The notes under the pieces were generated by a model. The model was given only the letters and a program-made list of their open reading frames with translations, made no database searches and had not been told where the DNA came from. The position numbers were made by a program, and so were the translations under genes. A stretch of 64,000 nt of DNA from Alkalihalobacterium alkalinitrilicum (GTDB lineage Bacteria; Bacillota; Bacilli; Bacillales; Bacillaceae_F), in the NCBI RefSeq assembly GCF_002019605.1, contig NZ_KV917368.1, positions 2,095,843 to 2,159,842 on the forward strand, given 5' to 3'. The first letter of the stretch is position 1; every line of letters starts with the position of its first letter. Below are positions 1 to 64,000 of the stretch, in pieces.

Positions 1-1726
1 CAGAAAAATCAAGTTCTGACGTTTCTTCTTCCACTTCCCAGCTCGTATCAATAACACCTTCTTCAGGTAAAATAACATTTGCAAAACCATTTTCCTGATT
101 ATCTGGGAACGACTTTTTTGACGCTTTCTGAAGATCTTCATTGTATTCTCGATCTGCTGGGTAGGTTGCTAAATGCTGTTGAACCCTTTTGATTTGGGCA
201 TCAAAATTCGCTTTTTCTTTATTTAATTTCTCAATGTATGCCTCAATATCTTTAAACGTCGCTAAACGATTTTCTAGCATTTTTGCTTCGTCTCGATAGG
301 CTTCCTGTAATCCTGCAATTTGTAAATCGATAATTTGTCTAGCCTTTTTACGAATTTCTCTAACAATAATTGAAGTCATTTCGTTGGTAAAAGCAAAAAC
401 ATAATCACGACTCGCATGGTCCGACTTCACATTCTTGTTTAATAATTCAGCTGTGACTTCAAAAGTGAGTCCATTGATAGCCGATTCTATTTCTTCAACA
501 TTTGTTAATTTCGTTCGATCAATCTTTTGGAAATACGCTTGTACATGAAATAATAACTGGGTTTTTACTTTATCTTGCAAATCACGAACAAGTAACGCTA
601 ATCGTTCGTCTTGTTCCTCTTGTGTTTTTTTCTTTGAAAATAAAAAACCTACTTTAAATCCTGGTTGGATACTTTCAATCCAGTTACGGGCTAAATCCGT
701 TGTCGTATACGGAAATAAAATAACATTTTTAAACAATGCACCAAGGTCATCTTCAAAAGCTTTAAAAATGGCTTTGTCATATTGACGTACTTCAGTTAGC
801 TTTTTCTTCAAATGCTGTTGTTCATCTAACTGTGATGTTTCATAGCCTTTTTCTTTCATTTCTGTTAGGAGTTGTTCCACCGCTTCTAGTTTACCTTCTT
901 GCAAACGATTTTGTACCGCTTGATATAAACCTTGTTCTAAGCGTAATTGAGAACCATTTAACAACGTATCACTATGAAATAGTAAGGACTTAATTGTTTT
1001 TTCAAATTGTTTAAACTGATTTAATGGATGGTCCGGCTTTTTCATCGTTGTAAAAAATAATCCTAAATGACGGATTTCCCAACGGTTGAATACATCCTGA
1101 ACTGAACCACGAAAAACAGACAATGGTATTTCTTGTTCATTATGCTTATCGACTTGATTAATAATGATATAAATCGGTTTCTTTTCCAGAGATAATTGCT
1201 TTAAAAAATAGAGATTCGTTTCAGATTGTACGTGATTATAATCCATCACATAAACAATTGCATCCGTCGTATAAAGCTGATCAACCGTTACTGCTTCATG
1301 CGAATCGTCTGTAGAATCAACTCCTGGAGTATCAAGAATACAGCTATGGTCACCTAAAAATGGTAAAGGTGCAGTAATCACCATATTGGAAATTTCATTT
1401 CCATTCATTCCCCATTCACGTACCTGCGTCCAAGGAATTTCACCTTTCCACTCTTTTTGTTCACCATCTTTCGTATGTAATGTTAAACCTAACTCACCAT
1501 TTTTAATCCCAATAATATTAGCACTTGTTGGAATTGGGCTAGTTGGCAAAACTTCTGCTCCCAGTAAAGTATTTAATATCGTCGATTTCCCCGCAGAAAA
1601 ATGACCACAAAAAGCAACTTCAAACGTTTTCTTATCTTGCTTTTCTGCTAATTTACCAAGACGATATTGTTCTTCCTGCGAGAAAGGGATTATTTCTGTT
1701 TTTATCTTCTCTTTTACGACTGTCAT
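1..1726 (-). CDS. dynA: Dynamin-like GTPase, N-terminal 575 residues (gene truncated by window edge)
   Basis: The reading frame is open from the ATG at 1726 to the window edge, so only the N-terminal part of the protein is present. Residues about 41-48 read GHFSAGKS, the G1 loop of dynamin-family GTPases; further on are DTPG (G3) and NQVDK (G4). After the GTPase domain comes a long charged, probably helical region typical of the dynamin stalk. B. subtilis DynA is roughly twice this length, with two dynamin modules fused, and lies just beyond ypoC in that genome, so the missing part is expected outside the window. The family binds and tethers or fuses membranes and helps withstand phage and pore damage. 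Family assignment is seen in the sequence; membrane role is family knowledge. Confidence 0.9.
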   Translation of the reverse strand, partial: MTVVKEKIKTEIIPFSQEEQYRLGKLAEKQDKKTFEVAFCGHFSAGKSTILNTLLGAEVLPTSPIPTSANIIGIKNGELGLTLHTKDGEQKEWKGEIPWTQVREWGMNGNEISNMVITAPLPFLGDHSCILDTPGVDSTDDSHEAVTVDQLYTTDAIVYVMDYNHVQSETNLYFLKQLSLEKKPIYIIINQVDKHNEQEIPLSVFRGSVQDVFNRWEIRHLGLFFTTMKKPDHPLNQFKQFEKTIKSLLFHSDTLLNGSQLRLEQGLYQAVQNRLQEGKLEAVEQLLTEMKEKGYETSQLDEQQHLKKKLTEVRQYDKAIFKAFEDDLGALFKNVILFPYTTTDLARNWIESIQPGFKVGFLFSKKKTQEEQDERLALLVRDLQDKVKTQLLFHVQAYFQKIDRTKLTNVEEIESAINGLTFEVTAELLNKNVKSDHASRDYVFAFTNEMTSIIVREIRKKARQIIDLQIAGLQEAYRDEAKMLENRLATFKDIEAYIEKLNKEKANFDAQIKRVQQHLATYPADREYNEDLQKASKKSFPDNQENGFANVILPEEGVIDTSWEVEEETSELDFS

Positions 1727-1805
1727 TTGTCTCTACACCATCCTTATCCCTTTTACTATAACGAATTTTCTAAAAAATGAGAAGAAGGTTTTTTAATTAC
1801 AAGAT

Positions 1806-1862
1806 GTCTTACCAAAAACATATACAGATTTACCTACTTATCATGTATATGTTAGGTAAGAC
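1806..1862. repeat. Imperfect inverted repeat between ypoC and dynA
   Basis: Arms 1806-1825 and 1845-1862 are complementary over about 18 positions (GTCTTACC...ACATATAC against GTATATGT...GGTAAGAC) around a 19-nt loop. No U-run follows on the minus strand, so it is not a classical terminator in the direction of transcription. It may be a protein-binding palindrome or an mRNA-processing hairpin in the dynA 5' region. Confidence 0.5.
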
Positions 1863-1880
1863 CTCTCGTGAGAATTCTTT

Positions 1881-2381
1881 TTATAATTTCTTACGGTTAA
1901 CTAACGATTTATAATATAATTTCTCTGTTTCTTCAAATAATGCTTTTAATTGATTGTAAGAATGAAAGTGATCAGGTTCTTTTAAAATAAACGAAAGTCG
2001 TTCACAAACGTTTACAGGCTTAAATTTTAGCTCTTTTATATTTTCTTGTAATTCATTTAAATGTGGGACAGGTACTTGGTTGGACCAAAAAATCACTTGA
2101 ATTAACAATGAAATTTCTTTTATCATTAAAGGTTTTACAGCTATTCGATCTCTTTTCGCATAAAGCTCATTTAGTCGTTCTTTTGTTCGTTTCCATTGAT
2201 GAAAGATTTCAGCTGTATAAACTTCTGACTGCTGCCATGGTTTACGATTGGGAAGATTTAAAGCTTCTAACATATCATCATAAAACAATAATTCGGTACC
2301 ATTGTTTTCTACAAAAATAGTTTCCTCTTCATAAAACGGAAATACACGAAAAAATTCAGGAACAGAATAACTTTTTTTCAT
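1881..2381 (-). CDS. ypoC: YpoC family protein, function unknown
   Basis: A 166-residue soluble protein with a start one base downstream of the nth stop codon, so it is surely co-transcribed and probably translationally coupled. Position between nth and dynA matches YpoC of B. subtilis. The sequence contains a central Trp-rich segment (KPWQQSEVYTAEIFHQW) but no motif that suggests an activity, and no signal peptide or membrane segment. The family is confined to Bacillaceae as far as I know. Its placement with nth and dnaD is conserved, but that alone does not give a role in DNA metabolism. Confidence 0.85.
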   Translation of the reverse strand: MKKSYSVPEFFRVFPFYEEETIFVENNGTELLFYDDMLEALNLPNRKPWQQSEVYTAEIFHQWKRTKERLNELYAKRDRIAVKPLMIKEISLLIQVIFWSNQVPVPHLNELQENIKELKFKPVNVCERLSFILKEPDHFHSYNQLKALFEETEKLYYKSLVNRKKL

Positions 2382-2382
2382 G

Positions 2383-3042
2383 TTATCCTTTCGCTCCTTT
2401 TGCTTTCATTCGTTTCTTTCCTTCACGACAGATCTCTAATAACGAACAAACTTCACATTGAGGTGACTGAGCTTTACAATGATAACGACCAAAAAAAATG
2501 AGTCGATGATGGGTAACCGACCATTGTTCTTCTGGTATTTTTTTCATTAATGTTTCTTCGACTTCTCGAACATTATCTTTCCAGCGACAAATTCCTAGTC
2601 GTTTAGACACTCGCTCTACATGGGTATCTACCGCAATGGCTGGTGTATCAAATGCAACTGAAACGACGACATTAGCCGTCTTACGTCCGACCCCAGCTAA
2701 TTTCATCAGTTCATCACGTTCGGTTGGAATTTCACCATTATATTGTTCTATTAAAGATTGAGACAATTTTTTTATATTTTTCGCTTTACTGCGGAATAAA
2801 CCAATTCGACGTATATCATTTTCTAATTCTTCTAAAGGAACCGCAACATAATCTTCTGGTGTCTTGTATTTTGCAAAAAGACTTGGGGTAACCTTGTTAA
2901 TAAGAGCATCTGTTGCTTGTGCCGATAGTACAACGGCAATTAATAATTCAAAAGGATTCGAATGGGTTAATTCACATTCAGCATCAGGGAACATGTCTCC
3001 CATCGTTTCAAGTACGTATTGAATATCTTTCTTCGTTAGCAT
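2383..3042 (-). CDS. nth: Endonuclease III (DNA glycosylase/AP lyase)
   Basis: This 219-residue protein removes oxidised pyrimidines and cleaves the resulting abasic site in base-excision repair. The helix-hairpin-helix is visible as LAGVGRKTANVV, containing the catalytic lysine, followed by AVDTHVERVSKRL with the catalytic aspartate. The C-terminus carries the [4Fe-4S] cluster loop with the exact spacing C-x6-C-x2-C-x5-C (CKAQSPQCEVCSLLEIC). Length is normal for the family. A good AGGAGG sequence precedes the ATG at 3042. It sits between dnaD and ypoC as in B. subtilis, in a likely dnaD-nth-ypoC operon. Confidence 0.97.
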   Translation of the reverse strand: MLTKKDIQYVLETMGDMFPDAECELTHSNPFELLIAVVLSAQATDALINKVTPSLFAKYKTPEDYVAVPLEELENDIRRIGLFRSKAKNIKKLSQSLIEQYNGEIPTERDELMKLAGVGRKTANVVVSVAFDTPAIAVDTHVERVSKRLGICRWKDNVREVEETLMKKIPEEQWSVTHHRLIFFGRYHCKAQSPQCEVCSLLEICREGKKRMKAKGAKG

Positions 3043-3062
3043 CGTTCATTGACCTCCTAAAA

Positions 3063-3761
3063 CTATTTCTCTAACCAGTTATAGGTAGGGAAAGGTTCGA
3101 CTTTACGCTTTTCTTGAGCTGGTTGTTTCGGTTGCTGATATTTGCGAAACTTTTCACCGTAAGCTCTTGCTTGTTGTAGCGTTTGAACTCCATTTTTCTT
3201 CCATTCAAATAAAATACGATCAATATAACGGAAATTTAATTTTCCAGATACAACCGATTCACGTAGAGCTGCTCGGATTATTTCAGGTGAATGCTGATCT
3301 TGATCTAACCACATCGCTAAAGTTTCACATTCAATTGGCGAAAGTGGTCGGCTAAACTCTCTTTCAAATACCGTATATATATTAAATTCTTCTTGCTTTT
3401 TCATATCATTTTCTTTTTCTAATTCTTCTTGATTCAAATACTGTAATAGCTTTTCCCACAATGGTTCAATACTATATGATTCAAATAAAACTCCATCTTC
3501 GTCTATATGTTCTTCTAGAGAAAGATACCCTTTTTTCAACAACTGGCGAAGGATTCTCGCACATTCTAGTGAAGATGGTCCTCGCTCTGATAAATCTTCT
3601 GGTGTCGGAAATGGATGATGTTCTGTTAAGTAATCATATACTTGAAGGAGTAAGACAAACTCTTCTTCGTTTAATCCGATCTTCCGATAATTTTTTAGTA
3701 GTAGCTTAGGCACGGATAACTGACCTTCTGTTATCCATTGCATGACAAATCGTTTATTCAT
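3063..3761 (-). CDS. dnaD: DNA replication initiation protein DnaD
   Basis: DnaD acts with DnaA, DnaB and DnaI at oriC and at restart sites to load the replicative helicase. The 232-residue product has the usual two parts: an N-terminal winged-helix oligomerisation domain (about residues 1-100, beginning MQWITEGQLSVPKLLLKNY) and a C-terminal DnaD domain (about 130-205, with YIDRILFEWKKNG, the conserved tail motif of the domain), followed by a charged disordered tail rich in Lys, Gln and Pro. It lies between asnS and nth, as in B. subtilis. An asnS terminator upstream suggests that dnaD has its own promoter or depends on read-through. Confidence 0.95.
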   Translation of the reverse strand: MNKRFVMQWITEGQLSVPKLLLKNYRKIGLNEEEFVLLLQVYDYLTEHHPFPTPEDLSERGPSSLECARILRQLLKKGYLSLEEHIDEDGVLFESYSIEPLWEKLLQYLNQEELEKENDMKKQEEFNIYTVFEREFSRPLSPIECETLAMWLDQDQHSPEIIRAALRESVVSGKLNFRYIDRILFEWKKNGVQTLQQARAYGEKFRKYQQPKQPAQEKRKVEPFPTYNWLEK

Positions 3762-3871
3762 AGAAACACCTCATTACCATTATAACACGGAAGCTACTCA
3801 ACATCATTTGGCATTACTCGACAGTTTTCCCTATCGTGGGAAATTACTACTCATTTATGTACTCACGATAT

Positions 3872-3923
3872 AAAAAGGCCAGACCCCATCGCTATCAAGA
3901 TAGACTTGGGGGCTGACCTTTTT
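3872..3923 (-). terminator. Terminator after asnS
   Basis: On the minus strand the stem AAAAAGGTCAGCCCCC pairs with GGGGTCTGGCCTTTTT around a roughly 20-nt loop; the arm ends in a run of Ts. It lies 54 nt beyond the asnS stop codon. Confidence 0.8.
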
Positions 3924-3976
3924 GCAATCCACTTCCCACAGTTTCCTCTGGGTAATAATTTCCCTTTCGTTTTTCC

Positions 3977-5272
3977 TTATGGATATAAACGATTTAATAG
4001 TCGTGGGAATGGAATTGTCTCACGAACATGCTCTACTCCACAAATCCAAGCGACAGTACGCTCAAGACCTAACCCGAACCCTGAATGCGGAACTGATCCA
4101 TATTTACGTAACTCAGCATACCACTTATATGACACTGGATCTAAATCATGCTCCTTCATTCTTTCAGCAAGTAGTTCATAATCATGGATACGCTCTGAGC
4201 CGCCTATAATTTCTCCATAACCTTCTGGTGCAATCAAATCAGCACAAAGGACGACTTTATCATTCGTTGGATCTGGTTGCATATAGAAAGGCTTTAAGCT
4301 TGTTGGGTAATGAGTAATAAATACAGGCTTATCATATGTTTCGGCAATCGCTGTTTCATGCGGTGCTCCGAAATCATCGCCCCACTCAATATCATTAAAT
4401 CCTTTTTCATGTAAAAGCGTAATCGCATTATCATAAGAAATACGTGGAAACGGTGCTACAATGTTTTCCAATTTACTCGTATCTCTTCCTAACGCTTTTA
4501 GTTCAATTGGGCAATTTTTCAACACTGATTGAACAACATATGAAACATACTCTTCTTGGACTTTCAAATTATCTTTAAACTCAAAAAATGCCATTTCTGG
4601 CTCAATCATCCAAAACTCAATAAGATGACGACGGGTTTTTGATTTTTCAGCACGGAAGGTTGGCCCAAACGAAAATACTTTACCAAGTGCCATTGCCGCT
4701 GCTTCCATGTAAAGCTGTCCACTTTGTGATAGGTAGGCATCTTCTTCAAAATATTTTGTCGCAAATAGTTCCGTTGTTCCTTCAGGAGCACTTCCTGTTA
4801 AAATTGGTGGGTCTACCTTAACAAATCCTTCTTTATTGAAAAATTCATAGGTTGATCGAATGATTTCATTTCTAACTTTCATATTTGCATGTTGTTTTTT
4901 CGAACGTAACCAGAGATGGCGATGATCCATTAAAAATTCCGTTCCATGTTCTTTTGGAGTAATAGGGTAATCGACAGCTTCATGAATGACATCTACATTT
5001 GTTACCGTTAATTCATAGCCTGATGGTGCTCGTTCATCTTCACGAACAATACCATTTACATAAAGAGATGATTCTTGCGTTATATTTTTCGCCTTTGCGA
5101 AGATTTCTTCTCCAACTTCTGCTTTCACTACAACACCTTGAATAAACCCTGTTCCATCTCGTAATTGCAAGAACGCAATTTTTCCACTTGAACGTTTATT
5201 AGCAAGCCAAGCACCTAATTTGACCTCTTGTCCAACAAATTGGCCAACTTGTGAAATCGTCGTCTTATTCAC
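3977..5272 (-). CDS. asnS: Asparaginyl-tRNA synthetase
   Basis: This class II aminoacyl-tRNA synthetase charges tRNA-Asn. The 431 residues comprise an N-terminal OB-fold anticodon-binding domain (about 1-110) and the class II catalytic core. Motif 2 is seen as [20 protein letters not shown] and motif 3 as [15 protein letters not shown] near the C-terminus. The start is GTG, 7 nt after a GGAGGG Shine-Dalgarno. The gene sits between aspB and dnaD as in B. subtilis. No T-box leader is visible upstream; a simple sigma-A type promoter is present at 5334-5363. Confidence 0.97.
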
Positions 5273-5333
5273 TATTTTCCCTCCAAGAATATAGGTATCT
5301 TTTCTATGTATAAATTAATATATACCACAAACC

Positions 5334-5363
5334 ATTATACAAGCTTTTACCAATCGTTATCAA
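5334..5363 (-). promoter_or_regulatory. Sigma-A type promoter of asnS
   Basis: On the minus strand TTGATA (5358-5363) and TATAAT (5334-5339) are separated by 18 nt, about 60 nt before the asnS start codon. Confidence 0.65.
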
Positions 5364-5485
5364 GTTTTCCTACAATAATACCCGCAGAGTAGTGTTTGTT
5401 TAGTTTATTAGTAGAAGTAAGTAAACTATCTTGCATCAAAGATGAAGGTATACTGTCAAAAATTCACGATCAAATTCTCCAAAAC

Positions 5486-5523
5486 AAAAGGTTGACTCCG
5501 CATGAAAGCGAGTCAACCTTTTC
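5486..5523 (-). terminator. Terminator after aspB
   Basis: Perfect stem AAAAGGTTGACTC / GAGTCAACCTTTT around an 11-nt loop, directly after the aspB stop codon, with terminal T-run on the minus strand. Confidence 0.88.
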
Positions 5524-5531
5524 ATTAATCG

Positions 5532-6716
5532 TTATTTACTTTTCTTTTCGATAAAACGAGCAATTCTTTCAAGAGCTTCTTGAATGGCTTCAAGAGATGT
5601 CGCGTACGATAAACGAACATTTTCTGGAGCACCAAAGCCTGATCCTGGAACAAGCGCTACTTTTTCTTTGTCTAATAAAGCTGTTACCCAATCATCAACG
5701 TTATCGAAACCGCAAATGCTTGCTGCTTCTTTCGCGTTAGGAAATAAATAAAAAGCACCTTTTGGCTTTACGCAAGAAAGACCTGGAATTGCAATTAATT
5801 GATCATACACTTTATGAAGACGCTCTTCAAAAGCTTGACGCATCTTTTCAACTGAACCATCATCTTCTGTATATGCTGCAATCGTACCGTATTGTGCGTT
5901 AGCTGTAGGATTAGATGTACTATGACTTGCAAGGTTTGTCATCGCTTTAATTACTTCAGAATTACCAGCTGCATAACCAATTCTCCAACCTGTCATCGAA
6001 TGTGATTTAGAAACACCATTGATGATCACAGTTTGTTCTTTTAACTCATTAGAAAGCTGAGCAATTGATATATGTACAGCACCATCATACACAAGCTTTT
6101 CATAAATCTCATCAGAGACGATCAAAATATCATGCTTTAAACAAACATCACCAAGAGCTTTCATTTCGTCTTCACTATACATTGAACCTGTTGGATTACT
6201 TGGTGAGTTTAAGATAAACGCTTTTGTTTTATCATTAATTGCCGCTTCTAATTGATCGACCGTTACTTTAAATTCATTACTTTCTTTTCCTTCAATATAA
6301 ACAGGGTTTCCACCAGCAAGTTTCACTTGCTCAGGGTAACTAACCCAATAAGGCGTTGGGATAATAACCTCATCTCCCTCATCAAGAATTGCCTGAAAAA
6401 GTGTATAAAGAGCATGTTTTGCTCCAGAACATACAATAATCTCATTTGCTGAATATGTAATGTTTTGATCATCTTTAAATTTGCCGATAATGGCATCTTT
6501 TAATTTCGAAAGTCCACCAGACGGCGTATATTTTGTATGTCCTTCTTCCATTGACTTTACAGCCGCATCTATAATATATTGTGGCGTGTTAAAGTCGGGT
6601 TCACCTGCTCCTAAGCCAATCACATCATGTCCTTGTTCTCGCAGTGCCTTTGCTTTTGCTGTAATCGCCAAAGTTGATGATGGTGTTAATGTAGATACTC
6701 TTTTAGCTAACCTCAT
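5532..6716 (-). CDS. aspB: Aspartate aminotransferase (class I PLP enzyme)
   Basis: The enzyme interconverts aspartate plus 2-oxoglutarate with oxaloacetate plus glutamate and supplies aspartate for lysine, pantothenate and nucleotide synthesis. The 394-residue fold-type I sequence shows the substrate-binding GAGEPDF motif near residue 37, the NSPSNPTG loop, DEIYEKLVYDG, and the PLP lysine in GVSKSHSMTGWRIGY. Length and order upstream of asnS match B. subtilis AspB. A related aromatic or methionine aminotransferase cannot be excluded from sequence alone, but the location makes AspB very likely. It ends in a strong terminator. Confidence 0.93.
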   Translation of the reverse strand: MRLAKRVSTLTPSSTLAITAKAKALREQGHDVIGLGAGEPDFNTPQYIIDAAVKSMEEGHTKYTPSGGLSKLKDAIIGKFKDDQNITYSANEIIVCSGAKHALYTLFQAILDEGDEVIIPTPYWVSYPEQVKLAGGNPVYIEGKESNEFKVTVDQLEAAINDKTKAFILNSPSNPTGSMYSEDEMKALGDVCLKHDILIVSDEIYEKLVYDGAVHISIAQLSNELKEQTVIINGVSKSHSMTGWRIGYAAGNSEVIKAMTNLASHSTSNPTANAQYGTIAAYTEDDGSVEKMRQAFEERLHKVYDQLIAIPGLSCVKPKGAFYLFPNAKEAASICGFDNVDDWVTALLDKEKVALVPGSGFGAPENVRLSYATSLEAIQEALERIARFIEKKSK

Positions 6717-6818
6717 TTTGTCCTCCTCTTTCCTCTTCTACTTTAGAATGCACACTATAACTATAATCATTGTGAAAACATGAATCAACCGTTATCTGAA
6801 AAATTCAATGATTTCGAT

Positions 6819-7304
6819 TTAAACATCCTTCTTTAAACTATATCGTTTGACAAATGTACCGTCTTCAAACGTAATGTAATAAAAAGAATACCGATCATTT
6901 TCATCAATATAGGTTATCTCATAAATCGGTAATCTGTTTTCCATTCCCAGACGCGTGGAAATAAGCTTTTTAGGTGCTAATTCCCTTATAGCAAACTGCA
7001 TAACTTCTTCTTTACTTAATCCATCATCAGCATTTTTTACAATAATACGCTCATCTTCATTACCAACCCATGCAATTACAGGCTTGTCCTCTGTATTTAG
7101 ACCTTGTATAACAATATACGACTCCGTCCCATGATAAAATGAAACACCTTCAACCGTTTCAACATCTGTATCATTTAACACACGTTGAACAGCAAGTTGT
7201 TCATGCTCATCGATCGGCGAGCGCATCATTTTATAAAAGTAAACTGATAAGCCAGTGGTGGTAAGTAAAAGTAAGCATACAATTGTTATTACCCACTTTT
7301 TCAT
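6819..7304 (-). CDS. ypmB: YpmB/TseB-like membrane-anchored cell wall protein
   Basis: The 161-residue product starts with a short basic N-terminus and one hydrophobic segment (about residues 4-25), which should anchor it in the membrane with the rest outside the cell. The outer part has two PepSY-like repeats, as in B. subtilis YpmB. That protein has been renamed TseB and linked to control of the elongation transpeptidase PBP2A, so a cell-wall elongation role is the best guess. It lies between ypmA and aspB as in B. subtilis, 16 nt downstream of ypmA and in the same probable transcript. Confidence 0.87.
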   Translation of the reverse strand: MKKWVITIVCLLLLTTTGLSVYFYKMMRSPIDEHEQLAVQRVLNDTDVETVEGVSFYHGTESYIVIQGLNTEDKPVIAWVGNEDERIIVKNADDGLSKEEVMQFAIRELAPKKLISTRLGMENRLPIYEITYIDENDRYSFYYITFEDGTFVKRYSLKKDV

Positions 7305-7320
7305 AAACTAATCACCAATC

Positions 7321-7491
7321 TTAAGTTCGATAAATGGTAAACACCATTTTATTTGTTTCTTCCTTATCTAGTGCTAATCCAAACATCAGATCATCTTCTT
7401 TTAATATTCGATTTAAAGCATCAACGATTTTATATACATCAGGTGACTTTTCAATTTTCACTGTAGATAAAACTACTGTCTTTTGTTCCAT
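7321..7491 (-). CDS. ypmA: YpmA family small protein
   Basis: A 56-residue ORF (starting MEQKTVVLSTVKIEKSPD and ending MVFTIYRT) preceded by GGAGG at a good distance from its ATG at 7491. Size, sequence character and position directly upstream of ypmB match YpmA of B. subtilis, a conserved protein of unknown function. No membrane segment or signal peptide is visible. It is too short for many gene finders. Confidence 0.85.
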   Translation of the reverse strand: MEQKTVVLSTVKIEKSPDVYKIVDALNRILKEDDLMFGLALDKEETNKMVFTIYRT

Positions 7492-7545
7492 ATTCTATTC
7501 CTCCAAAAAATAATTAACTTCTTCCTATTCGAGCAACGATTACTA

Positions 7546-7575
7546 ACATACACATTGTAAGAAGAGGTCATACTA
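7546..7575 (+). promoter_or_regulatory. Possible sigma-G/F-like promoter of the small plus-strand ORF
   Basis: ACATA at 7546-7550 and CATACTA at 7569-7575, 18 nt apart, fit the forespore sigma-G pattern (ATR, 18 nt, CATnnTA). A start site near 7582 would place the Shine-Dalgarno correctly. Short motifs, so low certainty. Confidence 0.35.
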
Positions 7576-7607
7576 TCATTAAGCTCCCAACAAAGGAGGA
7601 GTGGCAA

Positions 7608-7778
7608 GTGAAAAACAATCAAATACAATGGCCTAACGTTAACCTTTCAACTTCCGAAAGGTTTCAGCTTGAGAAAGATTGGATCTCTCTTTCATCTTCT
7701 ATACGTCCAAGCAAAGTAAAAACGATCGGTTGCAGTTTAAGACAAACACAATTTCCATTACGGTTTAATCGCAGTTAA
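7608..7778 (+). CDS. Unrecognised 56-residue protein, possibly spore-expressed
   Basis: GTG start at 7608 preceded by a strong AAAGGAGGA Shine-Dalgarno (7592-7600), 56 codons, TAA at 7776, then a good terminator at 7824-7853. The product (MKNNQIQWPNVNLSTSERF at the N-terminus, RQTQFPLRFNRS at the C-terminus) is basic, soluble and has one cysteine; I do not recognise its family. It runs against its neighbours and has its own ribosome site, terminator and a candidate forespore promoter, which together make it more than chance. A role in spores is inference from the promoter only. Confidence 0.55.
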   Translation: MKNNQIQWPNVNLSTSERFQLEKDWISLSSSIRPSKVKTIGCSLRQTQFPLRFNRS

Positions 7779-7823
7779 TCTATGTTCAGTTTAACAAAAA
7801 ATAACTCCTACTCACACCTCATT

Positions 7824-7853
7824 AATCCTGTATCTTTAAAAGATACAGGATTT
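7824..7853. terminator. Convergent terminator of the small ORF and the MtaD-like gene
   Basis: Near-perfect stem AATCCTGTATCTT / AAGATACAGGATT with a tiny loop, followed by TTTATTT on the plus strand; it lies 3 nt beyond the stop codon of the minus-strand deaminase gene, so it can serve both. Confidence 0.75.
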
Positions 7854-7856
7854 ATT

Positions 7857-9164
7857 TCACGATATTGTCATCATTTGATAATGCTTGTTACATTCATAGA
7901 AGATTTTCTCCTCATCCAAAAACAAGCATTGTCGGTCTTTCACAAGTTGTTTCCCTTTTACGTAAACATCTAATACATCTGCCCCACTAGCAGAATAAAC
8001 AACATGCGAAAGTGCATTCAATTTGGGTTGCAAATGTGCAGCACTCGAATCGAGTATGACGAAATCAGCATCTAATCCTTTTTTTATTGAACCAATTTTT
8101 TGATCTAATCCTAACGCTTTAGCACCATTTGCCGTAATGAGTTTTATTCCTTCATCTACTGTTACTGCCGTTGGATCTTCATTTACTCCTTTTTGCAATA
8201 ACACAGCCATCCTCATTTCTTGAATGAGATCCAAATTATTATTCGATGCAACGCTATCTGTTCCTACAGATACTGTTATTCCTTTTTGCAGCATCTTTTG
8301 TATCGGTGCGACTCCTGAGCCGAGCTTTAAATTACTCATCGGGTTATGCGATATAGCGACTTGATTTTGGGATAGAATATCTAATTCTTCGTCATTTATA
8401 TGTACAGCATGCGCAACCAATGCCTCACCATTAAAGAATCCAGTGTTTAATAAATGTTCTACAGGGCGTTTCCCATACTTTAGAACATTTTCCTCAACTT
8501 CTTGTGATGTCTCAGACATATGGGTATGAACAGGGATATTTAACTCCCTGGCAGCACTAGCGATTTCAGCAATAAAATTAGGCGGACATAAGTAAGGGGA
8601 ATGTGGCGATAACATCGCAGTTAGCCTACCATCCCCTTTGCCATGCCAAGTTTGTGCGATTGAAATCGCTTCATCGAGCTTAGCTTTTTGTTCTTCTCTA
8701 CTGCATAAGCCGATAATACCTCGTGTAATTACGGCCCTCATTCCCGCGTTATCTACAGCGTTTGCAATATCATCAAGGAATAAATGATACATATCTAGAA
8801 ACGTCGTTGTGCCCGACTTTAGCATCTCAACCATAGCGAGCTTAGAACTAGCGATAACCGCTTCTCGCGTTAATTTCTGTTCCATCGGCCACATTTTTTC
8901 TTGTAACCACCGTTTCAATGGTAAATCATCTGAATGCCCTCTCAATAATGTCATTGGCGTATGACCATGTGTATTAATCAGTCCTGGTATAACCCATTTT
9001 CCATTTAAATTATGAAATTGAATTCCTTCAGATGTAATATGATGAGGAGATCCTTCACCAATTTCATTAATGATTTCGTCCTTCACATGTATATAGCCTG
9101 GGGAATAAACATCATTTTCCTCATTTGCGGTAATAATGACTCCGTTATAAAGAACTTTGTCCAT
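7857..9164 (-). CDS. mtaD: MtaD-family amidohydrolase: MTA/SAH or aminodeoxyfutalosine deaminase
   Basis: This 435-residue amidohydrolase belongs to the ATZ/TRZ branch that deaminates adenine-type nucleosides. Metal ligands are seen as the INTHGH pair (HxH), HTHMSET, the AHAVH strand and GTDSVASNNN with the final aspartate; the N- and C-terminal beta-sandwich parts are complete (LNGKWVIPG, KGLDADFVILD). Usual substrates are 5'-methylthioadenosine and S-adenosylhomocysteine. Members of this superfamily also deaminate 6-amino-6-deoxyfutalosine in the futalosine menaquinone pathway. Because mqnA is present in this window, that reaction is a serious alternative. The gene follows the lipoprotein gene by 44 nt and probably shares its transcript. 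Confidence 0.82.
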   Translation of the reverse strand: MDKVLYNGVIITANEENDVYSPGYIHVKDEIINEIGEGSPHHITSEGIQFHNLNGKWVIPGLINTHGHTPMTLLRGHSDDLPLKRWLQEKMWPMEQKLTREAVIASSKLAMVEMLKSGTTTFLDMYHLFLDDIANAVDNAGMRAVITRGIIGLCSREEQKAKLDEAISIAQTWHGKGDGRLTAMLSPHSPYLCPPNFIAEIASAARELNIPVHTHMSETSQEVEENVLKYGKRPVEHLLNTGFFNGEALVAHAVHINDEELDILSQNQVAISHNPMSNLKLGSGVAPIQKMLQKGITVSVGTDSVASNNNLDLIQEMRMAVLLQKGVNEDPTAVTVDEGIKLITANGAKALGLDQKIGSIKKGLDADFVILDSSAAHLQPKLNALSHVVYSASGADVLDVYVKGKQLVKDRQCLFLDEEKIFYECNKHYQMMTIS

Positions 9165-9208
9165 ACTTCTGAAAATCCCTTCTGTTGAAAATAGTTCATT
9201 GTAAAATT

Positions 9209-10096
9209 TTATCTATTCGATACTGCGATATGAAAATCCTGCCCACTTGCCTGAACTGTCCAGATTTCATAATTTTCTGGTGTACATTTAATAGAAACTG
9301 TTCCTATTTTATTCGTTTGATAAACATCAATCCACGTCTCTTGGAGTCGTTCTAGCACATATTCACTCGGACGTTTCCCTTCAAGTGAAAAGAGAATGGC
9401 AACTTGCGGGTCCACTTTTTCAAGAAACTGTTGTGACGTTCCATATGCGCTTCCAAAATCACCGACTTTTAATATCGTTGATTTCAACTCATACTTTGAC
9501 ATAAGAAGTTCTTCAACTTCAGAGTTGGCTATTCCCATATACAATGTACGGTGGTCTCCATATGAAAACAAAAGAACTAAACCTTCATCTATTTCTTCGC
9601 TCCCACCCGCAAATAAAACTTCTGCCTCTAGATTAGAGAGGATTTCATGTTTTTCTCCTTCGCCCCACCCTTTTAATTTTTCTGTACCACGAACCAAACT
9701 TTCTTTAATGTTTTCCTTAACATTGGCTGGAACAATGATGGTTGAAATTTGATAATGGTCGGCAAGCCACTCGATATTGCCGCTATACTCTTCCTTATAA
9801 TTAGTAACGATCAAAGAATCGATTTCTTCCACGTGGTACATATGTAACTTTCTCGCTAATTCAATTTGGGAAGAGGGGGCACCTGTATTAATTAGTACCG
9901 TTCCACCTTGTCCAGATTGAATGAGTGTAGCTTCACCACTAGGAAGATTAAAATATGTAAAAGCAATCTCATCTTTGTCTAGTGAAAATTCCACCTCCAA
10001 TTGTTCTGTCATATTCACTACTGAAACCGTTGTGCAACCTCCTAACAAAAACATGCAAAAAAAGAAGCATGCCAGCCTTCCCACAAGAATCTGCAT
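9209..10096 (-). CDS. Lipoprotein with degenerate ComEC-type metallo-beta-lactamase fold
   Basis: The start is the ATG at 10096, eight nt after GGAGGG. The N-terminus is a lipoprotein signal (hydrophobic MQILVGRLACFFFCMFL, lipobox LGGC), so the protein should be tethered to the outer membrane face. The following part aligns in pattern with the C-terminal hydrolase domain of ComEC: TLIQSGQGGTVLINTG, then IDSLIVTNYKEEYSGNIEWL where the active family has LxHxHxDHxGG. All metal-binding His/Asp of that loop are replaced, LIDxG has become LINTG, and the later TGD motif reads YMGIA. I conclude that the fold is kept but metal chemistry is lost. Function is unknown; a binding role is possible. Confidence 0.75.
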   Translation of the reverse strand: MQILVGRLACFFFCMFLLGGCTTVSVVNMTEQLEVEFSLDKDEIAFTYFNLPSGEATLIQSGQGGTVLINTGAPSSQIELARKLHMYHVEEIDSLIVTNYKEEYSGNIEWLADHYQISTIIVPANVKENIKESLVRGTEKLKGWGEGEKHEILSNLEAEVLFAGGSEEIDEGLVLLFSYGDHRTLYMGIANSEVEELLMSKYELKSTILKVGDFGSAYGTSQQFLEKVDPQVAILFSLEGKRPSEYVLERLQETWIDVYQTNKIGTVSIKCTPENYEIWTVQASGQDFHIAVSNR

Positions 10097-10210
10097 ACGC
10101 CAAACCCTCCGTATATAATCCAATCAACTCTTTTAGTTTGTAACAATCAGTATAAACTTATGTTACTAAAACTAATTGTATGCTTGGCGTACGCGTAAAA
10201 TGAATTTTGC

Positions 10211-13036
10211 TTATTGGTCATACCATTCTTTTAGTTCTAACAATAATTCTTCTGTATTTGCTTTTATTACTGGGATATCAGGTATAGAATGAATGAACAT
10301 TTTTCCATATCGAGCTGAATATATTCTTTGATCCATAACAACAACCACGCCACGGTCTTTTTCCGAGCGAATTAGTCTACCTACCCCTTGCTTAAACCTT
10401 AATATCGCTTGCGGTAATGCTAAACTCATAAAAGGATTTTTTCCTTCTTCTTTCATTTGTTCAGACCGAGCTTGTAAAACGGGATCATCAGGTGGTGAAA
10501 AAGGCAGACGAACGATCACCAAACAACTTAAATCTTCACCAGGAATATCAATCCCCTCCCAAAAACTGCTCGTTCCAAACAAAATTGCTTGTTCGCTTTG
10601 TTTGAATGTTTTAATTAATTTAGTTCTACTCCCACTATTTATCCCTTGTCCAATTAAATAAAATTCTTCTTCATCCATTTTTTCTTTTATTATTTGATAC
10701 GTTTGTTTTAGCATAACAAATGACGTAAACAATATAAGCATACGACCATTTGTAACATGCGCCAACTGGATTACTTTGTCAGCTATATCCTGTACAAATT
10801 GTTCTGGTTGTTCGCTAATACTAAATGTATCTGTTGGGATAAATAATCTGGACTGGTTAGTATAGTCAAAAGGTGATGGAATAATATGTGTTTCTGGACC
10901 AAAATCAGCTAAACCTAACCGTTCGATAAAGTAAGCAAAAGACCCTTTTACCGATAAAGTCGCTGAAGTTAAAACCACTGAATCTTTTTTTGCAAAAAAT
11001 TCATCAGCTAAAGTTTCACTTAATTGAACTTGTTTTTTGAATAAGTAAGTTGCATTCTTAGCTCCCTTCTCTTCAATTTCAATCCAATAAACTGCATATG
11101 GATCATATTCTAGAAGAAGTTGTTCTAGGTAATGCCTTACTTCGTGAAACTGGTTAATCAATCGTTGAAAATCAGTTACCGTCCCTTTGTCATCGAAAGA
11201 AAGGTCATTATTAACTTCATTAAGTGGTTGAACAAAAACTTCTAATTGTTCCGTTAGCTCTTTAAAAAATGTATAAACACGCAGTGAGCATTCTAATATA
11301 CTTTGCCAAAAGGATCCTTGTTCATTGGGAGCACGATACCGATATGATAAACGGCCGATTTCATTAGATGAAGCCTGTTTCTTTTTCAAAACGTAACTAT
11401 GTAACATCCTTAATAATTCATCAATTTCCACTTTACTCGAATCAATTTTTCCTTCAAGTGATTTTTTATCAACTATTGGTTTTTGTCCATATTTTTCAAG
11501 TAATTTAAAAATTTGCTGAAGAAAACCTCTATTATTAGCATTTCCTAGACGACTAAATAAAAATGCCAGTTTGTGAAAATCAATAGAAACACCTAAATGG
11601 TTAGTGGCAACTTCTTCAAAATGATGAGCTTCGTCAACCACAACATGAGAAAAACTAGGAATAATGGAATGTTCCTGAACAATATCTGTAAAAAGAAGTG
11701 CATGATTCGTAATAACGATATCAGCTTTTTGTGCTGATCTTTTCGCATGTTGGTAAAAGCATCTAGAAAACCAGGGACATAAAGGTCCTGTACTTGAATT
11801 CGAGTCACTTTGAACCTCAAACCAGAAGGCGCGACCACCTGAAGGCAAGTTTAATTCTTCCAAATCACCTGTTCGTGTTTCTGTTAACCAAATTAGTATT
11901 TGCCCTTTAGATAATAAAGTATCATAATTATCATCGTCATGATGTTGAAGACGTTGTTCAAACTTCCTTAAACATAAATAATGATTTCTCCCTTTCAAAA
12001 TGGATGCTTTAAAAGTAAATGGTAATAGTTTTTTTAATGTTGGGATATCACGATCTAACAATTGCTGTTGTAAAGGTATTGTATGGGTACTAACGACAAT
12101 TCTTTTTTTATGTAACTTAGCAAAGTATAACGATGGAATTAAATAACCTAATGATTTTCCTGTACCTGTTCCCGCCTCTATAAGTAAATGGCTTCTACTC
12201 TCATAGGCTTTAGTTACGGTGTCAATCATCTTTAATTGACCTTCCCGAACAGAATAATTCGGAAAGATTTTTTGCATTTCAAGCGAGTTTGTATATATAT
12301 GATTTATAAATTCTGAAAGTGGTTGAATTGTTAAGGACTGCTCATCTTCGGTTTCAACTGCTTTTTTTCGTAGTGCAAGTTGCCGATAAATATCAAACTG
12401 AAGCTCTTCTTCTAGTTGATAACTCATTTGCTTTTTTTGAATAATCGGCTCTAATAAAACGTGAAAATCACTTTTCAAACGGTTCATAATTTCTTTGAGT
12501 TTTTGTAAAGTAATAATGGGTAAGTTCTCAAGTTTTTCGAGCATTTTTAATAATAATAAAGCTGTAACCTCAGCATCACTGTCCGCTTGGTGAGGACGCT
12601 CATGATCAAAATTAAAACTTTCAGCAAGCTGTTGCAATTTATAACTTTCTTCATTTGGCAAAAGAAGTCTGGACAATTCAACAGTATCAATTGAAGGGCC
12701 ACGAAACGGGTGGTAACCCACCTCATCGAGCTGGGCTTGCAAAAAAGATAAATCAAATTGAACATTGTGAGCAACGAAAAAGGACCCTTCTAACATTTGC
12801 AATAGTTCAGGGATTACCTGTTCAAAAGTAGGTGCAAGTGCGACCATTTCGTCCGTTATTCCTGTCAATGATTCAATAAAAGCAGGTATTTTCATTTGCG
12901 GATTAACAAACGATGTAAAACGCTCGATAATTTCCCCATCTTGCACTAACACTGCACCTATTTGGATTATTTTATCTTGCTCAGCGGAATGACCCGTTGT
13001 TTCTATATCTACAACGACGAAGCGTGTTTCTTTCAC
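10211..13036 (-). CDS. dinG: DinG-type 3'-5' exonuclease fused to XPD-like helicase domain
   Basis: The start is taken at the GTG at 13036, preceded by AGAGG; the upstream in-frame GTG lies inside that site. Residues 1-170 form a DnaQ-like exonuclease with Exo I (VVVDIETTGHS), Exo II (VAHNVQFDLSFL) and Exo III (HQADSDAEVT). The rest is an SF2 helicase related to XPD: Walker A EAGTGTGKS, DEAH box VVVDEAHHFEE, and later motifs GSRTKLIKTF, QAILRFKQGVGRLIRS. Firmicute DinG proteins have this fusion; the S. aureus protein acts mainly as a nuclease. Only three cysteines (YLC, PLC, SRC) are visible in the region that holds the four-cysteine iron-sulfur cluster in XPD. Confidence 0.92.
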   Translation of the reverse strand: MKETRFVVVDIETTGHSAEQDKIIQIGAVLVQDGEIIERFTSFVNPQMKIPAFIESLTGITDEMVALAPTFEQVIPELLQMLEGSFFVAHNVQFDLSFLQAQLDEVGYHPFRGPSIDTVELSRLLLPNEESYKLQQLAESFNFDHERPHQADSDAEVTALLLLKMLEKLENLPIITLQKLKEIMNRLKSDFHVLLEPIIQKKQMSYQLEEELQFDIYRQLALRKKAVETEDEQSLTIQPLSEFINHIYTNSLEMQKIFPNYSVREGQLKMIDTVTKAYESRSHLLIEAGTGTGKSLGYLIPSLYFAKLHKKRIVVSTHTIPLQQQLLDRDIPTLKKLLPFTFKASILKGRNHYLCLRKFEQRLQHHDDDNYDTLLSKGQILIWLTETRTGDLEELNLPSGGRAFWFEVQSDSNSSTGPLCPWFSRCFYQHAKRSAQKADIVITNHALLFTDIVQEHSIIPSFSHVVVDEAHHFEEVATNHLGVSIDFHKLAFLFSRLGNANNRGFLQQIFKLLEKYGQKPIVDKKSLEGKIDSSKVEIDELLRMLHSYVLKKKQASSNEIGRLSYRYRAPNEQGSFWQSILECSLRVYTFFKELTEQLEVFVQPLNEVNNDLSFDDKGTVTDFQRLINQFHEVRHYLEQLLLEYDPYAVYWIEIEEKGAKNATYLFKKQVQLSETLADEFFAKKDSVVLTSATLSVKGSFAYFIERLGLADFGPETHIIPSPFDYTNQSRLFIPTDTFSISEQPEQFVQDIADKVIQLAHVTNGRMLILFTSFVMLKQTYQIIKEKMDEEEFYLIGQGINSGSRTKLIKTFKQSEQAILFGTSSFWEGIDIPGEDLSCLVIVRLPFSPPDDPVLQARSEQMKEEGKNPFMSLALPQAILRFKQGVGRLIRSEKDRGVVVVMDQRIYSARYGKMFIHSIPDIPVIKANTEELLLELKEWYDQ

Positions 13037-13117
13037 GAGTTTCACCTCTCGACTATTCTATTTGGAAGTGAAGAAAAAGTCCTTAAATTGTTGACTTTCC
13101 TCCTCTTTAACTTAAAA

Positions 13118-14155
13118 TTATAACATTTGTTCTAATAAAGGATGGCAAATATTTAATTGGTTACAATAGCTTCTTACTTTATTGAATTTCGTATGCTCCC
13201 CCCACGTCTGCAATAACCATAAGTAGGAGATCCAACAATTGGGGTCGTATGGATTCTCTCGGATAAGATGCATAAAAAGTTTATCTGCACTTTGACGCAT
13301 ATCAAGTAATCCATAATTCCAAGCTAAACCATGATATATTTCAACATCATCAAACCCCAGCATTAATAACCTTTTATAGCAATGAATGGCTCCAGCATAA
13401 TATCCCATCCATTCCATTTCGTAAGCCAGCGTTTGTAACATACTTTTCGTTTCAACAAGTTGCAAACCAGAAATCCATGTTTGACATGCTTGATCATAAC
13501 ATTCGAGTTCTAAATAACATCGGCCTAAAAAGTAATAGGCTTCTCCATCTTCAGGAACTAACTCGATTGCTTCTTTAAAATAAGAGTATGCCAATTTCGG
13601 TTGTTGTTGTAAAAAGTGACACATTCCTAGATTATACACTACATCTGAATTGTTGGTAAGAGTTAACGATTTCTCGAAATAAGGAATTGCATCATCATAC
13701 TTGCCTTGTTGAGCCATAAGGCAACCTAGACCAACATAAGCAAAGTGTTGAGCTAAAATTGTTTCTTTACTATGAATTAAAAAAAGAAACCACTCTTTTG
13801 CTTTATCGTAATTTTGAATATATAAGTAGGAATAAGCGAGGTACAACTTTACAATCGGTTGGCGGTTTGTTTGTATTTCAACAAGAAATTCCTTAATTGC
13901 TTGATCGAATAAGTTCAATTCAAAATACGATGTTCCTTTTGATGCATACTTTGTAAACTCATCTTTAAAATTTTTAATTTCATTTTTCAAACTATATAAT
14001 TCCTCATCCATTTGAACCCACTTATCTAAAACAGCTTCATTTAACTTTCCTAATTCATTAATATATTCATTACGTTCATTTTCCCCGATTTTCTGCCAAT
14101 TATTTTTTAATTGTTTCATCATCAGTTCCCACTGTTTGATTTCTATTTTTTGCAT
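13118..14155 (-). CDS. TPR-repeat protein of unknown function
   Basis: A 345-residue cytoplasmic protein. Residues 1-75 are a charged, probably coiled-coil region (ELYSLKNEIKNFKDEF); from about residue 80 onward come at least six tetratricopeptide-type helix pairs, for example YVGLGCLMAQQGKYDDAIPY, VYNLGMCHFLQQQPKLAYSY and AYYFLGRCYLELECYDQA. TPR arrays bind other proteins; nothing indicates a partner. It is not part of the B. subtilis panD-dinG order. Its Shine-Dalgarno (AGAGGGGGG) lies in the 3' arm of the hairpin that follows panD, so translation may depend on read-through and on opening of that stem. The downstream gene is dinG, 82 nt away without a visible terminator. Confidence 0.8.
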   Translation of the reverse strand: MQKIEIKQWELMMKQLKNNWQKIGENERNEYINELGKLNEAVLDKWVQMDEELYSLKNEIKNFKDEFTKYASKGTSYFELNLFDQAIKEFLVEIQTNRQPIVKLYLAYSYLYIQNYDKAKEWFLFLIHSKETILAQHFAYVGLGCLMAQQGKYDDAIPYFEKSLTLTNNSDVVYNLGMCHFLQQQPKLAYSYFKEAIELVPEDGEAYYFLGRCYLELECYDQACQTWISGLQLVETKSMLQTLAYEMEWMGYYAGAIHCYKRLLMLGFDDVEIYHGLAWNYGLLDMRQSADKLFMHLIRENPYDPNCWISYLWLLQTWGEHTKFNKVRSYCNQLNICHPLLEQML

Positions 14156-14160
14156 GAAAA

Positions 14161-14215
14161 AATCCCCCCTCTAAGATGCTGTTATCCATCAGTTTTCATC
14201 TAAAGAGAAGGGATT
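14161..14215 (-). terminator. panD terminator that also contains the ribosome site of the TPR gene
   Basis: On the minus strand AATCCCTTCTCT (14215-14204) pairs, with two mismatches, with AGAGGGGGGATT (14172-14161), followed by TTTTTT and then the ATG of the TPR gene at 14155. The G-rich 3' arm is the only Shine-Dalgarno of that gene. Confidence 0.7.
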
Positions 14216-14233
14216 ATGTTAGTAATAGTTGCC

Positions 14234-14617
14234 TTACAATACAGTAGCCGCAGGCTCGGTACCAATCATTTCAACAATTTCATTTTTTTCATTCATAATT
14301 GCAACTTTCGGATCATGAGTTGCCACTTTCTCTTCAGCAACGAGTGCATATGCAATGACGATGATAACATCATCTTCTTGAACAAGACGAGCTGCTGCAC
14401 CATTTAAACAAAAAACTCGACTTCCTCTAGGTCCAGCAATAACGTATGTTTCAAATCGCTCACCATTATTGTTATTCACAATTTGTACTTTTTCATTTTC
14501 AACAATATTGACTTGGTCTAAAATATCTTCATCAATTGTAATGCTTCCAACATAATTTAAATTGGCCTCAGTCACTCGGGCGCGGTGGATTTTTGATTTC
14601 ATCATTGTACGAAACAT
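14234..14617 (-). CDS. panD: Aspartate 1-decarboxylase (beta-alanine synthesis)
   Basis: PanD decarboxylates aspartate to beta-alanine for pantothenate. The 127-residue proenzyme is of normal length and shows the self-cleavage site Gly-Ser in [11 protein letters not shown], which makes the pyruvoyl group on the new Ser, plus the conserved [10 protein letters not shown] start and [22 protein letters not shown] precedes the ATG. It is the last gene of panB-panC-panD, 42 nt after panC. Confidence 0.97.
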
Positions 14618-14659
14618 TCGTTTTCCTCCTTATTCTCCCCACTCGGTAAGAAATCTTTT

Positions 14660-15508
14660 TTATTTTATATCTATTACGATATTATCAATTAACCTGGCTT
14701 TTGAATATTGTTGAGCAATGGCAATTATCACTTTTCCTTCCAATTGCTTTTGGTGTTTAAGTTCAGGATAGCTCAACAACTCAATATAATCGATGTTTCC
14801 TGATCTATTTTGCTCCAAGTACTTTATTAATTTATCCTTAATGATTTCAGCTTGTCGTTCTCCATTTATAATAAGTTCTTCAGCTAATTGTAAACTTTTG
14901 TATATGGATGGTGCGACTTGTCTTTCATTTTCTGTTAAATTTACATTTCTTGAACTTTTCGCAAGTCCATCTTCTTCACGAAGTGTTGGACATCCGACAA
15001 GTGTCATTTGTAAATTAAAATCACGAATTAATTTTTCAATTACCGCCACTTGTTGAGCGTCTTTCATTCCAAAGTAAGCTCGATCAGGTGTCACCATATT
15101 AAATAATTTCAAAACCACGGTCGCTACGCCATCAAAATGACCTGGACGACTTTTGCCACAAAGAACATCAACGCCTTCATGGACGATAACTTTCATTGCT
15201 GGCTCCTTCGGGTACATTTCCGTTACGTTTGGATAAAACAAAAGGTCTACACCAGCATTTTTAGCTAGTTGACTGTCTCTTTCGAAATTTCTAGGATATC
15301 TGTCGAAATCTTCATTAGGTCCAAATTGAAGTGGGTTAACAAAAATGCTCATTACAACAAAATCACATTCTTTTTGCGCTTGCTCTACAAGACTTAAATG
15401 ACCTTCATGTAAAAAACCCATCGTTGGGACAAACCCGACAGCGCTTTCATTCTTTTTAACTTCTTTTATAATGGTTTGTAATTCTTGGATTGTCTCAATA
15501 ATTTTCAT
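14660..15508 (-). CDS. panC: Pantothenate synthetase
   Basis: PanC joins pantoate and beta-alanine using ATP. The 282-residue sequence has the nucleotidyltransferase signature VPTMGFLHEGHLSL (HIGH-like), FVNPLQFGPNEDFDRYPR, CGKSRPGHFDGVATVVLKLFN and the second ATP motif KSSRNVNLT. Its ATG follows the panB stop by 4 nt, with a GGAGGCG site inside the end of panB, so the two are translationally linked. Confidence 0.97.
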   Translation of the reverse strand: MKIIETIQELQTIIKEVKKNESAVGFVPTMGFLHEGHLSLVEQAQKECDFVVMSIFVNPLQFGPNEDFDRYPRNFERDSQLAKNAGVDLLFYPNVTEMYPKEPAMKVIVHEGVDVLCGKSRPGHFDGVATVVLKLFNMVTPDRAYFGMKDAQQVAVIEKLIRDFNLQMTLVGCPTLREEDGLAKSSRNVNLTENERQVAPSIYKSLQLAEELIINGERQAEIIKDKLIKYLEQNRSGNIDYIELLSYPELKHQKQLEGKVIIAIAQQYSKARLIDNIVIDIK

Positions 15509-15512
15509 TATA

Positions 15513-16352
15513 TTATTTCACGCCTCCATAAAGATGCGATAAATGTTCTTCATTCATTGTGAACGTATGTTTCTCTTCTGGAAATTGTTTATTTTTCACG
15601 TCAGTAACATAGTTTCCAACAGCTTGCTGAATGACTGGTGAAATTTCAGCATATTTTTTCACAAACTTAGGAACAAATTCACCACCATAGCCAATTACAT
15701 CATGATAAACTAGCACCTGACCATCTGTATTTGCACCTGCACCAATACCAATCACAGGGATGGAAAGGATTTTACTAATGTATTCCCCTAATTGTTTTGG
15801 CACACATTCAAGTACGAGAACGATCGCTCCTGCTTCTTCTATTTTTTTTGCGTCTTCAATTAGTTCATTTGCACTTTCCTTATCTTTTGCTTGAACTTTA
15901 TATCCGCCAAGTACTCCTACTGACTGTGGAGTTAGCCCTAAGTGAGCAACGACAGGGACACCTGCTTTTGTTAATTGTCCAACCGTTGTAATCACTTCAC
16001 CGTTACCTTCAACTTTGACTGCGTTTGCTCCACCTTCTTGTAAGAGTCGCTTCGCATTATGCATCGTTTCACTTAATGAACTATGGTACGTAAGAAACGG
16101 CATATCAGCGACAACAAAGGTTTGCCTCGCTCCACGCTTCACGGCTTTTGTGTGCAAAATGATGTCCTCTAGTGTAACAGGCACTGTTGAGTCATAACCT
16201 AGTACGACCATGCCTAGTGAGTCACCAACTAAAATCATATCGACTCCAGCTTGCTCGACTAACTTTGCAGATGGCGCGTCGTAAGCAGTAATCATTGCAA
16301 TTTTCTCACTTACCTGTTTCATCTTCTTAAAATCTGTTACTGTTTTCATCAT
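15513..16352 (-). CDS. panB: 3-methyl-2-oxobutanoate hydroxymethyltransferase
   Basis: First committed enzyme of pantothenate synthesis: it transfers a hydroxymethyl group from methylene-tetrahydrofolate to 2-oxoisovalerate. The 279-residue TIM-barrel protein shows [35 protein letters not shown] (metal and substrate loop) and [26 protein letters not shown] precedes the ATG at 16352. It heads the panBCD operon. A complete intrinsic terminator lies 50 nt upstream of its start inside the likely 5' leader, pointing to attenuation control. Confidence 0.97.
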
Positions 16353-16402
16353 TTCTCCTCCTTTTTTTAGAGGAAAGTGAATAAACCGAAAATCTAAGAA
16401 GC

Positions 16403-16439
16403 AAAAAATCCTTCTTTCCTATACTTGGAAAGAAGGATT
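16403..16439 (-). terminator. Intrinsic terminator in the panB leader (attenuator candidate)
   Basis: Perfect 13-bp stem AATCCTTCTTTCC / GGAAAGAAGGATT with a 7-nt loop followed by TTTTTT on the minus strand, located 50 nt before the panB ATG and about 180 nt after a promoter-like sequence. Confidence 0.8.
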
Positions 16440-16620
16440 CATAAGTAATATGAATTCAAACTGTATTTTCACAGTTGATCGGTTTAATTCATCCCTCTGT
16501 CCCAGTCCTATGGATCAAGGCAGACTACATTAGATTGTCATAAGTGTTTGTTATAAAAACTTACACTCAAAAGTAGTGATATCCATTAGGTGCAGTTCAA
16601 ATGGATACTGCCCATATGAA
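16440..16620 (-). ncRNA. Structured panB leader, candidate pan RNA motif
   Basis: The 5' leader between the promoter-like sequence and the terminator holds several stems: TATCCAT/ATGGATA (16580-16607) closing a 14-nt loop and AACTGT/ACAGTT (16459-16476). A conserved RNA called the pan motif is known upstream of panB in Firmicutes, including B. subtilis. I cannot confirm its consensus here by eye, so identification rests on position plus the downstream terminator. Confidence 0.45.
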
Positions 16621-16622
16621 GA

Positions 16623-16652
16623 GTATAACAAATTGTAACAGTTTTGTGACAA
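16623..16652 (-). promoter_or_regulatory. Sigma-A type promoter of panBCD
   Basis: TTGTCA (16647-16652) and TTATAC (16623-16628) on the minus strand, 18 nt apart, immediately after the birA stop codon. Confidence 0.5.
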
Positions 16653-16658
16653 CTTTTT

Positions 16659-17630
16659 TTATTTTATTTCAATATCAGCTGAATAAATTTGATGAATGAC
16701 TTTATCATCGTCTTCTAATAATAAGACACCGTCATTGGTTATGCCTTTAGCTACTCCCTCAATTACTCCTTGAACCGTTCTAGCAATAATTCGTTTTCCG
16801 AGATTAATCGCATGACTTTCCCATAATGGTTTAATCACATCAAAACCTTCTTGAAGATATTGATCATATAACACTTCTAGTTCATAGAAAACATTACTCA
16901 TTAGCTTTGCTCGACTAATCTCTTCCCCTTTAGCAATCGCGAGAGACGTTGCTATTTCACGTAGTTCAGATGAAAATTGTTCCTGCTTATGATTAACATT
17001 TATTCCGATACCAATAATGACAGAATGAACATAATCTGGTTCTGATTGCATTTCAGTTAGTATTCCTACAATCTTTTTTCCATTAAGTAAAATATCATTT
17101 GGCCACTTTATACTACATTGTAACCCTGTCGTCTTTTCAATACCTTTTACTACTGCAACCGCAGCTAATAATGTTAATTGTGGTGCTTTTTGCGGAGAAA
17201 CCTTTGGGCGTAAAATTATACTCATAGAAATACTTGTCCCAATCGGTGAATGCCAAACTCGTCCTAATCTCCCTTTTCCCGAAGTCTGTTCATCCGCGAT
17301 CACGACATGTCCTTCCAGTGCTCCTTCTTGTGCGAGACGATGGGCAACTTCTTGAGTCGATGGAAGTGATTCAAAATGAGTAAGCTCTTGTCCAATTTTC
17401 CCCGTCTTTAGATGGACTTTAATCTCATGTGGGGAAATAGTATTAGGCCTTGTTTTAATACGATAACCTTTTCTCGGGACTGCTTCTACTTCATAACCAC
17501 TTTTCCTAAGTTCCTCAATATGTTTCCAAATGGCAGTTCTAGAGCACCCTAAATGGTTACTAATTTTTTCCCCAGAGACAAAGCCAGTTTCATTTTCTGA
17601 CAGCATCTCCAACAGCTTCTCCTTCATCAT
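16659..17630 (-). CDS. birA: Biotin-protein ligase / biotin operon repressor
   Basis: BirA makes biotinyl-AMP, biotinylates carboxylases and represses biotin genes. At 323 residues it is the long, bifunctional form: an N-terminal winged-helix DNA-binding domain (residues 1-62, CSRTAIWKHIEELRKSGYEVE) and the ligase core with the biotinyl-AMP loop SGKGRLGRVWHSP, KWPNDILLNGKKIVGIL and the C-terminal SH3-like part. The ATG follows GAGGGGG and lies inside the end of cca (41-nt overlap), so expression is coupled to cca. Confidence 0.96.
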   Translation of the reverse strand: MMKEKLLEMLSENETGFVSGEKISNHLGCSRTAIWKHIEELRKSGYEVEAVPRKGYRIKTRPNTISPHEIKVHLKTGKIGQELTHFESLPSTQEVAHRLAQEGALEGHVVIADEQTSGKGRLGRVWHSPIGTSISMSIILRPKVSPQKAPQLTLLAAVAVVKGIEKTTGLQCSIKWPNDILLNGKKIVGILTEMQSEPDYVHSVIIGIGINVNHKQEQFSSELREIATSLAIAKGEEISRAKLMSNVFYELEVLYDQYLQEGFDVIKPLWESHAINLGKRIIARTVQGVIEGVAKGITNDGVLLLEDDDKVIHQIYSADIEIK

Positions 17631-18792
17631 TGCTATCCCCCTCTTTCATTAACCAAGCTAAAATTTCACTTTGATTGTTTTGTACTTTATAGGTGAGCAC
17701 AGCTTTTTCTGCATTTTCTAGAAAACGTTCAATCCACGGACCTTGTTTTCTTTGAAAAGTTTGTAAAAGGGACTGACCATTTATCGATAAGTCTTCGCGA
17801 CTTTGAATAGGTAGTTCTACATACCATTGGTGAATCTCTTCTTCTGTATAGAAATGTTTAGCATCTAATAAAAATCCGACTATTCGTACAAGTTTCAAGC
17901 TACGTTCTAAACCGAGATCATAAATGAGCTCATTTGACCATCCATTTCGTTTATACGTTTGAAGTGCTTGATATAAATGGATGACTTGTTGATTAAATTG
18001 TTTCGACTTCCTAAGTAACTTAAGATATTTTACTGGATCTTCATTACTATCAACTAATAAAAATACGGTCCAAACTTCTTCAATCGACTGCAATGTACTT
18101 AATTTTAAAGTAGATAACTTTCTAAGAACCCTTTCCTTATTTGCAAAAATCGGAATAAACCGTGCTAATTCCACTCCTAATAAATAATGAAGCCCAAGAG
18201 AAAACATGGGAGCTGTCAACAATTTTTCAAACTCGGAAACAACTCTTTCTACTGCTACTTCTCCGATCTGATCGCGGCATTGCATAATCGAATGTAGCGT
18301 CTTCACTTCAATTTTAAAATTCAACTGACTACTAAAGCGGCAGGCCCTAAGCATCCGTAGTGGATCTTCAGTAAAGCGATCGTTTCCATTACCTACCGCA
18401 CGAATTAATTTATCCTCAAGATCTTTACGGAAATCGAAAGGATCTACTAACTCCATCTCATCCGTCATTGCCATCGCATTCATAGTAAAGTCCCGTTTTT
18501 GCAAATCCTCTATTAACGAACGTTCTTTTGTAGCTACCGATCGAAAAGTGGTTACTTCAAAGGAGCACCCTTCTAAACGCACAATAATTGTACCGTGTTC
18601 CTTTCCGATTGGGACCGTTGAATTAAAAAGCTCTTCAATTTGATCAACAGATGCTGTGGTCGTAATATCGATATCATGCACTGGACGTTGTAAGAGATAG
18701 TCTCTTACCGGTCCCCCGACAAAATAAGCTTCATGTCCACTATGTTTTAATATTTGAATAACTTTTGATCCGATGATAAATAACGGTTCCAT
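17590..18792 (-). CDS. cca: CCA-adding tRNA nucleotidyltransferase
   Basis: Adds or repairs the 3'-CCA end of tRNAs. The 400-residue class II enzyme begins with the nucleotidyltransferase core: VGGPVRDYLLQRPVHDIDITT, containing the GG...R and DxD metal motifs, then RDFTMNAMAM, LEDKLIRAVGN and EDPLRMLRACRFSSQLNF. The C-terminal body and tail domains are less conserved. Like other Bacillus enzymes it should add all three bases. It sits between bshA and birA as in B. subtilis. Confidence 0.96.
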   Translation of the reverse strand: MEPLFIIGSKVIQILKHSGHEAYFVGGPVRDYLLQRPVHDIDITTTASVDQIEELFNSTVPIGKEHGTIIVRLEGCSFEVTTFRSVATKERSLIEDLQKRDFTMNAMAMTDEMELVDPFDFRKDLEDKLIRAVGNGNDRFTEDPLRMLRACRFSSQLNFKIEVKTLHSIMQCRDQIGEVAVERVVSEFEKLLTAPMFSLGLHYLLGVELARFIPIFANKERVLRKLSTLKLSTLQSIEEVWTVFLLVDSNEDPVKYLKLLRKSKQFNQQVIHLYQALQTYKRNGWSNELIYDLGLERSLKLVRIVGFLLDAKHFYTEEEIHQWYVELPIQSREDLSINGQSLLQTFQRKQGPWIERFLENAEKAVLTYKVQNNQSEILAWLMKEGDSNDEGEAVGDAVRK

Positions 18793-18809
18793 TCTTTAGC
18801 CCCTCTTTA

Positions 18810-19934
18810 TCACTTAAGCGTCGAATTGTAAATTCGTTCATATTGATCCACAATATCTTTTGAATTAAAGTGATTTAACACGCGCTGGTAAGCGTTTAGT
18901 GACATTTTTTCATGGAGTTGTTCATCTGTTAGCAATGTAATCGCTTTATCACTAATTGTTGATATATCGCCTACTTCACATATGTAACCCGTTTCTTCAT
19001 GTTCAATGACTTCTGGAATTCCACCAATATTTGTGCCAATAACAGGAACCCCACAAGCCATAGCTTCTAATGCTACTAATCCAAAACTTTCCTTTTCGGA
19101 TAATAATAGTAGCAAGTCCGAGATCGCAAGAATTTCTGCTACATCCTTTTGACTGCCTAAAAACAAGACATCATCTTCAATTCCTAATTGTTTTACGAGT
19201 TGACATGCAACCGTTGACTCTGGTCCGTCACCAATTAATAACAGCTTTGAAGGTAGGTGTTCGTTTATTTTTGCAAAACTTAATATAACATCCTTTACAC
19301 GTTTCACAGGTCTGAAGTTTGAAATATGAACAATTACTTTTTCTTCTTCTGCTATACGATATTGCTCTTTAAGATTTGATTGTGTCCGTTTATAGTACAC
19401 ACGCTCATCTATAAAATTATAAATTGTTTCAATATCTTTATCCACATGTAACAATTCTCGAGTTTCCTTGACCAAATCATGTGAAACGGCTGTGACTGTA
19501 TCCGATTGTTCAATACCAAAACGAATAACTTCACTAAGTGAAGGATCATAACCCAATACCGTAATATCAGTGCCGTGCAATGTTGTAACGATCTTTAAAT
19601 GTTCCCCTACCATCTGTTTTGCTAAATAAGCACAAATCGCATGAGGAACAGCATAGTGAACGTGTAGTAAATCTAATTTTTGTCTTCTTGCAACTTCAGC
19701 AATCTTACTAGCTAATGACAAATCATAAGGTGGATGTTTAAAGACCGAATATTGGTTAACTTCTACTTCATGAAAGAAAATATTAGGATCAATTTTATCA
19801 AGGCGAAATGGCACGCTCGAAGTAATAAAATGAACTTCATGTCCGCGTTCTGCTAGAAGTTTTCCTAATTCAGTTGCAATAACTCCAGAACCTCCAACCG
19901 AAGGATAACAACTAATACCAATTTTTAACTTCAT
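18810..19934 (-). CDS. bshA: N-acetyl-alpha-D-glucosaminyl L-malate synthase (bacillithiol synthesis)
   Basis: First enzyme of bacillithiol synthesis: a GT4 glycosyltransferase that links GlcNAc from UDP-GlcNAc to malate. The start is taken at the ATG at 19934 (GAGG six nt upstream). Two Rossmann-like halves are visible: [18 protein letters not shown] and HVHYAVPHA in the first, [17 protein letters not shown] and [21 protein letters not shown] (E-x7-E motif) in the second. The gene bshB1, which lies between mgsA and bshA in B. subtilis, is absent here; mgsA follows 16 nt upstream instead. Confidence 0.94.
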
Positions 19935-19950
19935 ACTTATCCTCACTTCT

Positions 19951-20358
19951 CTATGACTTCAGGCTGTAATTTTCCTTTCTCCACTCTAGTTCACCACGGT
20001 CAATACCTTTAACTAACACTTCTGCTGTAGCCATATTGGTCGCTAAAGGTATGCAATGAACATCACAAAGACGTAAGAGTGCACTAACATCAGGTTCGTG
20101 AGGTTGAGCTGTTAATGGATCTCTAAAGAAGATAACAAGGTCCATTTTATCTTCAGCAATCATTGCCCCAATTTGTTGATCTCCCCCAAATGGCCCAGAT
20201 AAAAATCGAGTAATTGTTAATGAAGTAGCTTCCATTATCCGTTTACCTGTTGTACCTGTCGAATATAATACATGTTGTTTAAATATATGTTCATAGGCTG
20301 TAACAAAATTGACCATATCTGCTTTTTTTTCGTCATGAGCGATAAATGCAATTCTCAT
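19951..20358 (-). CDS. mgsA: Methylglyoxal synthase
   Basis: Converts dihydroxyacetone phosphate to methylglyoxal, a bypass of lower glycolysis under phosphate stress. The ATG at 20358 with AGGGGAA upstream gives 135 residues, the family length; a longer frame would run into dapB. Motifs present: [20 protein letters not shown] (phosphate binding), [14 protein letters not shown] with the catalytic Asp, and [15 protein letters not shown]. Located between dapB and bshA. Confidence 0.94.
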
Positions 20359-20368
20359 TGAAATTCCC

Positions 20369-21175
20369 CTATTCAATAATATTTTCTAAACCGTAAATTA
20401 GCGTGTCTATGTTCATAACCGTGTCAACTGATAACTGTATACCTGGCATAAATGAAGTTCGATTTATTGAATCATGTCGAAGCGTTAGCGTTTGTCCTTG
20501 ACCACCAAAAATTACTTCTTGATGAGCGACTAATCCTGGTAATCGGACACTATGTATATGCATACCATCGAAATTCGCTCCACGAGCGCCTGCTAACTCT
20601 TCTTTCTCTTCTAGATGACCTTGAATTTTGGACGAACGTACTTCTTGAATCAATTGAGCTGTTTTTATTGCTGTTCCTGAAGGAGCATCGAGCTTCCGGT
20701 CGTGATGTTTCTCGATGATTTCCACATCAGGCAAATATTTTGCTGCTGATTGTGCAAATTTCATCATCAAGATCGCTCCTATTGCAAAATTAGGAGCGAT
20801 AATAGCACCTAGCTTCTTATCTTCAGCTAGTTTACGTAACTCTATAATATCTTGGTCACTAAAACCAGTCGTTCCTACTACTGGCCTAACTCCATGGTCA
20901 AAGGCAATTTCCATATGTTTACGACCAAACTTTGGTGCTGTTAAGTCGATAAGTACTTGTGGTTCATGCTCAGCTAAACACACTGCCAAATCTTCATAAA
21001 CTGGAATATCAAGACTAGGCTGTCCTTCAATCTCACCTAACATTTTCCCATTATTTTTTGAGTCAACAACGGCAACAAGTTGAAAATGATCTGTTGAAGT
21101 CACCATTTTTACAGCCTCACTACCCATGTTTCCACGTGGTCCTGCAATTACGATTTTAATATTTTGTTCTGGCAT
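20369..21175 (-). CDS. dapB: 4-hydroxy-tetrahydrodipicolinate reductase
   Basis: Reduces the product of DapA in the lysine and diaminopimelate pathway; dipicolinate for spores also comes from this branch. The 268-residue protein has the nucleotide-binding [12 protein letters not shown] at the N-terminus, VGTTGFS, and the catalytic region [18 protein letters not shown] with the His-His pair and Lys. Its start overlaps the ypjD stop by one base. Confidence 0.96.
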
Positions 21176-21510
21176 TATGATTCCTCCTCAATTCTTGTCC
21201 AGCGATCAGCATCTCTAGTATTAAATTTTTCCATCACTATGTCTAATGCTTTATCTAAGTTAATATTTAAAGAATTAGCAAAACAAATAAGCACGAAAAA
21301 AAGATCGCCCATTTCTTGTTCCATCGAGCGTTCATCTTCTGAATCTTTTTTCGGCTTTTCTCCGTAATAATGATTCACTTCGCGCGCTAACTCTCCTAAT
21401 TCTTCTGTCATCCTTGCTAGCATTGCTAGCGGACTAAAATAACCTTCCTTAAATTGACTTATGTATGCATCAACTTCTTGCTGCCTTTCTTTTAAGCTAC
21501 GTTCTTCCAT
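21175..21510 (-). CDS. ypjD: MazG-like nucleotide pyrophosphohydrolase YpjD
   Basis: Using the ATG at 21510, after GGTGTGGAGA, the product has 111 residues. It carries the all-alpha NTP pyrophosphatase signature: [10 protein letters not shown] (ExxE) followed by [16 protein letters not shown] (ExxD), which bind magnesium. Such small MazG proteins hydrolyse nucleoside triphosphates, often non-canonical ones; the true substrate is unknown. First gene of the ypjD-dapB-mgsA-bshA-cca-birA run, with a promoter immediately upstream. Confidence 0.9.
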
Positions 21511-21530
21511 TCTCCACACCTCTTATAATC

Positions 21531-21559
21531 ATGTTAGCTAATTCAGAAGCATTTGACAA
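21531..21559 (-). promoter_or_regulatory. Promoter of the ypjD-dapB-mgsA-bshA-cca-birA run
   Basis: TTGTCA (21554-21559) and TAACAT (21531-21536), 17 nt apart on the minus strand; the leader to the ypjD ATG would be only about 15 nt. The rest of the 21560-21827 divergent gap is AT-rich without other structure that I can see. Confidence 0.45.
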
Positions 21560-21827
21560 ATTTTTATTCCATCTTAGCTTATTTTACACCATCTTTAATT
21601 CAAAGTACGATTTTATAATAACTTGTTGTTATACTTTGTAACTTCAAAATGGTCAACCTTTAGAAATTAGCTAAAAACTACTTTTCATTAACTTAACATT
21701 GGGATATTATAATATTTAATGCAACAATAATCTCAAAATTATTAGTGTGAGTTCAAAAAATACATCGTACATCTTTTTTCGAGTTTGATTTTTTGAATAA
21801 ACTCTACATAGACAAAGGACGTATAAA

Positions 21828-22700
21828 ATGACTTATCGAATTAAGTTGAAAAACGTATTCTTTATCCTACTTGGATCAGCCATCCTCTCATTTGGACTCG
21901 TCTATTTTAATATGGAAAATAATTTAGCAGATGGTGGTTTTACAGGAATTACTCTAATTTTATTTTTTATGTTTAACTTTGACCCAGCTCTCACCAATCT
22001 TTTACTCAATATTCCCTTGTTTTTTGTCGGTTGGTATATATTAGGTAGACATACCTTCATATATACCTTGATCGGGACGTTAAGTGTTTCACTCTTCTTA
22101 TATATATTTCAACGTTATCCAGTTATATCATTACCACTTCACGATGACCTAACTTTAGCTGCCCTGTTTGCGGGTGTCTTTATCGGCGTAGGTCTTGGAA
22201 TTGTTTTTCGCTACGGCGGAACAACAGGTGGGGTCGATATTATTGCAAAATTAGGTTTTAAATATATCGGTTGGAGTATGGGAAAGACGATGTTCATCTT
22301 TGATGCAATGGTAATCTCTTCTTCTTTACTATATTTAAATTATCGAGAAGCGATGTATACATTATTAGCTGTTTTTATCGCCGCAAAAGTGATCGACTTC
22401 ATACAGCAAGGTGCTTATTCCGCAAAAGCATCCTTTATTATTTCCGACCGAGTACCTGAAATCGCTAGTGCCATTTTAAAAGAAATGGACAGAGGCGCTA
22501 CTGTACTTAAAGGAAAGGGTAGTTTTACTGGGTCTGAAAAAGAAGTCTTATACTGTGTAGTCGGCAGAAATGAGCTCATCAGACTTAAAGGTTTAGTTGA
22601 AAGAATTGATCCTCATGCATTTGTAACTGTCAATGACGTACAAGATGTCATCGGTGAGGGTTTTACGCTCGACGAAAACAAAAAGCCTTTAGAATCCTAG
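21828..22700 (+). CDS. ypjC: YitT family membrane protein (DUF161 plus DUF2179)
   Basis: A 290-residue membrane protein on the plus strand, divergent from ypjD. About five or six hydrophobic helices occupy residues 8-190, with the family signature FRYGGTTGGVDIIAKLGFKY; the C-terminal DUF2179 domain (about 205-285) contains VLKGKGSFTGSEKEVLYCVV. Family members are conserved in Firmicutes and have no settled function. The position between ypjD and the ypjB/ypjA pair matches ypjC of B. subtilis, though other YitT paralogues exist. An AAAGGACG site precedes the ATG. Confidence 0.85.
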   Translation: MTYRIKLKNVFFILLGSAILSFGLVYFNMENNLADGGFTGITLILFFMFNFDPALTNLLLNIPLFFVGWYILGRHTFIYTLIGTLSVSLFLYIFQRYPVISLPLHDDLTLAALFAGVFIGVGLGIVFRYGGTTGGVDIIAKLGFKYIGWSMGKTMFIFDAMVISSSLLYLNYREAMYTLLAVFIAAKVIDFIQQGAYSAKASFIISDRVPEIASAILKEMDRGATVLKGKGSFTGSEKEVLYCVVGRNELIRLKGLVERIDPHAFVTVNDVQDVIGEGFTLDENKKPLES

Positions 22701-22720
22701 TTTCTGGTTCAATATCCAAT

Positions 22721-22767
22721 AAAAAAAACGACTCAAAAGGTACGAATTACCTTTTAGTCGTTTTTTT
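22721..22767. terminator. Bidirectional terminator between ypjC and yugP
   Basis: Stem AAAAAAAACGACTCAAAAGG / CCTTTTAGTCGTTTTTTT with A-run on one side and T-run on the other, between two convergent genes. Confidence 0.9.
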
Positions 22768-22773
22768 ACCGTA

Positions 22774-23460
22774 TTAATCGTCACCATTCATACCGATATA
22801 CATAAGTACAAATCGAACGAGCTCCATCACAGCAACTAATGCAGCCGCTACGTACGTTAAAGCTGCAGCATCTAATACTTTTCTTGTTTCACGTTCTTCA
22901 TTATTACGGATTATTCCTGAAGAAACCATTTGGTGCATTGCCCGACTACTTGCATTGAACTCTACTGGTAGCGTAACCAGTTGGAATAATACAGCAGCAG
23001 CCATGAAAATAATACCCAGTAAAACTAATCCAGACATTCCCATAATAAAACCTGCAATAAGAATTATAAAAGATGTATTAGAGCCAAAGTTTGCTACAGG
23101 AACTAATGCATGACGAAAACGTAAAAATGCATATGCTTCAGCGTCTTGAATTGCATGACCTACTTCGTGCGCAGCAACAGCGGCACCTGCAACTGAATTT
23201 TCGTAATAGTTCTTCTCAGAGAGACGAACTACCTTTGCCCGCGGGTCATAATGATCTGTAAGTTCACCACGAACTGGCTCAACTGAAACATCGTATAGCC
23301 CATTATCATCCAAAATTTTTCGTGCTACCTGTGCACCACTCATACCTGATGAAGCTGCAACTTGAGAGTACTTTTTATAAGCAGACTTCACTTTTCTTTG
23401 CGCCCAGATCGGAATGATCAAAAGGATCGCAAAATAAACTAAAAACGTTCCTAAACCCAT
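22774..23460 (-). CDS. yugP: YugP-type zinc-dependent membrane metalloprotease
   Basis: A 228-residue membrane protein. An N-terminal helix (residues 5-22) is followed by a soluble region with the gluzincin motif VAAHEVGHAIQDAEAYAFLRFR (HExxH) and then three more hydrophobic segments (about 120-165 and 195-222). The sequence pattern is that of YugP, a predicted zinc protease conserved in Firmicutes but without known substrate. In B. subtilis yugP lies elsewhere; here it sits between ypjC and ypjB. GAGGTGAG precedes the ATG. Confidence 0.9.
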   Translation of the reverse strand: MGLGTFLVYFAILLIIPIWAQRKVKSAYKKYSQVAASSGMSGAQVARKILDDNGLYDVSVEPVRGELTDHYDPRAKVVRLSEKNYYENSVAGAAVAAHEVGHAIQDAEAYAFLRFRHALVPVANFGSNTSFIILIAGFIMGMSGLVLLGIIFMAAAVLFQLVTLPVEFNASSRAMHQMVSSGIIRNNEERETRKVLDAAALTYVAAALVAVMELVRFVLMYIGMNGDD

Positions 23461-23592
23461 TTCGTAAACTCACCTCTCATTGTAAACGTATTTATAATAA
23501 TTCTATTTTAAGTATCAAAAAAAGTCAATTTAGAAACAATCAATTTTATGGCGAGTTAATGACATTTCCACACTATTAATGTTAATTAGTCG

Positions 23593-24375
23593 TCAATCTC
23601 TTACTTTAACACGACGTTTTTCTGCACGGTATTTTTTCCAACCGACATACGATAATGAAATAATGATCGTTCCTCCTATGGTTAACATAACCCAAATCAA
23701 GGACGGGTCCGCACTATCCTCTTTCACTTGTTGATACAAATTTTCTAGTTCACTCTCCAGCATAAACAATTGTTTTTGCATACTAGTGTCCTGAATCATA
23801 TCATTCCCGTATCGGTCCAAAAATTGCACAAGTGATTCAATCTTTTGGACTTGCACTCCTTCCACACTAATAATTAAAGCGGGTCGAACCATTTGATAGG
23901 AACGCAAAAATTCATTGATTTTATGTCTAAAAGCTTGGACATCTTTTTGTTCCATTGATCCCTTTAGTTCATTCATCGCTTTCATCATCGTTTGTTCAGT
24001 ACTTAACCATAATGGATGATGTGGACTTGCTAAAGCATCAACAACTAGCCTGAATTCGGTAGCTAATCTTACTCGTTCTATTTGCGTCATAGAAACTGCA
24101 GTAACAGATTCCATTGCTCGTTCAAAGGATTTTGTTACAATTTGAAGATCACTCATCGTTAATGATGTTTGTGTATGATCTAATGCTAAAAATTGCTTGG
24201 AAAAATAATCTAACAATTGCCTAGCCTCTTCATGCTTTTCTTGTTTTACTAATTGTAAAACTTTATCCGACGTCTCATTCAAAGTACTCCAATATTCCTT
24301 ATGTTCTGAAGCATTACTATATGTCGGCATACATAAAACAAAAATTAACATGCATATAAGTAAAAACGAGCGCAT
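23593..24375 (-). CDS. ypjB: Sporulation protein YpjB family
   Basis: A 260-residue protein with a cleavable-type signal peptide (MRSFLLICMLIFVLCMPTYS), a long helical extracytoplasmic region and one C-terminal membrane helix (about 230-250, WVMLTIGGTIIISLSYVGW) with a basic cytoplasmic tail. This architecture and its place next to ypjA identify YpjB, annotated as a sporulation protein in Bacillaceae. Molecular function is unknown. It is transcribed after ypjA. Confidence 0.83.
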   Translation of the reverse strand: MRSFLLICMLIFVLCMPTYSNASEHKEYWSTLNETSDKVLQLVKQEKHEEARQLLDYFSKQFLALDHTQTSLTMSDLQIVTKSFERAMESVTAVSMTQIERVRLATEFRLVVDALASPHHPLWLSTEQTMMKAMNELKGSMEQKDVQAFRHKINEFLRSYQMVRPALIISVEGVQVQKIESLVQFLDRYGNDMIQDTSMQKQLFMLESELENLYQQVKEDSADPSLIWVMLTIGGTIIISLSYVGWKKYRAEKRRVKVRD

Positions 24376-24482
24376 TTCGGTCCCTCCTTCATCTACTCTA
24401 ATCTATGAGTAGGTGGACAAGAGTAGACCAATTAAGGACAAGTTTTTTAGCAAATCATTATGAACAACTATTTATATGGCGT

Positions 24483-25079
24483 TTACCGTAGCGTTAGCTT
24501 GAATCGCTCATCTCTTACACCAAACCAAAAAACAATCATTAAAGAAAAGATGCTCAGCCAAAACGTGAAATAGCCGATGTGATGTATGTATGGTTGAAGA
24601 CTCCATGAAACATAAGGGTGCATATGATACACATAATCAATGATATCATTATGTAATGTCCAAAAAGCAACGAGCACAAGGTGCCACCCCTTTATTCGAT
24701 AATAAGGTAAGAAAAAAATAGCTTGCAACGCCATTCCTAAATGAGATGCGATAAGCATATAATTTTGCCACCCTAATTGAGAACCTGTTACACCTGCACC
24801 AATATTCATCGCGACGGCCCATAATCCATACTTAATTAGTGTAACAGCTGCTAATGCCTCTAGGAGGGGAACATTTCTCCCCGCAATAAAAGCAACTAAT
24901 ACAAATAAGAAAAAAAGACTTGCTGTTGGACTATCAGGGACAAATAACAAAAAATGAGTTGGTGTAGCTGCCAGTTGATCTTTATACCAATAGTAACCGT
25001 AAATCGTCCCAAAGAAATTAATAATAAATAAAAAGTATAACATCATTCGGTTACGAAATATTTTTAAGAAAGAAACCAC
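24483..25079 (-). CDS. ypjA: YpjA, DUF1405 membrane protein
   Basis: Start taken as the GTG at 25079, eight nt after AAGGAG; an upstream GTG at 25088 overlaps that site. The 198-residue product has about six hydrophobic segments and conserved polar patches (NFFGTIYGYYWY, WTLHNDIIDYVYHMHP). The family (DUF1405) is conserved next to ypjB and the qcr genes in Bacillaceae. Function is unknown. The intervening repeat at 25151-25366 separates it from qcrC. Confidence 0.83.
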   Translation of the reverse strand: MVSFLKIFRNRMMLYFLFIINFFGTIYGYYWYKDQLAATPTHFLLFVPDSPTASLFFLFVLVAFIAGRNVPLLEALAAVTLIKYGLWAVAMNIGAGVTGSQLGWQNYMLIASHLGMALQAIFFLPYYRIKGWHLVLVAFWTLHNDIIDYVYHMHPYVSWSLQPYIHHIGYFTFWLSIFSLMIVFWFGVRDERFKLTLR

Positions 25080-25150
25080 ATAATACACTCCTTATTTAGC
25101 AGTACTGATAAATATTAAGAAGGCAAAGAAGAAGTTTTCAACTAATATAT

Positions 25151-25366
25151 TTATCCCGCAACAACTCGCAGTAATACCCTCACTTCAAGACTTCGAGGTA
25201 TCAAAGAAGGATAAGTGGGGGATAAACTGCCAGTAACAACTAAAAGAACACAGACTAAATGCGCCACGTCCTGTGGCAACGTCTTTGTGACCCACATCGT
25301 GTGGGCCTCAACTAACCAGAAGTAAGGGAAGAGGACTACCCTCACTAATGGAGTTCCACTTTATTG
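25151..25366 (-). repeat. Dispersed structured repeat, copy 1 (full length, about 216 bp)
   Basis: Read on the minus strand from 25366, it begins CAATAAAGTGGAACTCCATT and ends GCGGGATAA. It contains three or four successive hairpins, including GGCCCACAC/GTGGGTC and GCCAC-AGGAC-GTGGC. It matches copy 2 at 45769-45966 over most of its length and copy 3 at 63849-63945 over its first part. It fills the ypjA-qcrC gap, which holds no gene apart from a spurious 64-codon frame created by the repeat. Confidence 0.85.
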
Positions 25367-25398
25367 ATCTTACACAAAATTAACAGTTATTTGCCTTG

Positions 25399-25427
25399 TA
25401 AAAAAAGCTGACTAAAAAGTCAGCTTT
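25399..25427 (-). terminator. Terminator of qcrABC
   Basis: Perfect stem AAAGCTGACT / AGTCAGCTTT with 4-nt loop and six Ts on the minus strand, 15 nt after the qcrC stop. Confidence 0.92.
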
Positions 25428-25441
25428 CATCAAAATTACTA

Positions 25442-26218
25442 TTATTCGTCCGCCTGTCCATCGTTTTCGATGTACTTAGCAAGGATTTCAAGTTCTTCAT
25501 CCGTACCATCGAACAATCCCGGTGGCATTGCTCCACGTCCGTTGATTACGATATCTTTAATTTCATCAACAGTTAAGCCTGTTTCTATTAAAGCGTAACC
25601 AGCAGATCCACCTTCCAATTGGTTACCATGACAGCCGATACACGATTGTGAGGCATAAATTTCGTAACCTTGAGCTGTATCATCGATTTCATGTTCAATG
25701 ATTGCACCTTGTTGAGCAGCTGCTTCCCAGTCATGTTGGTCGACAGATTCCCAAGTTAAATAGATTGTTGCAATAACCGCTAAAAGCATTAAGCCAGTAG
25801 CAACAGGACGTTTAGATGGTTTTCTTTCTTTTCCAGTGTCTAACCATGGAGCTAATAATAAAGCACCAAACGCTAAACCAGGAATGACGATTGCACCAAT
25901 AACTGTAAAGTTACCAGCAGCATATTCATATTTTAATAATTGATATAAGAATAAGAAATACCAGTCAGGAAGCGGAATATAACCTGCGTCCGTTGGATCA
26001 GCCATACGTTCTAATGGAGACGGATGGGCAACAGTTAAACATAAATAACCGATTAAAAATACCGCACCTACCATCCATTCCTTTAGAAGGAAGTTTGGCC
26101 AAAACGCTTCCGTTTTCCCTGGGTATTCAGAGTAGTCTTTCGGAATGTTGGGCTTTCTGTGTTGCATATCTTTAACACGAGAGTCACCAACAAACTTCAT
26201 CCCTTTACCACGATGCAT
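25442..26218 (-). CDS. qcrC: Menaquinol:cytochrome c reductase, cytochrome b/c subunit
   Basis: QcrC is the fusion of the subunit IV part of cytochrome b with a covalently bound cytochrome c domain. The 258-residue protein shows the subunit IV PDWYFLFLYQLLKYEY motif near residue 85, membrane helices around 48-66, 104-125 and 138-156, and a C-terminal heme c site CIGCHGNQLEGG with the later MPPG methionine ligand. The c domain should lie outside the membrane. Third gene of qcrA-qcrB-qcrC, followed by a terminator. Confidence 0.96.
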   Translation of the reverse strand: MHRGKGMKFVGDSRVKDMQHRKPNIPKDYSEYPGKTEAFWPNFLLKEWMVGAVFLIGYLCLTVAHPSPLERMADPTDAGYIPLPDWYFLFLYQLLKYEYAAGNFTVIGAIVIPGLAFGALLLAPWLDTGKERKPSKRPVATGLMLLAVIATIYLTWESVDQHDWEAAAQQGAIIEHEIDDTAQGYEIYASQSCIGCHGNQLEGGSAGYALIETGLTVDEIKDIVINGRGAMPPGLFDGTDEELEILAKYIENDGQADE

Positions 26219-26250
26219 CGATTTCCCTCCTTTTTAAATTGACTTTATTT

Positions 26251-26922
26251 TTACAACGGTCCAGAAATACCTTGTTTACGAATCATGAAGAAGTGAGCTC
26301 CTAGTAACCCTAAAAGAGCACCTGGTAAGAAGAAGACATGGATTGCAAAGAATCGCGTTAACGTTGCTGCACCAATAATTTCTCCCCCAGCAAGTAAAGT
26401 TTTCGCAAATCCACCAATAATTGGTGTTGCTTCAGCAATTTGCAAACCTACAACAGTTGCAAAATATGCTTTCATATCCCAAGGTAGTAAATAACCTGTG
26501 AAACCAAGTCCTAACATGACGAAGAAAATAAGTACTCCGACAACCCAGTTTAATTCACGAGGTTTCTTATATGATCCTGTAAAGAATACACGTAACGTAT
26601 GTAAGAACATCATTACGATTACTAAACTAGCTCCCCAGTGATGCATTCCACGAACGATTACACCGAAAGCTACTTCATTTTGTAAGTATGCAACGGAATG
26701 ATAAGCATTAATAATATCTGGTACATAATACATTGTTAAAAACATACCAGATAAAATTTGGATGACTGTGACGAAAAATGTTAACCCACCAAAGCAATAA
26801 ACAAATGCTGAAAAGTGATGGGCAGGGTTAACATGCTCAGGCACTTCGTGATCCGCGATATCACGCCACATTGGTGTAATATCGAGACGCTCATCAACCC
26901 AGTCATAAATTTTTTGTAACAT
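26251..26922 (-). CDS. qcrB: Menaquinol:cytochrome c reductase, cytochrome b6-type subunit
   Basis: This 223-residue cytochrome b6-type protein binds two b hemes and oxidises menaquinol. Four membrane helices are visible with paired histidine ligands in VIVRGMHHWGASLVIVMMFLHTLRVF and FFAIHVFFLPGALLGLLGAHFF; the quinone-site GYLLPWD is present. AGGAGG precedes the ATG. Middle gene of the qcr operon, 14 nt after qcrA. Confidence 0.97.
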   Translation of the reverse strand: MLQKIYDWVDERLDITPMWRDIADHEVPEHVNPAHHFSAFVYCFGGLTFFVTVIQILSGMFLTMYYVPDIINAYHSVAYLQNEVAFGVIVRGMHHWGASLVIVMMFLHTLRVFFTGSYKKPRELNWVVGVLIFFVMLGLGFTGYLLPWDMKAYFATVVGLQIAEATPIIGGFAKTLLAGGEIIGAATLTRFFAIHVFFLPGALLGLLGAHFFMIRKQGISGPL

Positions 26923-26936
26923 GAGTTACGCCCCTC

Positions 26937-27437
26937 CTATCCTCTTCGAATTGGTCTACCTAAATAAATCGTACCGTCTCTAACTTCTAAGTCATACACA
27001 TCAAGTGGTCGTGTTGGCGGTGTTCCAGCAACGTTCGTACCATCTAACTCAAATCGACCGAAATGGCATGGGCAGAAGAATTGGTTTTGATAATCTGGAT
27101 TTGTGTTCCAGTCAACCGTACAGCCTAAATGCGTACAAACTGGTGATAACGCAACGATTTCATCACCTTGTCTGAAGATCCATGCGTTTCTTGTTACTTC
27201 TGAAGTATACCAAGCATCAACCTGTTCAAACGTAAAGTTAAATCTTTGTGGTTCATTTGTAATTTCATCTACTTGTGCAACTGCAACAAAATCCCCTTCA
27301 GCTCCAACTTTTAAAGCAGGGTCTAACGCAAAACGAGCCATAGGCATAATCATACCTGCAGCCATAAAACCGCCAACACCTGTAAGCGTATACGTTAAAA
27401 ATTGACGTCTTGATACTTTATGATCTTTCTCACTCAC
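26937..27437 (-). CDS. qcrA: Menaquinol:cytochrome c reductase, Rieske iron-sulfur subunit
   Basis: The 166-residue Rieske protein passes electrons from menaquinol to the cytochrome c part. Both cluster-binding boxes are present: CTHLGCTVDWN and CPCHFGRF, including the two Cys of the stabilising disulfide. The N-terminus has the twin-arginine motif VSRRQFLTYT and a hydrophobic anchor, so Tat-dependent insertion of the folded protein is expected. The start is GTG after GGGGGG. First gene of the operon with a near-consensus promoter upstream. Confidence 0.96.
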   Translation of the reverse strand: MSEKDHKVSRRQFLTYTLTGVGGFMAAGMIMPMARFALDPALKVGAEGDFVAVAQVDEITNEPQRFNFTFEQVDAWYTSEVTRNAWIFRQGDEIVALSPVCTHLGCTVDWNTNPDYQNQFFCPCHFGRFELDGTNVAGTPPTRPLDVYDLEVRDGTIYLGRPIRRG

Positions 27438-27511
27438 TCTCTTTCCCCCCCTACGTTGTAAGTTAAGTCCAACCGGACATAATTTAACACATATAATACT
27501 AGGACATACTC

Positions 27512-27540
27512 ATGATAGCTAACTACTCTTTCAATGTCAA
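27512..27540 (-). promoter_or_regulatory. Sigma-A promoter of qcrABC
   Basis: Consensus TTGACA (27535-27540) and TATCAT (27512-27517) 17 nt apart on the minus strand, about 70 nt before qcrA. Confidence 0.7.
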
Positions 27541-27577
27541 TCTTTTCAGAAGTCAAAATCTGTCGGAATTTACAATA

Positions 27578-28036
27578 TCACCGATTCTGCCACTTGTTTG
27601 TCAAAAAGGGAATCAGCTGTTTAATTTGGCCTTCTACAACCTCTACCTTATGCTTGTGATCCATATGTTCTAAAGGAATAGAAGGGAGCCAGATTAAGGT
27701 TTCTGTTAATTCTTGCTTGGCTTGTTCCCATTCAAAATCAGAGGTAATAAAAATAATATGGCTAATATCATTTTCTTTAAGTGCTTTTTCCCAACTTTTT
27801 AACCGTTCAAACTTACCATCACTTTCACTTTTCAAATATGTAAACGGCGGAAACTCAATCACTCTACCTTGGAATTGACGTTCTAATTCACTAGAAATAA
27901 TCGAAATAAACTCACCCATCGCTACCGTAGATTTAATTTCATTTTCCCAGTTAATCGGGATTAAAGGTACGATAGCCGTATCCACATACTCTTTTGCTTG
28001 TAAATAAGTATCCATTTCTCGTGCTAACCACTTCAT
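27578..28036 (-). CDS. ypiF: YpiF family protein (DUF2487), function unknown
   Basis: A 152-residue soluble protein (MKWLAREMDTYLQAKEYVDT at the N-terminus) located between ypiB and qcrA, as is YpiF of B. subtilis. The repeated strand-helix pattern (HIIFITSDFEWEQAKQEL) suggests an alpha/beta fold, but no catalytic motif is evident. AGGAGAG precedes the ATG. A hairpin upstream separates it from ypiB and the qcr promoter follows it, so it may be a single-gene unit. No function is proposed. Confidence 0.84.
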   Translation of the reverse strand: MKWLAREMDTYLQAKEYVDTAIVPLIPINWENEIKSTVAMGEFISIISSELERQFQGRVIEFPPFTYLKSESDGKFERLKSWEKALKENDISHIIFITSDFEWEQAKQELTETLIWLPSIPLEHMDHKHKVEVVEGQIKQLIPFLTNKWQNR

Positions 28037-28111
28037 TCTCTACTCTCTCCTAACAACTCAAAAAGTATTTATTACCATCTTATCTTATCGAAAAATCAAT
28101 AAAAATAAAAC

Positions 28112-28171
28112 AAGCTGACTTATAGAATTTTGCTAGCTACTACAAGCAAGCAAAACGTTATAAATCAGCTT
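28112..28171 (-). terminator. Long hairpin after ypiB
   Basis: Arms AAGCTGACTTATA...TTTTGCT and AGCAAAA...TATAAATCAGCTT are complementary over about 20 pairs; a U-rich stretch (TTGTTTTATTTTTATT) follows on the minus strand. Confidence 0.7.
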
Positions 28172-28177
28172 CACCAT

Positions 28178-28705
28178 TTATTTCTTTTTATTTATTAATT
28201 GATTAAATGTTTCTTCGTCTTTATTATCTAAGGCTTCATTCATTTCTTCATACCATTGTTTTTCTCTAAATGAAGCTAACGCTTTATCAAGGAAGATTTC
28301 CGCTAATAGTGCATCAGCTGTCGCCATTTGATTTTCTGGAATATATGGATTATCTTCAAGAACTGCTACATAATGTGGGTTCGTTTTTGCATTTGAAAAG
28401 TTCAACTGAATATAAACTTCCTCTGTATTATTCAATCGAATATCGTGAAACGCTTTTTCCGCATCCATCGTTACATGTTTGTGCTTATGAAAACAAAATG
28501 GTACATGATCGACATCAGTTGTAGAAATAATTAATGCTTTCGGACAAAATTCAGCTCTTTCAACAAAATGGACTTTCTCCATTAAATTTTCATCACTTAT
28601 TAAGTAATTTAAAAGCCATGCACATTCTCTTCGTTTCAACTGGTAAGCATTAAGAAACCAACGTAAAAACTCTTTTTTCTCATATACTGAAATTGTGCTG
28701 CTCAT
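28178..28705 (-). CDS. ypiB: UPF0302 protein YpiB (ReoY-like)
   Basis: A 175-residue protein of the UPF0302 family, recognised from MSSTISVYEKKEFLRWFL, RRECAWLLNYL, the FVERAEFCPKALIIST segment and position between ypiA and ypiF. In Listeria the homologue was named ReoY, which helps ClpCP degrade MurA and so tunes peptidoglycan synthesis; the same role is plausible here but is family knowledge. GGGGAGGG precedes the ATG. The gene lies 118 nt downstream of ypiA. Confidence 0.87.
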   Translation of the reverse strand: MSSTISVYEKKEFLRWFLNAYQLKRRECAWLLNYLISDENLMEKVHFVERAEFCPKALIISTTDVDHVPFCFHKHKHVTMDAEKAFHDIRLNNTEEVYIQLNFSNAKTNPHYVAVLEDNPYIPENQMATADALLAEIFLDKALASFREKQWYEEMNEALDNKDEETFNQLINKKK

Positions 28706-28823
28706 CCTGATTCCCTCCCCGAAAGGCTAATACCTTATTTCACATTTACACGACAACAGAAAGGATAGTATGTATTTCTTATTCTCCATCTGACCATATG
28801 AATCCTTTAATAAAATACATATA

Positions 28824-30086
28824 TTAGAGATCTTCTTCTATATAATTGATTAGTTCTTTAATATTTAATCGTGATTCATCCAATGTGATTGCCTTTTTGA
28901 ACAATGTCAAACTTTCATTACGTTCACCGTTCTCCATCAAGAATTTACCATATTCCTCTAGAAAGTCAACATCTTCTGTAAAATCTTCTTTTACAGCTTC
29001 AAAACATTCTTTTGCTTTATCCATTTCATCATTTTCATAACGAGCGACCGCTTCATACCATGTTAAAGCTGGGTCTCCTTCACCGATATCTTTTAAGTGT
29101 TCAACCAAGTCAATTAGGTCTTCATAGCGCCCTTCATGTTTCAAAAATCCTGCCAATGTTCGGACAGCTTCAAAATGGCTAGGGTTAATCGCAATGACCT
29201 CTCTTAAATATTCTTCCCCTTTATCTCGATTATTCATTTTAAAGCTTAACTTTCCACCATGTACGTATAATTCTTCGTTAAATTGATCAACCGCAAGCCC
29301 CTCATTGATAACCTTGATCGCATCTTCGTAGCGGTGGAGAGCTTCAAAACATTTTGCTAAGTAAGGATACACACTGCTGAACTCTGAGTCAAGTTCCTTT
29401 AAAGTGGTAAACTGGTCAATTGCAAGTTCATATTTCTCAATTTGATACGCTGTATATCCATAATTAAAAATAGCATGAATATCTAATTGTTGATCTAGGC
29501 CCTCAGCATAAAATTTTAATGCTTCTTCATATTCACCTGTACCACTATAGGCTTCAGCTAAACGTAAAGCAATATTCATCTCTTCTAGCTTCACGTTCGC
29601 ATAATAAGCCTTTTTTAAATGAGGTAGACTCTTTTGAAAATCTCCTCTATCTAAGTAAAAATCACCAAGCCCAAAAGACACAATCGGTTCATCTGGAGCT
29701 TTCTCAATAGCCTTTAACAACTTCTGTTCAGCAACTTCATCTAGTCCTTGCATTTGATATAAATCAGCTAACAATAATAGCGATCTTACATAAACCGGAT
29801 CATCGTCATTAACCTCAAGAAGCATTTCGATCGCTTCGTCCTCTTGGCCTAAATCAATTAACAACTCTGCATAAAATGTATAGAGTTCACCTTCATCAGG
29901 ATATAGTAGTAATAAATCATTGATAATTTTTTTTACTTTTTCTAGATGCCCCAACGAATAATATGCTTCTGCTAATTCAAATTTAGTCTCATGGTTACTC
30001 GTATTCTCAAGTTCTGCTAATTGTGCGAGTCCTTGATCTACTTGACCACTTTCTATTTTTTTTACGGCTTCAATAATTTTTCCCAT
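28824..30086 (-). CDS. ypiA: TPR-repeat protein YpiA
   Basis: Start taken as the ATG at 30086 after CTGGAGG, giving 420 residues. The whole protein is an array of about ten tetratricopeptide helix pairs, such as AEAYYSLGHLEKVKKIINDLLLLYPDEG in pattern, ADLYQMQGLDEVAEQKLLKA and YGYTAYQIEKYELAIDQF. YpiA of B. subtilis has the same size and context and works together with YpiB; the TPR surface should bind protein partners. A perfect terminator separates ypiA from the upstream amidohydrolase-like gene. Confidence 0.88.
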   Translation of the reverse strand: MGKIIEAVKKIESGQVDQGLAQLAELENTSNHETKFELAEAYYSLGHLEKVKKIINDLLLLYPDEGELYTFYAELLIDLGQEDEAIEMLLEVNDDDPVYVRSLLLLADLYQMQGLDEVAEQKLLKAIEKAPDEPIVSFGLGDFYLDRGDFQKSLPHLKKAYYANVKLEEMNIALRLAEAYSGTGEYEEALKFYAEGLDQQLDIHAIFNYGYTAYQIEKYELAIDQFTTLKELDSEFSSVYPYLAKCFEALHRYEDAIKVINEGLAVDQFNEELYVHGGKLSFKMNNRDKGEEYLREVIAINPSHFEAVRTLAGFLKHEGRYEDLIDLVEHLKDIGEGDPALTWYEAVARYENDEMDKAKECFEAVKEDFTEDVDFLEEYGKFLMENGERNESLTLFKKAITLDESRLNIKELINYIEEDL

Positions 30087-30124
30087 AAAAATCCTCCAGC
30101 GAGTTTTGTTGTTTACTTTTAAAC

Positions 30125-30161
30125 TAAATAAAAATACCATCATAACCTTATTATGATGGTA
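30125..30161 (-). terminator. Terminator after the amidohydrolase-like gene
   Basis: Perfect 11-bp stem TACCATCATAA / TTATGATGGTA, 5-nt loop, then TTTTTATTT on the minus strand. Confidence 0.88.
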
Positions 30162-30209
30162 GCATAAGTAATGTACGTTTAACTATCATTTCGCATTATT
30201 GACAAATCA

Positions 30210-31124
30210 TTAATAATCCATAACTTCTTTATAAGCTTCGCTAATCGGTAAAAAATGTCTCGGTACATTAATTCTGACTTCCCTACCAAAACCTGGTTTA
30301 TAATAAATAGATTCACCCGCTTTAATGACCTTTCCACGTAGGACGACAACGGCAGGTTCAATTGGGACCATCGAATCTTTGTTTACTTCATCATTTTGGT
30401 ACAAAATGTAATCGACATCACTTCCTACGATGAGCTCACTTTTTCTTGGATAAAGTCCTGCTTTTTTTGACAAAACTTTCGGAAATGGTTCATGCTCGTC
30501 AGGAAACGATAAATGGGTGGGAATTCTATATTGATTAGATAGTTCTCCCCATACTTGAACGAGTTTTTCCTCTTTTTTTCGTGTAACAGGGGTTTCTGTC
30601 CAATTTGGGATAATTAATAGTTGATAATTAATCATGGCTTCTTTCATTCGTTCCCACGACACTTTGTATAAGTCTTCTATAGAGTTAATGTTTAGACGTA
30701 TTATCGGAACTTTTTCACGCCTGCACTTTCGAATAAGTAATGGCGTTAAACCCGTAAGTGTAGTTTGAATACCAATCATAAAATCAATAGGGCTATTGAT
30801 AAGCTGATGACGCGCAAGTCGTAACTTCTTATTTAACTCATCTACGTTTTCCACCAAAGGATACGTTACGATCGTCGTACACCCTTTTTCAATTAAACGC
30901 TTAAATCTCACTTTATAAGCTTCTTTATGATTGAAGTTAATCAAGTTAAAATCATTCATAATGTGACCAGCAGCCAATGTAAACCCGTTCATGTTCAATC
31001 GTGTAAACTTCAATTTATCCATTTTCTCATTTACATAAGAAACAGAATCATTTTCAATATAGTAGGATTTCTTTTGAATTTCACGATCTACTTTTCTTTT
31101 TACATCTGCAAGAATGTATTTCAT
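30210..31124 (-). CDS. Amidohydrolase-like protein lacking the metal-binding His motif
   Basis: A 304-residue protein that I do not recognise by name. The C-terminal third reads like the end of an amidohydrolase: GSDVDYILYQNDE, PAVVVLRGKVIKAGESIYY, FGREV. The centre has barrel-type strands (DFMIGIQTTLTGLTPLLI, VPIIRLNINS, LLIIPNWTETP, IPTHLSFPDEHE). Where active enzymes have GxxDxHxH the sequence is AAGHIMNDFNLINF, so at least one of the paired metal histidines is missing. It is therefore either inactive or uses another arrangement. It is absent from the B. subtilis aroE-ypiA interval, and it is preceded by a strong promoter and a terminator-like structure (31249-31385). Confidence 0.7.
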   Translation of the reverse strand: MKYILADVKRKVDREIQKKSYYIENDSVSYVNEKMDKLKFTRLNMNGFTLAAGHIMNDFNLINFNHKEAYKVRFKRLIEKGCTTIVTYPLVENVDELNKKLRLARHQLINSPIDFMIGIQTTLTGLTPLLIRKCRREKVPIIRLNINSIEDLYKVSWERMKEAMINYQLLIIPNWTETPVTRKKEEKLVQVWGELSNQYRIPTHLSFPDEHEPFPKVLSKKAGLYPRKSELIVGSDVDYILYQNDEVNKDSMVPIEPAVVVLRGKVIKAGESIYYKPGFGREVRINVPRHFLPISEAYKEVMDY

Positions 31125-31248
31125 GACTATCCCACCTTCCTATATAGACAAGCTATGAGGAAGAAGCTAAAAAAATGACCTTTTTCTTTTTTACGGCCGT
31201 ATTCATTCTATATTGTTTTATTCGCTCTTAATTTGATGAATACCGAAC

Positions 31249-31291
31249 AAAAAAAAAGACCTGTTCGAAAACGTAAACGCTTTCAAACAGG
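31249..31291 (-). terminator. Strong terminator of the candidate small RNA
   Basis: 11-bp stem with one G-U pair, inner CGT/ACG pairs, and nine consecutive Ts on the minus strand. The loop region 31272-31286 also matches the CcpA cre consensus at 14 of 15 positions. Confidence 0.88.
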
Positions 31292-31351
31292 GTTAGCAAG
31301 ATGCTAAAAAGTCTATTAGTATGGATAGGAGTGGAGAGAAACCATACGCTA
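31249..31351 (-). ncRNA. Candidate small RNA with CU-rich loop, about 100 nt
   Basis: From a predicted start near 31351 (minus strand) the RNA would fold as: hairpin 1, ATTA-GC-GTATGG with CCATACTAAT, closing a 17-nt loop UUUCUCUCCACUCCUAU (31325-31341); hairpin 2, TTAGCA/TGCTAA; and a terminator hairpin CCTGTTTGAAA / TTTCGAACAGG with nine Us (31249-31291). A sigma-A promoter sits directly upstream. The loop is complementary to Shine-Dalgarno sequences. It may be a free small RNA or an attenuated leader of the 30210-31124 gene. Confidence 0.6.
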
Positions 31352-31357
31352 ATTTTT

Positions 31358-31385
31358 ATTATATAGAAAAATATAACAAAGTCAA
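31358..31385 (-). promoter_or_regulatory. Near-consensus sigma-A promoter of the candidate small RNA
   Basis: TTGACT (31380-31385) and TATAAT (31358-31363) 16 nt apart on the minus strand, located between the aroE terminator and the hairpin series. Confidence 0.75.
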
Positions 31386-31417
31386 TAAGTAAATTCAAAA
31401 AATTAAAAATATTTTTG

Positions 31418-31440
31418 AAGCAGGGGATCTCCCCTGCTTT
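31418..31440 (-). terminator. Terminator at the end of the aro-trp supraoperon
   Basis: Stem AAGCAGGGG / CCCCTGCTT with 4-nt loop, 3 nt after the aroE stop, followed by an A/T-rich tail. Confidence 0.85.
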
Positions 31441-31443
31441 TCA

Positions 31444-32733
31444 TTATTGTAAGCTGTTAATATGTTCAAAAAAATTAGGATATGATACGGCAATTGCCTC
31501 ACTTTTTTCAACAGTAACACTACTGTTAGCAATACACCCTGCAATCGCCATTGCCATACCGATTCGATGATCTCCATGACTATTAACGGTATTTCCGTTG
31601 AGTTGGATAGGACCTTCTATAACCATTCCATCATCTGTTGCTTCTATCTTTGCGCCTAATTTTTTTAATTCACTAACAACCGTATCAATTCGATTCGTTT
31701 CTTTTACTTTTAGTTCTTCAGCATCACGAATAACTGTTTTCCCTTGCGCTTGTGTTGCTAATACTGCAATGACTGGAATTTCATCGATTAATCTCGGAAT
31801 AATATCTCCACCAATTTCACACCCTTTAAGCTCAGATGTGGAAATTACAATGTCAGCAACAGGTTCACCGTTCGTTTCCTTTTCATTCATCAATTCAAGA
31901 CTAGCACCCATTTTTCGAAGGACATCAATAATTCCTGTCCGCGTCGGATTAATTCCAACATTTTTAAGTACAATATGACTATTTGGAACAATGGCACCTG
32001 CCACTAAAAAAAACGCCGCAGAAGAAATATCTCCAGGTACAATAACATGTTGTCCTGTTAACTCTTGTCCACCTTTTACCGATACTGTTAGCCCATCTCT
32101 TTCCACCTCAACACCGAAAGCTTGAAGCATCCGTTCTGTATGATCACGGGATAATTCTGGCTCAGTCACACTCGTTACACCTTCACTCTGTAAACCAGCG
32201 AGTAAAATGGAAGATTTGACTTGAGCACTTGCCACTTTAGAAGAATATGCAATCCCCCTTGTCGTGCCACCACGGATCGATAAAGGAGTCAAATTGCCAT
32301 TATTACGACCATCAATCAATGCACCCATTTCTCGTAATGGATTTGTTACTCTTGACATCGGCCGTTTACCAATAGAAGCATCACCAATCACGACAGAATG
32401 AAAAGGACGTGTAGCTAAAATCCCTAGCATCAATCTCGTCGTTGTTCCTGAATTACCTACATCGAGAATTTCAGTAGGTTCCGTTAACCCGCTCCAACCA
32501 TTACCGTCAACTTTAACCTTGTCACCTTGGGCATCAATATGAACACCTAACTTCTGAAAGCAGGCAATGGTGCTTAAACAATCTTCACCTGGAAGGAAAC
32601 CTTCTATTGTTGTCGTTCCATTTGCGATCGCTCCAAACATAACAGCACGGTGAGAAATGGATTTATCTCCTGGTACTTTAATGGTTCCATTTAGGCCAGC
32701 AGTTACTTTTTCTACTTTATTCACTTCTCTCAC
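31444..32733 (-). CDS. aroE: 3-phosphoshikimate 1-carboxyvinyltransferase (EPSP synthase)
   Basis: Sixth step of the shikimate pathway (the enzyme called AroA in E. coli). The 429-residue sequence has the substrate loop [16 protein letters not shown], the [15 protein letters not shown] motif, the [10 protein letters not shown] segment and KETNRIDTV. The GTG start at 32733 overlaps the tyrA stop (GTGA); a second GTG at 32724, better spaced from GGAG, is also possible. Last gene of the supraoperon, ending at a strong terminator. Confidence 0.96.
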
Positions 32734-33833
32734 TCCATTACATTAGTTTCATACAGATGATATTTTAAGCTCGTCTCTGCTTTTTCTCGATCCTCGTTAG
32801 AACGAAAACTGAGTCTAAGGACTCCCATAATATCTTCTCTCGTTTCGATAATACGAATGTTAGTTATACTTATATTTTCTTTCGCTAATATACCTGTAAC
32901 ATCCGAAATCACCCCAGGATGATCGGGAATATCTACATATAAATCATAAAACGCTGGGATTGCACCTTTTTTATGAATTGGTAAACCATCACGAAATTTT
33001 TTCGCATGGTCGAAATACTCATGGATCTTCTCATCTTCTCCTTGTTCAATGAGCACACGAACATAATTCATCTCTTCTTGCCATTTATCTAATAAGTCCA
33101 TTAAGCTATCTTTATTATGAATGAGAATATCACGCCACATCACAGGACTGCCAGATGCAATTCTGGTAATATCTCGAAACCCTCCAGCAGCTAGTCTTGA
33201 TACTAACGGATCTTCTTCTTCAATTTTCGCCACTTGATGGACAAGACTAGCGGCAACGATGTGCGGAAAGTGGCTAATCGCACCAGCAAGTCGATCATGC
33301 TGTTCAGGAGACATCTCAATAAATCTAGCCCTCGTTCCTTTTAGCCAATTTTGCAACTGAATGACTTTTGTCATATTCGTATCGGCTACCGGGGTTAGAA
33401 TATAGAAAGCATTTTCAAATAAATGAGCTCTTGCCGCTTCCACACCACTTTTATGCGAGCCTGCCATTGGATGACCACCAATAAAGGTTACGTCTTTCTC
33501 TATAAGACATGTTGCACTTTGAAAAATTCTTTTTTTAGTACTCCCAACATCTGTTATTATCGCACCAGGTTTCAATTCATAGTTGGATAAATCCTCTAAT
33601 AACTGCTCTGTTTTCGTAACGGGGGTTGCTAGTATGATTAAATCTGCATTTTTCACACCATCTCGAATTGTATCTACTGCATCATCAATAACTTTTAATG
33701 AAAACCCCATTTTCACTTGCTGTTCATTTATATCGTATCCGACAATATGAACATCGTGCTCTCTTTTTATCGCTAATGCAATAGAACCTCCTATTAATCC
33801 TAGACCGATTACAAATACTTTACGTTTCTCCAC
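32730..33833 (-). CDS. tyrA: Prephenate dehydrogenase with C-terminal ACT domain
   Basis: Oxidises prephenate to 4-hydroxyphenylpyruvate for tyrosine. Residues 1-280 are the dehydrogenase, with the NAD-binding [24 protein letters not shown] and the catalytic [10 protein letters not shown]; residues about 297-367 form an ACT domain ([20 protein letters not shown]), the usual feedback-binding module. Length 367 is normal for Bacillus. It overlaps aroE and follows hisC by 14 nt. Confidence 0.96.
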
Positions 33834-33847
33834 GTCTAAATCTCCTT

Positions 33848-34954
33848 CTAGCCTATAGAGTTCACTTTTCTTTCTTCAAGCCAAACTGAAAGCTCATGAA
33901 TAATCCCTGCATTTTCTTCCTGACTTCCCACTGTAATTCTTGCACATGTCGGGAATCCGAGCGCATTTCCTGATCGAACAATATACCCTTTTTTCAAGAG
34001 AAAATCAAAAATTTCATCACCATTAATACCGAAATCAATTAAAAGAAAGTTGGTTTGAGTAGGGTAATATTTCAAGTTATATTTCTCACAAAATTGAATA
34101 TATTGTTTGATACCCTCTACATTTTTTTCATAACAATCCTTTATGAATTGTTGATCGTCTAATGCTGCAATCGCAGCAGCATGCGCGAATGTTGTTGTGT
34201 TAAACGGCGGACGTACAGGCTCAATTAAAGAAATCACCTCGGCGTTAGCTACACCAAAGCCAATTCGTAGAGCTGCCATGCCATACGCTTTGGAGAACGT
34301 ACGTAAAACAATTAAATTCTTATATTGGTCAAGTAATGGTATCGTCTCAGGGAAATCTGAAGCTGTCACATATTCATAATAAGCCTCATCTGAAACAACG
34401 AGAACTCCTTTAGGAACACGAGCTAAAAACGATTTAAAGGCTTCTTCATTTACATATGTACCAGACGGATTATTCGGATTACACACCCAAACAATTCTTG
34501 TATTTTCATCAATAGCTTCAAGCATCGCATCTAGATCATGAACACCATCAATAGATGGAACTTCGCGAACTTCAGCGCCTTCAATTACGGCATTTAATTT
34601 ATATTGTGAAAAAGTAGGGTCAGCCGTTACCGTATTAGTGTTTGGAGTCAAAAATGTTCGACAAAGTAATTGAATGACTTCATCAGAACCGTTTCCGAAT
34701 ACAAGTTGTTCAGGTTGTACACATAAAAAATCAGCCACTTTATTTCGAAGTTCTGCTGCATAACCATCAGGATAAATAGCGGTATTTCCTGCAAGGCTAG
34801 AAATTGCTTCTGCTACTTTTTTTGAAGCACCAAAGGGGTTTTCATTTGACGCGAGTTTTACCACTCGCTCTAAGCCTAACTCTCGTTTTACTTCCTCAAT
34901 CGGTTTTCCTGGCTTATAGGCAGGGAGTCCAATCACTTGTTGTTTTGCTTTCAA
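33848..34954 (-). CDS. hisC: Histidinol-phosphate / aromatic aminotransferase
   Basis: In B. subtilis the single HisC in this operon transaminates both histidinol phosphate and the aromatic keto acids, which explains its place between trpA and tyrA. The 368-residue PLP enzyme shows LASNENPFGAS, WVCNPNNPSGTY, VSDEAYYEY and the lysine in LRTFSKAYGMAALRIGF. Start is TTG after AGAGGTG. It is separated from trpA by 190 nt that contain a very long hairpin. Confidence 0.94.
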   Translation of the reverse strand: MKAKQQVIGLPAYKPGKPIEEVKRELGLERVVKLASNENPFGASKKVAEAISSLAGNTAIYPDGYAAELRNKVADFLCVQPEQLVFGNGSDEVIQLLCRTFLTPNTNTVTADPTFSQYKLNAVIEGAEVREVPSIDGVHDLDAMLEAIDENTRIVWVCNPNNPSGTYVNEEAFKSFLARVPKGVLVVSDEAYYEYVTASDFPETIPLLDQYKNLIVLRTFSKAYGMAALRIGFGVANAEVISLIEPVRPPFNTTTFAHAAAIAALDDQQFIKDCYEKNVEGIKQYIQFCEKYNLKYYPTQTNFLLIDFGINGDEIFDFLLKKGYIVRSGNALGFPTCARITVGSQEENAGIIHELSVWLEERKVNSIG

Positions 34955-34997
34955 TTGTTAGCACCTCTTTCTATGTAATTGTAAAATCCTACAGGTT

Positions 34998-35080
34998 GGG
35001 GCTGACCCAGGTAGTAAAGTGTAGGCCCCCTCGTTTAACCAATGGCGTACGAGGAGGGCAGACACTTATGAGTCAGCCTC
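34998..35080 (-). other. Long stem-loop between trpA and hisC
   Basis: Three stacked helices can form: GGGGCTGAC/GTCAGCCTC (34998-35006 with 35072-35080), AAGTGT/ACACTT (35017-35022 with 35062-35067), and CCCCCTCGT/ACGAGGAGGG (35026-35034 with 35049-35058). No U-run follows on the minus strand. It may act in RNA processing or mRNA stability inside the supraoperon. Confidence 0.75.
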
Positions 35081-35144
35081 TACTTATCTTATTAGTATAA
35101 ATAATACTTTAATGGTTTACAGTGAAAAATCTTATACTCCTATG

Positions 35145-35948
35145 TTACGATGAAATGAGTGAAAGGACAAACGTTTTTATATGCAAAAGTCCATCTTTTC
35201 TTAATTTTTCATCATTAAGTTGTGACTCTACACTTTCTATCTCACGGATGATCGCACTACCGACTATGACTCCATCACAATGAGGTTGAAGTTGTTGTAC
35301 TTGTTCATTATTGGATACACCAAATCCAACAACAACTGGAACCGTACTATTTTTTCTTACCTCCTCAAGAAATTCATATACTTTTGGGTGAAATTCATTT
35401 CTAACCCCTGTTACTCCTAAGGAAGATACACAGTAAATGAAACCTTGTGCATTTTTCGCAATCCTTTCAATACGCTGTTTTGAGGTCGGAGCTACTAACG
35501 AAATAAATTGCAATTCGTTTTTCTTACATAATTGTGCGAGTTCTTCACTTTCTTCAAATGGTATATCAGGTACTAATAGACCATCAACCTGACATTCTTT
35601 CGCCTTTTCCATAAACTCCTCTTCACCGAATTGAAGAACAGGATTATAATACGTAAACGCAATAACTGGGATTTCTAATCCTTTTTCACGCATGATCGGC
35701 ACGAGTTCTAAAGCTTTTTTAAGTGACATTTGCTGAGCTAGCGCTCGCTTTGCTGCTCGTTGGATAACTGGCCCGTCTGCAAGAGGATCCGAATAAGGAA
35801 TACCTAGTTCAATTGCATGTGCTCCTGCTTCTTGAAGTGTTAATGCTATTTCAATAGTAATTTCTGGGGTTGGATCTCCAGCCATAATAAACGGTATAAA
35901 AAGTGGTTGATCTTGTTTACGAACGTATTGTTGAAATCGGACCGTCAT
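35145..35948 (-). CDS. trpA: Tryptophan synthase alpha subunit
   Basis: Cleaves indole-3-glycerol phosphate to indole, which is passed to TrpB. The 267-residue TIM barrel shows the catalytic glutamate in [20 protein letters not shown], the later aspartate region [13 protein letters not shown], and the phosphate loop VGFGVS. Its start overlaps the trpB stop by 4 nt. Last gene of the trp cluster proper. Confidence 0.97.
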
Positions 35949-37141
35949 CCTTGATCACCTCGCTCTACTTTCATTAATGTATGAACATCTTTATCTCCTC
36001 GACCAGATAAACAAACGAGAATTACAGAATCACTCGATAATTGTTTTGCACGTTCAAACGCTTTCGCCAACGCATGAGCACTTTCAATCGCAGGAATGAT
36101 CCCTTCAGATAAAGATAATTTTTTCAAAGCCTGAAGTGCTTCATCATCCGTCACAGCCTCATAAGATGCTCGTTCAATACTCGCTAAATATGCGTGTTCT
36201 GGCCCAACTCCTGGATAATCAAGCCCTGCGGATATCGAATATGGTTCAATTATCTGACCATTTTCATCTTGGAGCAAGTACGTAAGCGAGCCGTGAATAA
36301 CACCTCTCGTTCCTTTCGTTATTGTTGCAGCATGTTGATTAGTCGTTACCCCTTTGCCTGCAGCTTCTACGCCAATGAGCTTTACATCATCATTAAGAAA
36401 CGGGTAGAACATTCCTATCGCATTACTTCCGCCTCCTACACATGCGACTATCTCATCTGGCAAACGTCCTTCAACTGCTAGCATTTGCTTTTTCGATTCA
36501 TCACCTATAATTCTTTGAAATTCTCGTACCATTTTCGGATAAGGATGTGGCCCAACAACTGAGCCAATTAAATAGAAAGTATCTTCAGCATTCCCAACCC
36601 AATAACGGATCGCTTCATTAGTTGCATCTTTTAGCGTTTTACTTCCTGACAAAGCTGGAATGACTTCAGCACCAAGTAACTCCATTCGAAACACATTCAA
36701 CTTCTGCCTTTCGATATCTTCTTCCCCCATAAACACTTTACATTCTAATCCAAAACGTGCTGCAATCGTTGCTGTCGCAACACCATGTTGACCCGCGCCA
36801 GTTTCTGCAACAATTTTCTTTTTTCCCATTCGTTTTGCAAGAAGCGCTTGCCCAATCGCATTATTTAATTTGTGTGCCCCTGTGTGAAGTAAGTCTTCTC
36901 GCTTCAAATAAATTTTTGCTCCACCTAATTCTTTTGAAATATTTTCAGCGTATGTTAAAGGAGTTTCTCGTCCTGCGTACTCTTGTAAATGATGATGATA
37001 CTCTTCAAAAAATGATGGATCTTGTAAAGCCTCATCTAGTGCTCTCTCTAACTCTTCTATTGCATTCATTAACGTTTCAGGAACAAATTTGCCACCGAAT
37101 GGACCAAATCTTCCTCGTTCATCTGGATATTTTGCGATCAT
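35945..37141 (-). CDS. trpB: Tryptophan synthase beta subunit
   Basis: PLP enzyme that condenses indole with serine. The 398-residue protein has [18 protein letters not shown], the PLP lysine in [33 protein letters not shown], the phosphate-binding [10 protein letters not shown] and a C-terminal CLSGRGDKD. It overlaps trpF by 23 nt upstream and trpA by 4 nt downstream. Confidence 0.98.
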
Positions 37142-37778
37142 TTTGTTTAATCCTTTCTTCGATCTGGTTGATCATTGCTTTATCTTTTAGTCCGTTCACT
37201 TCGATCCCACTGGAAATATCAATACCTTCTGGTTGATACTTTAATAGCTGTTCAATATTACTAGGGTTAATGCCTCCAGCAATAAAAACTGGCTTTGCTA
37301 GAATTTTCCCTTGTTCGATATACTTAGGTATATGACTCCAATCAAAGGTTACTCCTGTCCCCCCCCATTGACCTTTTACTTTACTATCAATTATAAAAGC
37401 TTCAACAAAAGGTGCATAGTCTTTCATTTCATTCCATGCATTTTCTTTATGATGAATGACTTTCCATATGGGTTTTTCGACCCTTCGATGTAATTGTCGA
37501 ACATGATCAGGAGTCTCCGATCCATGACATTGGATGATATCGATCGGAACCGATAATATAATTTCCTCTATTTCCATGATCGTTGCATTGACAAACAACG
37601 CAACGATTTTTTTTCCTCGTTTATGTTTCACATGCTTTAACCAGTTGCTAACGCTTTCCGTACTAACTTTTCGCTTACTTTCCGCAAACACGAAACCGAT
37701 ATAGTCGGCTTTCGAACTAGAGACAATTCCAACATCTTGCAATGAATGGTTTCCGCAATATTTAAGCTTTGTTTGCAA
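37119..37778 (-). CDS. trpF: Phosphoribosylanthranilate isomerase
   Basis: Amadori rearrangement of phosphoribosylanthranilate. The TTG at 37778, about 9 nt after GGAGG, is chosen as start, giving 219 residues; a longer ATG start at 37802 would bury the ribosome site. The barrel shows [11 protein letters not shown] (catalytic Cys; the usual KICG), [22 protein letters not shown], and [15 protein letters not shown]. It overlaps the end of trpC by 17 nt. Confidence 0.95.
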
Positions 37779-38535
37779 CCTTCTCTCCTCCAAATAAAGC
37801 ATCTATTCCTTCGGCTGGAGTATTCGCCCTCATTAAAGACTCACCAACTAAAATACCGTTCGCACCCGCTCTATAGACACGGTCCACATCATCTGAGCTA
37901 TGGATACCACTTTCACTTATGAATAAACTGTCTTTTGGTATGATTGAACTTAGTAATTCTGTTTGTTCTAGTGAAGTCTCAAATGTCTTTAAGTTCCGAT
38001 TGTTGACACCGAGTATTTTCGGAGTAAAGACTGAAAGAACTTCTTCTAATTCTTCGTTAGAGTGAACTTCTACAAGGCACTCTAGCCCTTTATCATAAGC
38101 AATAGTATATAACTCTTGCAATTTTTGTGTCTCAAAAATCCCTGCAATTAAAAGAATTGCATCGGCACCAATTCGAACACTTTCTTCAATTTGTATTGGA
38201 CTTATTATAAAATCTTTTCGTAAAATCGGAATTTTCACTTCTTCTTTTATCGCCGTTAAATAGCTTCGATGCCCCTGAAAATATGTTCGATCAGTTAAAA
38301 CTGAAATTGCATCAGCTCCTGCAGTTTCATACGCCTTTCCAATTTCAACTGGTTGAAAGTTTTCTTTAATTATCCCTTTTGAAGGTGAGGCTTTTTTTAC
38401 TTCCGCAATTAAACCTATTTTTCGATTGGGTTTAGAAAGATGCTTAAATAGCGATTGTCGTTCTACCGAGATCGCAGGCGGCAATGTTATTTGATCTAAC
38501 TCTTCTATTTTTGTTTCAATTATTTTTTTAAGCAT
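37762..38535 (-). CDS. trpC: Indole-3-glycerol-phosphate synthase
   Basis: Closes the indole ring in tryptophan synthesis. The 257-residue TIM barrel has the catalytic lysine in LIAEVKKASPSKGII, ISVLTDRTYFQGH, PILRKDFIISP, LGVNNRNLKTFET and SESGIHSSDDV. It overlaps trpD by 8 nt and trpF by 17 nt. Confidence 0.97.
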   Translation of the reverse strand: MLKKIIETKIEELDQITLPPAISVERQSLFKHLSKPNRKIGLIAEVKKASPSKGIIKENFQPVEIGKAYETAGADAISVLTDRTYFQGHRSYLTAIKEEVKIPILRKDFIISPIQIEESVRIGADAILLIAGIFETQKLQELYTIAYDKGLECLVEVHSNEELEEVLSVFTPKILGVNNRNLKTFETSLEQTELLSSIIPKDSLFISESGIHSSDDVDRVYRAGANGILVGESLMRANTPAEGIDALFGGEKVANKA

Positions 38536-39553
38536 CGATTATTTCCAACCTTTCTTCTTGTAAGTTAATAAATTGTTCATAGACTGTTTTGTTTGCAATT
38601 GCTTTTGTTACTTCTTTAACACCTTCTTCAATAGAAGACACTTTATTAGCTATATAAAGAGCTGCCCCTGCATTGAAAGCGACAATATTCCGAGCCGTTT
38701 CATTATTACCACCTTGGAAAACATTTAAGATGATCTCAGCACTTTCCTTAGGTGAGTTCACTTGAATGTCCGTTAACGGTCCTCTTGGTAACGAGACATC
38801 TTCTGGTGTTAGAACATATTGCGAGATTTCTCCTTCTTTTAATTCCGTTACAAATGTATTGGTACTAATCGAAATTTCATCTAACCCTTCAGCACCTGTA
38901 ACGAGCATCGCTCTTTTTACCCCTAGCTCTCTTAACGTTTTAGCCATAATAGCACCGTGCTTTTCATCAAAGACACCAATTAATTGAGCTTCTGCATTTG
39001 CAGGATTAGTTAATGGACCTAATAAGTTAAAAATTGAACGAAATCCTAATTCCTTCCTAGGGATGGCAACATTTTTCATCGCGACATGATAGAGTGGTGC
39101 AAATAAAAAACTCATTTTCTTTTCTTTCAGAACGACTGCCGCTTCTTCAGGACTCGTTTGAATTTGAATATTTAACTGTTCTAACACATCAGCACTACCA
39201 CTTTTGGATGAAACGGAGCGGTTTCCGTGCTTTGCAACCGTGACTCCAAGTGAAGAGAGGACAATAGCTGTAGCTGTTGAAATATTAAACGTTTTCGCAT
39301 GATCTCCTCCTGTACCGCAAGTGTCAATTACTCCTTTTTCATTATGCGGAATTGATATGGAGTGCTGTTTCATTGACTTAGCAAACCCGACCATTTCATC
39401 TAATGTCTCTCCACGAAACCTGAGAACCGTTAGTAAACTAGCAATCTGACTATGTGTTGCAGCACCTGACATGATTTCATCCATAGCAGATGTTGCTTCT
39501 TTTTCTGTCAATTGTTCACCTTGAATACATTTTTGCAAGATTTCTTTAAACAT
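38528..39553 (-). CDS. trpD: Anthranilate phosphoribosyltransferase
   Basis: Joins anthranilate and PRPP. The start is set at the ATG at 39553, eight nt after GGAGGAGG and overlapping the trpE stop, giving 341 residues. Motifs: IDTCGTGGDHAKTFNISTAT (PRPP-binding GTGGD), KHGNRSVSSKSGSADVLE, and KELGFRSIFNLLGPLTNPA. It is not fused to an amidotransferase. Confidence 0.96.
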   Translation of the reverse strand: MFKEILQKCIQGEQLTEKEATSAMDEIMSGAATHSQIASLLTVLRFRGETLDEMVGFAKSMKQHSISIPHNEKGVIDTCGTGGDHAKTFNISTATAIVLSSLGVTVAKHGNRSVSSKSGSADVLEQLNIQIQTSPEEAAVVLKEKKMSFLFAPLYHVAMKNVAIPRKELGFRSIFNLLGPLTNPANAEAQLIGVFDEKHGAIMAKTLRELGVKRAMLVTGAEGLDEISISTNTFVTELKEGEISQYVLTPEDVSLPRGPLTDIQVNSPKESAEIILNVFQGGNNETARNIVAFNAGAALYIANKVSSIEEGVKEVTKAIANKTVYEQFINLQEERLEIIDA

Positions 39554-41069
39554 TGCCAATTGCCTCCTCCGCATTTTGCTTAACCATCGTTTCTGCTAAT
39601 TGAACAGCATGTAAAAGTGCTTTCGCTTTATTCTTCGTTTCTTCATATTCATTTTCCGGTATCGAGTCAGCTACAATCCCAGCGCCAGCTTGCACATAAG
39701 CTTTTTTATTTTTTATCACCAACGTACGAATAGCAATGCACGAGTCAATGTTTCCATCAAATCCGAAGTAACCTATTGCTCCAGCATAAATGCCTCGTTC
39801 CGTCGGTTCGATTTCTTTTAAAATTTCCATTGCTCTAATCTTTGGCGCCCCTGAAACCGTCCCTGCAGGAAACGAAGAAGAAAAGGCTTCTAAAGGATGC
39901 GTACCTTCTTGGAGGCGTCCCGTTACTTTCGAGATAATATGCATGACGTGCGAGAAATTACCAACTTCTAATAATACAGGAGTTTCAACCGAACCGTATT
40001 TAGCCACTCGACCGATATCATTTCTTGCAAGATCAACAAGCATATAATGTTCGGCGCGTTCTTTTTCATCTGCCAATAAGTCTTGGGCTAAAGCATGATC
40101 TTCTACTTGTGTTTTTCCACGCGGTCTTGTTCCAGCAATCGGATGAATTTCCATATGTCCATCTTGAATTTGAACGAGCCGTTCAGGTGAACTACCGATA
40201 ATTTCGGTATCACCGATTTTTATATAAAATAAATAAGGAGACGGATTTACCATACTTAACACTCGATAAATATCCAAACCAGAAACGTTGATATCTACTT
40301 CAAACCGTTGAGATAGTACAGCTTGAAAGACGTCACCTGCACGAATATATTCTTTAATTCGTTCAACATCAGAAATAAATTTTGTTTTTGTGTAGTTAGA
40401 TTGAACATTTTCAAACGTTACGTCAACTTTATATGTTGGCGGTGGTAAAAATCGTTTATCTTTTGAACTTTCCATCATTTGATTGACTACCCTTTTCAGA
40501 GTTTTTGCTGTTTCATTAAAGATGTCTTTATTTTCCGCATCACTACTACCAGATCTAGGAAGGGAAATTAAGTACATTTCTTTTTTGTGATGATCATAGG
40601 CAATTACAAGTTCACAAAACATAAAATGAACTGTTTCCTTTTTGTCATCTTCTCTCGCAAGGACTCGTTCAAATTGTTCGACGGCGTCATAGGATACATG
40701 ACCGACCATCCCACTATGAAACGGAACGGGTAGTTTTATTGGTTTAACATCTACATATTTCGTAGCGTAATCAAATGCATCTTGAAAAGATGATGCTGTA
40801 TGAATGGTTGTTTCTTGTTCTTTGATAAGGAAGTTGTTTCCTTTATTACTTAAAAATAACTTTGGATATAAGCCAATAAAAGAAAATCTAGACCATGGTG
40901 ACTGTTCATCTTTACTTTCAAGTAAATAAACAGCATCTTTTTCTAATTGACGAAATATTTGAATGGGGGTTAACGTATCGGCAAATAAGTGACCAATGAT
41001 GGGTACTGTTCTGAATTTTTTTGCATCTTCTAGGTAAGATGCTAATGAGGTATTTAACATTGTTTTCAC
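39546..41069 (-). CDS. trpE: Anthranilate synthase component I
   Basis: Converts chorismate to anthranilate using ammonia from a glutamine amidotransferase. The 507-residue protein has the N-terminal regulatory part (LLESKDEQSPWSRFSFIGL, the Trp-binding LLES motif) and the chorismate-binding half with HPIAGTRPRGKT, FSHVMHIISKVTG and FPAGTVSGAPKIRAMEI. There is no trpG in the cluster; as in B. subtilis the amidotransferase is probably the PabA/TrpG of the folate genes. Its Shine-Dalgarno lies in a hairpin (41063-41091), and a TRAP-type attenuator precedes it. Confidence 0.97.
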   Translation of the reverse strand: MKTMLNTSLASYLEDAKKFRTVPIIGHLFADTLTPIQIFRQLEKDAVYLLESKDEQSPWSRFSFIGLYPKLFLSNKGNNFLIKEQETTIHTASSFQDAFDYATKYVDVKPIKLPVPFHSGMVGHVSYDAVEQFERVLAREDDKKETVHFMFCELVIAYDHHKKEMYLISLPRSGSSDAENKDIFNETAKTLKRVVNQMMESSKDKRFLPPPTYKVDVTFENVQSNYTKTKFISDVERIKEYIRAGDVFQAVLSQRFEVDINVSGLDIYRVLSMVNPSPYLFYIKIGDTEIIGSSPERLVQIQDGHMEIHPIAGTRPRGKTQVEDHALAQDLLADEKERAEHYMLVDLARNDIGRVAKYGSVETPVLLEVGNFSHVMHIISKVTGRLQEGTHPLEAFSSSFPAGTVSGAPKIRAMEILKEIEPTERGIYAGAIGYFGFDGNIDSCIAIRTLVIKNKKAYVQAGAGIVADSIPENEYEETKNKAKALLHAVQLAETMVKQNAEEAIGNV

Positions 41070-41091
41070 TCCTTAATATCATGAGTGAAAA
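41063..41091 (-). promoter_or_regulatory. Hairpin sequestering the trpE ribosome-binding site
   Basis: TTTTCACTC / GAGTGAAAA (9 bp, 11-nt loop) includes the AAGGAGTG Shine-Dalgarno of trpE at its loop-stem border. In B. subtilis, TRAP binding to read-through mRNA promotes an equivalent structure that blocks trpE translation. Confidence 0.7.
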
Positions 41092-41111
41092 TGAATGCGA
41101 GAAAGTGGAGA

Positions 41112-41237
41112 ATATCAATTTTTTTTGCAATATTCATTCAATAAAAACTGTTAGAACATTACAACAACATCACCAAAAAAGGTGAAAATTGATATCTTCT
41201 ATAAAGTTTAACCATTTGCTAAGAGTTAAACTTTATA
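41112..41237 (-). other. Additional stems in the trpE leader
   Basis: A perfect 13-bp hairpin (41200-41212 with 41225-41237, TATAAAGTTTAAC / GTTAAACTTTATA) and a longer-range helix pairing 41185-41196 with 41112-41124 that encloses CACC-TTTTTT-GGTG. These lie between the attenuator and the ribosome site and could take part in the alternative folds of the leader. Confidence 0.6.
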
Positions 41238-41244
41238 AAAGCAC

Positions 41245-41272
41245 AAAAACCCTTAAACTGACAGTTTAAGGG
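41245..41272 (-). terminator. trp attenuator (intrinsic terminator)
   Basis: Perfect stem CCCTTAAACT / AGTTTAAGGG with a 3-nt loop followed by TTTTT on the minus strand, just downstream of the GAG/TAG repeats and about 175 nt before trpE. Confidence 0.92.
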
Positions 41273-41292
41273 TATCATTAATAAACGTATTC

Positions 41293-41357
41293 CCTCTGCT
41301 CAGCTCTACTCAACTATTCATTCTCATCTCTGCTCTTCTTAAACTATACTAAACCTA
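41293..41357 (-). promoter_or_regulatory. TRAP-binding site of the trp leader
   Basis: On the minus strand about eleven NAG triplets follow each other with 2- or 3-nt spacers: TAG at 41357, 41351 and 41346, AAG, then GAG/TAG repeats to 41293, with one degenerate GAA in the middle. This is the pattern bound by the 11-subunit TRAP ring. The gene for TRAP, mtrB, is in the same window. Confidence 0.88.
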
Positions 41358-41390
41358 CATGTAACTTTATTTAAATTAATTGTATTTCAT

Positions 41391-41414
41391 CTAATCTCAT
41401 TCTCATCTAATCTA
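41391..41414 (-). promoter_or_regulatory. Second, upstream cluster of five TRAP-like triplets
   Basis: Immediately after the aroH stop codon the minus strand reads TAG-AT-TAG-AT-GAG-AAT-GAG-AT-TAG: five triplets with TRAP spacing, separated by about 33 nt from the main site. Confidence 0.65.
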
Positions 41415-41422
41415 CTTTAATT

Positions 41423-41806
41423 TTACCTTGAGTCATCTTTATTTGTCAATTGTAAATCAGGCCGAAGTGTAACAGCTTGCTCTAAATAAATATGCTCAAC
41501 TTCAGCTTGAGGTACGTCTGTTTCTGCTGTTATCATGACACGGATACACATTGGTAAACTGTTTGGCACTGGAATTTCTAGGGCACACATGATCGGAACA
41601 AACTTCCAACCCTCGAACCGACGTAATGCTTTAGCTGGGAATGTGGCATTCAAATCGTGAGTTACGGTCACTATAATTTGAGCAACATCCTCTGGTTCAA
41701 TATGATTTTTAGTAATCAGAGCTTCCAATAATTTCTCTGTTGCATCCAAAATAACGTTTTCTTCATTAACTTCGACAGTTGTTGCGCCTCGAATTCCTCT
41801 AATCAT
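41423..41806 (-). CDS. aroH: Chorismate mutase, AroH type
   Basis: Monofunctional trimeric chorismate mutase converting chorismate to prephenate. The 127-residue protein shows MIRGIRGATTVEVNEEN (Arg7 region), MCALEIPVPNSLPMCIRVM (containing the active-site Cys, Glu and Arg corresponding to C75, E78 and R90 of B. subtilis) and a flexible C-terminal tail. It lies between aroB and trpE as in B. subtilis. Confidence 0.97.
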   Translation of the reverse strand: MIRGIRGATTVEVNEENVILDATEKLLEALITKNHIEPEDVAQIIVTVTHDLNATFPAKALRRFEGWKFVPIMCALEIPVPNSLPMCIRVMITAETDVPQAEVEHIYLEQAVTLRPDLQLTNKDDSR

Positions 41807-41809
41807 TTT

Positions 41810-42901
41810 CTACTCCCCCTTTATTTCCTTTAAGAGCAGCTCTTTGATCGGCTCTTCATCAACACTTACAACCTCTACTCTCCCAAGTTCTTTCATTAGC
41901 ACCATTCGAATGATACCTTTATGGGCTTTTTTATCTTTTTTCATTGTATGTAAAAGTTGACTTACATCTAATTGACTCGGAATATCTGTTTTAAACCCTA
42001 ATTTCGTTAGCCAGTTTTTGATTTCATCTACTGGCAACGGAATATTATAGTAGCGTTCACTCACCCTCATTGCAAAAATCATTCCAATGGCTACTGCTTC
42101 ACCATGAGTAATTTTTCCATAACCTAATCCTGTTTCAATCGCATGGCCCAACGTATGGCCGAAATTGAGTATGGCACGAATCCCAGTTTCCTTTTCGTCT
42201 TCACTAACGACAGCCGCCTTCACACGAATAGAACGTAAGAGAAGTTGTTCAGCTAAGCTTCCTTTTATGTTAGTGAAATCAACGATATTATCTTTGAACC
42301 ATTGAAAAAGAGAGGCATCCCAAATTAACGAATGTTTAATCGCCTCGGCAAAACCTGATCTCCATTCATGCAACGGTAGACTTTGAAGTGCTTCTGGGTC
42401 ATATAATACAGCTTCAGGTTGATGAAAAGCCCCAATCATATTTTTACCCAGGGAATGATTGATTCCCACTTTTCCACCAACACTACTATCATGAGCTAGT
42501 AAAGTGGTCGGTATTTGAATAAATGGGATCCCACGCATATAGGTTGCAGCCACAAAACCCGCAAGATCTCCAATAACCCCACCGCCCAGTGCGATGATGA
42601 GAGAATTACGGTCTAAACCTATTTCTAAGGCATATGTTTGTATCTCATAGTACTGTTGAAATGATTTCGACTGTTCACCAGCTGGTACTACATATTCATA
42701 AACTTCAGACAGCTGATCTACTACATGTTTTTTTACATCTTGTAAATATAACGGAGCCACATGGTCATCCGTTATAATCAAAACCGAAGATGATTTTTGC
42801 TGTAATGAATTAGGCAGATATTCATTCCATTTGAAACGAATACCTTCACCAATCCATACAGAATATTGTTTAGAGGATGTATTAATGTGTAATTGTTCCA
42901 T
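41810..42901 (-). CDS. aroB: 3-dehydroquinate synthase
   Basis: Second shikimate-pathway enzyme, NAD- and zinc-dependent. The 363 residues include the NAD site LGGGVIGDLAGFVAATYMRG, PTTLLAHDSSVGGKVGIN, and the metal ligands in RAILNFGHTLGHAIE and ITHGEAVAIGM. Its ATG overlaps the aroC stop (TAATG), so translation is coupled. Confidence 0.97.
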   Translation of the reverse strand: MEQLHINTSSKQYSVWIGEGIRFKWNEYLPNSLQQKSSSVLIITDDHVAPLYLQDVKKHVVDQLSEVYEYVVPAGEQSKSFQQYYEIQTYALEIGLDRNSLIIALGGGVIGDLAGFVAATYMRGIPFIQIPTTLLAHDSSVGGKVGINHSLGKNMIGAFHQPEAVLYDPEALQSLPLHEWRSGFAEAIKHSLIWDASLFQWFKDNIVDFTNIKGSLAEQLLLRSIRVKAAVVSEDEKETGIRAILNFGHTLGHAIETGLGYGKITHGEAVAIGMIFAMRVSERYYNIPLPVDEIKNWLTKLGFKTDIPSQLDVSQLLHTMKKDKKAHKGIIRMVLMKELGRVEVVSVDEEPIKELLLKEIKGE

Positions 42902-44073
42902 TAAAACAACCTCGCACGCTCTTCATGACGCTCAATATTTTCCTTAATTTCATCTACTCGATCACTACCGAACTTTTCAAGAAGTGCATTAGCGATTTCC
43001 CATGCCACAACAGCTTCAGCAACAACTGATGCAGCAGGAACGGCACAGCTATCAGAACGTTCTATACTTGCAGCAAAAGGCTCTTTCGTATCTATATCGA
43101 CACTTTGAAGAGGTTTATATAGGGTCGGGATTGGCTTCATAACACCACGAACGACAATAGGCATTCCATTTGTCATTCCACCTTCTAATCCTCCAAGGTT
43201 ATTTGTTTTCCTTGTATAACCATTATCTTCATCCCATAATATTTCATCATGAACTTGACTTCCTGGTTTGCGAGCTGCTTCAAAGCCAACTCCAATCTCT
43301 ACACCTTTAAAAGCATTAATACTCATAATAGCTGCAGCTAAATTCCCATCAAGCTTACGATCATATTGAACATGGCTTCCAAGACCAATCGGAACTCCTT
43401 CAACGACTACTTCAACAATTCCACCGATAGAATCTCCATCTTTTTTAGCATCATCAATTGCAGTCATCATTTTTTGCGTCGCTGCATCATCTAAGCACCG
43501 TACAGGAGATGCTTCAGAGCGTGCTTGTAGATCCGCCATCGATGTATAAGCCGTATTATCTGCTTTCACGCCACCAATTTCAAGGACGTGACCACCGACC
43601 TCGATACCAAACGTTTTAAGAATTTTTTTAGCTACGGCACCAGCTGCTACACGAACCGTTGTTTCACGAGCTGATGAGCGTTCTAATATATTTCTCATAT
43701 CGCGATGTCCATATTTAATAGCACCATTTAAATCAGCATGTCCTGGCCTTGGCCGTGTCACTTTCCGTTTCATCTCTTGCTCTTCTTCTTCAGTTAACGG
43801 ATCAGCCCCCATGATTTTGGTCCAGTTTTTCCAATCATTATTTTCAACTACGAGTGTAATAGGGGCTCCCGTCGTTTTACCATGACGAACCCCACTCAAT
43901 ATATCAACGACATCTTTTTCAATTTGCATGCGACGGCCTCTTCCGTGTCCACCTTGTCTACGTGCTAAATCGACATTGATATCTTCACTTACTAAATCAA
44001 GGTGAGCGGGTACACCTTCTATTATCGTCGTTAATTGTGGTCCATGCGATTCTCCTGCTGTAAGGTATCTCAT
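42901..44073 (-). CDS. aroC: Chorismate synthase
   Basis: Last shikimate-pathway enzyme, FMN-dependent; called aroF in B. subtilis. The start is the ATG at 44073 after GGAGGAGG, giving 390 residues: [13 protein letters not shown] at the N-terminus, [48 protein letters not shown]. First gene of the aroC-aroB-aroH-trp-hisC-tyrA-aroE supraoperon. Confidence 0.97.
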
Positions 44074-44121
44074 TGTACTCCTCCTCCAACGTCTTCTCTC
44101 TTTAACGCTTTTATGCACTAA

Positions 44122-44150
44122 ATTATATCATAACTTTATTTTTTTGTCTT
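44122..44150 (-). promoter_or_regulatory. Promoter of the aro-trp supraoperon
   Basis: AAGACA (44145-44150) and TATAAT (44122-44127) 17 nt apart on the minus strand, 50 nt before aroC. Confidence 0.55.
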
Positions 44151-44258
44151 TTTAAATTTTTCTCTTTATTAATCAAATCTACGAGTAGAAAATATTAGAT
44201 ATTTCAGTTTATCAGAAAATTTTTAAAAAAGAAAGATGCATTCTTTTGACTATGCTAC

Positions 44259-45098
<840 letters not shown>

Positions 45099-45211
45099 CT
45101 ACAAAAAGTTATGGCAATACATTTAATAATGGGACAACTAGAGGTACGTAACCTTTACCCTAAAAAAAGTAGCATGAATTAACTTAAATTTAAATAGATT
45201 ATTAATTATTG

Positions 45212-45242
45212 AAAAAAGAAGGCATCTAGATTAGACGCCTTC
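45212..45242 (-). terminator. Terminator after ndk
   Basis: Stem GAAGGCGTCTA / TAGATGCCTTC followed by TTTTTT on the minus strand, 10 nt beyond the ndk stop. Confidence 0.85.
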
Positions 45243-45251
45243 CCCTCAGAA

Positions 45252-45695
45252 TTAAACCCATTTACTAATTGTTTTGTCGTAATTGTTCAATTCTTCTTCT
45301 TTGAAGAAAATACCAATCTCACGTACCGCACTCTCAGGTGAGTCAGAACCGTGAATAACATTCATTGCTACTTGTGTTGCAAAATCACCACGGATCGTTC
45401 CTGGTGCAGCATCTGCCGGGTTTGTAGCACCCATCATTGTACGAGCTGTAGAGATTACTTTTTCACCTTCCCAAACCATTGCAAAAACAGGTCCAGAAGT
45501 AATGAAGTCTACTAATTCACCAAAAAAAGGACGCTCTTTGTGCTCAGCGTAATGTGTTTCAGCAAGGTCCTTTGAAACCGTCATCAATTTTGCGCCTACT
45601 AAATTAAAACCTTTTTTTTCAAAACGAGAAACAATTTCTCCCACAAGGTTACGTTGAACTCCGTCTGGTTTAACCATTAAAAATGTTCTTTCCAT
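45252..45695 (-). CDS. ndk: Nucleoside diphosphate kinase
   Basis: Transfers the gamma-phosphate between nucleoside triphosphates and diphosphates. The 147-residue enzyme has [15 protein letters not shown], the Kpn-loop region and the phospho-histidine in [20 protein letters not shown]. Single-gene unit between hepT and cheR with its own promoter at 45743-45771 and terminator. Confidence 0.97.
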
Positions 45696-45742
45696 TATAA
45701 AACCCTACCTCTCATTTTTCATGTTATGTAAAAGCCTTTTCG

Positions 45743-45771
45743 ATTATATCAAATATTGGCGAATTATACAA
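45743..45771 (-). promoter_or_regulatory. Sigma-A promoter of ndk
   Basis: TTGTAT (45766-45771) and TATAAT (45743-45748) 17 nt apart on the minus strand. The -35 box coincides with the edge of dispersed repeat copy 2, so the element sits directly against the promoter. Confidence 0.65.
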
Positions 45772-45966
45772 TAAAGTGAAACTTCATTCAGTAGGGGTTT
45801 TCTTCAGCACCCACTGAATGTTAGTTGAGACCCTCACGAGGTGGGTCATACAGACGTTGTCACAGGACGTGACGTTATGAGTTTGTGTTCATTTAAGCAT
45901 TTACTTAGTCTTTATTATTGCCTCAAGCTTTGAAATGGGAGGCTTAGCACCAGTTAAACGGGATAA
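45769..45966 (+). repeat. Dispersed structured repeat, copy 2 (full length, about 198 bp)
   Basis: Begins CAATAAAGTGAAACTTCATT and ends ACGGGATAA. Hairpins include CATTCAGT...ACTGAATG, GACCCTCACGAGGTGGGTC and GTCACAGGACGTGAC. Same family and order of parts as copy 1 (25151-25366, minus). It fills the hepT-ndk gap, which contains no gene. Confidence 0.85.
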
Positions 45967-45968
45967 TT

Positions 45969-46009
45969 AAAAAAACGGGCCAGAAACCTTTATCAGATAA
46001 AGCGCTGGC
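45969..46009 (-). terminator. Terminator after hepT
   Basis: Stem GCCAG..CTTTATC / GATAAAG..CTGGC followed by CCG and seven Ts on the minus strand, 8 nt after the hepT stop. Confidence 0.8.
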
Positions 46010-46017
46010 GCCATTTA

Positions 46018-46989
46018 TTAAAACTTTCGTCTTCCTATATATTTCGCTATTTCATACAAATAATTTTTCGCATCGATGTTAGGGAGGTCCTCTAAACACT
46101 TAAGTGCTTTTTCCAAATATATATCACTAATTTGGAGAGAGTATTCAATTCCTCCTGATACTTTGATAGCCTCTAAAACTTTCTTCATATCAAGTTTATC
46201 AATATATGGATCATCAAGAGTTTCCATAATTAAATTCTTAATTTCTTTATTATTTTCCATTGCATATAAAGCTGGCAACGTTACATTTCCCTGTAGCAAA
46301 TCATCTCCTGCTGGTTTCCCTAACTGTTTTTCTGTTCCTATGAAATCAAGAACATCATCGGTGATTTGAAAGCTCATACCAACATAGTATCCAAAATAAT
46401 AGAGCTTTTTTTGGATCGTTTCAGGGGCATTAGATGCAATTGCTCCTAGTTCACAACTAACAGCTATTAGTAATGCAGTCTTTCGTTTGATACGCCGTAA
46501 ATAATTTTTAAAATTTTGATTCCAATTATATTGATCTCGTATTTGTTCTACTTCACCAATACACATTTCCATCATGGCGCGGGCAAGTGTTTGGTGGATT
46601 TTAGGAATTTCGTAAAAAGTTGAAACTTCTTGTGCTTTTGCAAATATATAGTCGCCAGTATACATCGCCACACGATTATCCCACTGAGCTTTAACGGTTT
46701 TCTTCCCTCTACGAGTTTTAGCGTCGTCAATGACATCATCATGTACTAATGACGCCATATGAATAAGTTCGAGTGGAACCGCAATGTTTTTTAATGAATG
46801 AATATCGTAATCACCAAATTTTCCTGCTAATAATACAAAAACAGGGCGAATTCTTTTTCCGCCAGCTTTTAGAAGTTGAGTGGAAGCTTCGCTCAAAATA
46901 ATGTGTTCAGCACGGACCGTTTCCTCTAATTCTTTTTCGATGATGTTAATATCTTTCTGTAATTTATAATAAATGTCTGCTAATTTCAT
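46018..46989 (-). CDS. hepT: Heptaprenyl diphosphate synthase, catalytic component II
   Basis: Long-chain trans-prenyltransferase that, with HepS, makes the C35 tail of menaquinone-7. The ATG at 46989 after AGGGTGG gives 323 residues. Both aspartate-rich motifs are present: HMASLVHDDVIDDAKTRRG (first DDxxD) and FQITDDVLDFIG (second), plus GGKRIRPVFVLLAG. It is separated from hepS by the men genes, as in B. subtilis, but here with mqnA, ubiX and ubiA added. Confidence 0.95.
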   Translation of the reverse strand: MKLADIYYKLQKDINIIEKELEETVRAEHIILSEASTQLLKAGGKRIRPVFVLLAGKFGDYDIHSLKNIAVPLELIHMASLVHDDVIDDAKTRRGKKTVKAQWDNRVAMYTGDYIFAKAQEVSTFYEIPKIHQTLARAMMEMCIGEVEQIRDQYNWNQNFKNYLRRIKRKTALLIAVSCELGAIASNAPETIQKKLYYFGYYVGMSFQITDDVLDFIGTEKQLGKPAGDDLLQGNVTLPALYAMENNKEIKNLIMETLDDPYIDKLDMKKVLEAIKVSGGIEYSLQISDIYLEKALKCLEDLPNIDAKNYLYEIAKYIGRRKF

Positions 46990-47004
46990 TTCTTCCACCC
47001 TAAA

Positions 47005-47862
47005 CTACATGGAATGACAATGGTCATAAGCACTCCATAATGAAATTGATTGTACTTTTCTCTTCAAATAACCTAATTCATAAGCTAATTGATAATAAAA
47101 ATTTAACCCTTTTAACATTTGCTCATCTAAGTCATAAGATAAACCTTGGAAGTATTGTTCCCAGAAAGCTTGAGTTCCACCAATGTCGCTTTTGATACTA
47201 GTAATCATTGGTTGGAAACGATCTTCAAAACTTTTCGTTTTACTATTAATAAATTGTTGATATAACATACTTAACTTTTCAGATTCAGACTCCAGAACCT
47301 CATTTCTTACAGCGAACACGGCGTAAGTCATTGGTAAGCCTGTATGTTCATACCAAAGCTGCCCGATATCATACATATAGATCTGATTTGACTTATTCCA
47401 CACTGTCCTAATTGCATCATCACCGATAAGTAGACATGCATCATGATTTATTAGCATCTCTTCAAAATTGGGTTTCATTACTTCATATTGCACATCAAAC
47501 TCATAAAACTTTCCCAAAATAATTTTTAACAAATGGACCGTTGTCGCTGAGCTAGAAGTTAATGCTATTGACTTTTCGTTCAGCTCTTCAATTGGCTTTT
47601 TTGAAAATAAAAAGAGTGAACCGACTTGAGAGTAAGCAGATACCGAAAGATTAGGTAACAGTGTATAGCGATCAAAATTTTCTCCATATGCAAACGAAGA
47701 AATTCCACCTACATCTACTGCTCCATTCGCCATTCCACGATTCAACTCAGCAGGAATTTGCGGAACGAAACGACAATCTAGTTCATTTAATTTTTTTCGA
47801 TCTAGATAATAAAAGGTAGGTAAAATATTCGTATAGGCAATTTCCCCAATAATAATCGTCAC
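47005..47862 (-). CDS. mqnA: Chorismate dehydratase MqnA (futalosine pathway)
   Basis: MqnA turns chorismate into 3-[(1-carboxyvinyl)oxy]benzoate, the first step of the futalosine route to menaquinone. The GTG at 47862, after GGGGGG and overlapping the ubiX stop (GTGA), gives 285 residues. The periplasmic-binding-protein-like fold of the family is visible: GEIAYTNILPTFYYLD, AVDVGGISSFAYG, LTSSSATTVHLLKIIL and LLIGDDAIR. The classical Men pathway would not need this gene. It sits in an overlapping block with ubiX and ubiA. Confidence 0.9.
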   Translation of the reverse strand: MTIIIGEIAYTNILPTFYYLDRKKLNELDCRFVPQIPAELNRGMANGAVDVGGISSFAYGENFDRYTLLPNLSVSAYSQVGSLFLFSKKPIEELNEKSIALTSSSATTVHLLKIILGKFYEFDVQYEVMKPNFEEMLINHDACLLIGDDAIRTVWNKSNQIYMYDIGQLWYEHTGLPMTYAVFAVRNEVLESESEKLSMLYQQFINSKTKSFEDRFQPMITSIKSDIGGTQAFWEQYFQGLSYDLDEQMLKGLNFYYQLAYELGYLKRKVQSISLWSAYDHCHSM

Positions 47863-48464
47863 TTTTGTTCCCCCCAACGGGTAAAGAGTTCATGCTCCAC
47901 ACCTAAATTATCTAGTGCCTTACCGACGACAAAATTAATTAAATCATCCATCGACTTGGGCAAATGATAAAAACCTGGCATAGCGGGCAATATTTTGCCA
48001 CCGACTTTCGATATTTTCAACATATTTTCCAGATGAATTTGATTTAATGGTGTTTCCCTTGGAACAATAATTAAAGGTCGTCCTTCTTTCAGCATAACGT
48101 CTGCCGTTCTTTCCAACAAATTACGGGAAGAACCGTGAGCAATCCCTGACATCGTACCCATTGAACACGGAATAACAATCATTCCGTCATTTTGGTAAGA
48201 ACCACTTGCTATTGGTGCTGTATAGTCTTGAAGTGTATGATAAGAAAATTGTTCATCATTTTCTTGAAACAAATGCTCAATGACTTCATTCCTATTTGAT
48301 GTATCTAGTTCTAATTCTTCTCGAAAGACTTGCCACCCTGCATCTGTCACAACTAAATGAACTTTATAGTTTTGTCTAATTAATTCATTGACGAGACGTA
48401 TACCATAGATCGCCCCACTTGCCCCAGTTATACCCACAGTAAAAATTCCACGATATTCTCTCAT
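47859..48464 (-). CDS. ubiX: UbiX-type flavin prenyltransferase
   Basis: Makes prenylated FMN, the cofactor of UbiD-type decarboxylases. The 201-residue flavoprotein has VGITGASGAIYGIRLVN at the N-terminus, IASGSYQNDGMIVIPCSMGTMSG, and VPRETPLNQIHLENMLK. In the futalosine pathway this member (sometimes called MqnM) supports the UbiD-like MqnL, which is not in this window. It overlaps ubiA and mqnA by 4 nt each. Confidence 0.92.
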   Translation of the reverse strand: MREYRGIFTVGITGASGAIYGIRLVNELIRQNYKVHLVVTDAGWQVFREELELDTSNRNEVIEHLFQENDEQFSYHTLQDYTAPIASGSYQNDGMIVIPCSMGTMSGIAHGSSRNLLERTADVMLKEGRPLIIVPRETPLNQIHLENMLKISKVGGKILPAMPGFYHLPKSMDDLINFVVGKALDNLGVEHELFTRWGEQK

Positions 48465-49324
48465 AGTAGTAGGTCTCCTATAGTAAATACTAACATCACC
48501 ATACTAATTATTCCATTCATTGGGAAAAATGCTACACCCACTCTTGAAAGATCGTTCTCTGAAATAATAGAATGCTCATATACCATTATTACACCTGCAA
48601 TAACAACACCTAAGAGATATATCCAACTTAAAGGACTGACAAAAAACATCGCTAACATGGAGATAAAGCTTAATAAATGTAACCCTTTTGCGATTTGGAG
48701 CGCTTTTTTTATACCAAAGTAACTAGGAATGGAATATAAACCAACTTTCTTGTCATAGTCTGCATCTTGCGTAGCGTAGATGACATCAAAGCCTGCGATC
48801 CAAAATACGACGGCTAAAAATAAAAATGCAGCTACCCAAGGTAACGTTCCCGTTGTTCCTACCCAACCACCAAGCGGTGCAATACCGATCGTAATCCCTA
48901 ATACAATATGACAAGCCCAAGTAAAACGTTTCGTATAGGAATAGATAAATAAGAAAAATACGGCAATAGGTAATAAATATACCGCAAGTAAATTTAATTG
49001 ATAAGATGAATAAATTAAAAGTGCAAAAGAAAAAATAGTAAACGCAATTACTTCTATTTTTGAAACAAGATTTGCAGGTATAGCCCGATCGGCAGTTCTA
49101 GGATTATGCTTATCAATTTTTTGATCAATAAGGCGATTTAATGCCATAGCTGCACTTCTCGCCCCAACCATAGCTAATGTAATCCATATCCACTGATGAA
49201 TGGTCGGCCATGAGCCATTCACCATAATACTTCCCACAACCGCTCCTAAAAACGCGAATGGTAAAGCAAATACAGTATGTTCAAATTTAATCATTTCCAT
49301 GATGATTTTTATTTTTCTAATCAC
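48461..49324 (-). CDS. ubiA: UbiA-family prenyltransferase (MqnP-like)
   Basis: A 287-residue polytopic membrane enzyme of the UbiA family. It carries both Asp motifs: NRLIDQKIDKHNPRTADRAI (NxxxDxxxD) and DVIYATQDADYDKKVGLYS; about eight hydrophobic segments follow. Beside mqnA and ubiX the expected reaction is prenylation of 1,4-dihydroxy-6-naphthoate with the HepST product, the role called MqnP. A 4-hydroxybenzoate prenyltransferase role is less likely because Bacillaceae do not make ubiquinone. GTG start after GAGG. Confidence 0.9.
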   Translation of the reverse strand: MIRKIKIIMEMIKFEHTVFALPFAFLGAVVGSIMVNGSWPTIHQWIWITLAMVGARSAAMALNRLIDQKIDKHNPRTADRAIPANLVSKIEVIAFTIFSFALLIYSSYQLNLLAVYLLPIAVFFLFIYSYTKRFTWACHIVLGITIGIAPLGGWVGTTGTLPWVAAFLFLAVVFWIAGFDVIYATQDADYDKKVGLYSIPSYFGIKKALQIAKGLHLLSFISMLAMFFVSPLSWIYLLGVVIAGVIMVYEHSIISENDLSRVGVAFFPMNGIISMVMLVFTIGDLLL

Positions 49325-49359
49325 TTTATGTTCCTCAATTCTACTTCTCTCTTTGAAGA

Positions 49360-50064
49360 TTACGATTTTGTTCCTAAATGCATGGCACAGACACCGCCAG
49401 AATAGGATCTAACTTGTACATCTTTAAAACCTGCTTCACGGAACATGTTTGCCAGCTCCGTTTTCCCAGGAAAATTTAAGGTTGACTCTTGTAACCATGA
49501 GTATTCTTCATAACTTTTTGCAAATAACTTTCCAAATAAAGGCATAATAAATTTAAAGTAAAAAAGATAGAGTTGCTTAAAACCGATTAATGTTGGTTGA
49601 GATGTCTCTAGACAAACGACTTTCCCCCCTGGCTTTAAAACTCGATTCATTTCTTTTAATACAGTCATATAATCCGGTACATTGCGTAATCCAAATCCAA
49701 TCGTAACATAATCAAACTGATTATCTTTAAATGGTAGTTCCATTGCATTCCCATGCAATAATTCAACTTGTGAGAGTTTTGCTTCTTTCACCTTTTTCTC
49801 ACCAATTGTTAACATATTTTTACTGAAATCTAGACCATATACTTTACCTGACGGACCAACTGCTTCTGCTAATGCAATTGTCCAATCAGCTGTCCCACAA
49901 CAAACATCAAGTGCTTGACTTCCAACTTTTACTTGCATTCTTTTCATTGTGTCTTTGCGCCATGCTTTATGTCGTTGAAAGCTAATAACTGAATTCATCA
50001 TATCGTATTTCTTATATATTGACTCAAAAACTTGGTGGACGCGTTGTTCTTTTGTTGGTGTCAT
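49360..50064 (-). CDS. menG: Demethylmenaquinone methyltransferase
   Basis: Last step of menaquinone synthesis (also called menH or ubiE). The 234-residue SAM methyltransferase has [20 protein letters not shown], the SAM motif [44 protein letters not shown] and [15 protein letters not shown]. Start lies 3 nt after the hepS stop. It sits between hepS and hepT as in B. subtilis. Confidence 0.96.
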
Positions 50065-50067
50065 TAT

Positions 50068-50874
50068 TTACCCTTCTTCCGCAACTTTTTCACTGAATTT
50101 TATAGGTGCAAAAAGTTGTTCCATTTGTTTCTGTATAAACTCTTTCTGAAAAAGCGGTTCTTCTAAAAGCTTTTCAATCCTACCTTTTGCTTCACTAACC
50201 TTATCATTCAAGATTAATAACATTTCTTCATTATTCAACGTTTGGTCTTGAAAACGATGGAGCTGATCGTTAGCTAGCGCTCGTAAAATCGGCAATTTCC
50301 TTCCCTCAGACCATTGTGCTCGTTCTACGAGCAGTCTTTTCAAAAAGAAATATTCTTTAATGATTTGTTTCCAACGAGGCAACTGATAGTGCTCTGCTAA
50401 ATTTTGAAGTAAGCCTGATTCAATCGAGCTAATATACTGTTTTGCTTCTTCGAAAGTTAAGCTATCATTCTCATATATATTCATCTTATTTTCATTAATT
50501 TGTTGGATAGAAATACTGTACAAACGTATCATTGAGATTTGACTAGCTTCTGCTAGTATTGAATAATACAAGCTACTATAGTAATCCCCAGCTAGAACTG
50601 TCAGTTGGCGATTTCTTTTCACATAGTCTGAATTTATTTGATTGAGGGAGACTTTTTCATGTGTATTTAATGCGGCATCGACTAAACTCGAAGATAATGC
50701 ATGCACTTTGATGTCCTGTGCTGATAATCGCTCAGATAACATAGCATAGATAAATCGTAGCTTGTCCTCATCGATTATTGGTTTTTGTACATATTTTTGT
50801 AAAAATGTGTGTTTAGTGATCGAAAAAAATTTCTTCGTACATTCGTTCACTTTTTCATTTAATTCATTCATCAT
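50068..50874 (-). CDS. hepS: Heptaprenyl diphosphate synthase component I
   Basis: HepS is the non-catalytic partner that sets the product length of HepT. The 268-residue, mostly helical protein has low sequence conservation; I identify it from MMNELNEKVNECTKKFFSITKHTF, the central YYSSLYYSILAEASQISMIRLYS segment typical of the family, and its place between mtrB and menG. GGGGGACT precedes the ATG, and a promoter lies about 70 nt upstream. Confidence 0.9.
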   Translation of the reverse strand: MMNELNEKVNECTKKFFSITKHTFLQKYVQKPIIDEDKLRFIYAMLSERLSAQDIKVHALSSSLVDAALNTHEKVSLNQINSDYVKRNRQLTVLAGDYYSSLYYSILAEASQISMIRLYSISIQQINENKMNIYENDSLTFEEAKQYISSIESGLLQNLAEHYQLPRWKQIIKEYFFLKRLLVERAQWSEGRKLPILRALANDQLHRFQDQTLNNEEMLLILNDKVSEAKGRIEKLLEEPLFQKEFIQKQMEQLFAPIKFSEKVAEEG

Positions 50875-50934
50875 TATAGTCCCCCGTTAATCTTTTGTTG
50901 CTCTATATTTTTATGTATTCATTAACGTCGAACT

Positions 50935-50962
50935 ATATTATATCATAATTGTAAAACGTCAA
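50935..50962 (-). promoter_or_regulatory. Promoter of the hepS-menG-ubiA-ubiX-mqnA-hepT operon
   Basis: TTGACG (50957-50962) and TAATAT (50935-50940) 16 nt apart on the minus strand; an overlapping TATAAT at 14 nt spacing also exists. Confidence 0.5.
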
Positions 50963-51033
50963 TAAACACGTTTACAAAAAGTCACTATCATTTCATTTTG
51001 GAAATTTTACCTTTTTTTATGAAATACTAAAAG

Positions 51034-51060
51034 AAAGCAGGGGAATCCTGCTTTTTTTTT
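51034..51060 (-). terminator. Hairpin terminator after mtrB
   Basis: Stem AAAGCAGG / CCTGCTTT with a 5-nt loop, immediately after the mtrB stop. The minus-strand tail is CTTTCTTTTAG; the plus-strand side has ten Ts. Confidence 0.7.
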
Positions 51061-51061
51061 T

Positions 51062-51280
51062 CTAAACCTCAGTATCCATCTCACCATGACTCGTCTGAAT
51101 AACGGCCTTACCTCTTACCTTAATAGCAGAAGTATGTTCAGTAAATTGGGCAATCATAATTTCACCTTTATCTAATTTTTCGAGATGGTGAAACCTCGTA
51201 TCAGATCCCCTCGTTAAACCGATTACATTAACGCCGTCTTCTTTTGCCTTAATCAATATAAAATCTTGTCCCGAACTCAT
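51062..51280 (-). CDS. mtrB: TRAP, trp RNA-binding attenuation protein
   Basis: TRAP forms an 11-subunit ring that, with tryptophan bound, wraps GAG/UAG repeats and shuts down the trp operon. The 72-residue product (ATG at 51280 after GGGGAGGG) is nearly identical in pattern to B. subtilis Mtr[41 protein letters not shown] and [10 protein letters not shown], including the RNA-contacting lysines and arginine and the threonine-rich tryptophan pocket. Its target leader is in this window at 41293-41414. Co-transcribed with folE. Confidence 0.97.
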
Positions 51281-51372
51281 CAAAAGCCCTCCCCTTGAAA
51301 GTCTATAGTTTTTAAGAGCTTTAATAACACAACTATCCCTTATTCAATACCATTTGTCAATGACATAAAGGC

Positions 51373-51942
51373 TTATCCTTTAATAAAGGACAATACTTCC
51401 GCACGGGCTGTTGCGTCTTCAGAAAATGTTCCTCTTACCGCAGATGTCACTGTTTTAGAACCTGGTTTTTTCACCCCGCGCATCGTCATACACATATGTT
51501 CCGCTTCAACAACGACGATCACACCATGAGGATCTAGCTCTTTCACCAAAGTATCTGCAATGGTTGAAGTAATTCGTTCTTGTAATTGTGGTCTCTTAGC
51601 AACTGCATCTACTGCACGAGCAAGTTTACTTAACCCTGTTACTTTTCCACCTCTAGGGATATACCCAACATGGGCTTGTCCATAAAAAGGAACTAAATGG
51701 TGTTCACACATGGAAAAGAAAGGAATATCTTTAACAAGAACAATTTCTTCATGATCTTCACCAAAAATGGTTTCAAAGTGTTTTGCTGGATCCTCATTTA
51801 ACCCACTAAACACTTCCTGATACATTTTTGCAACACGTTTTGGTGTATCCAATAAGCCTTCACGATTCGGGTCTTCACCGATCGCTTCTAATATCATCGT
51901 AACACCTTGTTTAATTTTTTCTAAGTCAAAATTATTATTCAA
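51373..51942 (-). CDS. folE: GTP cyclohydrolase I
   Basis: First step of folate synthesis; called mtrA in B. subtilis, where it is paired with mtrB. The start chosen is TTG at 51942, eight nt after GGAGG; the ATG at 51957 lies across that ribosome site. The 189 residues contain [20 protein letters not shown], the zinc ligands in [12 protein letters not shown] and the final Cys in [11 protein letters not shown]. The hbs gene that normally precedes it in Bacillus is not found between folE and spoIVA. Confidence 0.96.
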
Positions 51943-52120
51943 TTTATATGCCTCCATTCAACACTTTAGGTAAAATCACAATATGTAAGCTTAGGAAATT
52001 TTAGCATAAGCCTCGTGTCAAAGCAAAAAAAATGTATTTAAAGAACGTGCTTCTTTGACAAAAATCGCGGAAAGTTTTTCTTTTTTTTACTATCATCTTT
52101 GAAAGAATATAAAAGCAAGT

Positions 52121-52169
52121 AAAAAACAGTGCCTCACACCTTTAGTTCACTAAAAGTGTGGGACACTGT
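52121..52169 (-). terminator. Terminator after spoIVA
   Basis: Imperfect stem ACAGTG-CACAC...TTTTAGT / ACTAAAA...GTGTG-CACTGT with TTTTTT on the minus strand. The remaining 51943-52120 gap shows no gene. Confidence 0.8.
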
Positions 52170-52181
52170 ATATCATAGTTT

Positions 52182-53660
52182 TTAGAGGATAATGGCTATT
52201 AAACCGCCAGAACCTTCATTGATAATTCTTTCTAACGTTTCTTTTAATTTATAGCGAGCATTCTCTGGCATAAGTGAAAGTTTTGCTTGGATTCCTTCAC
52301 GAACGATGGAATTTAGTGATCTTCCGAAAATATCAGACTCCCAGATTGATAGTGGATTATCTTCGAAGTCTTGCATTAAATAGCGAACAAGCTCTTCGCT
52401 CTGTTTCTCGGTTCCGATAATTGGAGCAAATTCGGACTCAACATCCACTTTAATCATATGAATAGATGGAGCAACAGCTTTCAGTCGTACCCCAAATCTT
52501 GATCCTTGGCGAATAATTTCAGGCTCATCAAGGCTCATATCTGTTATCGCAGGGGCTGCAATTCCATACCCTGTTTGTTTTACCATTCGTAGTGCCTCTG
52601 ATACTTGATCGTATTCAGATTTAGCATGAGCAAAGTCTTGCATTAATTGGAGCAAGTGATCTTTCCCACGGATTTCAACACCGACCACTTCTTTTAAAAT
52701 TTGATCATATAAGTCGTCTGGAGCATAAAGATCAATTTCTGCTACCCCTTGCCCCATTTCTATTCCCGCGAGACCCGCTTGATCAATGAAATCATATTCC
52801 CCAAATTGTCCAACAACCCGGTCAACATCACGAAGACGTTTTATATCTTTCACCGTACTTCTCACGGCTTCTTCATAGCTTTGGCGTAACCAGTGCTCTT
52901 CTTTTAGTACCATGACCCAGCTAGGGAGATTAACATTCACTTCATGGACCGGGAATTCAAAGAGTACTTCTCTTAAGACATTGTTAATATCGGCATCTGT
53001 CATACTTTCAATACTCATTGCAAGTACTGGCACATCGTGTTTTTCGGAAATTTCCTGGCGAAGTAAATCTGTATCTGGGTGATGTGGTCTTACACTATTT
53101 ATGACAACAATGAATGGCTTTCCTACTTCTTTTAATTCCTCTATCACCCGCTGTTCGGCTTCGAGATAATCATAGCGAGGAATGTCCCCAATTGACCCAT
53201 CCGTCGTAACGACGACACCTAACGTTGAATGCTCCTGGATGACTTTTCTCGTTCCAATTTCAGCAGCCTCTTGGAACGGAATAGGTTCTTCATACCAAGG
53301 TGTATTGATCATTCTCGGACCATTTTCATCTTCATATCCTTTTGCTCCAGGTACTGCATATCCTACACAATCTACTAAACGAACATTTACATCTAAACCT
53401 TCATCCACATGTATAGAAACGGCGGTGTTCGGAACAAACTTTGGCTCAGTCGTCATGATCGTTTTCCCAGCAGCACTTTGAGGTAGTTCATCTTGAGCTC
53501 TTGCTTTATCTCCTTCATTTTCAATATTGGGGATTACAACAAGCTCCATAAACTTTTTTATAAAGGTAGATTTCCCTGTTCGAACAGCCCCTACCACTCC
53601 AAGGTAAATATCGCCACCAGTTCGTTCAGCGATATCTTTGAAAATATCAATCTTTTCCAC
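52182..53660 (-). CDS. spoIVA: Stage IV sporulation protein A, coat basement ATPase
   Basis: SpoIVA polymerises on the forespore surface with ATP and is the base on which the spore coat is built. The 492-residue protein shows the Walker A GAVRTGKSTFIKKFME, the later VRLVDCVGYAVPGAKGYED, VVTTDGSIGDI and the conserved C-terminal region that binds SpoVM, ending INEGSGGLIAIIL. Sequence is highly conserved in spore formers. A sigma-E like promoter lies at 53728-53757. Confidence 0.98.
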   Translation of the reverse strand: MEKIDIFKDIAERTGGDIYLGVVGAVRTGKSTFIKKFMELVVIPNIENEGDKARAQDELPQSAAGKTIMTTEPKFVPNTAVSIHVDEGLDVNVRLVDCVGYAVPGAKGYEDENGPRMINTPWYEEPIPFQEAAEIGTRKVIQEHSTLGVVVTTDGSIGDIPRYDYLEAEQRVIEELKEVGKPFIVVINSVRPHHPDTDLLRQEISEKHDVPVLAMSIESMTDADINNVLREVLFEFPVHEVNVNLPSWVMVLKEEHWLRQSYEEAVRSTVKDIKRLRDVDRVVGQFGEYDFIDQAGLAGIEMGQGVAEIDLYAPDDLYDQILKEVVGVEIRGKDHLLQLMQDFAHAKSEYDQVSEALRMVKQTGYGIAAPAITDMSLDEPEIIRQGSRFGVRLKAVAPSIHMIKVDVESEFAPIIGTEKQSEELVRYLMQDFEDNPLSIWESDIFGRSLNSIVREGIQAKLSLMPENARYKLKETLERIINEGSGGLIAIIL

Positions 53661-53727
53661 TTGATCCCCTCCCGATCATGTATAAATTTAGAAGTTTACA
53701 TTAATGCACCGTAATTGTTGGACATTA

Positions 53728-53757
53728 CATACTTATGTCGTTGTCCCAAAAATATGA
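53728..53757 (-). promoter_or_regulatory. Sigma-E like promoter of spoIVA
   Basis: TCATATT (53751-53757) and CATAAGTAT (53728-53737 region) 13 nt apart on the minus strand, about 65 nt before the spoIVA start; this fits mother-cell sigma-E. Between here and the terminator at 53981 the gap holds nothing else that I can support. Confidence 0.5.
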
Positions 53758-53980
53758 CAACCCTATAAAAGAAAAAAATATTATAAAAATTAATATGTGT
53801 TCCAAGGTGCATACAAACTCCATTATTTATCATCTTAATGAAGAATAGCATTGGTAATAAACAAACAGAAATGCTCCTTCCTCTTGTATGTATATGATTG
53901 AATGAATAGTTTATAACTGATTACTCCATAAAAAAAGTGAAACTAATATTAGGAAAACATGAAAACCTATTAGAAAAACA

Positions 53981-54018
53981 AAAATACCAGGAACTCTTAT
54001 TAAGAGATCCTAGTATTT
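53981..54018 (-). terminator. Terminator after yphF
   Basis: Stem AAAATACTAGGATCTCTTA / TAAGAGTTCCTGGTATTTT with two mismatches followed by TGTTTTTC on the minus strand. Confidence 0.8.
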
Positions 54019-54029
54019 TAAATTTTTCA

Positions 54030-54773
54030 TTAATTTGATACTCTTCCATAAACTAAATCCATAAAATAATCAGGTTCACCTTGTTCATTTATCGTATAAG
54101 GTATTGAAAATGCAGGTACAAAAGGGGAATTTTCGACTAAAATTTCCCTAATATCATCACCATATTCATAAGAATGATCAAATTGTTGTAATGCCATATT
54201 AATGTCCATACGGTAGTCAATAAGAATTTGTCCACTGTTATCAATAAGAAGCGGTAAATAATTCCCAAAATAAGGGGTCCTTACCATCGGAGCTTCTTTA
54301 TAATTTAGTTTCTCAAATTGAAGTGTAAATAATCCCGTATCAATCATCTCATCAATTGGGGCCAAATCATTTTTACGCATATACTGATTTAACTGTGTTT
54401 GTAATTGTTGAATATCCCGCATAACCGATAAGTCAAGCAGTTTGACTTCAGCCACCTCTTCTTCTACATTAACCAATACATACTGATAGAGTCCTCCACT
54501 TTCAAAGGAATTCCCAGGAGGACTTTGTAAATAACGAGGAACTAACTGTCGAAAATCTACAGGATATTTCTGATAAATCGGCGTTTCCAGATCTCTATTT
54601 TTAATGGGTAATACGCCCGTATCCGCTCTAAACTGATTTACAGCTTGTTGAACAGATGCTATCTGATCTGGATAGGGAATTTGATTTTCTAATCGCTGTT
54701 CACTTGGATATAAGCATCCAGTTAAGAAAAGTATTCCTATTGTCAATTTTAGCATTACGATATATTTCTTCAT
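54030..54773 (-). CDS. yphF: YphF family lipoprotein
   Basis: Start at the ATG at 54773 gives 247 residues. The N-terminus is a lipoprotein signal (MKKYIVMLKLTIGILFLTGC; lipobox LTGC), so the protein is exported and lipid-anchored. The mature part is soluble, with no known catalytic motif. Position between yphE and spoIVA and size match YphF of B. subtilis, whose function is unknown; neighbouring sporulation genes suggest but do not prove a spore link. Confidence 0.85.
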   Translation of the reverse strand: MKKYIVMLKLTIGILFLTGCLYPSEQRLENQIPYPDQIASVQQAVNQFRADTGVLPIKNRDLETPIYQKYPVDFRQLVPRYLQSPPGNSFESGGLYQYVLVNVEEEVAEVKLLDLSVMRDIQQLQTQLNQYMRKNDLAPIDEMIDTGLFTLQFEKLNYKEAPMVRTPYFGNYLPLLIDNSGQILIDYRMDINMALQQFDHSYEYGDDIREILVENSPFVPAFSIPYTINEQGEPDYFMDLVYGRVSN

Positions 54774-54791
54774 TTTAATCAACCCTACTTT

Positions 54792-54995
54792 TTATAGTGT
54801 AGCTGTTGGTCCTCCAATTACAATTATAAAAACAATAAGCCCTGATACCATTAGACAAATAAAAGAAAATGTAAGTACAATCCCTTTAAATATTCCTCTT
54901 AACTTTAATTTACTAAACACTGCTGTTCCTACAGAAATAAACATTAAGATCATCGCAAAAAACGATATATACATATTGAGCATTGCTTGTGACAT
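54792..54995 (-). CDS. yphE: YphE small membrane protein
   Basis: The ATG at 54995 after AAGGAGG gives 67 residues with two hydrophobic helices (about residues 7-27 and 37-60) and almost no loops, exactly the size of B. subtilis YphE. Function unknown. Upstream in-frame codons exist but lack a ribosome site. Co-transcribed with yphF, 18 nt apart. Confidence 0.85.
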   Translation of the reverse strand: MSQAMLNMYISFFAMILMFISVGTAVFSKLKLRGIFKGIVLTFSFICLMVSGLIVFIIVIGGPTATL

Positions 54996-55061
54996 ACATT
55001 CAACCTCCTTAATAACAAAACTTATTATAACATAGCAAAACTTTTTGATGAAGACTTGTCC

Positions 55062-55104
55062 AAAAAGAAAAAAGTTGGAGAATAGGGGCACCTATCTCCA
55101 ACTT
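55062..55104 (-). terminator. Terminator after spoVIF
   Basis: Stem AAGTTGGAGATAGG / CCTATTCTCCAACTT around a 4-nt loop followed by TTTTCTTTTTG on the minus strand. It lies about 105 nt past the spoVIF stop. Confidence 0.8.
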
Positions 55105-55208
55105 GACTAAATACTTCACTCTCGGGTTATACAGCCTTGATGATAGCCGTTCGTTACATTATATGCTATAGGTGCTTTCTTGTCTTATACAGGAGCCTAT
55201 TGTTCCAC

Positions 55209-55463
55209 CTATTTCTTGCCAAACATTTTCGAAATTGAGCCTAAATCCATTGGCATGTTGTTATTAATTATAGCATTTACGATTTGATCTTCTTTTTCTT
55301 TAGATACTGGTTTATTTGCCAAGCGTGCGACTTGCGCAATAAGTTGTCGAACTGTTTTTTCATCTTTAAGGTTAGCATTACTAACCGACTGCGCAAGCTT
55401 AAAAATATCTTCTTGCTTAACATTTGTTTTCTTTTCAATGTTATCAAAAAAATTATTAGACAA
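55209..55463 (-). CDS. spoVIF: Stage VI sporulation protein F
   Basis: Start chosen is TTG at 55463, eight nt after GGGAGG, giving 84 residues: MSNNFFDNIEKKTNVKQEDI at the N-terminus and DLGSISKMFGKK at the C-terminus, the SpoVIF pattern. In B. subtilis this protein is needed late for coat assembly and spore resistance. There the gene is elsewhere on the chromosome; here it lies between gpsA and yphE. A near-perfect sigma-K promoter is at 55496-55525. Confidence 0.9.
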   Translation of the reverse strand: MSNNFFDNIEKKTNVKQEDIFKLAQSVSNANLKDEKTVRQLIAQVARLANKPVSKEKEDQIVNAIINNNMPMDLGSISKMFGKK

Positions 55464-55495
55464 AGTGTAGTCCTCCCTCATGAGTTTTGTCATCA

Positions 55496-55525
55496 TATCG
55501 TATGCGAATCCAATTTCGCATGTGC
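55496..55525 (-). promoter_or_regulatory. Sigma-K type promoter of spoVIF
   Basis: GCACA (55521-55525) and CATACGATA (55496-55504) 16 nt apart on the minus strand match the sigma-K pattern (AC ... CATAnnnTA). The start site would be about 25 nt before the TTG start codon. Confidence 0.65.
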
Positions 55526-55542
55526 ATGACTACTCATAAAAA

Positions 55543-55666
55543 GGAAAAGTGGAAGGCACTTGGTTAGCTCCGACCAGCAAATGTTCTGGCCGATAAAAGT
55601 CCGCTTTTTGACTTTCATCAGCCAGGTTATTTGACCTCGAGGAGCTAGTGCCTGGAGCTAGACAAT
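55543..55666 (+). repeat. Long imperfect hairpin repeat, family 2, full copy
   Basis: Arms AGGCACTTGGTTAGCTCC... and ...GGAGCTAGTGCCT pair to form a hairpin of about 110 nt, with CAAATGTTCTGGC / GCCAGGTTATTTG as inner helix. Elements of this appearance (GGAAGGCGCTTGG...GGAGCTAGACA) occur widely in Bacillaceae genomes. It occupies the gpsA-spoVIF gap together with a second, partial copy. Confidence 0.8.
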
Positions 55667-55713
55667 AGGAAAAGCGGAAGGCACTTGGTTGCTCCGACTA
55701 GCAAATGTTCTGC
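55667..55713 (+). repeat. Family 2 hairpin repeat, partial tandem copy
   Basis: AGGAAAAGCGGAAGGCACTT and the following GGTTGCTCCGACTAGCAAAT repeat the left arm of the preceding element with few changes and stop 15 nt before the gpsA stop codon. Confidence 0.8.
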
Positions 55714-55727
55714 TATCTTTAACTTCG

Positions 55728-56759
55728 CTATTTATTCGGAAGAAGCCCAGATAAATCTTCACCTTCATGTTTCTTGACACGTCCCATCAATTCTTCAACT
55801 GCATCTTCAGGTTTCTTACGACTGAATAATACTCCATATAAAGCACTCGTTATTGGCATTTCAACATTTACTTTTTTCGCCAGTAGGTATGCAGCTTCAG
55901 TCGTCCGAATTCCTTCAACAACCATACCCATTTGCTCAAGTACTTCGTCTATTGACATCCCTTTACCTAACATATTTCCTGCTCGCCAATTTCGACTATG
56001 CACACTCGTACATGTCACAATTAAATCGCCTAAGCCAGATAATCCTGAAAATGTTAGTGGATTAGCACCTAACTTAATACCAAGCCTTGCTATTTCAGCT
56101 AATCCTCTTGTCATTAATGCCGCTTTGGCATTATCTCCAAATCCTAACCCATCCGTTAAACCTGCACATAATGCAATAATATTCTTAAGAGCTCCTCCAA
56201 GTTCCACTCCAATTAGGTCTGCATTTGTGTACACTCGGAAACTCTGGTTCATGAATAAATCTTGTACATATTCTGCTGCATCCATATTCAAAGAGGAAAC
56301 CGTCACGGTTGTAGGTTGTCGTTGACTAACTTCTTCAGCATGACTCGGTCCTGATAAAACTACAACAGGATTAGAATTACCTTTCGGTAATTCTTCCTCG
56401 ATCATTTCTGAAATCCTTTTTGAAGATGATGGCTCAATACCTTTGCTGGCGTGAATAATTGGAATATCGGTCCGTAAATACGGAAGAATTAACTTAACAA
56501 CTGTTCGAATTGATTTTGTTGGTACAACAAGTAAAATCGCATCTGTATCCACTAATGTCATTCCAATGTCGGTAAATGCTTTAATATTATGAGGCAATTT
56601 TACGTCTGGTAAGTATTTATTATTTGTATGTAGGTCATTAATTTCAGTTATTTGGATCTCTCTTCGACCCCAAATTTTTACTTCATGATCATTATCTGCT
56701 AATACCATCGCTAGAGCGGTTCCCCAACTCCCAGCGCCTAATACAGCTATTTTTGACAT
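55728..56759 (-). CDS. gpsA: Glycerol-3-phosphate dehydrogenase [NAD(P)+]
   Basis: Makes sn-glycerol 3-phosphate from dihydroxyacetone phosphate for phospholipid synthesis. The 343-residue protein has the dinucleotide fold VLGAGSWGTALAMVLADN, VLSGPSHAEEV, and the catalytic lysine region VELGGALKNIIALCAG with NAKAALMTRGLAEIARLG. Located between plsY and the spore genes; a weak hairpin at 56814-56836 lies upstream. Confidence 0.97.
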   Translation of the reverse strand: MSKIAVLGAGSWGTALAMVLADNDHEVKIWGRREIQITEINDLHTNNKYLPDVKLPHNIKAFTDIGMTLVDTDAILLVVPTKSIRTVVKLILPYLRTDIPIIHASKGIEPSSSKRISEMIEEELPKGNSNPVVVLSGPSHAEEVSQRQPTTVTVSSLNMDAAEYVQDLFMNQSFRVYTNADLIGVELGGALKNIIALCAGLTDGLGFGDNAKAALMTRGLAEIARLGIKLGANPLTFSGLSGLGDLIVTCTSVHSRNWRAGNMLGKGMSIDEVLEQMGMVVEGIRTTEAAYLLAKKVNVEMPITSALYGVLFSRKKPEDAVEELMGRVKKHEGEDLSGLLPNK

Positions 56760-56813
56760 TTAACAATCCTCCTAACATCTAAACCTTCCTTAGTGGGAGA
56801 TAAATAAGCGAAA

Positions 56814-56836
56814 GGGAGAAAATAAGATTCTCTCCC
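56814..56836 (-). terminator. Weak hairpin between plsY and gpsA
   Basis: GGGAGAG..TCTCCC-type stem (6-7 bp) with a poor T-tail (TTTCGCTTATTT) on the minus strand; partial termination at most. Confidence 0.4.
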
Positions 56837-56860
56837 TCCATATAAATGATGTTTCCAATG

Positions 56861-57469
56861 TTAAGTTGTCGCTTTTTTACCAAGTTTACTTTCTTTTCCT
56901 TGAAGAAGACGAACAACATTTTGACGGTGTCTCCAAAAAGATAAGACTGTTACGGTTAAGCTTAAATAAAAGTAGGCCATTGGATAATTATATATATTCG
57001 CAAGCCATATGGTAGCAATCGTTGTCGCTACCATAAATAATAGTGATCCTAATGAAACAAATCGGGTGGTAGCAATACTAATAATAGCAATTACCCCTCC
57101 GATTAATGATGGAATAAAAACAATAGAAGCCATTACACCGATCGTTGTCGCAACCCCTTTTCCACCTCGAAAGCCATAATAGACGGGCCAGTTATGACCA
57201 AGAATGGCAGCTAAACCTGCAAGAGCAGGTGCCCAGCCAGGACCAACTATCCATAAGGTCACCAACACCGCAAATATTCCTTTCGCCATATCTAATAGTA
57301 AGACAGTAACTGCCGGGCCTACTCCCAGTAAACGTAGTGTGTTCGTAGCTCCAGCATTTCCACTACCGTGATGACGAATGTCAATCTTTTTAATTTTTTT
57401 TGTAATAATATAACTAAAACTAATTGAACCAATTAAGTAAGAAATAACAATTGCAATAATAATTTCCAT
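56861..57469 (-). CDS. plsY: Acyl-phosphate:glycerol-3-phosphate acyltransferase
   Basis: Integral-membrane enzyme that transfers an acyl group from acyl phosphate to glycerol 3-phosphate, using the product of the neighbouring GpsA. The 202-residue protein has five hydrophobic segments and the PlsY motifs GSGNAGATNTLRLLG, GHNWPVYYGFRGGKGVATTIG. In B. subtilis it lies elsewhere (yneS); here it is between der and gpsA. Confidence 0.96.
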   Translation of the reverse strand: MEIIIAIVISYLIGSISFSYIITKKIKKIDIRHHGSGNAGATNTLRLLGVGPAVTVLLLDMAKGIFAVLVTLWIVGPGWAPALAGLAAILGHNWPVYYGFRGGKGVATTIGVMASIVFIPSLIGGVIAIISIATTRFVSLGSLLFMVATTIATIWLANIYNYPMAYFYLSLTVTVLSFWRHRQNVVRLLQGKESKLGKKATT

Positions 57470-57642
57470 TACTCTCTCCCCTACTAACGATAAAGTGAAG
57501 CTTTACGAAAGTGCTCATTATCCTTCACTAATCCTAAAACCTACTATTTTTTTCATCTTTTTTCGTCAGTTAACTTCCAATGGACGAAGTGTTTTACATG
57601 CAACTTACAATTAGAGGCGTTTGTTCTGACCTAAAGCTCGAA

Positions 57643-58956
57643 TTATTCACTTTTTTTACGCGCAAAAATCTTAATTGGTGTTCCTTCGAACTCAAACGTT
57701 TGTCTTAAGCGGTTTTCAAGAAAGCGTTGATAAGAAAAATGCATTAATTCTGGTTCATTCACAAAGAAAACAAATGTTGGTGGTCCAACAGCTACTTGTG
57801 TTGCATAATTAATCTTGAGACGTTTCCCCTTGTCGGTAGGCGTTGGGTTCATAGCAACGGCATCCATTACCATATCATTTAAGACACTTGTCGAAACACG
57901 AAGATTGTGATTTTCTGATACCTTTTGAACTGTAGGCAATATATGTTGTAACCTTTGTTTTAATTTTGCTGATGTAAACAAGATTGGAGCATAACTTAAA
58001 AACAAGAAATGATCACGTATTTTTTGTTCGAAATTTTGCATCGTTTTATCATCTTTGGCAATTGCATCCCATTTGTTAACGACGATAATGACTGCACGTC
58101 CTGCTTCATGTGCGTAACCGGCAATTTTTTTATCTTGTTCGATGATACCTTCTTCTGCATTGATGACAACAAGAACTACATCAGAACGTTCTATTGCTTT
58201 TAAAGATCGGAGTACGCTATATTTCTCTGTCGTTTCATACACTTTTCCACGTTTTCTCATTCCTGCTGTATCAATAAGAACATATTCTTGTCCATCTCTT
58301 TGGAAAGGAGTATCTATAGCATCTCGGGTTGTGCCTGGGATATTACTAACAATCACTCTTTCTTCACCAAGTAACGCATTGACTAACGAAGACTTTCCAA
58401 CATTCGGACGACCAATTAAGGATATACGAATCGTATCTTCATCATACGGTTCATCTTCTTCATTTGGAAAATGCTTAATTACTTCATCAAGTAAGTCTCC
58501 TAACCCAAGACCGTGTGAACCTGAGATCGGTATCGGTTCTCCTAATCCTAACGAATAAAATTCATAGATTTTCTCTCTTTGTTCTGGATTATCAATTTTA
58601 TTCACACCTAGTACAACAGGTTTTTTAGACTTAAACAACATTTTGACTACTTCTTCATCAGCTCCTGTAATTCCTTCTCTACCGTTAACAATGAAAATAA
58701 TTACTTCAGCTTCTTTAATTGCAAGTTCAGCTTGTTCGCGCATTTGAACTAATAATGGCTCATCACTTAACTCAATTCCACCAGTATCAATTAGGTTAAA
58801 TTCACGATTTAACCATTCTCCAGAGCTATAAATTCGATCACGAGTAACGCCTGGCATGTCCTCCACTATTGCAACTCGCTCCCCAACAATACGGTTAAAG
58901 ATCGTAGACTTACCTACATTTGGGCGCCCTACAATAGCAACAACTGGTTTTGGCAT
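57643..58956 (-). CDS. der: Ribosome biogenesis GTPase Der (EngA)
   Basis: Tandem GTPase needed for assembly of the 50S subunit. The 437 residues hold two G domains: first [27 protein letters not shown]; second [31 protein letters not shown]; then a C-terminal KH-like domain (about 350-437). Length is normal for Bacillus. Confidence 0.98.
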
Positions 58957-59137
58957 ATCCTCACTACCTTTCTTTCTATATTTACATTTACAATTTTTGT
59001 TTGTTATGCGGATGATTTTGGTAACACAACTAATCTATTCTAACAAACTTAATAGGCATTCGCCAATTAAATTTATTGAATATCATTCAATACAAGGATA
59101 CGTTCAAATAGATCAATTAAAAGAGCCATTTATAGTA

Positions 59138-59749
59138 TTAACGAAAAACACGAATATCTTTCCCTCTAGAAGAAGGGAGTTTTCTTACATACTGACTCAT
59201 AATTTCACAGAACTGTTCAAATATATGCCAACTGATTATGAAAGCACAAGAAATAGCTATTATATCAAAAAAATTCCCAGTTCCAAGTGGTTGAATTCCG
59301 TAAATTGTCGTAAGAAATTGCTTGAATAATAATTCACCTTGAACAAGACCTGAAATTGAAACCACAAGTCTGCCACGGAAATCTTTTACTAAGACAATGG
59401 TTATAATAGCAACTAAGGTTGCAATAACCCACATCTTATCGATAATTAAAAACATAACAGGGTCATAAAGTTCTACTAAATGGAGACCTGCAAATAAAAA
59501 CGTGATGACCATTGAAACAAAGAGTGTGTATAATATTGTAAAAAATTTATATTTTGAAATAAGCCAATAACAAAGAAGCGTTACAAGTAAATAAGCTAAT
59601 GAAACCTCATACATCGCGACTGGAATCGTTTTAGAATATACTACAATAATTGCAAGCAGCCAAAAAGCTAACCATGTTCGAATTTTCGATTTTTTTAAGT
59701 AAAACGTTGTAATGATCCAGCTTATCCACATAAACCAAATCCCCTCCAT
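59138..59749 (-). CDS. yphA: YphA family membrane protein
   Basis: Start at the ATG at 59749 (GGTGGTGAG upstream) gives 203 residues, with six to seven hydrophobic segments and a basic C-terminal tail (SQYVRKLPSSRGKDIRVFR). It matches YphA of B. subtilis by position between der and ypzI/fni and by its pattern. Function is unknown. Its 3' neighbour der is 180 nt away without a visible terminator. Confidence 0.8.
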   Translation of the reverse strand: MEGIWFMWISWIITTFYLKKSKIRTWLAFWLLAIIVVYSKTIPVAMYEVSLAYLLVTLLCYWLISKYKFFTILYTLFVSMVITFLFAGLHLVELYDPVMFLIIDKMWVIATLVAIITIVLVKDFRGRLVVSISGLVQGELLFKQFLTTIYGIQPLGTGNFFDIIAISCAFIISWHIFEQFCEIMSQYVRKLPSSRGKDIRVFR

Positions 59750-59871
59750 ACACTCACCACCTATCTTTACCATTATGTACAATTCTAAAAATGATAATCA
59801 TCTACGTATAAAATAGAAAAGATGTGAGACACTACTCAGGATTCATAGTTACTTGTAAGGAGGAAGAAAAT

Positions 59872-60003
59872 ATGGGAAAAGATCGTCAAGAGAAAAAACT
59901 AAGAAAATCCGATAAAGTAGAACTAGACAGGGATCAAGCTTTAAAATACGGTGGGGCAACTAAACTTGAAGGTCCTGACGAAGCAAAAAAACGCCAAAGA
60001 TAA
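59872..60003 (+). CDS. ypzI: YpzI-type small charged protein
   Basis: A 43-residue plus-strand ORF with an excellent AAGGAGGA site: MGKDRQEKKLRKSDKVELDR then DQALKYGGATKLEGPDEAKK. It is highly charged and lacks hydrophobic residues, as the YpzI family does. The family is short, conserved in Bacillaceae and of unknown function. It ends before a bidirectional terminator. Confidence 0.85.
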   Translation: MGKDRQEKKLRKSDKVELDRDQALKYGGATKLEGPDEAKKRQR

Positions 60004-60078
60004 GTGTAGCATTTGGGTAGGCACATAGTTTTGAAAAATTTTAATTGAAATGCTTTAAGAAGTTAAGTACATGACAGA

Positions 60079-60104
60079 GAAAAGAGGCCACTAGGCCTCT
60101 TTTC
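60079..60104. terminator. Bidirectional terminator between ypzI and fni
   Basis: Perfect stem GAAAAGAGGCC / GGCCTCTTTTC with a 4-nt loop between convergent genes. Confidence 0.9.
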
Positions 60105-60110
60105 GTTCTA

Positions 60111-61172
60111 CTATCTTCTACTATACTCTTCTGGTGATAGTCCTCGTTGTTGTAGCCAATGATAGGTTGGCCCACTAATGACTAAAGGTGTCTTCTGTAA
60201 ATCAGCAATAATATTCGCTCCTAAAGCAGTCATAAGAAGTTTAATATCCTCATGCATACTTTCGATTTCTTGAACTAAGGCTCCTTCACCTTCATCGATT
60301 AAAATTTTCAAGAAATGACCAGCTATACCTGTTGCATCTGCACCTAAGGCGAGAGACTTAACAATATCAAGAACATTTTGAACTCCACCGGATGAAATAA
60401 CATGTAAATGAGGCTGACTCTTTGTTATTTCAACAAGAGATGCTGTTGTATTAATTCCCCAATCATTAAAAAACTGAAGTGTTTTTTTACGACGCATATT
60501 TTCAATTTTCGAGAAATTGGTACCACCGTACCCACCTACATCTACAATAGAAACACCAGCATCCACTAATTTTTTTGCAGACTCTTTACTCATGCCATAA
60601 CCTACTTCTTTAACAATAACTGGGATAGGTAGGGCATGGACAATCTTCTCGATCCGATCAATTGCCCCTGTAAAATCTCGATCTCCTTCTGGCATCACGA
60701 GTTCTTGAACGACATTAAGATGGATTTGTAAAGCGTTTGCCTCAAGCATATCAGCTGCAACCTTAGCTTGCTCAACAGTCGCTTCACTGCCTAAGTTTCC
60801 GATAATAATTCCCTTTGGATTCGCTTTTCTTACAATGCTATATGTATCACGTTCTTCAATATTTTTTATTGCTGCCATTTGAGAACCAACAGCCATGCCT
60901 ATGTTTGTCGCTTTTGCTACTTCAGCAAACCGCTGATTGATATCTTTTGTTCGTTCCCCACCGCCACCTGTCATTGCATTGATAAAAATCGGCGAACTTA
61001 GTGAAAGTTCGCCGATAGTAGTAGATATATCAATACTTTGAAAATTACTATTAGGCAGGGTTTGATGAACTAACTGAATATCATTAAATCCATGATTTCT
61101 TTCTTGACCAGTATCGATAGCATGGATAATATGTTCGTTTTTCCTGACTGAACGAAGTGTCAACATCATCAC
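60111..61172 (-). CDS. fni: Type 2 isopentenyl-diphosphate delta-isomerase
   Basis: FMN-dependent isomerase that interconverts IPP and DMAPP, precursors of the HepST product. The 353-residue barrel has RKNEHIIHAI, SSPIFINAMTGGG, VGSQMAA, LQIHLNVVQELVMPEGDRDF, VIVKEVGYGMS, DVGGYGGTNFSKIE and the glycine-rich ISSGGVQNVLDIV. The exact start is uncertain: GTG at 61172, ATG at 61169 or 61166, or TTG at 61163, the last best spaced from AGGTG. It abuts ypfD directly. Confidence 0.94.
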   Translation of the reverse strand: MMMLTLRSVRKNEHIIHAIDTGQERNHGFNDIQLVHQTLPNSNFQSIDISTTIGELSLSSPIFINAMTGGGGERTKDINQRFAEVAKATNIGMAVGSQMAAIKNIEERDTYSIVRKANPKGIIIGNLGSEATVEQAKVAADMLEANALQIHLNVVQELVMPEGDRDFTGAIDRIEKIVHALPIPVIVKEVGYGMSKESAKKLVDAGVSIVDVGGYGGTNFSKIENMRRKKTLQFFNDWGINTTASLVEITKSQPHLHVISSGGVQNVLDIVKSLALGADATGIAGHFLKILIDEGEGALVQEIESMHEDIKLLMTALGANIIADLQKTPLVISGPTYHWLQQRGLSPEEYSRR

Positions 61173-62318
61173 CTACGATTTATACTTTTTTAATTGATCT
61201 CCAATCATGTCTCCTAAAGAGAACCCTGTATGTTCATCTTCCATTTTCGTATATTGTTCTGATACTTCTTCAACAGCATCTTCTTCGAGGGCGCGAATAC
61301 TTAAAGATATTCGTTTATCACCTAGATTGATATCAAGAACTTTTGCTTGGACCTTATCTCCCTCAGATAATACCTCTTGAGGTGTTCCAATATGGCGATT
61401 GGCAATTTGTGAGATATGAACAAGACCTTCGACACCAGGAGCGACTTCTACAAATGCACCGAAAGAAACAAGACGTTTAACCGTTCCATCGATGACATCA
61501 CCTGCTTTGATTTCACCTGCAACCGTTTCCCATGGTCCTGGTAACGTATCTTTTAATGATAAAGATACTCTCTCTTTAGTAGCATCTACAGCTAATACTT
61601 TGACTTTTACTAGATCTCCTTCTTTTACAACATCAGATGGTTTTTCAACTCGATGATGAGCTAGTTGAGAAATATGTACAAGCCCGTCAACTCCACCTAA
61701 ATCTACAAATGCACCAAAATCTGTTAAACGTTGGACTGTTCCTTCGACAACATCGCCTTCTTTTAACGAATGAAGTACTGATAGTTTCTTCGCATTCACC
61801 TCTTCATCTAAAACAGCACGTTGTGATAGGATGAGCTTATTGTTTTCTGGCTCCATTTCAACTACTTTAAGACGTAACGTTCGTCCTTTATAGTCAGAAA
61901 AGTCTTCTACAAAATGTCTTTCAACTAGTGATGCAGGAATAAAACCTCTAACTCCTAAATCAACGACGAGGCCACCTTTAACAACGTCCGCAACTTGCGC
62001 TTCAATGGTTTGTTGATTTTCAAACTTTTCCTTTAAATCTACCCAAGCCTGTTCTGCTTGAACTGCACGTTTGGAAAGTACAAGCTCATCATCTTGTAAC
62101 TTAGTTACTTTTAATTCAACTTCATCTCCAACGTTTAAAACATCGCTTACCTTTTCGACGTGAAGGCTTGACAACTCACTAATTGGAATAATGCCATCCA
62201 CTTTAAACCCAACATCTACAAAAGCTTGTTTATCCTCTACCTTTGTAACTTTTCCAGTTACAGTGTCACCTACGTTAAAAGACTTAATTGTCATTTCACT
62301 GTTCATTTCTTCCACCAT
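61173..62318 (-). CDS. ypfD: S1-domain RNA-binding protein (RpsA homologue YpfD)
   Basis: A 381-residue protein with four S1 domains (about residues 14-85, 102-170, 187-256 and 272-343); the last two are typical ([40 protein letters not shown]), while the first two are more diverged. In low-GC Gram-positives this protein has fewer S1 repeats than E. coli S1 and is not a stable ribosomal protein. AAGGAGG precedes the ATG. It lies between plsC and fni. Confidence 0.95.
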
Positions 62319-62414
62319 TGACGATTGCCTCCTTCAATACCCATTTCATAGGGACGATAATGCTAATTTTTTATTACACCTTTCACATAGTGAAAGAGCT
62401 GTGCCAAGAAAAAT

Positions 62415-63002
62415 TTATTGTGATTTATGTGTATGTAGAATGTCTCCAATTGCTTTCATTATATAGTCTGTTACTTCTCCTGCAGAGGCTTTAGCCACAC
62501 GTAGACTCTCCATTTCTAAAGGTTTACCGTAGATTACTTTTAGCTTATTAAACGGTTTATATGTTCCGATAATTGCACACGGTATGACGACAGCATCGGT
62601 ACGTAATGCAAAAAAACCAGCTCCCGCTAATCCCTTCCCTAATGTGCCATCTTTGCTCCTAGTGCCTTCTGGAAAAAGCCCTAGAGCTTCTCCGTCTTTT
62701 AAAATTTTTAATCCTAGCTTCAAAGCTTGTTTGTCCCCTGAACCTCTTTTTACAGGAAAAGCGCCTACCCCTGCTACAAGACGTCCTAATACGGGAACCT
62801 TAAACAGTTCTGCTTTTGCCATGTAATGAACTTTTCTTGGAACGTAAGAACCTAAAAAAGGAGGGTCAAAGTAATGAATATGGTTACAACATAATAAAAC
62901 AGGGCCATCTTTAGGTATATTCTCTAATCCAATTGTTTCTACTCGGTAAGTTGTAGAGAAAAACGACCTAAACAAACCTCGTCCAAATACATATAAATTC
63001 AT
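62415..63002 (-). CDS. plsC: 1-acyl-sn-glycerol-3-phosphate acyltransferase
   Basis: Acylates lysophosphatidic acid to phosphatidic acid. The 195 residues include the H-x4-D catalytic box in CCNHIHYFDPPFLG, the substrate motif FPEGTRSKDG and VIPCAIIGT. The sequence begins with a hydrophobic, membrane-associated stretch. Its start is 5 nt after the cmk stop, so the two are one transcript; gpsA and plsY of the same pathway are nearby. Confidence 0.95.
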   Translation of the reverse strand: MNLYVFGRGLFRSFFSTTYRVETIGLENIPKDGPVLLCCNHIHYFDPPFLGSYVPRKVHYMAKAELFKVPVLGRLVAGVGAFPVKRGSGDKQALKLGLKILKDGEALGLFPEGTRSKDGTLGKGLAGAGFFALRTDAVVIPCAIIGTYKPFNKLKVIYGKPLEMESLRVAKASAGEVTDYIMKAIGDILHTHKSQ

Positions 63003-63007
63003 GAAAT

Positions 63008-63679
63008 TTAGAACCTCTCCTCAACTAAATGTAAAATATTATCTACTACTTCAGGTATCGTCATGTGAGTTGAATCAATAACAACCGCATCCGCTGCTTT
63101 CTGCAATGGAGCGAACTTGCGATTGGAATCTAATTCATCCCGACGAGCAATTTCTTCTTTTAATTTTTCGTAATCAGAAGGGTAACCTTTTTGAATGTTT
63201 TCTTCATGTCTTCTTTTCGCACGCTCTTCAACTGAAGCTGTTAGAAATACTTTAACCTCTGCTTTCGGGAGAACAAAAGTACCAATATCTCTTCCATCCA
63301 TTACGGTTCCACCATTTTCCGCTAATGTTTGTTGTTGCTTTACCATCTCTTTACGTACTTCTTCATGACCAGCTACGATTGATACTGTGTTAGTCACTTC
63401 ACTTGACCGGATTTCTTCTGTCACTTCATCTTCGTTTACAAATACTGAAGTGCCCGATGTTGTTGGTTTCAATACAATTGAAACTCGGTCAAGTAATTCC
63501 CTTAATTTCTTTCCATTTTTAGGGTCAATTGAATGTTTCAATGCAATATAAGTTAAAGCACGATACATTGCCCCTGTATCAATATATAAATACGTCAGCT
63601 GTTCAGCTACCATTTTGGCAACGGTACTCTTTCCAGCACCTGCTGGTCCATCAATTGCTATATTTGTTTTTCGACTCAT
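63008..63679 (-). CDS. cmk: Cytidylate kinase
   Basis: Phosphorylates CMP and dCMP. The 223-residue P-loop kinase has IDGPAGAGKSTVAKMVA, the CMP-binding YIDTGAMYRALTYIALK, TVMDGRDIGTFVLPKAEVKVF and EIARRDELDSNRKFAPL. It is the first gene of the cmk-plsC-ypfD-fni series, with a promoter upstream. Confidence 0.97.
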   Translation of the reverse strand: MSRKTNIAIDGPAGAGKSTVAKMVAEQLTYLYIDTGAMYRALTYIALKHSIDPKNGKKLRELLDRVSIVLKPTTSGTSVFVNEDEVTEEIRSSEVTNTVSIVAGHEEVRKEMVKQQQTLAENGGTVMDGRDIGTFVLPKAEVKVFLTASVEERAKRRHEENIQKGYPSDYEKLKEEIARRDELDSNRKFAPLQKAADAVVIDSTHMTIPEVVDNILHLVEERF

Positions 63680-63753
63680 AATACACCTCTACTACATTCC
63701 ATGTCAGTTATTCAATTGCTGTTCCAATAAAGGTAAAATAATCTAATAACACT

Positions 63754-63781
63754 ATCATATCATACCATAATTAGCTAACAA
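63754..63781 (-). promoter_or_regulatory. Promoter of cmk
   Basis: TTGTTA (63776-63781) and TATGAT (63754-63759) 16 nt apart on the minus strand, about 75 nt before the cmk ATG. Confidence 0.5.
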
Positions 63782-63796
63782 AGGTCTAACTATTCA

Positions 63797-63835
63797 AACT
63801 AATTAACTAATTAACTAATTAACTAATTAACTAAT
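63797..63835. repeat. Tandem octamer repeat
   Basis: AACTAATT is repeated head to tail 4.9 times without error. It lies just upstream of the cmk promoter region. Confidence 0.9.
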
Positions 63836-63848
63836 CTTCTTCACTTCT

Positions 63849-63945
63849 ATAAAGTGAAACTCCATCGTGAAGGCTCTGATGGTCATTTGAGACCCACACT
63901 GTGTGGGTCTCACGATTGTTACCATAGGACGTGGCGCATTATTGC
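63849..63945 (+). repeat. Dispersed structured repeat, copy 3 (5' part only)
   Basis: Begins ATAAAGTGAAACTCCATC, then GAGACCCACACTGTGTGGGTCTC and ACCATAGGACGTGGC. It matches the first half of copies 1 and 2 but not their 3' end. No gene was found in 63680-64000. Confidence 0.75.
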
Positions 63946-64000
63946 TAATACTCTCTTTTTATCAATAATTGTTTTTCAAAACAAAACCGAATGATTTTTT

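Follow-up and report, generated by a model that had tools for sequence, protein, structure and literature searches.

A candidate small RNA family of Bacilli with a conserved CU-rich seed predicted to pair with ribosome-binding sites of amino acid synthesis genes

INTRODUCTION

RosA of Bacillus subtilis and RsaI of Staphylococcus aureus are described as stand-alone, CcpA-regulated small RNAs (sRNAs) that tie the carbon source to posttranscriptional control (PMC8216469). According to a 2021 review, SR1 is expressed under gluconeogenic conditions, is repressed by CcpN and CcpA, and inhibits translation initiation, and the C-rich regions of RoxS/RsaE and FsrA pair with target mRNAs and inhibit their translation (PMC8464778). 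The table of B. subtilis trans-acting sRNAs in that review contains SR1, FsrA, RnaC, RoxS, and RosA, none of which is entered there with the targets considered below (PMC8464778).

Here, we report the computational analysis of a locus within a 64,000-nt stretch of Alkalihalobacterium alkalinitrilicum DNA, the whole of which is referred to as the window. Its minus strand contains, at 31385-31249, a complete predicted sRNA gene that consists of a sigma-A-type promoter, a hairpin with a CU-rich loop, a second hairpin, and a terminator. The gene very probably represents a real, new sRNA family of Bacilli. By computation, we observed the anatomy of the gene, its conservation, an enrichment of cre-like boxes, and a complementarity to ribosome-binding sites (RBSs) that co-occurs with the RNA.

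RESULTS

Anatomy of the predicted sRNA gene

The features of the locus are compiled in Table 1. The promoter matches the consensus at 11 of 12 positions and ranked first among the 14 promoter-like sites found in the 4 kb around the locus. As 13.9 such sites were expected, their frequency is at chance level, so that the promoter alone is no proof of a gene and conservation has to carry the case. Terminator-like sites in the same 4 kb numbered 6, with 2.0 expected; the terminator stem of the sRNA gene comprises 14 pairs and is followed by nine U at 31257-31249. The segment 31351-31250 folds into three hairpins with an energy of -29.5 kcal/mol (z = -5.9 with respect to dinucleotide shuffles), and the loop UUUCUCUCCACUCCUAU is unpaired in the predicted fold of the window RNA. 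An earlier note on this DNA, made from the sequence alone, had described a strong terminator, ending in nine U, downstream of a TTGACT/16 nt/TATAAT promoter, as well as three hairpins of which the first exposes a 17-nt loop; both descriptions were confirmed on the minus strand. In a collection of homologous copies that included a few galT-type sites, the seed was mostly unpaired in the predicted folds (median, 0.90), and shuffled seeds gave 0.89, which indicates that its predicted openness is nothing special. Predicted transcript lengths in the family range from 53 to 111 nt, with a median of 84 nt (179 distinct transcripts).

TABLE 1 Predicted features of the sRNA gene and its neighbors in the window
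Feature	Position	Strand	Basis or remark
-35 hexamer TTGACT	31380..31385	-	Promoter-site search
-10 hexamer TATAAT, spacer of 16 nt	31358..31363	-	Promoter-site search
Predicted sRNA transcript, ~100 nt	31249..31351	-	Start estimated at 6 to 7 nt past the -10 hexamer
Hairpin 1, GUAUGG/CCAUAC enclosing a 17-nt loop	31319..31347	-	Fold; three outer pairs not kept in all lineages
Conserved 23-mer TGGTTTCTCTCCACTCCTATCCA	31322..31344	-	Sequence comparison
Predicted CU-rich seed UUUCUCUCCACUCCUAU, exposed, complement of AUAGGAGUGGAGAGAAA	31325..31341	-	Fold and target scoring
Hairpin 2, UUAGCA-UCU-UGCUAA	31293..31307	-	Fold
Intrinsic terminator stem, then U tract to 31249	31260..31291	-	Sequence, terminator search, and fold
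cre-like box TGAAAGCGTTTACG, one mismatch to TGWAANCGNTNWCA	31272..31285	-	Within the terminator stem
aroE in Bacillus naming (EPSP synthase, TIGR01356 aroA)	31444..32733	-	Conserved neighbor on the 5' side
304-aa protein, no family match	30210..31124	-	Frequent, dispensable neighbor
TPR-like protein, which we take to be ypiA from its position and appearance	28824..30143	-	Conserved neighbor

Conservation and distribution

The element was present in all four genomes of the genus and all seven of the family. A DNA match was found in 119 of the 397 genomes of the order, short or chance-level matches included, and a manual count gave 76 genomes with a match covering the loop region; these 76, listed by hand from the blastn matches, are the RNA-bearing genomes of the order. 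The exact 23-mer occurred in at least 118 stretches of GTDB contigs. The genera represented among the matches listed, in which 80 of the stretches are named, are only a sample and include Paenibacillus, Cohnella, Brevibacillus, Aneurinibacillus, Thermoactinomyces, Melghirimyces, Caldalkalibacillus, Marinococcus, Shouchella, Halalkalibacter, Fictibacillus, Pseudalkalibacillus, and others. A sequence-only model detected the element at an E value of ≤0.01 in 131 of 299 genomes of the class and 61 of 119 genera, of which the weakest rows may be due to chance; 19 of 20 weaker model matches that were chosen contained the 23-mer with at most three edits, and it was not found in L486. After a promoter and T-run filter, the collection, which was partly chosen by the core sequence, comprised 179 distinct predicted transcripts belonging to numerous families of Bacilli; the 20-nt core GGTTTCTCTCCACTCCTATC is unaltered in 170 of them. 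Because the Paenibacillaceae copies were collected by exact sequence, this apparent invariance is inflated, and the sequence-model search is less biased. Copies with a changed seed are L488 and L489.

What is conserved is the loop together with the flanking TGG/CCA, and not the stem. Among 56 sequences, three pairs of hairpin 1 are invariant, and the three outer pairs fail in 19 to 22. The exposed loop proposed in the earlier note is thus conserved, whereas the hairpin stem that was to present it is not. A search for covariation in hairpin 1 of these sequences gave a score of 0.051, which is below that of shuffles (0.064). The outermost pair changed from G-C to A-U in seven sequences, a number reached by 14 of 500 shuffles, and covariation support for hairpin 1 is weak at best.

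No Rfam 15 family reached its gathering score at the window locus or in 12 homologous loci. A known Rfam family was rejected, as the eight matches obtained were all below gathering scores and none was a full match to the RNA. There were no exact matches of the core in viral contigs. The core part CTCTCCACTCCTA was not found in the main texts of the open-access literature searched, and a search by topic, covering mostly titles and the beginnings of abstracts, retrieved no description of the RNA. An RNA-seq study of P. riograndensis is described as reporting 77 intergenic start sites and 27 small RNAs, and the RNA may already have been detected there, unnamed (PMC5670726).

Additional copies were noticed in some genomes. 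Family f73 (L471-L474) has two RNA copies at loci other than the usual one; from the neighbors as assigned by eye, these lie near a GIY-YIG-like gene and between an rpoN-like and a clpP-like gene. A second copy with a slightly altered 23-mer, L457 (G423), is present in Paenibacillus sinopodophylli, the genome that contains L163. Other RNAs of the window are two Bacillaceae-1 RNAs (RF01690), at 25239-25305 on the plus strand and 45831-45897 on the minus strand, and a pan motif RNA (RF01749) at 16493-16614 on the minus strand.

Genomic context and orientation

A total of 206 loci with the RNA were inspected (some genomes being represented twice), 187 of which contain aroE, tyrA, or hisC. In each of the 187, at least one of these genes has the RNA at its 3' side. 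In the window, it is located between aroE and the gene at 30210-31124 and points in the same direction, and the RNA is likewise co-directional with its neighbors in 151 of the 187 loci. This arrangement would suit an attenuated leader or cis-regulatory 5' untranslated region (UTR) of 30210-31124, the former being the alternative raised in the earlier note, or a fragment derived from the aroE operon's 3' UTR. In addition, when the RNA is folded jointly with the sequence that leads to 30210-31124, the seed pairs with the region just before the gene start and is no longer open; the terminator hairpin nevertheless stays intact in this longer fold. In the other 36 loci, the RNA gene is inverted in place relative to its neighbors, which excludes an origin as a leader or 3' UTR there.

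The distribution of the 304-aa gene bears on the same question. It was detected in 58 of the 206 loci, between aroE/tyrA and ypiA, but not in 41 loci in which the RNA is accompanied by ypiA; 30 of these leave no room for the gene, as the start of ypiA is at most 400 nt away from the core. In 16 loci of a collection that included a few galT-type sites, it is encoded on the strand opposite the RNA. Some of the loci scored as lacking it may carry a diverged copy, as L042 seems to. A cis-acting attenuator leader with a fixed orientation 5' of one gene was therefore rejected as a general explanation, given the inversions and the dispensability of the gene, and we assign next to no probability to an origin as a leader or UTR fragment. 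The RNA rather appears as an autonomous gene, having in its sequence its own promoter and intrinsic terminator and being inverted in 36 of 187 loci. It seems to have been flipped more than once between the same neighbors, in several lineages, while keeping its parts.

The inverted loci include L010, L013-L016, L018, L020, L023-L025, L028, L032, L033, L037, L159, L171, L175-L177, L184, and L190. The 304-aa protein has no Pfam or NCBIfam match and is an uncharacterized family; its earlier designation as amidohydrolase-like finds no support in these databases. In L198 and L220, the sRNA is followed directly by recombinase- or phage-like genes (assigned by eye), as though integration made use of this site.

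Coding potential of the core

The core can also be read as a micro-ORF, ATG GTT TCT CTC CAC TCC TAT CCA TAC TAA (MVSLHSYPY), that would encode a leader peptide or small protein, and an ATG is present at this position in 170 of the 179 distinct predicted transcripts. However, the 170 cores are identical including third positions, whereas a coding sequence would show silent changes. The ATG is replaced in the nine remaining transcripts (by CTG in 4, GTG in 3, and CAG in 2), a one-base deletion breaks the frame in L054-L056, and the predicted RNA start precedes the ATG by a median of 5 nt, so that there is no space for a Shine-Dalgarno site. A translated micro-ORF is consequently very improbable, and no conserved coding sequence was found in the RNA core, as is expected for an sRNA.

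cre-like boxes

Using what we take to be the cre consensus, TGWAANCGNTNWCA, we found a cre-like box with at most one mismatch on either side of the element in 147 of 191 distinct copies, at up to 62 nt upstream in 79 and up to 90 nt downstream in 84. In a control, 60 permuted palindromes averaged 2.2 of 192 copies, the largest value being 76; the 192 copies include a few galT-type sites, which are left out of the count of 147 of 191. In a collection including six galT-type loci, 58 of the 73 upstream boxes that had no more than one mismatch preceded the 23-mer by 32 to 33 nt. These fall between the -35 and -10 hexamers, a placement as expected for repression. In the window copy, the only cre-like box is the downstream one in the terminator stem, with one mismatch, and the promoter is without cre. 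Taken over the family, the boxes suggest that the sRNA promoter would be repressed by CcpA.

Candidate targets

The reverse complement of the element resembles an RBS with a start codon, AGGAGTGGAGAGAAACCATG. The exact pattern GGAGTGGAGAGA-N0-8-ATG was present in 81 of the 397 genomes of the order, namely, in 36 of the 76 with the RNA versus 45 of the 321 without it, corresponding to an odds ratio of 5.5 when kinship is ignored. At the translated subset of pattern sites in RNA-bearing genomes, the amino acid genes hom, serA, and aroA(G) recurred; for hom, serA, and aroA, a Pfam or NCBIfam match of one protein each bore out the assignment. Further genes at pattern sites, assigned by eye only, are serC, metI/C-like, purB, murQ, and galT, as well as cggR in two Paenibacillus genomes. 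Candidates within the family of the window organism, also assigned by eye (50 loci of 93 sites), comprise glgP, nfo, a HAD hydrolase, fumarase, sat, and fhs. In f20 (Pseudalkalibacillus type), the start region of a galT-like gene differs from the complement of the 23-mer at a single one of the 23 positions (L050, L052, L061, and L063). A single universal near-perfect target was rejected: a manual count that leaves out the RNA's own copies gave 64 matches with at most three mismatches in 56 genomes, versus 48 for a reversed-pattern control.

Target complementarity in genomes with and without the RNA

We scored the RBS windows of hom, serA, and aroA orthologues against the loop in genomes of the same order with and without the RNA. 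RNA-lacking genomes were those with no blastn match at an E value of ≤0.01, one per family; of these, only G017, G018, G034, G044, and G045 appeared as nonmatching in the listed part of the sequence-model search. For hom, 80 genomes were searched and 72 counted, after the removal of G147, G168, and G218 with the RNA (distant or no match) and of G009, G023, G034, G039, and G043 without it (distant, truncated, split, or no match). For serA, 67 of 80 genomes matched at 1e-60 and 65 were counted, and for aroA, 30 of the 80 genomes were searched and 29 counted; the motif was not found in G416 and G028 (serA) and G042 (aroA), which were dropped.

In the window genome, RBS-loop energies were -21.4 (hom), -21.8 (serA), and -22.3 (aroA) kcal/mol; none of 131 background ORF starts (L001-L049) reached -21.4, and the best of 62 window ORFs had -20.8. 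Median energies for genomes with and without the RNA were -17.2 (45 genomes) versus -11.6 (27 genomes) for hom, -16.2 (46) versus -10.3 (19) for serA, and -21.8 (19) versus -12.35 (10) for aroA, and for each gene, none of 400 permuted loops equaled the real one in either the mean or the difference. Some of these genomes had served to select the genes; a retest left out these discovery genomes, which for aroA removed 4 of the 19 RNA-bearing genomes, already known to pair. The medians were then -16.9 for hom (42 genomes; p = 6e-5), -15.9 for serA (43 genomes; p = 2e-5), and -21.8 for aroA (15 genomes; p = 0.0015); 0 of 400 permuted loops reached the mean for each gene, and 0, 1, and 0 of 400, respectively, reached the difference. 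As genomes are related, these per-genome p values overstate independence. When family means were compared with the single genomes of RNA-lacking families, p values of 0.001 for hom (9 versus 27), 0.004 for serA (9 versus 19), and 0.0125 for aroA (7 versus 10) were obtained.

Exact runs of at least 9 nt were present in 17 of 45 genomes with the RNA versus 0 of 27 without it for hom, 19 of 46 versus 0 of 19 for serA, and 13 of 19 versus 1 of 10 for aroA. A reversed-loop control gave a small difference for serA only (-11.5 versus -9.1). Stronger Shine-Dalgarno sites as the cause of the signal were not supported, as 16S anti-Shine-Dalgarno pairing at the targets was no stronger in genomes with the RNA. 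The real loop outperforms roughly nine tenths of the permutations in RNA-lacking genomes, too (35 of 400 for hom and 39 of 400 for serA are at least as good), an advantage expected of the part of the sequence that resembles an anti-Shine-Dalgarno. Within the window's order, seed-RBS complementarity thus exceeded chance for hom, serA, and aroA.

This signal is not uniform. Family f46 (Fictibacillus among others) showed no pairing at hom, serA, or aroA, the last being represented by one genome; f42 was without pairing at hom and serA, and f45 at serA. For some nonpairing genomes, the choice of the start may be wrong; wider windows of G047, G050, and G221 scored -17.6 to -20.1 at serA or hom. Outside the order, one of nine genomes reached -16 at hom and two of eight at serA. 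Judging from the lack of signal at hom, serA, and aroA, the targets differ in f46 and in most tested Paenibacillaceae. In G033 (L340, L415, and L552), the RNA was not detected, yet energies of -23.0 (aroA) and -20.0 (hom) were found; the RNA may have been lost recently, or a diverged or overlooked copy may be present.

DISCUSSION

Considering the conservation of the RNA, its autonomy, and the target complementarity that co-occurs with it, the central proposal of the earlier note, an sRNA whose CU-rich loop pairs with RBSs, is supported. We regard it as quite likely that the gene encodes a trans-acting, CcpA-repressed sRNA that would block the translation of amino acid synthesis genes. According to this model, an RNA of about 100 nt would be transcribed from its own promoter, which CcpA would repress as long as a preferred sugar is available. 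Near the 5' end of the RNA, the CU-rich seed would base pair with mRNAs of distant genes, covering their Shine-Dalgarno sequence and spacer and thereby blocking translation initiation. The shared targets predicted in the window's order, hom (homoserine dehydrogenase), serA (3-phosphoglycerate dehydrogenase), and aroA (DAHP synthase-chorismate mutase), are entry steps that draw on aspartate, 3-phosphoglycerate, and phosphoenolpyruvate (PEP). In the absence of sugar, the RNA would thus stop amino acid synthesis from draining gluconeogenic intermediates. Transcription, CcpA binding, the direction of regulation, and this physiology are inferred.

The seed might instead mainly bind a protein or another sRNA, the RNA acting as a sponge and the complementarity to hom, serA, and aroA being secondary. 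About 20 nt that are nearly invariant over distant genomes exceed what pairing with variable RBSs needs, and a further reason for this near-invariance is required. Most genomes outside the order are without hom and serA pairing, and CcpA-controlled RosA, and probably RsaI, are described as acting on other sRNAs (PMC8216469). However, within the order, complementarity to three amino acid genes goes together with the presence of the RNA and is sensitive to how the letters of the loop are arranged, and we consider a primary role as a sponge unlikely. Returning to an sRNA that acts on mRNAs, a change of targets with a fixed seed would imply a further constraint, for example, a dedicated binding protein or very many targets. 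In its widest form, the proposal is that of an ancient, class-wide, CcpA-controlled riboregulator with a near-invariant 20-nt anti-RBS seed, kept next to the aromatic amino acid operon, which would couple sugar and amino acid metabolism through targets that vary with the lineage; this broader reading may equally well prove right or wrong.

The candidate family spans many families of Bacilli, lies outside Rfam at the gathering score, and comes with a defined set of candidate targets. It predicts a link between CcpA and amino acid synthesis, and a seed that stays the same while its targets change raises an immediate question about the evolution of sRNA seeds.

The RNA would resemble RosA and RsaI in being a stand-alone sRNA under CcpA control, which in the present case is suggested by cre-like boxes. 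RosA is described as a sponge that acts via G-rich regions, and RsaI as having G-rich regions in addition to a C-rich region that binds mRNAs (PMC8216469), whereas the new RNA has one conserved CU-rich seed with a predicted action at RBSs; no conserved G-rich stretch was found in the 45-nt alignment of its conserved part. With SR1, it would share CcpA repression, expression under gluconeogenic conditions, and a block of translation initiation, all of which are predicted for the new RNA. In contrast, SR1 is a 205-nt RNA that codes for SR1P and acts on ahrC and kinA, whereas the new RNA has a predicted length of 53 to 111 nt and other candidate targets, and no conserved ORF of the SR1P type was found in its core. 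There was no match to the Rfam family of RoxS/RsaE at the gathering score at the locus or in the 12 homologous loci. RoxS/RsaE and FsrA are under the control of ResD/Rex and Fur, whereas the new RNA is accompanied by cre-like boxes; it is nevertheless similar to them in that their C-rich regions pair with mRNAs, as is predicted for its CU-rich seed.
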